Below, one piece after another: positions 1-32,403 of a stretch of DNA of 32,403 nucleotides; positions within the stretch are counted from its first letter, which is position 1, and each line of letters begins with the position of its first letter. The notes under the pieces are model-generated. The model was not told the DNA's origin, did not search any database, and saw only the letters and a program-made list of their open reading frames with translations. The DNA is from Chitinophaga pinensis (GTDB lineage Bacteria > Bacteroidota > Bacteroidia > UBA4408): contig CAMBZU010000039.1 of assembly GCA_945872355.1 (NCBI GenBank), forward strand, positions 1-32,403, in the 5' to 3' direction. Both the position numbers and the translations under genes were made by a program.

Positions 1-1
1 C

Positions 2-1009
2 ACCATCAATACCGTTAGTGCCATTTGTACCTGGGGCTCCGTCAATACCATTGGTTCCGTTTATACCATCCAAACCATTTATTCCATCAATACCGTTTGT
101 GCCATTTGCACCAGGAGCGCCATCAATTCCATTCGTTCCGTTTATTCCAGAAGCACCATCCACACCGTTTGTGCCGTTAATACCATCAACACCGTTAGTG
201 CCATTAGCACCAGGTGCACCATCAATTCCGTTAGTGCCATTTACTCCATTAGTACCAGGTGCACCGTCAATTCCATTTATTCCATCAATACCATTTGTAC
301 CGGGAGCACCATCAATACCATTGGTTCCATCAACACCGTTAGTACCATCAATACCATTAATTCCAAGAGCACCATTGCAAACATATTGAATAAGGTTAAT
401 ATTTACTTCACTTAAATCAAGGACTCCATTTGCATTATCATCTATGCCTGTCTCTATTTTTATACCTCCATTTGCACAATTAGCACTAGGTGGTTCAACT
501 ATAGGTTTAATTAATGAGTTCTTACCATTAGAAGATGCATTTCCCGAATTTAATGCATAGAAGGCATACGGAACTGCCATAAATTGCTGTATACTCATTA
601 ATAGAAAGCTTCCATTATTACGAATATCAATTTCTACCTTTAAAAACTGATTGGCATTTGACCATGGAATATCAATTAAAGCTGAATGTGCACCATTTGG
701 TGAAACTGTGCCTTCGCCAATAACTAATGAAAACAAACCATGTTGGTCCGTTAAAGTAGTATGGGTTTCTTCATACAAGACTTGCCCGGTGGTACTTCCA
801 CTTAAAATACTAAACCTTACAGCAATAGTATTTTCAGCTATAGGTTTACCAGAATAATCAATTCCTGCAATTTCAATTCCTTTTTCATCTATTGCAATAG
901 CTTGATAATTTATTCCGCGCAATTGCCCAAAAGATTGCTGACTTAGGAAGCAAGTGATAACAATAATTAGACAGAAAATTATTTTTTTAAGGTTTAGCGT
1001 TTTAGCCAT
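2..1009 (-). CDS. Collagen-like repeat surface protein, C-terminus cut by window edge
   Basis: The gene is open from ATG at 1009 to the left edge (336 codons), so the C-terminus is missing. Residues 1-28 look like a signal peptide ending in SFGQ. Residues 30-155 match a module common in Bacteroidota surface proteins (begins LRGINYQAIA, ends QQFMAVPYAFYAL). Residues 178-212 form a short Cys-bounded module holding a textbook EF-hand-like loop (DDNANGVLDLSE, 190-201), probably calcium binding. From about residue 213 on there are roughly 40 Gly-X-Y triplets of the GTNGIDG / GAPGTNG type, rich in Asn and Asp with little proline. The start overlaps the end of the upstream barrel gene by 16 bases, so the two are probably cotranscribed. 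An exported fibrous or adhesive role is an inference; the module identification is from memory of the family. Confidence 0.85.
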   Translation of the reverse strand, partial: MAKTLNLKKIIFCLIIVITCFLSQQSFGQLRGINYQAIAIDEKGIEIAGIDYSGKPIAENTIAVRFSILSGSTTGQVLYEETHTTLTDQHGLFSLVIGEGTVSPNGAHSALIDIPWSNANQFLKVEIDIRNNGSFLLMSIQQFMAVPYAFYALNSGNASSNGKNSLIKPIVEPPSANCANGGIKIETGIDDNANGVLDLSEVNINLIQYVCNGALGINGIDGTNGVDGTNGIDGAPGTNGIDGINGIDGAPGTNGVNGTNGIDGAPGANGTNGVDGINGTNGVDGASGINGTNGIDGAPGANGTNGIDGINGLDGINGTNGIDGAPGTNGTNGIDG

Positions 1010-1641
1010 TGGGGAGCTGATTTAGTTATGTTAATTGCAATTCCTAAGGTGATAGAAAATCCGCGGTTGTTAAGTTTTTGAGAAGGTGTAGTTTCAATAT
1101 TTTTTAATCCAGTAATAAGATTAAATGAAGAGTAAAGTGAAATAAAATCAGACAATTTAATATTTACACCCCCACTAGAAATTACACCAAAATCATCTTT
1201 TGAAACAATCTTATTTTTTTTTATATCATACCTTTTTTCACCAATTATTTGCGTGGCGTTTATTAAACTTGCATAGTAGGGAGATACCAATATATAAGGC
1301 CTAATCCTCCATTTTTTAAGCATGTAGCCAACATTAATTTTAGCATCTGCATATTGAAAGTTCCATGCAAATCCAAGTTCACCAATTTGCTTAGTTGCTC
1401 CTCCTTTTCTGAGACCAACATTAATTCCAAGCATTAAACCTTTTTGACTAGCTTTTAAATAACCAAGGTTATAAGCATTAACTAAATTATAATTATAATC
1501 TTTAGATTTATTATTTCCGCTATCGGTAAATTTGAATTTAGAAAATACTTGAGATACATCAAATGCCACGAAAGGTTGAGCTTTACATGAATGAAAGTAG
1601 ATTATTCCACAGAGGAAAAGAATAATTTTTTTAAAATTCAT
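994..1641 (-). CDS. Outer-membrane beta-barrel protein (PorT/OmpA-like porin family)
   Basis: The 215-residue protein has an N-terminal hydrophobic export signal (residues 1-21, ending CKAQ). It is followed by alternating amphipathic strands with aromatic and glycine residues (for example AYNLGYLKASQKGLMLGINVGLRKGG and RGFSITLGIAINI), typical of eight-to-ten-stranded Bacteroidota outer-membrane barrels. I see no enzymatic motif. The Cys in the signal region could make it a lipoprotein, but the lipobox is poor. It starts 11 bases after the stop of the small T9SS protein and overlaps the start of the collagen-like gene, so the three form a likely operon. A role in anchoring or exporting the neighbouring surface protein is plausible but is inference only. 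Confidence 0.7.
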   Translation of the reverse strand: MNFKKIILFLCGIIYFHSCKAQPFVAFDVSQVFSKFKFTDSGNNKSKDYNYNLVNAYNLGYLKASQKGLMLGINVGLRKGGATKQIGELGFAWNFQYADAKINVGYMLKKWRIRPYILVSPYYASLINATQIIGEKRYDIKKNKIVSKDDFGVISSGGVNIKLSDFISLYSSFNLITGLKNIETTPSQKLNNRGFSITLGIAINITKSAPQWLKR

Positions 1642-1652
1642 AATTTTATTTT

Positions 1653-2147
1653 TTAACGGTTAATTATCAATTTGGCTGACAGCACTTTTTTATCTGAGAT
1701 TGAAGTAATATTTATGATATAAGCACCGCTAGAATAGTTTGTACAGTTTAATTTATAGCTTTTGAAACTTTCAAAATTAGAAGTAAATACCAATTGCCCT
1801 ATATTATCAAATACATCAAGTTTTACTCCCTTAAGAACAACTGAAGATTCAATATTTACAAAATCACTCGAAGGATTTGGAAATATTGTTAGTTTTAGAT
1901 TGGAAAGCAAAATCTCAATTTGAAATACTGGTTGCTGAAATCCAGGACGGTATGAAATATTATTTTGATTAGAGGTTTTTGTATTATAAGGTTGCCCAAT
2001 TGTTTGCCTTATTAAATAACCATCAGATGTAAAATAGCTACCTGTACTGGAGATTGTTTGACGTTGAATTGATTGCGCTCTTACTATGCAAGAATATTGA
2101 AAAAATAAAATAAAAATAAATAATAAAATACTAGTCTTTTGTTTCAT
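1653..2147 (-). CDS. Short T9SS type A sorting-domain protein
   Basis: The 164-residue protein has a signal peptide (1-24, ending VRAQ), then a short module with the SSTGSYFTSDGYLIRQTIGQPYNT pattern. A C-terminal type A sorting domain follows from about residue 85: LTIFPNPSSDFVNIE, then a beta-sandwich ending SAKLIINR. Such domains direct export through the type IX secretion system and are cut off at the cell surface. The gene has almost no cargo besides the approximately 50-residue IGQ module. The same architecture recurs in the gene at the right edge of the window (31899 on). It is the first gene of the probable operon with the barrel and collagen-like genes. Confidence 0.8.
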   Translation of the reverse strand: MKQKTSILLFIFILFFQYSCIVRAQSIQRQTISSTGSYFTSDGYLIRQTIGQPYNTKTSNQNNISYRPGFQQPVFQIEILLSNLKLTIFPNPSSDFVNIESSVVLKGVKLDVFDNIGQLVFTSNFESFKSYKLNCTNYSSGAYIINITSISDKKVLSAKLIINR

Positions 2148-2271
2148 AAAAATTGTAAATTATTATACTTTATGCGGTAAATATATTAATAAAATTGGGT
2201 TGATGGACATTTTTTAGGCTTCAAACCTCTACATCGTATGCTGCGTATAGCTTTGCATCAAATCAAAGGTT

Positions 2272-2712
2272 ATGAATAAAAAAATGCTTTTTCTGCAATA
2301 AGAATTTTGCAAAGAAAAATGGAATTGTAAAAGGAAAACAACTTTATAAATGCGGGGCCTGTGGTAAACAGTTTTTAGTTGGTGACAGGATAAATAACCT
2401 AGAATTATGGCAAGAATATGTTCAAGGAAAGCAAAAATATCTGCAGCTAGCTATAAAAAAAATGGGCTGTAAAAACCATTCAAAGAAGGCTTGACAGTGT
2501 TAAACCAAATTTCAATGCACCTATTTCAAAAAATGCAATTGTTTTAATTAACATCACTTATTGGAAAAAGGGCAACTTTGGGCCAATGCTTTTTAAAGAT
2601 TCAATAACTGGACAAAATCTTTTACAGTACTATGTTAGGTAAGAAACAAACTCATTATATATCAGTGGGATTAAGGAGTTAAAAGAAAAAGACTACTCAA
2701 TTATAGCTATCG
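2272..2712 (+). pseudogene. Decayed transposase with N-terminal zinc ribbon (IS remnant)
   Basis: Translating across frames recovers a recognisable transposase. A zinc ribbon (CFFCNKNFAKKNG then YKCGACGKQF) is followed by LWQEYVQGKQKYLQLAIKK, a TIQRRLD segment, and NAIVLINITYWKKGNFGPMLFKD. It breaks off after KDYSIIAIV. Lesions are visible: one extra A in the homopolymer at 2278-2284, a frameshift near 2470, an in-frame TAA at 2640-2642, and loss of everything past about 2712. The usual Asp before TTYW in this family appears as Asn (LINITYW), so even the catalytic site looks mutated. From memory it resembles Bacteroidota transposases annotated as IS256, variant Zn-binding type. I could not define terminal inverted repeats. 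Confidence 0.75.
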
Positions 2713-2958
2713 TTTTTGCGTGTAATGCGTTTTATTTGTTTCTAAACCGCGACCTGACTTAAAATATTTTTCTCGTTTAAGCGCTTCTTCTTTTGATAAA
2801 TAAAACTCAACATAAACAACTATCCATGGTCTATGCTTTGCTGTGCTGTCTTTTCCATAAATATTATGCGATTTGATTCGCTCTATCAAATGAGCAGTAT
2901 AGCCCGTGTAGTTACTACCGTTCTTAAGTGAAAATAATATGTAAACAGCAAAGTCCAT
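2707..2958 (-). CDS. GIY-YIG nuclease domain protein
   Basis: This is an 83-residue single-domain protein of the UvrC/URI-type GIY-YIG family. The N-terminal YILFSLKNGSNYTGYT corresponds to the GIY...YIG element. A basic HN-containing helix (RIKSHNIYGKDSTAKHRPW), the glutamate-bearing YVEFYLSKEEALKREKYFKSGRG segment and the usual small size all fit. Members are putative structure-specific or repair nucleases of mostly unknown role. The last 16 residues (LETNKTHYTQKR end) do not look like the usual family tail. The stop codon abuts the truncated transposase at 2712, so the C-terminus may have been altered by insertion. The start is only 7 bases from a perfect palindrome that serves as the tRNA terminator, with no visible ribosome binding site. 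Confidence 0.8.
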   Translation of the reverse strand: MDFAVYILFSLKNGSNYTGYTAHLIERIKSHNIYGKDSTAKHRPWIVVYVEFYLSKEEALKREKYFKSGRGLETNKTHYTQKR

Positions 2959-2965
2959 TCATAAA

Positions 2966-2993
2966 AAAAGCGATACAAATTTGTATCGCTTTT
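2966..2993 (-). terminator. Intrinsic terminator of the tRNA-fMet gene
   Basis: A perfect 28-base palindrome (14-base arms, AAAAGCGATACAAA and its complement) lies 6 bases beyond the tRNA 3' end. On the minus strand it is followed by a T run. It could also work from the plus strand. Its distal end is 7 bases from the ATG of the GIY-YIG gene. Confidence 0.75.
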
Positions 2994-2999
2994 AATAAG

Positions 3000-3072
<73 letters not shown>

Positions 3073-3137
3073 ATATATTTTTAGAACTTTCTCTCTTTAA
3101 TTGATACTTTTAACAACACAGCCTTTAAAAGCGAGTG

Positions 3138-3169
3138 CAAAAGTAGGCTTATTATTCTTCAATTCAAAA
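3138..3169 (-). promoter_or_regulatory. Candidate promoter of the tRNA-fMet gene
   Basis: On the minus strand a -7 box TACTTTTG (3145-3138) matches the Bacteroidota consensus TAnnTTTG. A TTG (3167-3165, within TTTTG) lies 19 bases upstream, the expected -33 spacing. The implied leader before the tRNA is about 60 bases. Confidence 0.55.
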
Positions 3170-3278
3170 TTAATATGATTATTCGTTCATAATCAAAGTA
3201 TTAGCAATTGGAAATCCAATTAAAATTGAATTTTAGTTTAAAATAGCTAATTCTAATATTAAAGCTTGCTCAACCTTA

Positions 3279-3316
3279 AACTAAAGCTCAATTAATTCAC
3301 AATTTGAGCTTTAGTT
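3279..3316. repeat. 13-base inverted repeat
   Basis: The arm AACTAAAGCTCAA (3279-3291) pairs perfectly with TTGAGCTTTAGTT (3304-3316) around a 12-base loop. It lies in the gap between the tRNA promoter and the AIM24 terminator. No T run follows, so it is not an obvious terminator. Its function is unknown. Confidence 0.5.
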
Positions 3317-3354
3317 GAGTTTGCGGTAAAAACATATTTCTAATTTTTAACCCA

Positions 3355-3388
3355 TTAAAAAACCGAAGTTTACTCTTCGGTTTTTTAA
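3355..3388 (-). terminator. Intrinsic terminator after the AIM24-family gene
   Basis: The stem AAAAAACCGAAG / CTTCGGTTTTTT (3357-3368 with 3375-3386, extendable by two pairs) has a 6-base loop. It lies about 19 bases past the stop of the minus-strand gene ending at 3407. It is symmetrical enough to act in both directions. Confidence 0.8.
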
Positions 3389-3406
3389 TTTATAAGTGCC
3401 TAAATC

Positions 3407-4204
3407 CTACCTCCCGTCACCATCCAATAAATTACCCAAACCACCTAAAATACTGCCTTCTTCTTTTCTTCCACCAGCTGAACCATACTGCAATATTCTG
3501 CTTGCTAAACGGCTAATTGGTAAAGATTGTATCCAAACCGTACCAGGACCAGTTAAGATTGCAAAAAACAAACCTTCGCCGCCAAAAATGGTGTTTTTAA
3601 TACCGCCTATAAATTGTATATCGTAGTTAATCATAGAGGTAAAGGCTACGATACAACCTGTATCAATTTTTAATGTTTCTCCTGGTTTTAAATTGCGCTC
3701 TAAAATAGTTCCTCCTGCGTGCACAAAGGCCATTCCATCGCCTTCTAGTTTTTGCATAATGAAACCTTCGCCACCAAATAAACCTGTGCCTAATTTTCTT
3801 TGAAACTCAATGCCCACACTCACCCCTTTGGCAGCGCATAAAAAGGCATCTTTTTGACAAATCACACGGCCTTGCAATTGATCTAAATCTAATGGAATAA
3901 TTTTACCTGGATAAGGCGAAGCAAAAGTAACACGCTTTTTGCCCATGCCCATATTAGAAAAGGCTGTCATAAACAAGCTTTCGCCCGTTAACAAACGCTT
4001 ACCCGCCGAAAATAATTTATTCATAAAACCACCTGAATTTTGCTTACTTCCATCGCCAAAAATAGTTTCCATTTGAATGTCACTATCCATCATCATAAAA
4101 CTGCCAGACTCAGCTACAACAGTCTCTTGAGGATCTAACTCAATTTCTACACATTGCATTTCTTCACCAAAAATGCGATAATCTATTTCGTGATTTGTTT
4201 TCAT
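3407..4204 (-). CDS. AIM24 / TIGR00266 family protein
   Basis: The 265-residue protein matches the TIGR00266/AIM24 beta-helical family. It opens with [42 protein letters not shown]. Central glycine-rich repeats follow ([27 protein letters not shown]). The typical end is [40 protein letters not shown] plus a Gly-rich tail. Its length is normal for the family. No catalytic residues are known; the yeast relative is needed for mitochondrial inner-membrane organisation, while bacterial members are uncharacterised. It is monocistronic, with a candidate promoter 18 bases upstream of the ATG and a terminator downstream. Confidence 0.9.
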
Positions 4205-4221
4205 ATTGTTGTTTTGAAGGG

Positions 4222-4229
4222 CAAATTTA
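4222..4229 (-). promoter_or_regulatory. Candidate -7 box for the AIM24-family gene
   Basis: The minus-strand TAAATTTG matches TAnnTTTG exactly and sits 17 bases before the ATG at 4204. I see no convincing -33 TTG, so this is a candidate only. Confidence 0.4.
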
Positions 4230-4472
4230 TTAATAAAATGTTTTAAATTCCTAAGCTTTTGATTTCAAAATAATATTAAATATTACTTTATGTGCCAAAC
4301 ATCATTAGGTGATATTAAATGATGTAATTAAGGCTTGGCCGCTTTTTATTTATATTCAACAAGCAGCATTTTTAGCAATTTCTAGATTTTGCTTTGTTAA
4401 TCTATCCTTAAAAATGAATACTTGTGTACTAATAATAAAATTAATTTTTCAACTTCGCATAAAAATATAATC

Positions 4473-6137
4473 ATGAAAAAATTTCATTGTGCTTTAATTT
4501 TAGTTTTAACGCTTTTTACAGTGCAAAGTCAAGCAGCTGATATTACAGTGAAACCGCAAACAAAAGAAGTATTGGTTTATTTGCAAAATGCCCAAATTAA
4601 TGCCACAGCAGAAGTTAATTTGGTGCCGGGCATGTATAATATTGTGCTGGAAGATTTATCTCAGTTTTTAGATGACAACAGTGTGCAGATAAAAGGCGAT
4701 GCTGATTTTACAATCCTATCGGTTGTTACAAAAAAGAATTATTTAGGAGACGAAAGAAAAGATCCAAAACTTAAGGCCTTGGAGGATAGCATTGAGGTAA
4801 TGAATACAAAACTTAACGCTGTAAAAAATCAAATAGATGCCCTCAATGAAGAGCTGGTAATGATAATTGCAAACAAGAGCATACAAGGAGACAATATAGG
4901 TGTAAGCACTGTAGAGCTTGAAAAAATGGCAAATTTTTACAGGGTACGCGTTTTAGAAATTCGTAATAAACTTACCGAAAACGAAAAAAAACAAACCAAA
5001 ATACGTGAGAAAAACAGCGCTATTCTAAATCAATTAAACCAGCTAAAAAGTCAACAAACCAAGGTATATAGTGAAATTACGCTGGCTATCAAATGTAACT
5101 CAACTACTAAATCGAAAATACAATTAAGTTATATGGTTACCAATGCTGGTTGGGCGCCATTTTATGATATTAAATCAGAATCATTAACAGAGCCTATCAC
5201 GATATTAAGTAAGGCAAATGTTTTTCAAACTACAGGCGAAGATTGGAAAAATGTTAAGCTTTCTTTAAGTACAGGAAATCCCACATACAATAACACCAAA
5301 CCCGTATTAATTCCTTACACTTTGTTACTTAGCAATACCGATCAAATTTACAGAAAGGGTTATAACAAAAGCATGACGCTGTCGAGTTCAAATTCAGGAG
5401 TGGTAATGGATGCTCCATCAATGCAAGATGTTATAATTAGCGCTAGTAGAAATCAATCTAAACTAATTGAAAATAACGCTGGATTAACCTCTTCACAGGT
5501 TTCAGGCTATACAAGTAATACCGAAAATCAAACCAACAACATTTTTGAAATTTCTATTCCTTATAATATTCCATCAGATGGAAAAGAATATGTAGTAGCT
5601 ATACAAGAATACAAAGCGCCTGCAGTATACAGTTACACTGCTATTCCAAAATTAGATAAGGATGCTTTTTTATTGGCCAACCTTATCAACTGGGACCAAA
5701 CAGGTTTATTACCTGGCGAAGCCAATCTCTTTAACGAGGGCACTTTCGTTGGTAAATCTTATTTTGAAACACGTGTTACCAATGATACAATTCCTGTATC
5801 GCTGGGGCGCGAAAAAAACATCATTTTAGATCGCAAAAAAGTAAAGAGTTTTACCGAAAAAAACTTTACAGGTGGCACCAAAAAAACTACTTTAGAATTT
5901 GAAATTATGGTGCGCAATAAAAAGAAAGCGGAAGTAGAAATTACCATTGAAGATCAAATACCACTGTCAAATACCGAAGAAGTTACTATTGAGCTTATTA
6001 ACGGCAGCAACGCCACTTACGTGAAGGAAACTGGGAAATTAAAATGGATTATTAAATTGAAACCTTCGGAAAGTAATACGCTTAAGTTTGGTTATATTAT
6101 TAAGTATCCTAAAAAGTACAATATTTCTAATTTGTAA
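4473..6137 (+). CDS. MuiA-like protein with DUF4140 and DUF4139 domains
   Basis: I take the ATG at 4473 (554 residues) as the start because it begins a clean signal peptide (MKKFHCALILVLTLFTVQSQA). An upstream TTG at 4422 would add 17 unlikely residues. After the signal comes the DUF4140 region (about 25-90; VKPQTKEVLVYLQNAQINATAEVNLVPG), then a long charged coiled coil (about 90-200). The C-terminal DUF4139 domain follows (about 205-550) with YMVTNAGWAPFYDIKS, TGEDWKNVKLSLSTGNP and a final TLKFGYIIKYPK. This order is that of the mucoidy-inhibitor MuiA family, whose biochemistry is unknown. The protein is presumably periplasmic. A Ser/Asn-rich stretch near 300-350 between strands looks like a low-complexity loop. 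Confidence 0.85.
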   Translation: MKKFHCALILVLTLFTVQSQAADITVKPQTKEVLVYLQNAQINATAEVNLVPGMYNIVLEDLSQFLDDNSVQIKGDADFTILSVVTKKNYLGDERKDPKLKALEDSIEVMNTKLNAVKNQIDALNEELVMIIANKSIQGDNIGVSTVELEKMANFYRVRVLEIRNKLTENEKKQTKIREKNSAILNQLNQLKSQQTKVYSEITLAIKCNSTTKSKIQLSYMVTNAGWAPFYDIKSESLTEPITILSKANVFQTTGEDWKNVKLSLSTGNPTYNNTKPVLIPYTLLLSNTDQIYRKGYNKSMTLSSSNSGVVMDAPSMQDVIISASRNQSKLIENNAGLTSSQVSGYTSNTENQTNNIFEISIPYNIPSDGKEYVVAIQEYKAPAVYSYTAIPKLDKDAFLLANLINWDQTGLLPGEANLFNEGTFVGKSYFETRVTNDTIPVSLGREKNIILDRKKVKSFTEKNFTGGTKKTTLEFEIMVRNKKKAEVEITIEDQIPLSNTEEVTIELINGSNATYVKETGKLKWIIKLKPSESNTLKFGYIIKYPKKYNISNL

Positions 6138-6212
6138 AATAGTTGCCACAGATTCACAGATTAAAAAATTTTATTTTGTTTGATTAAATGAATTCTTATT
6201 TAAAAAACAGTT

Positions 6213-6671
6213 ATGTCCTACCCCAACATATACGAAAACAGCACTACTACATTATTAATTTCTAGATTAAACAAATTAAACGCCAACGCTGCACCAAAAT
6301 GGGGCAAAATGAATGTAGCACAAATGTTACACCATGTTAACTTAATTTATGATACCGCCTTCCATAAGTATGACCCTAAAACTCCAACCTTTGTGAAGTT
6401 TATGCTTAAAATGTTTGTAAAAGACACGGTAGTTGGAGATAAACCTTACAAGAAGAATTCGCCTACTGCCAAGTATTTAGTGATGACATCGGATTTTGGT
6501 TTTGAAAAAGAAAAAGAAGCGCTGATAAGTAACTTTAAAGATGCAGAAGAAAAAGGGCCAACTTACTTTGAAAGCAAAGACAGCAATGGCTTTGGAAAGT
6601 TAACAGCTAAAGAATGGAGCCATATGTTATATAAACATATTGATCATCATTATAGTCAGTTTGGGGTGTAA
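6213..6671 (+). CDS. DUF1569 (DinB-like four-helix) protein
   Basis: The 152-residue protein fits the DUF1569 branch of the DinB/YfiT four-helix metal-binding superfamily. LNANAAPKWGKMNVAQMLHHVNLIYDTAF supplies the first histidines. The C-terminal WSHMLYKHIDHHYSQFGV supplies the H-x3-HH pattern, so a divalent-metal site is likely. Homologues include thiol transferases and stress proteins, but this branch has no known reaction. It has no signal peptide and is probably cytoplasmic. It begins 75 bases after the MuiA-like gene, and the gap holds a CAGATTCACAGATT direct repeat. Confidence 0.8.
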   Translation: MSYPNIYENSTTTLLISRLNKLNANAAPKWGKMNVAQMLHHVNLIYDTAFHKYDPKTPTFVKFMLKMFVKDTVVGDKPYKKNSPTAKYLVMTSDFGFEKEKEALISNFKDAEEKGPTYFESKDSNGFGKLTAKEWSHMLYKHIDHHYSQFGV

Positions 6672-6678
6672 TGCTAGT

Positions 6679-6709
6679 ACTTTAACAAAGTTAAGAACTT
6701 TGTTAAAGT
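6679..6709. repeat. Hairpin repeat, copy 1
   Basis: Perfect 14-base arms (ACTTTAACAAAGTT and its complement) flank the 3-base loop AAG. It lies 7 bases after the DUF1569 stop. The same arms and the following TGAA recur at 8243-8273 with loop TTG. No T run follows, so it is a poor terminator. Confidence 0.75.
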
Positions 6710-6775
6710 TGAATTAAGTAGTTGTATTGTTTTAATCAAGTTGGGATGTAATTGTAAGTTTTAAAAAAATATCAA

Positions 6776-7735
6776 ATGAAAAAATATACGCTCTTTTTTT
6801 GTTTAATGATTGTTCTTTTGCAATCAAAGGCGCAGCACTATAATTTATTTAAACCTTACTGTGATTATATTTACACTGATGGTTATACGGTTCATTTCGA
6901 TTCAACCTATGCACAAGGCGCAGACTCCATTTTTCTAAATTATGTGCAATTAAATACAAATACTTTTCCTAACACTTATAATAGAAATAATTGGTTTTGT
7001 AGTGCTGCAATTAAATCAAGCCAAAATGAGTGGATGATTGTTTATAATTATGATTCTGTTTTTACTTTTAAGCCTTTAACAAGTGTCAGTAACAGCTGGA
7101 TTTTATACCAATTTCAAAATGGAAATAAAGTTAAGGCTACGGTTGATTCTGTTGTTTTTACCACTATAATTTCGATGGATGATTCTGCAAAATATATTAG
7201 CTTACAACTCACAGATAGCCTGAATAATAACCTGAGTTCAAACATTAATTTATTTCAAATACAAATTGCAAAAAAAATTGGTTTAATAAAATTTCCAACG
7301 TTTGAAATACTTTTTGGCGGAGGAGGCAATATAGAAGCATTGATAGGCTGCTCCAATCCAGCCATTGGCTTGCAAAACCTAACAGCATATGATGTTTTTA
7401 ATATGGAAGTTGGGGATGAGATCATCAGTCACCAATCAGCCGGATGGAATCCTATGTCTAAATTTACACGAAGAAAAGTGATTTCAAAAACATTTATGAA
7501 TAATGTTTTCACATATACTGATTCTGTTTTTATCATTAATCAAACCGATCCAATGTCAAATTCTTTATATACAGTGGTTCAAAACAATGTAGTTACAAGA
7601 GTTATTGATTTAAACGCTGATTATTATAAAGTGTGGAGCAGTTTAAGCGGATCAGGAATTATTGATAATTATAACAATGTGTATCCAATAGCGCTTTCCG
7701 GTTATTCGACTTGGGATACAGAATTATGTGTTTAA
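6776..7735 (+). CDS. Secreted protein, N-terminal part of a gene split by an in-frame stop
   Basis: The 319-residue open frame begins with a signal peptide (MKKYTLFFCLMIVLLQSKAQ) and ends at TAA 7733-7735. The body is rich in Asn, Ser and aromatics and I recognise no domain. The reading frame continues in the same register without another stop through 8200, where a T9SS type A sorting domain is encoded. The original gene was therefore probably 6776-8200 (474 residues plus the stop at codon 320). As it stands the product would lose its sorting domain and should stay in the periplasm or be degraded. Whether the stop is real or an assembly error cannot be told from one sequence. Confidence 0.7.
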   Translation: MKKYTLFFCLMIVLLQSKAQHYNLFKPYCDYIYTDGYTVHFDSTYAQGADSIFLNYVQLNTNTFPNTYNRNNWFCSAAIKSSQNEWMIVYNYDSVFTFKPLTSVSNSWILYQFQNGNKVKATVDSVVFTTIISMDDSAKYISLQLTDSLNNNLSSNINLFQIQIAKKIGLIKFPTFEILFGGGGNIEALIGCSNPAIGLQNLTAYDVFNMEVGDEIISHQSAGWNPMSKFTRRKVISKTFMNNVFTYTDSVFIINQTDPMSNSLYTVVQNNVVTRVIDLNADYYKVWSSLSGSGIIDNYNNVYPIALSGYSTWDTELCV

Positions 7736-8200
7736 AGGAAGTTCCAACATCAAGGGTGGTTTGGAATTGATAGTTCAGGAATTGCCAATGAAAGTATAGG
7801 CAGTTTTAATACCTTATCTGTTTATAAAGGCCTTGGTGAAATTTATTACACCCCACCTTGGCCCATGAACGATAAATATATACCTGTTTATTACAAAAAA
7901 GGCAACGAAACCTGCGGTAATTGGGTTAATTTTCAATACTTACTCACAGGCATAAATGAATTTGATAAAGATTTACCCACATTTACTATACAACCCAATC
8001 CTGCCGATAGCTATATAAAAATCAATAACCCTAACAATGATGCTTTAGAATTAACAATAGTTAATTATATGGGGAAAAAAGTACTTGAAACTGACATTAA
8101 AAATCAAAACCAAGTGATCAATGTGGAGCAGCTATGCAATGGGGTATATATGGTTAATTTGAACAACAGTTTTAACAGTAAATTGATTATTAATCGTTAG
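7736..8200 (+). pseudogene. 3' part of the split gene, carrying the T9SS type A sorting domain
   Basis: In the same frame as the preceding part, the codons read RKFQHQGWFGIDSSGIANESIG and on to GINEFDKDLPTFTIQPNPADSYIKI. The strand pattern and the terminal SKLIINR are typical of a type A sorting domain (about the last 80 residues). An ATG at 7865 gives an isolated 111-codon frame, but it has no signal peptide and so could not enter the secretion route on its own. This makes an independent gene unlikely. The piece is best read as the severed end of the 6776 gene. Confidence 0.75.
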
Positions 8201-8242
8201 TTTATTTTCATTGGTTTTTATTCCTAACCATCGAGGTAAAAA

Positions 8243-8273
8243 ACTTTAACAAAGTTTTGAACTTTGTTAAAGT
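8243..8273. repeat. Hairpin repeat, copy 2
   Basis: The 14-base arms are identical to those at 6679-6709 but the loop is TTG. It is followed by the same TGAA and lies in the convergent gap between the split T9SS gene and the 8458 gene. Two perfect copies 1.56 kb apart suggest a dispersed REP-like hairpin family. Confidence 0.75.
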
Positions 8274-8280
8274 TGAAATA

Positions 8281-8440
8281 AACCCGCGCAAGGGACAGCG
8301 CCATTTGTTTGAGCTCTTTTTGCGCCTGAACTGTGCGCTGGCAAAAAAGCGAGTGGCAAAGGCCCGGCCCTTCCATTTTTGCACAAAAGACATCATTATT
8401 GAATAGTGTCTAAAAAAAATGGAAGGGTGCGCCCAAACAG
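8281..8440. repeat. GC-richer structured intergenic block
   Basis: This block is clearly richer in G and C than its surroundings. It holds a 13-base inverted repeat CCCTTCCATTTTT (8368-8380) with its complement at 8415-8427. Nested inside is AGACA/TGTCT (8388-8392 with 8407-8411). Further GCGC-rich self-complementary stretches lie at 8283-8340. It follows directly after hairpin copy 2. It looks like a mobile or repeated intergenic element rather than a gene; a 78-codon minus-strand frame across it (8208-8444) shows no protein-like pattern. Confidence 0.45.
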
Positions 8441-8457
8441 GCATAAGTACTAATGGT

Positions 8458-11400
8458 CTATTTAATCACACTCAACCTTTGATTGTAAACTCCACCTGCT
8501 GTGTGCACAGTAACAATATAAATTCCGGCACTGAAAGCTTTAGTATCTACAACTAAGGTATTATTTAAAATTGTTTTGTTTTCGTAAATCTTAACGCCTG
8601 CTGCATTATAAATAATTAACTGCAGTATTCTCTCGTTTGAGTTTAACACAACGTGTAATGCATCAAAAACCGGGTTGGGTGAGATTGAAATGCTGGTATT
8701 GTTTGTGTTGTTTACAAGTCCATTGATATTCACCGTGAAAGGACTTGATATTGCATTGCATCCAAAAGCATTGGTAACTTCCACAGTATAATCACCATTC
8801 GCCAAGGGAACATAGCTCATGTTGGTGGCACCAATAATCATATTACTGCCATCGTACCATTGATAAGTATCGGCTATGGTGGATGTTAAGCTAACGCCAT
8901 CAAAAGAAATAGTTGGTGTGTTTGGTATTGCATTTACATCGACATTAATGGTGCTACTTGCTGTGCATTGGTTGTTATCGGTAATAGTTGCTGTGTATGT
9001 TACACTACCTGTTGGACAGGCGGTTGGATTAAAAATTGTGCTATTGTCCAAGCTTGCAGCCGGGCTCCAATTAATACCTTGTAAATTACCACCAACAACT
9101 GGTAATAAAACTACGCAAGCAATTTCGCAAACAGTTGTATCGGCCGCAAAACTAATTTGTGGTAAAGCATAAGCTGTAATTGTTATGCTATCGCTGGCTG
9201 TACATCCAACAGCGTCAGTTATTGTTAAGACATATTCAACATTGTTATTAATTGTTGCCACAGGATTTGCAATTGTTGGATTGTCCAAACCTGCCGCAGG
9301 CAGCCAATTATAATTATATCCCGTAGGTGCGTTTAATTGTACAATACTATTTTCACAAACGGCCTGATTGATTCCTAAATTAAGCACTGGCAATGGGTTT
9401 GAATTTATGGTAATACTATCTGTGCCAGCGCATCCTGTTGCATCTGTTATGGTTAAAAAATAAGTAATGTTATTGCTGATTGTGGCTGTTGGGTTGGCAA
9501 CACTTGCATTGCTTAAACCCTGGCTTGGAAACCAATTGTAATTATATCCTAATGGTGCATTTAATTGAACGCTTGAATTTACACAAACTGCAGTATCATT
9601 GGCTAACGTAAGCGGCAAACCAGTTGAAATAGAAGCAATAAATGTATTTGATAAAACCGGTAAGGTGTTGGCGCAATTCAAATTTGATACCATACTCACT
9701 TGCACAACATCGCCATCTTGCAATGTACTTGTTGCTAAAACATTTGAATTATTATTGATATTATTGCCATTGATTGTCCAGGTATAAACTGGATTTAAGC
9801 CTCCTGCAAAAGGTGTGGCGCTAAATGCAAGCGCGCTGCCCGCACACACTGTTCCATTGGCGCTGCTATTTAAAATTACACTCGGAATAAATGATGGTTG
9901 AATGGTAATAGCATATCCATTATCAACACCAATAGTAGCAGGGTCTGATGCAATTACTCTTACTCTGTAATTGCTACCGCCCATAGTTCCCAAAGGAATA
10001 GTTGCTGTAATTATTCCTGATTGATACGTATATGGTGTGGCTGTATATGTTCCAATATTAACAGGAGATGCAAAACTACCTGAAGCATCGCTTAATTGGG
10101 CGGTGAATGTATTTGTAGCACCATAAAAACCACGGGCAAAATATCCAATAAAAATAGAGTTTCCGGCACAGTAAGTATTTGTTGAAGTAAAAGTTCGGTA
10201 TATTTCTCTTTGTTCGGTTTGATGAATCACTCCACTCAGACCGCCAACACAATAACCGTAAGTGCCACCATCGGTCATGCTGATACTGTTCATGGTCCAG
10301 TTATTGGCCAAGCAAGCAGTTGCAATTGTTCCAACATTTTTACAACTATCTAAAGTAATACTTTGGCTGGTACTTTTTGCAAAATAACCTAAACTATCGT
10401 TGGCAAACCACATTTCTTCAATGGCTGCTCCACTGGTATTGTTATTGGTTTGATACCAAGTTAAACCTGCATTGGTAGTGAATAATATTTTGCCGAAAGT
10501 GCCTGCACAATAACCAAGCGAATCATTTGTAAAAACAATATCATTTATACTGCTTGTAATTGTTGAAGTATAAATACCCCATGTTAAACCACCATCAAAT
10601 GTTTTAGCAATTTTATTGCTTCCGGCTACAAAGCCAGTATCTTCATTTATAAACCAAATAGCTCTTCCTACAACTGGCTCACCTGTGCTAATTGAATCCC
10701 AGGTTTCTCCTGCATCAGTTGTTTTAAAAACGAGCCCACCACTTGCCGAAGCAAAACCAATATTGTTATTGATAAAGCTTAAATCGGTAAACCCTCTTAA
10801 TGTATTTGTTGGCTTTAGTACCCAGTTTTCTCCTCCGTCGGTTGTTTTTAAAATTCTACCGCTATCGCTACAAGCAAAACCAATATTATTATTGGTAAAA
10901 TAAACTTTGGCTATTGAGCTTGCAAAGGCCTTTGTTTGCTGAAAATAATTAACTCCGCCATTTTCAGTTTTAAATATTTTACCCTCTTTTCCTCCGGTGT
11001 AAGCCGTATCTCTATTCGTAGCAAATACAGTAAAAAGCTCTGTGCCAAGTCCTGAGGTTTTGTTTTTCCAAGTTGCACCACCATCAGTAGTTTTATTTAT
11101 TTTTCCTAAGTTACCTCCAATGTATCCGGTATTTGCATCTGTAAAATAGATAGCGTAAAAAGTATCATATAAACCATTTATCGTTGTTGTATTGTTCCAT
11201 GTTAATCCACCATCAATGGTTTTAAAAACTCCTTGGCCATCAACAGTCATATAACCCGCGTTTACATTTGTAAAAAATATACGTAAAATTGGATTTATAG
11301 CGCCTGTGGTGATTGCATTCCATGTTAATCCACCATCAATGGTTTTAAATAAATTATTACTGCTTGATAAATAACCAGTAGTTGCATCTGCAAAGAAAAT

Positions 11401-12027
11401 ATCATTTATACCTCCAGCGCCTGTGGTAATAATGTTCCAAGTATTTCCACCATCGGTAGTTCTTAAAATTTGTCCATTGCCACAAGCAACAAAACCAAGG
11501 TTATTGTTAGCAAAAAATAGCCTACGCAAGGCCACAGTTACACCACTTGCTATGGTTTGCCAGGTACCGCCACCGTTGGTTGTTTTTCTTAAAATACCAT
11601 TATTGCCAATTACAAATCCATTATTTACATCTTTAAACCAAATATCATTATTGCCCGATCCCACTCCTGAACTTTGTTGCACCCATGTGGCACCACCATC
11701 TGTGGTTTTTCTAATTTCAGATGAAGCACCTGTGTACCAACCTGTAAGTTGATTTATAAAGTGTACAGCATTGATGGCGCTTGTATTACCTGTATTCATA
11801 CGCACCCAATCTTTACCCTCATTAATGGTTTTATACAAGCCATGACTTACGGTACAATTACCAATGCCAGATGATTGAAAAACAGCATAGCCATTATAGC
11901 GATCAGTAAAAGTAATGTCATTAATTGTTGTGCCTGCAGGCGTTGTAACGCGCCATTGCGCTTGAATAAGATTTGAAAATAGGCTTAAGCAGATGAAAAG
12001 TTTTAGTTTAATATTGAATTGGGGCAT
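8458..12027 (-). CDS. Large secreted YCF48-propeller and Ig-like repeat protein, T9SS type A
   Basis: The 1189-residue protein has a signal peptide (1-23, ending IQA). About 14 YCF48/BNR-type propeller repeats of roughly 41-45 residues cover about 25-600, each with a DGGxTW element (TTDGGATW, TIDGGLTW). A beta-sandwich region follows to about 820. Then come three tandem Ig-like repeats of about 75 residues (about 825-1050; VCxNSxVQLNAPxGYNYNW ... DATGCAGTDSITI). It ends with a type A sorting domain (ISISPNPVFDALHV ... YNQRLSVIK). YCF48 repeats occur in photosystem assembly factors, but in Bacteroidota they are common in secreted proteins of unknown role. Two propeller repeats share a 32-base identical stretch (11195-11226 and 11318-11349), pointing to recent internal duplication. 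It probably binds a surface or extracellular ligand. Confidence 0.88.
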   Translation of the reverse strand: MPQFNIKLKLFICLSLFSNLIQAQWRVTTPAGTTINDITFTDRYNGYAVFQSSGIGNCTVSHGLYKTINEGKDWVRMNTGNTSAINAVHFINQLTGWYTGASSEIRKTTDGGATWVQQSSGVGSGNNDIWFKDVNNGFVIGNNGILRKTTNGGGTWQTIASGVTVALRRLFFANNNLGFVACGNGQILRTTDGGNTWNIITTGAGGINDIFFADATTGYLSSSNNLFKTIDGGLTWNAITTGAINPILRIFFTNVNAGYMTVDGQGVFKTIDGGLTWNNTTTINGLYDTFYAIYFTDANTGYIGGNLGKINKTTDGGATWKNKTSGLGTELFTVFATNRDTAYTGGKEGKIFKTENGGVNYFQQTKAFASSIAKVYFTNNNIGFACSDSGRILKTTDGGENWVLKPTNTLRGFTDLSFINNNIGFASASGGLVFKTTDAGETWDSISTGEPVVGRAIWFINEDTGFVAGSNKIAKTFDGGLTWGIYTSTITSSINDIVFTNDSLGYCAGTFGKILFTTNAGLTWYQTNNNTSGAAIEEMWFANDSLGYFAKSTSQSITLDSCKNVGTIATACLANNWTMNSISMTDGGTYGYCVGGLSGVIHQTEQREIYRTFTSTNTYCAGNSIFIGYFARGFYGATNTFTAQLSDASGSFASPVNIGTYTATPYTYQSGIITATIPLGTMGGSNYRVRVIASDPATIGVDNGYAITIQPSFIPSVILNSSANGTVCAGSALAFSATPFAGGLNPVYTWTINGNNINNNSNVLATSTLQDGDVVQVSMVSNLNCANTLPVLSNTFIASISTGLPLTLANDTAVCVNSSVQLNAPLGYNYNWFPSQGLSNASVANPTATISNNITYFLTITDATGCAGTDSITINSNPLPVLNLGINQAVCENSIVQLNAPTGYNYNWLPAAGLDNPTIANPVATINNNVEYVLTITDAVGCTASDSITITAYALPQISFAADTTVCEIACVVLLPVVGGNLQGINWSPAASLDNSTIFNPTACPTGSVTYTATITDNNQCTASSTINVDVNAIPNTPTISFDGVSLTSTIADTYQWYDGSNMIIGATNMSYVPLANGDYTVEVTNAFGCNAISSPFTVNINGLVNNTNNTSISISPNPVFDALHVVLNSNERILQLIIYNAAGVKIYENKTILNNTLVVDTKAFSAGIYIVTVHTAGGVYNQRLSVIK

Positions 12028-12070
12028 AAATTGTTTTAATTTTTAAACGTTAATTGCAAGATTGATGGGT

Positions 12071-12078
12071 CAAAAGTA
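12071..12078 (-). promoter_or_regulatory. Candidate -7 box for the 8458-12027 gene
   Basis: The minus-strand TACTTTTG matches TAnnTTTG exactly, 43 bases before the ATG at 12027. The -33 region is T-rich but has no clear TTG. Confidence 0.45.
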
Positions 12079-12116
12079 CTTCATTTTTAAAAATTAAATA
12101 TTGAATATTGTTAATA

Positions 12117-12390
12117 ATACCGATGTGAAATAAGTAATGGCCCAAATTTGTTTCACGGCATTTGTCCCAAACTTTTTTACGATCGGCATTTACCAATGTA
12201 AGATTTTAAATTATCCCAGATTACGCATTTCTAATGCGTAAACGATAAAGAAATTGTAAATCAGATTTTTACAAATCTGATAACATTTTCTAAATCGGGA
12301 TTAAACCAACTAAATCAAGTAGTTCTATTTTTTAAATCTCCTATTGATTAATTTGGGATTATTGGCATAATTTATAAATCACATTGGTAT
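12117..12390. repeat. Possible miniature inverted-repeat element
   Basis: The 444-base gap between two secreted-protein genes holds a nested symmetrical block. The outer arms ATACCGATGTGA (12117-12128) and TCACATTGGTAT (12379-12390) match at 11 of 12 positions. Inside are CCCAAATT (12141-12148) with AATTTGGG (12350-12357), and two perfect hairpins: TTACGCATT (12221-12229 with 12233-12241) and ATCAGATTT (12260-12268 with 12273-12281). It encodes nothing obvious. It resembles a MITE or a compound REP cluster, but I see no clear target-site duplication. Confidence 0.35.
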
Positions 12391-12421
12391 AAATGCAATT
12401 GGTATAAGCTCAATAAACAAA

Positions 12422-12452
12422 AAAAAGCCACATCAAATTGATGTGGCTTTTT
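12422..12452 (-). terminator. Intrinsic terminator after the nidogen-domain gene
   Basis: The stem AAAAAGCCACATC / GATGTGGCTTTTT has a 5-base loop. On the minus strand it is followed by a run of T. It lies about 20 bases beyond the stop at 12472. Confidence 0.85.
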
Positions 12453-12471
12453 AAAAATTTTAAAGTTTGAA

Positions 12472-13920
12472 TTACTTATTTACAACTACTTTAGTAAATA
12501 TATTTTGTGTGTTGCTTTGTATATGAACTAAATAAATTCCTTCGTTTAAGTCATTGGTATTTACAACCAATGTTGCATTTAAAGATTTCATTTGTTTAAT
12601 TGTTCTGCCAGACAAATCACTAATTGAAACCACTGTTTCTTCACTTAAATTATTGATTAAAAAACTTTCTTTTGCAGGATTTGGATAAATAGTAATTTCC
12701 TTATTGTTATTGTATTTTATTCCAACAACAGCCGGTTCAAAAGTTAAAGTGTATTGACGCATGGTGGTTGCCGCTGGTGTACCATTATCGGTAGCAGTTA
12801 CTGTTAAAGTTAAATCAGTAGTAGTAGTGCTTGGCGTGTTAACATCTACAAGGTATTTATGATTCCCTAAACTATATAAAGTTGTTACCGTAAAGTCTGT
12901 AAATCCGCCCATATCAAAGGTGGCATAAGCATCTTGATTTTGTTCACCAGAAAGCACCATCATGGCATATTGAATAGTATCGCCTGGTAATAACATAATA
13001 GTATCGCACATATTGCTTACTAAAATTGGATCAACATTGGTACTGTTGGTATCTGTACAAGCATTAAAATAAAACTGTTGATCATCTAACCAATTAATAC
13101 CATCAGCATTAGCAAATGGGCCATCATAAACATTGGTTGAGTCGCCAAATCTTCCCATTTGAATAAATGAACTTCCATCTCCTTCGTTTGCACCAACGGT
13201 GCTTGGTGTACCTCCAAAACCGTTAATACCACCAGATGCAGCTCCTGTTGTCCAATCCATGTTATTATAGCAATATCCAACGTTGGTTCCGGCAGGTAAA
13301 ATTGGGTCAGTGCCATCAGTAATAATTAATTGAAAATCATTTAATTTATCACTTGCCAACGGAAAATATCCAACATGATCCCATCTCACAATTAAACTTG
13401 TTGGTGTAATTTTGTAATACACTAAACCACTGGCACTATCTCTTGTATCAACATCTCCCCAAAAAGGTGCAACCATCGTATAATTTGAACTAGGGAAAGA
13501 GTCTGATGTAAAAGTAAAATACTGACTTACAAATGATATGTTACCATTGTTGTTGATAAATAAACTATCGTAAGTTGAACCATATAAGCAGAAATTAAAA
13601 GGTATTGCAATTGCTGGTGAACTTCCATCATCATTTCTATAATCTGGCGCTATACCAATATTAAATGGAACTACCGTAAAAGTACTATCTAGTGGAACAA
13701 TACAATCGCATGCTGCATTGGCTCTATTTTGAGGACTACCACTATATGGTACAGGATTTTGAATAACTGTATTTACAGGTGGGGGCAATACTGTATAATT
13801 ACCCAGCAAGTTTTGACTTTTTAATTGTTGATAAAGTGGACTGTTTAATTGCACCGTATTTTGCTGCGCAAAACCAATAATACCAAGCAAACTAAATGTT
13901 AAAGTAAAAATTTTTTTCAT
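12472..13920 (-). CDS. Secreted nidogen-like (NIDO) domain protein, T9SS type A
   Basis: The 482-residue protein has a signal peptide (1-18, ending GFA). A NIDO-like domain spans about 75-290: NNNGNISFVSQYF, MVAPFWGDVDTRDSASGLVYYKI, LIVRWDHVGYFP and KLNDFQLIITDG are the family's core strands. A beta-sandwich region follows (about 295-395). The type A sorting domain runs from about 405 (ITIYPNPAKESFLINN ... NIFTKVVVNK). NIDO domains occur in extracellular matrix and adhesion proteins, so a surface-adhesion role is plausible but is inference. It has its own promoter candidate and terminator, so it is probably monocistronic. Confidence 0.87.
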   Translation of the reverse strand: MKKIFTLTFSLLGIIGFAQQNTVQLNSPLYQQLKSQNLLGNYTVLPPPVNTVIQNPVPYSGSPQNRANAACDCIVPLDSTFTVVPFNIGIAPDYRNDDGSSPAIAIPFNFCLYGSTYDSLFINNNGNISFVSQYFTFTSDSFPSSNYTMVAPFWGDVDTRDSASGLVYYKITPTSLIVRWDHVGYFPLASDKLNDFQLIITDGTDPILPAGTNVGYCYNNMDWTTGAASGGINGFGGTPSTVGANEGDGSSFIQMGRFGDSTNVYDGPFANADGINWLDDQQFYFNACTDTNSTNVDPILVSNMCDTIMLLPGDTIQYAMMVLSGEQNQDAYATFDMGGFTDFTVTTLYSLGNHKYLVDVNTPSTTTTDLTLTVTATDNGTPAATTMRQYTLTFEPAVVGIKYNNNKEITIYPNPAKESFLINNLSEETVVSISDLSGRTIKQMKSLNATLVVNTNDLNEGIYLVHIQSNTQNIFTKVVVNK

Positions 13921-13943
13921 GGTTATATTTTTAAAATGTTGAG

Positions 13944-13973
13944 TAAAGCTAATAACTTTCAGTTAGTTAACAA
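13944..13973 (-). promoter_or_regulatory. Candidate promoter of the nidogen-domain gene
   Basis: The minus strand has TTG (13973-13971), a 19-base spacer and TAGCTTTA (13951-13944), one base off the TAnnTTTG box. It is 24 bases before the ATG at 13920. Confidence 0.45.
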
Positions 13974-14081
13974 AAAAATCTGTTTTTACAAAAAAACAAC
14001 TCATCAATTATTTATCGAATGTTATAAAAGATACTAATGAAATACTTTTAAATAAAATTTAGAGAACGTTTAAAAAATATA

Positions 14082-17078
14082 CTACCGAAATAAACTAAAG
14101 GAGCCTTGTTTTGAAACTACACTTCCTTGCAAATAAGTTGCGTTAAGAATGTAGAAATATGTTCCACTTGGCGCATCTAAACCCCTTTTTGTTTTACCGT
14201 CCCAACTACCTTCAAGTGAATTCCACGAATTCATTTGAATTCCCCAACGATCATAAATTTCAACGCTCAATTCTTTTAAACGAGAGGAAACAATTTTGAA
14301 TAGTTGATTTTCACTGTCGCCATTGGGTGTAAATACATTTGGTATAAATATCGCAGTAATATCATCACAATCAATGAGAATAGTAATTGTATCTTGCGCT
14401 GTACATCCATTTGCGTTGCTAGTTATTAAAGTATATACTCCAACATTGTTGTCTGTAATCTCAATTATGCTTGGGTTCTGGAGATTTGTTATGTATCCAT
14501 TTGGGCCATTCCACTGGTATGTTGCAGCACTAGAACTAGTCGTCAAAAACAAGGTATCGCCATAACACAATTGTTTAGTTGCTTTTATAATTGGCTGGGC
14601 CGGAGAGCTATTAACAATAACGTAAATGGTGGTGTCTTTACTTACACATCCAGTAGCTGCGTTAGTTACATACAAAGTATAACTACCCGACATTGACTCA
14701 CTAGCATTTTGTATATTAATATTTTGTTCCGTATTGATAAAACTATCAGGCCCTGTCCACAAATAGCTTAAATCACCAAAGGCTGTTGTGGATAAAATAA
14801 CCTCATCTCCTGCACAAATAGGTGAGTTACTTACAAGAATGGGGGTTGCTGGCAATACACTTGCTGTTACTGGAATTGAAATTGTTGAATTGCATCCAAA
14901 AGAGTTTGTTGCGATTAATGTTACTGTGAAATTTCCTGCTGTAGAATATGAATGAACAGGATTGGTTAAAGTAGAAGTAACCCCATCACCAAAATTCCAA
15001 CTTAAATTACTTCCTCCTCCTATTGATAAATCTGTAAATTGTGCTGGGTTATTAACACAAATAGCACCAACAGAAAAATTTGCATCTGGTTTTGGATACA
15101 CTGTTATTAATACATCATCGGTATTTGTGCAATTATTAGCATCGGTAACAGTAACAGTATAATTTGTTGTGTTGCTTGCTGATGAAACAGGATTCGAAAT
15201 TGTAGAATTATTCAATCCAAGCATTGGAGACCAAGTATAATTTACCCCACCAGTGGCGTTCAATTGAGTTGTATCACCCAAACAAATGTTTACATTAGGT
15301 CCTGCATTGCAAATAACTGGTTGGTTAACAGTTACTGTTGAGGTTGCTGTATTAAAACAGCCGTTAGTGTCAGTAGCTGTTACAATATAGGTAGTTGTAA
15401 TCGCGGGTGAAACAACAAGGGTGTTTGAAATAGAGCCATTGTTCCAAGTGTAATTTGTTGCACCATTTGCAATTAAAGTAGCTGTATCTCCATAACATAT
15501 GATAGGATTATTTACCGTAATTGTTGATGCTAGAATATTTATTGTATCGGTAAATGCTCCACAATAATTTGAGACAGTTACATAATAAGCGCCAGAAGCA
15601 TTTGCAACAAAGGTTTGATTAGTACTTGCATTTTGCCATAAATAACTTAGGTATCCGGTTCCTGGATCAATTGTAATAGTATTTCCATTACACAGAAGCG
15701 TATCGTTGCCAATTGAAAAATTAGGAATACCAGAGATGGTAATATTTTCAAAAGTTGTATCTGCATTTGAATTCGAATAGGTAATTGCCGAAACATTATA
15801 GGAGCCGATATTTGAGAATACGTGAGAAGGAAAAAAGAGCGATGAAGAATTGGATACCCCAGAAGCTGTGTCGTTAAAATTCCAAGTAACTGAATCGATT
15901 GCTAGGGTATCAGCAAAAGAAAAATAGGTAGTATCGCCTAAGCACTCGTTAATGTAAGTAATGCTTGGTGCATAAAAGTAAGACTGTATATAATTTGGTA
16001 ATCCGTGCCCAGAAATCCTACCTGCAAGATAAACTGCACTATCAATAAAATCACATCCTACACCTAGCGTATTGGGAGAGTTTATACAGCCTAATGTTCC
16101 TTCATAATTTTTTGCAATATATATTTTTCCATCAGGAGCTATTTGTAATGCTCCTACTCCATTTGAACCTGCTGAAGTTCCAATTAAAGTGGCAGAGGCA
16201 ATAATATCTGCAGGAGTTCCTAGAGTCATGTTATATTGATAAATTTCAGAGCCAGACCAGCCAGCAACATAAAGCAAATTTCCATTTGGAGAAAACTCAG
16301 TACCATAAGCAAATTGATTTGTAGTTGTAAAAGAAAAATTATTTGTTACTATTCCTGTTACATTATCAAAATTTAATATGTCAACAGTAAAATTATTTGA
16401 AACAGCTTGAGATAACTTACTTCCATCGGCTGAAGCTTTTAAATAACCAACACCTAGATTGAAAAAAAAAATATCAATAGTTCCTGCATTGCTAATTATT
16501 GGGGTGGAATTAATACCTGCATTGGTAACAGAATAAACTAAAAACCCATCTAATGCATCATGCGCTATAACCCAAAAATCTGTATTGTTAGCTTTTTTAA
16601 CGGCAGTAAGTTTTTCTGTTACCGGTGAAGCCAAGCCTATGTTTTTATTTATAGTAATATCACCTAAACCTCCATCTAAAGTCATATCAACTTCAGAAAA
16701 ATTAAGTCCTGCTGATCCACCTACAGCTGCAACAGTAAAAACATAATAAATATCATTGCTTCCGGGCTTGGGCACAATAATTCCAGACTGGGTGGAAGAA
16801 GGGTCACCTAAAAGCCCTGATCCGTTTGGCATTGGAATATGCATATTGTTCCAAACAGTTATTCCATCAGTATAAAAAAGAAGTGCTCCAGTAGAAGATG
16901 ATATTGCTGAGCAGCCTTCATAAGTCAATAAAGCTCCATTAGTAAGTGGTACTGGAGTTCCACTATTAAAATCTAGTCCTGCATTAATGCCAAAATACCA
17001 AACGTTTGCTTCTCCTTGGGCATATAATACATTTGAAAAATGCAAAATATAAATTACTACATAAATAAGTTTTTTCAT
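14082..17078 (-). CDS. Large secreted propeller/PKD protein with gliding-type (type B) C-terminus
   Basis: I take ATG 17078 as the start (998 residues); a TTG three codons upstream is less likely. The signal peptide is MKKLIYVVIYILHFSNVLYAQ. Residues about 22-370 form a propeller-like domain (VWYFGINAGLDF, LLFYTDGITVWNNM, AYGTEFSPNGNLLYVAGW, LQIAPDGKIYIAKN). A PKD-like fold follows (about 375-450; VTWNFNDTASG). Several Ig-like repeats come next, then a second clear PKD domain near 660-740 (LSWNFGDGVTSTLTNPVHSY), and more Ig-like repeats. The last about 90 residues (IFIPNVFTPNGDSENQLFKI ... LSVEIYDRWG ... WDGKTKRGLDAPSGTYFYIL) are a T9SS type B / gliding-associated sorting domain, which usually leaves the protein attached or released by a different route from type A. 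An adhesin-like role is likely. Confidence 0.9.
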   Translation of the reverse strand: MKKLIYVVIYILHFSNVLYAQGEANVWYFGINAGLDFNSGTPVPLTNGALLTYEGCSAISSSTGALLFYTDGITVWNNMHIPMPNGSGLLGDPSSTQSGIIVPKPGSNDIYYVFTVAAVGGSAGLNFSEVDMTLDGGLGDITINKNIGLASPVTEKLTAVKKANNTDFWVIAHDALDGFLVYSVTNAGINSTPIISNAGTIDIFFFNLGVGYLKASADGSKLSQAVSNNFTVDILNFDNVTGIVTNNFSFTTTNQFAYGTEFSPNGNLLYVAGWSGSEIYQYNMTLGTPADIIASATLIGTSAGSNGVGALQIAPDGKIYIAKNYEGTLGCINSPNTLGVGCDFIDSAVYLAGRISGHGLPNYIQSYFYAPSITYINECLGDTTYFSFADTLAIDSVTWNFNDTASGVSNSSSLFFPSHVFSNIGSYNVSAITYSNSNADTTFENITISGIPNFSIGNDTLLCNGNTITIDPGTGYLSYLWQNASTNQTFVANASGAYYVTVSNYCGAFTDTINILASTITVNNPIICYGDTATLIANGATNYTWNNGSISNTLVVSPAITTTYIVTATDTNGCFNTATSTVTVNQPVICNAGPNVNICLGDTTQLNATGGVNYTWSPMLGLNNSTISNPVSSASNTTNYTVTVTDANNCTNTDDVLITVYPKPDANFSVGAICVNNPAQFTDLSIGGGSNLSWNFGDGVTSTLTNPVHSYSTAGNFTVTLIATNSFGCNSTISIPVTASVLPATPILVSNSPICAGDEVILSTTAFGDLSYLWTGPDSFINTEQNINIQNASESMSGSYTLYVTNAATGCVSKDTTIYVIVNSSPAQPIIKATKQLCYGDTLFLTTSSSAATYQWNGPNGYITNLQNPSIIEITDNNVGVYTLITSNANGCTAQDTITILIDCDDITAIFIPNVFTPNGDSENQLFKIVSSRLKELSVEIYDRWGIQMNSWNSLEGSWDGKTKRGLDAPSGTYFYILNATYLQGSVVSKQGSFSLFR

Positions 17079-17254
17079 TTGGCTCAATTAATAAGGTTAT
17101 TAATTAAAAACTGAGGAACGAATTTAAATCAATAAATGTTACATGTCTTAATTTAAGCATAACAATTATAAAAAATAGTATTATTTATAGTATAAATAAA
17201 ACACATCTTTAAAATATTGTTTGGCTTTTATGAAGTACTGTGCCAATAAAAATC

Positions 17255-18832
17255 CTACTTCTCCTCCAAAGGGCTCTCTTCTTCTTTCACCTTTGCACCA
17301 TCAATTTTAAACTCCTTATTGTCTTTAAAAACAATGTTAGTAAAAAGTGTTCCTTCGGTATCATATTTGCGCCAATTGCCCTCTTTATTTCCCATTAAAT
17401 ATTCGCCTTCTTCTTTTAATTTTCCATTATAATAATGATATGAAAACTTACCATTTTCAATACCATCAATATAAGTACCTTCTTCGGCCAATTTTCCATT
17501 GCCATTAAAATAGGATTTCCATTTGCCACTTTTAGCGCCTCCTTTAAACTCACCTTCATATTTCATATCTCCATCATTGCTTATCCATTGGCCTTCTTTT
17601 TCTCCATCAACATACAAGCCTTTAGAAACCACTTGGCTGCTATCTGTATATTCTACCATTTCACCTTCAGGTAAACCTCTTAAAAAACTTTCTGTGCGTA
17701 AAACATTGCCACTTTCATAATACCACTTCCAATCGCCTGTTGGTTTGTTATCCTTACCAAATTTTCCTCTTTGCTCTATTTTTCCATTTTGATGATAATA
17801 AATCCATTCTCCTGTTTTTTTATCATTAATATATTCTCCTTCTGCCTTTAATTCACTAGTAATATAAAATTCTTTCCATTTGCCTTGTTTATAACCTTGC
17901 GCATCATAAATTCCTTCGCCAATTTTATATCCATCTTTAAATAATTCACTACCTATTATTTCTCCTTCTTCATTAAATTTTCTCGTAAAACCTTCAGGAA
18001 TTCCATCTTTAAAAGTTCCTGACGTTTTCTTTTTACCAGTTTCATAATAGGTATTTTTTACATCTAATTTTACTAATTCTGCCACATTAACTTGCAATAC
18101 CCCATCTACATATTTTTCAGCTTTTGCTAAATTACCATCTGGTTCAAATATTTTAAGATAACCATCTAATTTATCATCTCTATATCGCATTTCCTTGTGC
18201 ACAACTCCCGAAGCATAAAACTCTTTCCAAATGCCTTGTTTCATATTTAATTTATCCTTTCTATTTATTTTTTCATCGCGCGCAATAAAACCATTTTTAT
18301 ATAAAGTTATGCTCTGAATTAAACCATCTTTAAGATACTCTTTACCAATACCATTTTCTTTTCCTTTATCAAAGGGTACTTCCTTAAATATAATATTTTC
18401 TTTTCTGTAAAAAGCATTACCCTGTCTAATATCACTCACAAAAGGTTCTTCAGAAACTATATGACCGGTTTCTACATCATACACGGTTTTTATTCCTTGT
18501 TTCTTGCCTTCTTTATAAACATAACTTAAAGTTAATTTTCCATCTTCGTTATAAAACTTCCAAAGGCTATCGAGTAGCGCTTCTTTTCTATTTCCTTCAG
18601 ATTTTAAAATGCCATTTTCATAATAAGTTTTCCAATAACCATCAGGCTTTCCATTTTTAATAAATCCTTCACTGCTCACACTCCCACTGGCATAAGTATA
18701 TTTGGTAAAACCATCTTTAACAACTGTTTCTTGTGCACCAGCATTTTTTGAAATTAAAGCACTTAACGCTAAACATAGTATTACAATAAGTAGGCGATAA
18801 TTTTTTGAATTAATTACTAAACAATTGTTCAT
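17255..18832 (-). CDS. Exported MORN-repeat (YwqK-like) protein
   Basis: I take ATG 18832 (525 residues), 13 bases after the nadA stop. The longer TTG-started frame from 18856 would overlap nadA and put extra charged residues before the signal peptide. The signal peptide ends SKNAGAQ (about residue 34). The rest is at least ten degenerate MORN_2 repeats of about 22-24 residues: GKPDGYWKTYYENGILKSEG, KTGEWIYYHQNGKIEQRG, GNKEGNWRKYDTEG. The final tail is acidic (EEESPLEEK). Such proteins are often auto-annotated as YwqK antitoxins, but no toxin partner is present. A periplasmic or surface scaffold role is a guess. It is probably cotranscribed with nadA. Confidence 0.85.
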   Translation of the reverse strand: MNNCLVINSKNYRLLIVILCLALSALISKNAGAQETVVKDGFTKYTYASGSVSSEGFIKNGKPDGYWKTYYENGILKSEGNRKEALLDSLWKFYNEDGKLTLSYVYKEGKKQGIKTVYDVETGHIVSEEPFVSDIRQGNAFYRKENIIFKEVPFDKGKENGIGKEYLKDGLIQSITLYKNGFIARDEKINRKDKLNMKQGIWKEFYASGVVHKEMRYRDDKLDGYLKIFEPDGNLAKAEKYVDGVLQVNVAELVKLDVKNTYYETGKKKTSGTFKDGIPEGFTRKFNEEGEIIGSELFKDGYKIGEGIYDAQGYKQGKWKEFYITSELKAEGEYINDKKTGEWIYYHQNGKIEQRGKFGKDNKPTGDWKWYYESGNVLRTESFLRGLPEGEMVEYTDSSQVVSKGLYVDGEKEGQWISNDGDMKYEGEFKGGAKSGKWKSYFNGNGKLAEEGTYIDGIENGKFSYHYYNGKLKEEGEYLMGNKEGNWRKYDTEGTLFTNIVFKDNKEFKIDGAKVKEEESPLEEK

Positions 18833-18845
18833 AGTTATTTTTCTT

Positions 18846-19793
18846 TTATAATCCAAGCTGTGCCGAAATTTCGAGCATTTTTAAGATAGAATTTTCTGCT
18901 TTTTTTCTTAGATTTTCATCCATAATTATTTCAGGCGTTTCATTTTTTAAACAGGCATATAATTTTTCCAAGGTGTTTAACTTCATATGTGGGCAATCGT
19001 TGCAAGCACAATTATTATTTGGTGGCGCCGGAATTAGCGTTTTATGTGGCGCACGTTTAGCCATTTCATGCAATATGCCTGTTTCAGTAGCTACAATAAA
19101 TTCTTTTGCATTGCTTTTAACCACAAAATTCAATAAAGCAGTTGTACTACCAATAAAATCTGCCATTTCTAAAACAGGTTCTTCACATTCAGGGTGTGCT
19201 ATAAGTAAAGCGTTTGGATGTTTATGTTTTAGTTGTGTGATTTTCTTTACCGAAAAAATTTCGTGAACCATGCAACTGCCATCCCAAAGCAACATATTTC
19301 TGCCTGTTATTTTATTCACATAGCTGCCTAAATTTTTATCTGGTGCAAAAATAATAGCTTGATCTTTTGGCAAACTATTAACAATTTGAACAGCATTACT
19401 ACTTGTACAAACAATATCAGTAAGTGCCTTTATTTCAGCTGTACAGTTTATATAACTTATCACTAAATGATCAGGGTTTGCTTCTTTAAATTTTCTGAAA
19501 GCATCTGGCGTACAGCTATCGGCCAAGGAACAACCAGCTTTTAAATCGGGAAGTAAAACTTTTTTTTGAGGACATAATATTTTTGCTGTTTCAGCCATAA
19601 AATGTACGCCTGCAAAAACAATAATATCCGCTTCTGTTTTTGCTGCTTGTTGCGACAATCCTAAGCTATCGCCAATATAATCAGCCACATCTTGAATATC
19701 GCCCTCTTGGTAGTAATGTGCCAAAATAATGGCATTCTTTGCTACCTTTAATTTTTTTATTTCTTCAAAAATATCTGTCGCTATTAATTCCAT
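18846..19793 (-). CDS. nadA: Quinolinate synthase NadA
   Basis: The 315-residue protein is quinolinate synthase, which condenses iminoaspartate with dihydroxyacetone phosphate using a [4Fe-4S] cluster in de novo NAD synthesis. The N-terminus has [28 protein letters not shown]. The probable cluster cysteines are C88 ([10 protein letters not shown]), C174 (WDGSCMVHE) and C267 ([18 protein letters not shown]). The other substrate-binding segments ([54 protein letters not shown]) are intact. Length and motif order are normal. The partner genes nadB and nadC are not in the window. It is transcribed leftward from the AT-rich gap and followed closely by the MORN-repeat gene. Confidence 0.97.
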
Positions 19794-20435
19794 TTTATTT
19801 TTTCTTCCATTTTTCTGAGCACAAATATCAACCTAATTTTTAATCCAACTTATTTTTTATTTTTCAGCTATCAACATTCAATAACTATATTATTATTATT
19901 AAATTTCTTTTAAAGAAAATATGTTATTATTAATAGCCTGTTAGTATTGTTCATTTGTTTGTTGAACAACGCGTGTAAATGTAATTTATTAAATATTGAT
20001 AACAGTTTTTTAACCATTAATTATTAGCTAATCTATTTAAAATCAATTATTGCTATACTTTATTAACACTTTGTTCATACTACTTAAGTTGAATAACTTT
20101 CATTAAAGTATAATACCTTTTTTGTGTACAACCTTGTTTATTTTTTTCAATATGTAATGGCTAACTAAATTAGGAATTACATATTTTTTTTTCATACAAG
20201 CAGTGCTTTATCTTTTGCAACAATACTTTTCAGTAAATGTTTTTCTTTATCAACAGCTATTAACAATTACATTGTTTATAAACCATAAATTTTAATATGT
20301 ACTTGATTATCAACAATATTTAGTAGCAATAATTTTAAATAGTTATTTGTTAATACTATTTTTAAATGTTCATGTTTAGTAATATGAAGCCAATTAACTT
20401 TGTACAAACACATTATTAATTTTACTCTTAGTTTT
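19794..20435. other. AT-rich divergent intergenic region, speculative oriC
   Basis: This 642-base gene-free region separates nadA (left, minus) from rpiB (right, plus). It is extremely AT-rich. It contains two identical 9-mers TTATCAACA (20247-20255 and 20307-20315, same strand, 60 bases apart), one base away from the DnaA box TTATCCACA. TGTTCAT occurs three times. A candidate rpiB promoter box lies at 20395-20402. Right of it every gene is on the plus strand; left of it most are on the minus strand. Two parS-like sites and mnmG lie about 10 kb to the right. These features suit an origin, but dnaA is absent and no perfect DnaA-box cluster is seen. Confidence 0.3.
20395..20402 (+). promoter_or_regulatory. 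Candidate -7 box for rpiB
   Basis: TAACTTTG matches TAnnTTTG exactly, 33 bases upstream of the rpiB ATG. The -33 region has only a weak TTT. Confidence 0.5.
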
Positions 20436-20864
20436 ATGAAAATTGCTGTAGGAGCAGATCATGCTGGTTTTGAAGCCAAAGAAAAAATTATTACTTATCT
20501 CAAAGATAATAAAATTGAATTTCATGATTTCGGTACTTATAATGATCAAAGTGTTGATTATCCAAATTTTGCTCATCCAGTAGCATTGGCTGTTGAAAAT
20601 AAAGAATTTGATTTAGGTATATTAATTTGTGGAAGTGGGCAGGGTATGAATATAACTGCTAATAAACACCAAGGAATAAGATCTGCTTTATGTTGGAGTG
20701 TTGAAATAGCAAGTTTAAGTAAAAAGCATAATGATGCGAATGTGCTTGCAATACCAGGTCGATTTTTAAGTGAAACATTGATAATAGAAATAGTAGAAAC
20801 TTTTTTAAATACTGATTTTGAAGGTGGCAGACATGCAAATCGTACACAAAAAATTCCTTGTTAA
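20436..20864 (+). CDS. rpiB: Ribose-5-phosphate isomerase B
   Basis: I take ATG 20436 (142 residues), where the family's MKIAVGADHAGFEAKE start lies. RpiB interconverts ribose-5-phosphate and ribulose-5-phosphate in the pentose phosphate pathway. The active-site elements are present: D8-H9 in GADHAG, the VDYPNFAHPVA segment, the catalytic Cys65 in GILICGSGQGM, H99 in KKHNDANVLAIPGR, and the final GGRHANRTQKI. The length is normal. The LutB-like gene follows 14 bases after the stop, so the two are likely cotranscribed. Confidence 0.96.
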   Translation: MKIAVGADHAGFEAKEKIITYLKDNKIEFHDFGTYNDQSVDYPNFAHPVALAVENKEFDLGILICGSGQGMNITANKHQGIRSALCWSVEIASLSKKHNDANVLAIPGRFLSETLIIEIVETFLNTDFEGGRHANRTQKIPC

Positions 20865-20878
20865 AAAATAGCACAGAT

Positions 20879-22078
20879 ATGGAAAAACAAGAATTTATAA
20901 ATAAGGTAGATCAATATTTAATAGATCCTGAAAATATTAAAAAACAAGCTGCTATTAATGCTAAACTTAATAGGCAAGTTGATTTAGCTAAAACTTTTTT
21001 TGATAAATATGATTTGGCTTTACAAAGATCTTCTTACATAAAAAATAAAGCTTTAGAAAATACAGATAAGCTACTGGCTAACTTTGAGTTTGACCTAAAT
21101 AATACAAAGATTAAAGTAATTTGGGCAACCGATGCAGCTAATGCAATGAATGAAATTGCAGCTTTAAGTAAAAGTTATGCTTTACCTGTTTATTTTGATG
21201 ATGCTCAAATTATCAAAGAATTAGATAAAGATGCTGAATCTGCTGCACTTAATATTAGTAAAACAGCTGATGTTAAAAGTAATTTTATTGCCCTAACAAA
21301 AGCCGATTTTTTAGTGGCCGATAGCAGCAGTATTATTTGTTTAAATCATGAAACAAAAGCAAAACAAATTCAAGGAAATGCTGCTGTTCAAATTTTTGTT
21401 TGCGGCATAGATGCAGTTATTCAAAGTTATAATGATTTAGAGCTAATTGCAGCTTTGCAAAGCACTAATAAATACGGTGAACCAACTCATGCAAATATTA
21501 GCATTTACAATGGAAATAAATTAAATGAAGATGATGCTTTAAAAGAAGATTTGTATGTAATTATTTTGGATAATGGTCGTTCTCAAATTCTTGCAGATCA
21601 TGAACAACGTTCTGTATTAAATTGCATTCATTGCAATGCATGTTCACGCTCATGCCCAGTTGCCTTATTTTCAGGTGAAAAAGCCTATGGAACTGTTTAT
21701 ACAGGCCCATACGGTGCACTTGTGAGTCACCATATTGAAAATAATTCAAATCTTACGCACCTTGCTTTTGCTTCAACACTTTGTTCAAAATGCAATGATG
21801 TGTGCCCTATGAATATTAATATATCAGCATTTTTAGCTTATAGCAGAAGAAATGCTGTAAAAAATAAGTGTGTAAGTAAAACCGAAAACCTTACTATTTA
21901 TTTTTGGAAAAATGCAGTAATGAAGCGCAGTAACATGGATAAAGGAGGTGCAAAAGTAAAAGGATTTATGTTTAAGCAAATGCTAAGAAAAGCATGGGGA
22001 AATAAAAGAGAAATGCCAACTGTAGCTCACAAATCCTTTAATCAATTATGGCGCGAAAGAAAAGATTTTGGCAATTAA
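20879..22078 (+). CDS. LutB/LldF-like LUD-domain iron-sulfur protein
   Basis: I take ATG 20879 (399 residues); the frame's upstream TTG overlaps rpiB. The N-terminal about 240 residues resemble the LUD domain of lactate-utilisation protein B (AAINAKLNRQVDLAKTFFDKYDLAL, ADFLVADSSSIICL). Two ferredoxin-like cysteine sets follow: C249-x2-C252-x2-C255-x3-C259 (CIHCNACSRSCP) and C302-x2-C305-x3-C309 (CSKCNDVCPMNI), with the family's YTGPYGALV segment between. LutB works with LutA and LutC in electron transfer from L-lactate, but neither partner is in the window. The protein is shorter than typical LutB (about 470). It is cytoplasmic, in a probable operon with rpiB. Confidence 0.85.
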   Translation: MEKQEFINKVDQYLIDPENIKKQAAINAKLNRQVDLAKTFFDKYDLALQRSSYIKNKALENTDKLLANFEFDLNNTKIKVIWATDAANAMNEIAALSKSYALPVYFDDAQIIKELDKDAESAALNISKTADVKSNFIALTKADFLVADSSSIICLNHETKAKQIQGNAAVQIFVCGIDAVIQSYNDLELIAALQSTNKYGEPTHANISIYNGNKLNEDDALKEDLYVIILDNGRSQILADHEQRSVLNCIHCNACSRSCPVALFSGEKAYGTVYTGPYGALVSHHIENNSNLTHLAFASTLCSKCNDVCPMNINISAFLAYSRRNAVKNKCVSKTENLTIYFWKNAVMKRSNMDKGGAKVKGFMFKQMLRKAWGNKREMPTVAHKSFNQLWRERKDFGN

Positions 22079-22149
22079 TAAATGAATCATTTCGCAATTT
22101 TTATTGGTGAGTGCTACTTTAAATTTATTTTTTTTATAAGTAAGAATTG

Positions 22150-25092
22150 ATGAAATTATCTTTATGTATGTGGTATTGGCAAGTTACATTATTTTTATTT
22201 TTAATTTCCTGCTTCTCAGTTAATGCGCAAAGTATTATAAGTGGAAATATTAAGGATGAGCTAAATGCTGAACCATTAATTGGCGCAACAGTGCTTATAA
22301 AAGCTACCAACCAAGCAAGCGCTGCTGATATTAATGGAGATTTTAAAATAGAAACTAAACAAAATTTTCCACTAACAATTGTAATCACTTCTTTAGGCTA
22401 CAATACTAAGGAATTGATTGTAAATGAACCCTCTCAAAAACTTAAAATAAAGCTATCATCAAATGAAGTTGCGCTTAAGGCAATTGAAATTAGTGATATT
22501 AGAATTAGTGAAAAACAAAAACAAGCAGCCCTTACTGTTGAAGCCATGGATTTAATTGCCATTAAAGAGGTGGCTGGTGGTAATTTTTATGAAGGATTGG
22601 CCAATTTAAAAGGTGTTGATATTACAGCTGCAAGTTTGGGTTTTAAAGTAATTAATACGAGAGGTTTCAATAGCACATCGCCAGTAAGATCATTGCAGTT
22701 AATCGATGGTGTTGACAATCAATCTCCAGGTTTAAATTTTTCGCTTGGTAATTTTTTAGGAAGCTCAGATCTTGATGTAATGCGTGTGGATATTGTTGCA
22801 GGTGCAAGTTCAGCATTTTATGGCCCCAATGCATTTAATGGCGTAATTAACATGACTACAAAAAGCCCTTGGCAATTCCCTGGCTTAAGTGCATCGGTAA
22901 AAGTTGGTGAAAGAAATTTAAACGAATATGCGGTACGTTGGGCCCATGTGATAAAAAACAAAGCCGGTAAAGATAAATTTGCATATAAATTTAACTTCTT
23001 TTCTATGAAGGCCAATGATTGGGAAGCAACCAATTATACGCCAACCATCGACTCTAAAAATGGAAGTAATAATCCACGCGGATATGACGCGGTAAATATT
23101 TATGGCGACGAAGCATTAGGTGGTGGTAACAACTACACTAGTTACGGTAATCAAATAAACTTCCCAGGTTTAGGCGTAATTTATAGAAGTGGATATAAAG
23201 AAGAAGATCTTGCAAATTATAAAACTGAAAACATTAAAACTCAAGCTTCTTTACATTATAAACTCACTGATAATATTGAAGTTTTAGTAGCAGGAAATTA
23301 CAGCAAGGGAAGCACCATTTATCAGGGTGATAATAGATATGCTTTAAAAAATATTCAATTTTATCAGGCTCGATTTGAAATAAAACAAGAAAATAAATTT
23401 TTTATAAGGGCTTATACTACAGGCGAAGACGCAGGCGATTCATACGACATTGTGCAAACTGCATTTAAAATGAGCACACTTAGTAAACCAGATATCGATT
23501 GGATTAAACGTTATCAACAATATTGGGCCAGCAATGTGCGTAAAAACATTAGAGCAATTCCCAATTTTCCTCAGCCTCCTGGTGTAGGACAGTTGTATGA
23601 TACAGCAAGAGCTAACCTTTTAATGAGTCAGTATCCTGAATTAATTGGCGCTTTTCATGATGCGGCGCGCACCTATGCAAATCAATCAACTACATCATAT
23701 CCAAATGCGGAATATACAGTTGGTTCAACACAATTTGATTCTTTGTACAATAATATCACCAGTAAAAGATTTAACGAAGGTGGCTCTAAGTTTTTCGATA
23801 GATCTAAACTTTATCATGTGGCTGGTGAATATAAATTTACTCCAAAATGGTTAGATATTACTATTGGAGCGAATGCCCGTTGGTTTTTACCCGAATCAAA
23901 AGGCACAATTTTTAGCGATACATTGATCAATAGAAACGATACTTTACCAGGTAAATTAATTAATGATAGCGCAGCTTTCAGAAAAATTACCAATTTTGAA
24001 TTTGGCACTTATCTAGGTTTGGAAAAAAAGCTTTTTAATAATAAAATTAGAATTACAGCTACCGTTAGAATGGATAAAAACATCAACTTTAATTACATTA
24101 TATCTCCAGCACTATCATTGGTTTACAATCCAGTTAAAAATCATACAGCCAGGCTTTCTTTTTCTTCGGCATTAAGAAACCCAACGCTTGCAGATCAATA
24201 TTTATATTACAATGTGGGCAGAGCTATTTTATTAGGGAACCTAAATGGTGTAAATAATTTAGTTTCGGTGGAGTCGCTGCGCGCATATATAGATAAGCCA
24301 CAACAAGATTCAACCCTTTTAAAAAGATTTAATGTTGATGCCATTAGACCCGAAAAAGTAGAAACCATAGAACTTGGTTACAGGGCCACATTGTGGAATA
24401 AAATATACATCGATGCTAGCTACTATTACAGTTTTTACAAAGATTTTATTGGTTATAAAGTAGGCGTAGATTTAAAAACAGCTCCTTTTGTGAGGGTTGG
24501 CCCAGGCACCCAAGTTTATCGTGTTGCGGCAAATGCACAGGGTTTAATTACCTCCCAAGGTTTAAGTATTGGTGCTAATTATTATTTTACTTCAAAAATG
24601 GCCTTAAACACAAATTATTCTTGGAATGTACTAAACCTTTCTGGAGAAGATGATCAAATTATTCCAGCCTTCAATACGCCTGCTAATAAATTTAATATTG
24701 GTGTAAGTGCAAGAGATTTAAAATCAAATTTCAATATTGGAAAATTGTTTAAAGGATTGCCAAACTTTGCTATTAAAAACTGGGGTTTTAATGTTAATTA
24801 TAAATGGGTACAAGGTTATACCTTTACTGGTTCTCCACAATTTACTGGCGATTTACCAACTTATGATATGGTTGATGCGCAAATCAACATTAGGATTCCT
24901 AAATTAAAAACAACTTTTAAACTTGGTGCTTCCAATTTAATGGGAATTTCACAACTGTTTAATCACAACGAACCTAATTTTGTAAATAGAATTTATGATG
25001 CCTTTGAAAATAAACCATATCAAGTTTTTGGAGGGCCTGCCATAGGCCGCTTAGCTTATTTTTCAATATTATTTGAATGGGATAGAAAATAA
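22150..25092 (+). CDS. TonB-dependent outer-membrane receptor with carboxypeptidase-like domain
   Basis: The 980-residue protein starts at ATG 22150, just after an in-frame TTG. The signal peptide ends SVNAQ. A CarboxypepD_reg-like domain spans about 28-110 (ISGNIKDELNAEPLIGATVLIKATNQASAADINGDFKI). The plug domain (about 125-245) has VINTRGFNSTSPVRSLQLIDGVDNQSPG and DVMRVDIVAGASSAFYGPNAFNGVINMTTKSP. The rest is a 22-strand barrel with aromatic-rich strands; the closing strand is AYFSILFEWDRK. It imports an unknown ligand using TonB energy. No SusD-like partner follows, so it is not a SusCD system. Forty bases downstream is a T9SS hydrolase gene, suggesting that ligand processing and uptake are linked. 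Confidence 0.93.
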   Translation: MKLSLCMWYWQVTLFLFLISCFSVNAQSIISGNIKDELNAEPLIGATVLIKATNQASAADINGDFKIETKQNFPLTIVITSLGYNTKELIVNEPSQKLKIKLSSNEVALKAIEISDIRISEKQKQAALTVEAMDLIAIKEVAGGNFYEGLANLKGVDITAASLGFKVINTRGFNSTSPVRSLQLIDGVDNQSPGLNFSLGNFLGSSDLDVMRVDIVAGASSAFYGPNAFNGVINMTTKSPWQFPGLSASVKVGERNLNEYAVRWAHVIKNKAGKDKFAYKFNFFSMKANDWEATNYTPTIDSKNGSNNPRGYDAVNIYGDEALGGGNNYTSYGNQINFPGLGVIYRSGYKEEDLANYKTENIKTQASLHYKLTDNIEVLVAGNYSKGSTIYQGDNRYALKNIQFYQARFEIKQENKFFIRAYTTGEDAGDSYDIVQTAFKMSTLSKPDIDWIKRYQQYWASNVRKNIRAIPNFPQPPGVGQLYDTARANLLMSQYPELIGAFHDAARTYANQSTTSYPNAEYTVGSTQFDSLYNNITSKRFNEGGSKFFDRSKLYHVAGEYKFTPKWLDITIGANARWFLPESKGTIFSDTLINRNDTLPGKLINDSAAFRKITNFEFGTYLGLEKKLFNNKIRITATVRMDKNINFNYIISPALSLVYNPVKNHTARLSFSSALRNPTLADQYLYYNVGRAILLGNLNGVNNLVSVESLRAYIDKPQQDSTLLKRFNVDAIRPEKVETIELGYRATLWNKIYIDASYYYSFYKDFIGYKVGVDLKTAPFVRVGPGTQVYRVAANAQGLITSQGLSIGANYYFTSKMALNTNYSWNVLNLSGEDDQIIPAFNTPANKFNIGVSARDLKSNFNIGKLFKGLPNFAIKNWGFNVNYKWVQGYTFTGSPQFTGDLPTYDMVDAQINIRIPKLKTTFKLGASNLMGISQLFNHNEPNFVNRIYDAFENKPYQVFGGPAIGRLAYFSILFEWDRK

Positions 25093-25132
25093 TACCCTAA
25101 TTTTACACTAATAATTACTTAAACGAAACAAT

Positions 25133-26767
25133 ATGAAAAAACAATTACTAAGTATTTTTGCGATCATAGCAATTGGTACTAGCTTCACAGCAACGGCTCA
25201 AAGTCGCTACGATGACCCAATTTTTACCAATGCTCAAATTACTATTACGCCCGATATTACTTATGGTACCAATCAGGCTATTTCTTTAACCGGTGGAGCG
25301 CCATATGCACAAGCATTAAAAATGGATGTTTACCAACCTAATCAGTCAATAGACGCAGTTCAAAATAGGCCACTGGTTTTAGTATTACACACCGGTAACT
25401 TTTTACCGCCAATTATTAATGGTGCCCCAACGGGTTCACGCAAAGATTCTTCAATTGTACAAGCCTGTATGGAATTTGCTAAAAGAGGGTATGTTGTTGC
25501 TGCCATGACTTATCGCTTAGGATGGAATCCTGCTTCAACAGATGAAGAGGTTAGAAGAGGAACATTGTTACAAGCAGTGTTTCGTGCGGTGCTTGATGTA
25601 AAAACTGCAACACGTTTTATGCGCAAAGAAGTTGCAACAAACAGTAATCCGTATAAAATTGATGATACTAAAATTGCTGTTTACGGACACGGAACAGGTG
25701 GTTACATTGCTCTTGGTTTAGCTTATTTAGATAAACAAGCTGAAATGGAATTGCCAAAATTTGTTTGTCAGTTAGATGCCGCTCCTTTATTTGTTCAAGG
25801 CCAATCTTACATCTTACCTGCTTTGTTAGGAAATATTGATGGTACAGGCGGTAATGCAGCATTTAACACCTATGAACATGCTGGTTATTCAAATGCAGTA
25901 AATATGGTTATGAATGTTGGTGGCGCACTTGCTGATACTTCTTGGATAAATGCTGGCGAACCTGCTTGTGCTTCTGTACATTGTATTCGCGATCCTTTTG
26001 CTCCATTCAACTCAGGTATTGTTGTTGTTCCTACAACCCAAGGCGATGTTGTGGATGTGCAAGGCGCTAATATTTTTATTCAAAATGCAAATGCAAAAGG
26101 TATAAACAATGCTTATAACAATGTTTCTTTTATTGGCGACCCATACACTGCAAGAGCAAGAAGCATGTATAACCAAACGTATGCATACGAATTATTAAAC
26201 ACCGGCGGAACAGTTAGTGTAAATTATCCTGACGGTTTGTTTCCAATTAACCTTGCAGATCGCACTGCTATCAATCGCTTTGCCAATGAAGGTTCTCCTT
26301 GGGATTGGTGGGATATTAATGTATTAACTGCTACTGTTGCTGCTACAAATGCGGTTACTGGAGGAACTTACGATGCTGCAACAATTAATGGCTCAAATGT
26401 TTTAAGTAACCCTGGTATGTCGGCTGTCAAAGGTAAAACATATGTTGATACTGTAATCAATTATTTCTGCCCACGAATTATGCGTCAATTGCAAATTGGA
26501 AACTGGGAAGCTTTAGGCGTTAAAAACAACGAAACAGCGAATCAATTTTCCGTTTATCCAAATCCTTCAAATGGTTTGGTAACTGTTTCTGCCGACAACG
26601 CCCTTAAGCAAGTAGAGGTTTTTGACCTTGCAGGAAAAGTAATTTTCACTTGCAACAATAGCACAAACAAATGTGTAATTAACACAAGTGAATTTAATAA
26701 AGGAATGTACATCATTAAAGTACAAAGCAATCAAGCTATTCAAACAACGAAGTTATTAGTTGACTAA
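25133..26767 (+). CDS. T9SS type A alpha/beta hydrolase-like protein lacking the nucleophile serine
   Basis: The 544-residue protein has a signal peptide (1-22, ending ATA). An alpha/beta-hydrolase core resembling the BD-FAE/carboxylesterase group runs from about 60: RPLVLVLHTGNF where HGGGF is usual, then FAKRGYVVAAMTYRLGWN, RAVLDVKTATRFMRKE, DDTKIAVYGHGTGGYIALGLAYLD. In the nucleophile elbow the expected GxSxGG reads GHGTGG (185-190), with Gly187 in place of Ser. A type A sorting domain begins near 470 (FSVYPNPSNGLVTVSADN ... QTTKLLVD). It is either a non-catalytic binding protein or uses an unusual residue. It is in the receptor's probable operon and followed by a terminator. Confidence 0.85.
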   Translation: MKKQLLSIFAIIAIGTSFTATAQSRYDDPIFTNAQITITPDITYGTNQAISLTGGAPYAQALKMDVYQPNQSIDAVQNRPLVLVLHTGNFLPPIINGAPTGSRKDSSIVQACMEFAKRGYVVAAMTYRLGWNPASTDEEVRRGTLLQAVFRAVLDVKTATRFMRKEVATNSNPYKIDDTKIAVYGHGTGGYIALGLAYLDKQAEMELPKFVCQLDAAPLFVQGQSYILPALLGNIDGTGGNAAFNTYEHAGYSNAVNMVMNVGGALADTSWINAGEPACASVHCIRDPFAPFNSGIVVVPTTQGDVVDVQGANIFIQNANAKGINNAYNNVSFIGDPYTARARSMYNQTYAYELLNTGGTVSVNYPDGLFPINLADRTAINRFANEGSPWDWWDINVLTATVAATNAVTGGTYDAATINGSNVLSNPGMSAVKGKTYVDTVINYFCPRIMRQLQIGNWEALGVKNNETANQFSVYPNPSNGLVTVSADNALKQVEVFDLAGKVIFTCNNSTNKCVINTSEFNKGMYIIKVQSNQAIQTTKLLVD

Positions 26768-26787
26768 TACAAAATCTTTTTTTTAAC

Positions 26788-26823
26788 TCCCTGTTTTTCG
26801 AAAGTTAAACAGGGATTTTTTTT
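26788..26823 (+). terminator. Intrinsic terminator after the T9SS hydrolase-like gene
   Basis: The stem TCCCTGTTT (26788-26796) pairs with AAACAGGGA (26807-26815) around a 10-base loop and is followed by eight T. It lies 21 bases after the stop codon. It separates the hydrolase from the haem-copper gene. Confidence 0.9.
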
Positions 26824-26856
26824 GTATTTATAACATGTATTTCATTTACTTTTAAA

Positions 26857-26864
26857 TACATTTG
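26857..26864 (+). promoter_or_regulatory. Candidate -7 box close to the haem-copper gene start
   Basis: TACATTTG matches TAnnTTTG and ends 6 bases before the ATG at 26871. If used, it would give a transcript with almost no leader. Confidence 0.4.
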
Positions 26865-26870
26865 AAGCCA

Positions 26871-28223
26871 ATGAAAGGTAGTTTTAATTTAAGCATATAT
26901 ATATTAATTTTCATTTGTGGAGTATGCGCAGCATGTTTTAAAAAACAAGTGCCTACTTTCGAAAAAGATATTGCTCCCATTGTTTATGAAAATTGTACCA
27001 AATGCCACAACCCCAATGGCATTGCACCTTTCTCATTAACCAATTTTGAAAACATAAAAAAACGTGCAAAAACAATTGCCTTTGTTACCGTCAACAGAAT
27101 GATGCCTCCTTGGCCTGCTGACCCTAATTACACGCATTTTGTTGGTGAAACCTTATTGTCTCAAAATCAAATTAATCTTATTCAGGATTGGGTAAAAACA
27201 GGTTGTGAACCTGGCGATTTAGCCAAGGCGCCCAAAGCTCCTGAATACAAATACAAATCCTTTTTAGGTAAGCCCGACATGGTTTTAACCTATAAAGACA
27301 CTGTGTTTATAAAAGGTAATTATATTGATCAATTTTACCTTATGAAATTTCCTTTCGAATTAGAAAAGGATACAATTGTAAGCGCAGTTGAATTTGTGCC
27401 AGGAAATAAAAAGGCGGTTCACCATGTAAATGGACATATAATTCAGTATGATGAGGGTAAAAGAAGTGATATTTATTCAGGCAAGTATATCCTTAATTCA
27501 GCATCAACAGAAGCCGAAAGAGTCTATAAAGAATTAGATGTGGCAAATGATGACGGAAGCTATCCTGTCCTAACGCAAAGTGCTGTTAACTATTTACCAG
27601 GTGTGTTACCAACCGTTTATCCTGAAGGTTTATCGGGCTATAGATTGAAGAAAAAAGGTGCTTTTTTATTTAAAGATATTCATTACGGCCCATCCACAAG
27701 AGATACATTTGATGTAAGCAGAATTAATGTGTTTTTTGCTAAGAAAATGCCAGGTAGAATTACACGTGAATTACAAATGGGTACCTTGGGCGTTACCGAT
27801 ATTGAACCACCTTTGGTTATTCCTCCCAATGAGATAAAAAAGTTCATTACCAAAGCAAAAATAAATAAGGATATTAGCTTGCTAACAATTAATCCACACA
27901 TGCATAAATTAGGAAAATCTTTTTGGGCTTATGCTATTACAAGTGCAGGAGATACTATTCCTTTAATTAGAATTAGAAAGTGGAATTTCAATTGGCAATA
28001 TTTTTACACTTTTAAAAAAATGGTAAAGATTCCAGCAGGCAGCACTATTATTGTTGAAGGTGTTTTCGACAATACCATTCAAAATAAAAACAATCCTTTT
28101 CATCCGCCAAGAGAAGTAGCCGAAAGGGCAGGAAGTATGAGGGCTTCGGATGAAATGTTTCAATTTATAATTACCTTAATGAATTATAAAACGGGTGATG
28201 AAAAAGTATCTTTAGAACCCTAA
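26871..28223 (+). CDS. Cytochrome c-like plus copper type II (PHM/DBH-like) monooxygenase-like protein
   Basis: I take ATG 26871 (450 residues) over an in-frame TTG 9 bases upstream. The N-terminus is an export signal with Cys22 as a possible but imperfect lipobox (VCAAC). A c-type haem motif C42-x2-C45-H46 (CTKCHNPNGIAPFSL) follows, with M77 or M78 in RMMPPWPAD as a possible axial ligand. The C-terminal region has the copper-ligand pattern of ascorbate-dependent monooxygenases: H184-H185 (AVHHVNGH) with H271 (DIHYGP) for one copper, and H343-x-H345 (NPHMHKLGKSFWAYA) with M429 (SDEMFQF) for the other. The fused haem domain could feed electrons to the copper site. The substrate is unknown. Confidence 0.85.
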   Translation: MKGSFNLSIYILIFICGVCAACFKKQVPTFEKDIAPIVYENCTKCHNPNGIAPFSLTNFENIKKRAKTIAFVTVNRMMPPWPADPNYTHFVGETLLSQNQINLIQDWVKTGCEPGDLAKAPKAPEYKYKSFLGKPDMVLTYKDTVFIKGNYIDQFYLMKFPFELEKDTIVSAVEFVPGNKKAVHHVNGHIIQYDEGKRSDIYSGKYILNSASTEAERVYKELDVANDDGSYPVLTQSAVNYLPGVLPTVYPEGLSGYRLKKKGAFLFKDIHYGPSTRDTFDVSRINVFFAKKMPGRITRELQMGTLGVTDIEPPLVIPPNEIKKFITKAKINKDISLLTINPHMHKLGKSFWAYAITSAGDTIPLIRIRKWNFNWQYFYTFKKMVKIPAGSTIIVEGVFDNTIQNKNNPFHPPREVAERAGSMRASDEMFQFIITLMNYKTGDEKVSLEP

Positions 28224-28277
28224 TGAATCACTTTACACAAGCATTTTTTCATTATACATTTCAAAAAGTATTTCTTT

Positions 28278-28285
28278 TACCTTTG
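28278..28285 (+). promoter_or_regulatory. Candidate -7 box adjacent to the mnmG start
   Basis: TACCTTTG matches TAnnTTTG exactly and is followed by CACC and then the mnmG ATG at 28290, suggesting a leaderless or near-leaderless transcript. No clear -33 TTG is seen. Confidence 0.45.
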
Positions 28286-28289
28286 CACC

Positions 28290-30152
28290 ATGTTTAATAA
28301 ATATGATGTTATTGTTGTAGGTGCAGGCCATGCTGGATGTGAAGCAGCAGCGGCAGCAGCCAACATGGGCTCTAAGGTGTTGTTGGTTACTATGAATATG
28401 CAAACCATTGCGCAAATGAGCTGTAATCCAGCCATGGGTGGAATTGCAAAAGGTCAAATCGTGCGCGAAATTGATGCTTTAGGCGGCTATAGTGGCATTG
28501 TTTCGGACAATTCGGCTATTCAGTTTAGAATGTTGAACAAGTCAAAAGGAGCGGCCATGTGGAGCCCAAGGACCCAAAACGATAGAGCACGTTTTGCCGA
28601 AGAGTGGCGTTTAATGATAGAGCAAACCCCTAATGTTGATTTTTGGCAAGACAATGTAAGTGCGCTGATTATCGAAAATAATAAAGTAGCGGGCGTTGTT
28701 ACTGGTATGGGAATTAGCATTAAAGCAAGTGCTGTAATTATTACAAGTGGTACCTTTTTAAACGGAATTATACATATTGGTGAAAAACAATTTGGCGGCG
28801 GAAGAACAGGTGAAAAAGCATCGCATGGTATTACCGAGCAGTTGATTGCTTTAGGTTTTGAAGCCGGAAGAATGAAAACGGGAACACCTCCACGCATTGA
28901 TGGCAGAAGTTTAGATTATTCAAAAATGGAAGTGCAAGGAGGCGATGAAAATCCTGCTAAGTTTTCATTTAGTAATACCAAAGCACTAACACATCAGCTG
29001 CCTTGTTATGTTACCTACACCAACGCAATTGTGCATGATATTTTAAGAACAGGGTTTGATAAGTCGCCTATGTATCAAGGTCGCATCTCAGGCAGTGGTC
29101 CAAGATATTGCCCTTCAATTGAAGATAAAGTAACGCGTTTTGCCGAAAGAGACCGTCACCAATTATTTGTGGAGCCAGAGGGTTGGAAAACAGTGGAAAT
29201 ATACTTGAATGGATTTAGCAGTTCTTTACCCGAAGAGGTGCAACAAAAGGCCTTGGTGAATATTCCTGGATTTGAACATGCAAAGATGTTTAGACCCGGG
29301 TATGCGATCGAGTATGATTATTTTCCGCCAACGCAGTTAAAACTAAGTTTAGAAACAAAGCTAATAGCAGGTTTATATTTCGCAGGACAGATCAATGGAA
29401 CTACCGGCTATGAAGAAGCTGCTTGTCAAGGTTTAATGGCAGGAATTAATGCGCATTTAAAGTTAACAGCACAAGAACCTTTTATATTAGATCGCTCAGA
29501 TGCCTATATTGGCGTTTTAATAGACGATTTGGTAACCAAGGGCACCGATGAGCCTTATCGTATGTTTACATCGCGTGCAGAGTACAGAATTTTATTAAGG
29601 CAAGATAATGCAGATACCCGTTTAACACCATTAGGTTTTAAAATAGGTTTGGCAGGAAAAGACAGAATGGATAGGGTTGAACAAAAGGTGAAGCATGTTA
29701 ATGAGGTGGTTTCCTTTATTAAAAACGAAAGTATTGCACCCGATGAAATAAATGATTTATTGAATGCGAGAGAAAGCGCAAGTATCAGTCAAAAAGTAAA
29801 AATGTTTGGTATTTTATCGAGGCCTAACATTGATTTGATGCTTTTTAAAAACAATATTGAAAGGATCCAACATTCATTAATGGCTTATGATGCTGAAGAA
29901 CTTGAGCAGGCAGAAATTTTAGTGAAATACGAAGGTTATATTCAAAAGGAAAAAGAACAGGTTGAAAAGCAAGATCGATTAGAGTCTCTAGTGTTGCATG
30001 ATGACTTTGATTATGCAAGATTGACTTCTTTAGGTACAGAGGCTAGAGAAAAGTTGAATAAGGTAAGACCAAAAACTATTGGGCAAGCAGCTCGAATAAG
30101 TGGAATAACACCTTCGGACATATCAATATTAATGGTTTATTTGGGAAGATAG
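28290..30152 (+). CDS. mnmG: tRNA uridine 5-carboxymethylaminomethyl modification enzyme MnmG (GidA)
   Basis: The 620-residue protein is MnmG, the FAD-dependent partner of MnmE that modifies wobble U34 of certain tRNAs. The N-terminal FAD-binding motif VIVVGAGHAGCEAA is followed by the family signatures MSCNPAMGGIAKGQIVREIDALGG, MWSPRTQNDR, TGTFLNGIIHIGEK-type segment, GRMKTGTPPRIDGRS and GTTGYEEAACQGLMAGINA. The C-terminal helical domain ends KVRPKTIGQAARISGITPSDISILMVYLGR. The length is normal and nothing is missing. mnmE is not in the window. In many bacteria mnmG lies near the chromosome origin, and here two parS-like sites follow it directly. Confidence 0.98.
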   Translation: MFNKYDVIVVGAGHAGCEAAAAAANMGSKVLLVTMNMQTIAQMSCNPAMGGIAKGQIVREIDALGGYSGIVSDNSAIQFRMLNKSKGAAMWSPRTQNDRARFAEEWRLMIEQTPNVDFWQDNVSALIIENNKVAGVVTGMGISIKASAVIITSGTFLNGIIHIGEKQFGGGRTGEKASHGITEQLIALGFEAGRMKTGTPPRIDGRSLDYSKMEVQGGDENPAKFSFSNTKALTHQLPCYVTYTNAIVHDILRTGFDKSPMYQGRISGSGPRYCPSIEDKVTRFAERDRHQLFVEPEGWKTVEIYLNGFSSSLPEEVQQKALVNIPGFEHAKMFRPGYAIEYDYFPPTQLKLSLETKLIAGLYFAGQINGTTGYEEAACQGLMAGINAHLKLTAQEPFILDRSDAYIGVLIDDLVTKGTDEPYRMFTSRAEYRILLRQDNADTRLTPLGFKIGLAGKDRMDRVEQKVKHVNEVVSFIKNESIAPDEINDLLNARESASISQKVKMFGILSRPNIDLMLFKNNIERIQHSLMAYDAEELEQAEILVKYEGYIQKEKEQVEKQDRLESLVLHDDFDYARLTSLGTEAREKLNKVRPKTIGQAARISGITPSDISILMVYLGR

Positions 30153-30158
30153 TGTCAT

Positions 30159-30174
30159 TGTTCCACGTGAAACA
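30159..30174. promoter_or_regulatory. parS-like ParB binding site 1
   Basis: TGTTCCACGTGAAACA equals the Bacillus subtilis parS 16-mer and fits the broad bacterial parS consensus TGTTnCACGTGAAACA. It lies 6 bases after the mnmG stop codon. Confidence 0.85.
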
Positions 30175-30331
30175 ATATATTTAGGAGCTTGATTTCCTTC
30201 ATATTTTCAGCATTTAATATAGTTTAATACAAGTTATTGGAATTGCTAGCGTTGCAATTGTTGTTCTAAAACACAGCTTTTTACTCGAGTAATGATAGAT
30301 TAATTTGATTTTTAATAAATAAAAACTTCAA

Positions 30332-30347
30332 GGTTCCACGTGGAACA
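30332..30347. promoter_or_regulatory. parS-like ParB binding site 2
   Basis: The site contains the perfect 14-base palindrome GTTCCACGTGGAAC (30333-30346). It differs from site 1 at two of 16 positions, and the centres are 173 bases apart. It ends 9 bases before the methyltransferase ATG. Confidence 0.75.
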
Positions 30348-30356
30348 TCATAAAAT

Positions 30357-31235
30357 ATGGAGAAACTAACAGCATGTCCGGTTTGCAAAAACAACGCATT
30401 TTCAGACTTTTTAACCTGCAAAGACTACACAGCCAGTAAAGAAAGTTTTAACTTGGTTACTTGCAATGCTTGCAAATTTGTGTTTACAAACCCCCGTCCT
30501 AAGCAAGATGAAATTGGCAGGTACTATCAAGTAGAGAATTATATTTCACACACAGGAACCCAAACAGGTTTGGTTAATAAACTATATCATTTTGCAAGAA
30601 AGTTTACTTTAAAGCAAAAATTAAAACTTGTAAATAGCCTATCAAAAAAAGGTAGCTTGTTAGATATTGGATGCGGTACTGGCAATTTTTTACAAGTAGT
30701 TAAAAACGATAATTGGAAGGTAACAGGGGTAGAACCAGATCCTGCAGCAAGAAAATTAGCCATTGAAACTTGTGGAGAAAACATTCACGAAGAAGCATTT
30801 CTTAATCAAGAAAATATAAACAAATATGATATCATTACCATGTGGCATGTGTTAGAGCATGTGCATGAACTGGATAAAAGATTGCAGCAGTTAAAAAAAT
30901 TATTACAACCAGGTGGTCGTTTAATTGTGGCTGTTCCTAACTGCGCTTCAAAAGATGCAGCGCATTACCAAGCATTTTGGGGCGCCTATGATGTGCCTCG
31001 CCATTTGTATCATTTTACACCCAAAGACATTAAAAAACTATTTGAAAATAATTTGTTTGAAATAGAAAAAATCCTGCCAATGAAACTCGATGCTTTTTAT
31101 GTTTCTATTTTAAGCGAGAAGTACAAAGGTGGTAATATGCTATCGGGAATTTGGCAAGGATTGCGCTCAAATTTACACGCAGCCAATAATTTTGGCACCT
31201 ATAGCAGTCAAATGTACATCATTAAACACAAATAG
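30357..31235 (+). CDS. Class I SAM-dependent methyltransferase with N-terminal zinc-ribbon-like motif
   Basis: The 292-residue protein begins with two Cys pairs (C7-x2-C10 in ACPVCKN; C35-x2-C38 in TCNACKF) that probably form a small zinc site. The Rossmann methyltransferase domain follows: motif I SLLDIGCGTGNFLQVV (about 99-114), the acidic GVEPDPAARKLA segment, YDIITMWHVLEHVHE, and LLQPGGRLIVAVPN. A C-terminal part with YDVPRHLYHFTPKDIKKLFE is typical of this UbiG-like group. The methyl acceptor is unknown. It directly follows mnmG across the parS pair, and site 2 may overlap its promoter region. Confidence 0.88.
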   Translation: MEKLTACPVCKNNAFSDFLTCKDYTASKESFNLVTCNACKFVFTNPRPKQDEIGRYYQVENYISHTGTQTGLVNKLYHFARKFTLKQKLKLVNSLSKKGSLLDIGCGTGNFLQVVKNDNWKVTGVEPDPAARKLAIETCGENIHEEAFLNQENINKYDIITMWHVLEHVHELDKRLQQLKKLLQPGGRLIVAVPNCASKDAAHYQAFWGAYDVPRHLYHFTPKDIKKLFENNLFEIEKILPMKLDAFYVSILSEKYKGGNMLSGIWQGLRSNLHAANNFGTYSSQMYIIKHK

Positions 31236-31555
31236 GCCCCTTTTAAACGATTTAAAAAACGCAGCCCTCGTTTTGGAACCGTAGCCCAAAAAGAGCAAAA
31301 AAATCCAGCAGCGTTTAAATATGAGTGTGTCTTTGCTGTCTCAGTAATAGCAATACTTTGGAGATGTTTACTACACCAAAATGCCATTTTATTTCATTTT
31401 AATTTGATAATTCTTAACAGATTTGAAAAATTAGCTGATTAACGCTTCGTTGGCTTAAAATTATAGCTTGTTTGTTTTTTTTATAAAAGTTAAGAATGTT
31501 TATACAAAATATGATTTGCAAATGATAAAGTTAAAGCCGTTGCTAATATTATTGA
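31236..31555. other. Intergenic stretch with a small GC-richer block
   Basis: I see no gene in these 320 bases. A GC-richer block (about 31250-31311) is bounded by an 8-base inverted repeat TTTAAACG (31242-31249) and CGTTTAAA (31312-31319). The rest is AT-rich. A frame runs open for about 60 codons after the methyltransferase stop, but it lacks a start and protein-like composition. Confidence 0.4.
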
Positions 31556-31786
31556 ATGAAAGCATATCGGCATATAATTGTTTTACAAAAGAATTTGCCT
31601 TTATTTCAACCAGCTATTTTAAAAAAATGGGGAGGTCAAATCGTTAAAGATTATTATGTTTTTGGCACGCCCACCATGTTTTTGTTGGATGAAAAAATAA
31701 AGATACTCTTAAGACCTAACTCGGTGAAACAAATGGATGCTTGGGTTGATTGGTACTTGGTACAAGGGAATCCTATCCCAAGGTAG
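31556..31786 (+). pseudogene. Fragment of a thioredoxin-like (TlpA/redoxin) protein
   Basis: The 76-codon frame ends with KKWGGQIVKDYYVFGTPTMFLLDEKIKILLRPNSVKQMDAWVDWYLVQ. This is the C-terminal half of a thioredoxin fold: the cis-proline TP motif, the LLD strand and the final helix. The CxxC half is absent, and I could not recover it in other frames upstream. The first about 20 residues look unrelated. It is most likely a remnant of a larger thiol-disulfide gene rather than a working protein. Confidence 0.5.
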
Positions 31787-31898
31787 GTTTATTGGGTTAA
31801 ACACAATAAAAGTAAATTATGAATTAATAGGTTACTTAATAATGTTTGGCTGTTTCGTTAAAAGTTTTGTATGTTTACACGAGTTTAAAATTCACATC

Positions 31899-32403
31899 AT
31901 GTTCTCGTTAAAACAAAGCAAGGCTTTTGTGCACATGCGTTTACCGCATTTGCTAACAGCCATCATCACTACTTTCGGCAGTGCTTTACATGCCCAGGAG
32001 TCGGTTAATTCAGCTGGAGGAAATGCCGCAGGTAGCGGAGGTAGTGCCTCATACAGCATTGGTCAGGTTGTATATACAACTAACACAGGTGCTACGGGCA
32101 GTGTTGCGCAGGGCGTGCAGCATGCCTATGAAATCTTTCCTGTGGGCATCTCAAATTTACAAAACGTGAGCATAGCTGCTTGGCCCAATCCAACTGCCGA
32201 TATGCTAGTATTGAACATTGGTAATTACAAACAAGCATCATATACTTATGTGATGTATGATGCGCAAGGAAAGGCCGTATTGAACGGCACTATCAATGCT
32301 GCGCAAACCAATATAAATACGCAACAATTGGCTATAGCTGCTTATTTCTTGAATATTTATGATCAACGCAATCAACAGATACAATCATTTAAAATTATTA
32401 AAA
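31899..32403 (+). CDS. Short T9SS type A sorting-domain protein, 3' end cut by window edge
   Basis: ATG 31899 opens a frame that is still open at the right edge (168 complete codons). The signal peptide ends GSALHAQ (about residue 33). A short module follows (SAGGNAAGSGGSASYSIGQVVYTTNTGATGSVAQGVQHAYEI), then a type A sorting domain (SIAAWPNPTADMLVLNIGNYKQ ... IQSFKIIK). Only the stop and perhaps a residue or two are missing. The architecture matches the 1653-2147 gene: an IGQ module plus a sorting domain and almost no other cargo. Its job is unknown. Confidence 0.82.
   Translation, partial: MFSLKQSKAFVHMRLPHLLTAIITTFGSALHAQESVNSAGGNAAGSGGSASYSIGQVVYTTNTGATGSVAQGVQHAYEIFPVGISNLQNVSIAAWPNPTADMLVLNIGNYKQASYTYVMYDAQGKAVLNGTINAAQTNINTQQLAIAAYFLNIYDQRNQQIQSFKIIK

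Follow-up and report, generated by a model that had tools for sequence, protein, structure and literature searches.

Putative parS sites beside mnmG, near a candidate replication origin, in Chitinophaga pinensis

In studied ParABS systems, parS serves as the loading site of ParB dimers, which then take up CTP, close and slide, and ParA parts the complexes. The published parS consensus is TGTTNCACGTGAAACA for B. subtilis and TGTTCCACGTGGAACG for Myxococcus (PMC7022226). According to a Hi-C report, parS clusters are found at the origins of two Bacteroidetes, and these origins are not tied to dnaA (PMC10197239). More generally, oriC is often far from dnaA in this phylum (PMC4755523).

The window analyzed here comprises 32,403 bp (contig C39, positions 1-32403) of the host assembly, G000, which totals 3.40 Mb in 133 contigs and is 96.5% complete. 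It carries two palindromes between mnmG and a methyltransferase gene, and it also contains a candidate oriC (Table 1).

Table 1. Coordinates of the sites, genes and other features considered in this study (in the window unless a contig is named)
Feature	Position	Strand	Remarks
ORF	1-1009	-	Runs off contig end; collagen-like GTNGIDG repeat region
tRNA gene	3000-3072	-	Rfam RF00005, 59.9 bits
nadA	18846-19793	-	
Candidate oriC	19794-20438	.	645-bp intergenic, 21% GC, between divergent nadA (-) and rpiB (+)
DnaA-box-like TTATTAACA	20060-20068	+	
DnaA-box-like TTATCAACA	20247-20255	+	Position nearly equal in G003
DnaA-box-like TTATAAACA	20273-20281	-	
DnaA-box-like TTATCAACA	20307-20315	+	
rpiB	from 20439	+	
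mnmG (gidA)	28290-30152	+	Pfam GIDA 4e-163; TIGR00136; usual parS neighbor in class
Putative parS site 1, TGTTCCACGTGAAACA	30159-30174	.	Exact sequence; starts 7 bp past mnmG stop codon
Putative parS site 2, GGTTCCACGTGGAACA	30332-30347	.	Ends 10 bp ahead of methyltransferase start codon
Perfect 14-bp palindrome GTTCCACGTGGAAC	30333-30346		Contained in site 2
SAM-dependent methyltransferase gene	30357-31235	+	Pfam Methyltransf_23 1.9e-28; conserved downstream neighbor, synteny in many loci
parA	contig C61, 5855-6661		Adjoins parB
parB	contig C61, 6664-7584		ParB_N + HTH_ParB domains (Pfam)

Two palindromes in one intergenic gap

The end of mnmG and the start of the next ORF delimit a gap of 204 bases, and both palindromes lie inside it. 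The sequence-only reading had reported the B. subtilis parS 16-mer and the 14-bp palindrome from a single gap directly after mnmG; both were found at exactly the positions given, and the ORF coordinates bear out the shared gap. Site 1 agrees with the published B. subtilis consensus, the core of site 2 is the core of the Myxococcus consensus, and both sites have the sequence expected of chromosomal ParABS parS (TGTTNCACGTGAAACA/GTTYCACGTGRAAC).

The genomic copies were few and clustered. The exact 14-mer GTTYCACGTGRAAC occurred twice in the whole assembly, both times here and 173 bp apart, where about 0.03 copies are expected at the size and composition of the host genome, and the reversed-pattern control had no match in the assembly. 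The earlier reading had named hits spread evenly around the genome as evidence against parS; no such spread was seen, exact matches being confined to the gap. With up to two mismatches to the 16-mer, three further places in the assembly were matched, compared with one for the reversed-pattern control. These near-matches (C1:2933, C20:8041 and C17:7163) were set aside, as they were single-orientation, had an altered CACGTG core and stood at approximately the control level.

The start of site 1 so soon after the mnmG stop codon would also fit a piece of the mnmG terminator, and the palindromes might act as RNA hairpins. As no terminator-like site was found within 29900-30700, the RNA fold was no better than that of shuffles (z = -0.18) with the palindrome not used as a hairpin, and no Rfam match was obtained at the sites, this explanation was judged extremely improbable and dropped. 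The palindromes very probably constitute a pair of ParB-binding (parS) sites.

Segregation and condensin proteins

Absence of parB from the genome, which would have spoken against parS, was not encountered: contig C61 carries an intact parA-parB operon. The best solved-structure match of its ParB was a ParB family protein (2e-51), and the alignment with solved ParB and Noc structures extended over 200 residues. The motifs QPRT, GERRFR (GERRxR) and ENVQR (ENxQR) were kept, and equivalents of Caulobacter R173, N178, G201 and R204, the roles of which are known (PMC7383237), were present, such that the ParB encoded beside parA has the residues for binding CTP and for reading parS. The positions equivalent to 173 and 201, which separate ParB from Noc, are R and G; this, together with the retained motifs, indicates that the protein should read parS and not a Noc site. 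The locus does not fit a Noc/NBS system, which would have Noc-type specificity residues (Q173, K179/K184, R201) and ATTTCCCGGGAAAT-type sites, whereas this ParB has R and G at 173 and 201 and the sites have the parS core. Among the relatives, G040 and G031 had exact parS sites, yet searches of both assemblies recovered no parA and no parB.

In profile searches of the host assembly, Smc was not detected at E<=1e-60, nor was ScpA at E<=1e-3, and both were also absent from the seven other genomes of the family in the set (G001-G007). Smc was detected in 6 and ScpA in 7 of 45 Bacteroidia genomes, in nearly identical sets of genomes. In these searches with Smc and ScpA profiles, the 96.5% complete host assembly showed neither of the proteins that a Smc-ScpAB loading site calls for, and a Smc-loading role is therefore unlikely. 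The Hi-C work likewise describes Smc and ScpA as absent from two other Bacteroidetes (PMC10197239). The likeliest role of the sites, and the sense in which the ParB loading centre proposed by the sequence-only reading is best taken, is nucleation of ParB for ParA-driven origin segregation. The wide occurrence of parS without Smc-ScpAB makes testable what ParB-parS does in bacteria without the usual condensin, a question raised for Bacteroides in the same work (PMC10197239).

Conservation beside mnmG in the Bacteroidia

The exact 14-mer was present in 103 of 119 class-level relatives, typically in two copies. The surroundings of mnmG were read in 75 Bacteroidia genomes, 64 of which had an exact site; at least one such site lay within ~4 kb of mnmG in 58 of these, usually 10 to 200 bp off, and all sites did so in 54. 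Counted as sites, 112/124 in the fetched genomes were within ~4 kb of mnmG, a count that excludes G040 and G106, where the sites form multi-copy arrays over several contigs. A second collection, partly overlapping the first and weighted to close relatives, had an exact site no more than 1 kb from mnmG in 64 of its 80 mnmG loci. No description of parS adjoining mnmG was found in the literature, and an earlier mention in a comparative survey (Livny 2007) is possible.

In 5 of the 16 genomes without an exact site, mnmG was absent from the assembly (G007, G042, G065 and G110) or a fragment (G099), and loss of both from those assemblies is expected if mnmG and parS are linked. One-mismatch sites were found at the equivalent place in G017, G049, G057, G087, G093, G104 and G114, none with an exact site, and about ten relatives had nothing better than a one-mismatch site near mnmG. 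Drifted sites at or near mnmG occurred in three lineages, G057/G093 (L091, L106), G087/G049 (L105, L084) and G017/G097 (L053, L107), in the forms GTTTCACATGAAAC, GTTTCATGTGAAAC and ATTTCACGTGAAAC, with no exact parS left and parB present. Coevolution of ParB with drifted sites (GTTTCACATGAAAC, ATTTCACGTGAAAC) was not apparent, as the R173 and G201 equivalents were unchanged in the ParBs aligned, a set without those of G087, G004 and G028; there was therefore no sign of a specificity switch.

As a separate observation, G040, an assembly listed as 100% complete, had 12 exact parS cores, of which many were repeated in tandem at contig ends with a 99-bp unit (L114, on contig C24 of G040, 13203-13809 in record coordinates; also L076, L115 and L116), and a further copy in a repeat common to two contig ends.

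The side of mnmG occupied by the sites varied. They were downstream in the host genus (23 and 99 bp past mnmG in G002), upstream in others, on both sides in several, and within mnmG itself in G001, G015 and G029. In G004, of the same family as the host, the parS pair at 128.3-128.5 kb of a 394-kb contig adjoined the methyltransferase ortholog, close to the skew minimum at 132.9 kb and 61 kb from mnmG at 189 kb. In G035, where mnmG is at 22.7 kb, sites at 67.6 and 69.1 kb were inside a flat skew minimum (50-80 kb), and in G014 parS and mnmG were 88 kb apart. The layouts of G004 and G035 indicate that parS follows the origin region, with mnmG usually, but not always, alongside.

These arrangements bear on two further explanations. 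The palindromes could be operators of a transcription factor controlling mnmG, the methyltransferase gene or both, rather than centromere sites, since site 2 is immediately upstream of the methyltransferase start codon and sites precede mnmG in many relatives. Against this, sites lie upstream of, downstream of and inside mnmG, and in G004 the pair is far from mnmG and still close to the skew minimum; moreover, the sequence is that of parS and the genome encodes a ParB to match, so this proposal appears very unlikely. As a side effect, ParB may influence expression locally. Alternatively, true parS sites could be functionally tied to mnmG, their most constant neighbor in the class, and their origin proximity could be a by-product of the location of mnmG. 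An equally small probability was given to this account, because in G004 and G035 parS is 45-61 kb from mnmG and closer to the skew minimum, G014 shows the still larger separation, and side and distance relative to mnmG vary freely among genera. Chromosomal parS sites that follow the origin region remained the preferred reading.

The origin region and comparison with described systems

In the complete or near-complete relatives G087 and G041, sampled GC skew turned from minus to plus close to mnmG. The turn fell between 1.38 and 1.47 Mb in G087, which has mnmG at 1.444 Mb beside a one-mismatch parS, and between 1.30 and 1.43 Mb in G041, which has mnmG/parS at 1.348 Mb. In the same two genomes dnaA was 0.31 and 0.43 Mb, and parB 0.67 and 0.73 Mb, from mnmG/parS. 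In the complete genome of G114, the skew minimum (~2.8-3.05 Mb) was away from mnmG (3.70 Mb), where the sites are degenerate; skew in this genome was weak and irregular, with several sign changes. Skew thus placed the sites near the origin in G087, G041 and G004, was compatible with this in G035 and inconsistent in G114. For the host itself, skew refers to the 32-kb contig of the fragmented assembly. The proposal of the sequence-only reading that the sites place the window near the origin is supported by the skew in G087 and G041, by the G004 layout and by the presence of a candidate oriC at a distance of 10 kb. As parAB and dnaA are not neighbors here, the sites locate the origin region and not parAB.

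Within the window, cumulative GC skew reached its minimum at 20427, and gene strand switches between nadA and rpiB, the genes flanking the candidate oriC. The usual DnaA box is TTATCCACA, of which TTATNAACA is a variant. Perfect TTATCCACA boxes, tried as an origin marker, clustered nowhere useful, and the regions upstream of rpiB were therefore compared by k-mers instead. In G003, G004 and G035 these regions were very AT-rich and were, on each stretch examined, the place where TTATNAACA-type motifs were densest. The gap in the host contained four TTATNAACA and zero TTATCCACA, all boxes being TTATNAACA variants. Because the motif had been picked from these four genomes, it was tested in 12 other rpiB-upstream regions, which are related to each other and so do not represent 12 independent trials; they contained 42 TTATNNACA, compared with 5.5 +/- 2.3 in dinucleotide shuffles, at similar spacing. 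All 42 were TTATNAACA, with A at position 6 constant (42/42). Many of these loci shared the gene order rpiB - gap - nadA - mnmG - parS - methyltransferase, and parS was ~3 kb from the rpiB-nadA gap in many of them, the 10 kb in the host genus being due to several intervening genes. The interval 19794-20438 is a candidate, and probable, replication origin with putative DnaA boxes.

By analogy with studied ParABS systems, ParB from the C61 operon would load at both sites, close into a CTP-bound clamp and slide onto flanking DNA, building a partition complex across the origin-proximal region, and ParA would separate the sister complexes soon after replication of the region, which probably starts ~10 kb leftward in the rpiB-nadA intergenic region. 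What we infer from these data is that ParB binds the sites and slides as a clamp, that segregation follows and that the origin fires at 19.8-20.4 kb. There is high confidence in the overall reading, namely that the palindromes are chromosomal parS at which ParB loads and slides and from which ParA segregates, with replication probably starting ~10 kb to the left.

The element itself is of a well-known kind; what is added is the class-wide mnmG-parS neighborhood, the persistence of parS at the skew minimum where mnmG is elsewhere, and the oriC candidate with variant DnaA boxes. Whether much of the Bacteroidia marks its origin by rpiB-oriC(TTATNAACA)-nadA-mnmG-parS-methyltransferase, with parAB and dnaA distant, and mostly manages without Smc-ScpAB, by ParA alone or an unrecognized condensin, is a generalization to which even odds were assigned. 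Bacteroidota origins are hard to locate because dnaA is usually not adjacent, and in most drafts and MAGs of the class the origin region could be marked by a short exact search for parS close to mnmG or the methyltransferase gene.

Compared with Myxococcus xanthus parS (TGTTCCACGTGGAACG), site 2 has the same fully symmetric core, GTTCCACGTGGAAC, whereas Myxococcus has 22 parS sites (PMC7022226) and two are present here. Bacteroides caecimuris and Muribaculum intestinale, of the same phylum but different families, share a parS cluster at the origin, an origin not systematically marked by dnaA and no known condensin (PMC10197239); an mnmG neighborhood is not known to have been described for them, while the host has its two sites in one 204-bp gap. 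With the chromosomal ParABS systems of B. subtilis, Caulobacter and Pseudomonas, the locus has in common the site sequence (TGTTNCACGTGAAACA), few clustered sites, origin proximity, and a parA-parB operon whose ParB has an HTH domain as well as a CTP-binding one. It differs from them in that parAB is on another contig (at least 0.3 Mb from mnmG in complete relatives), dnaA is usually distant, and Smc and ScpA were not found in the host genome.
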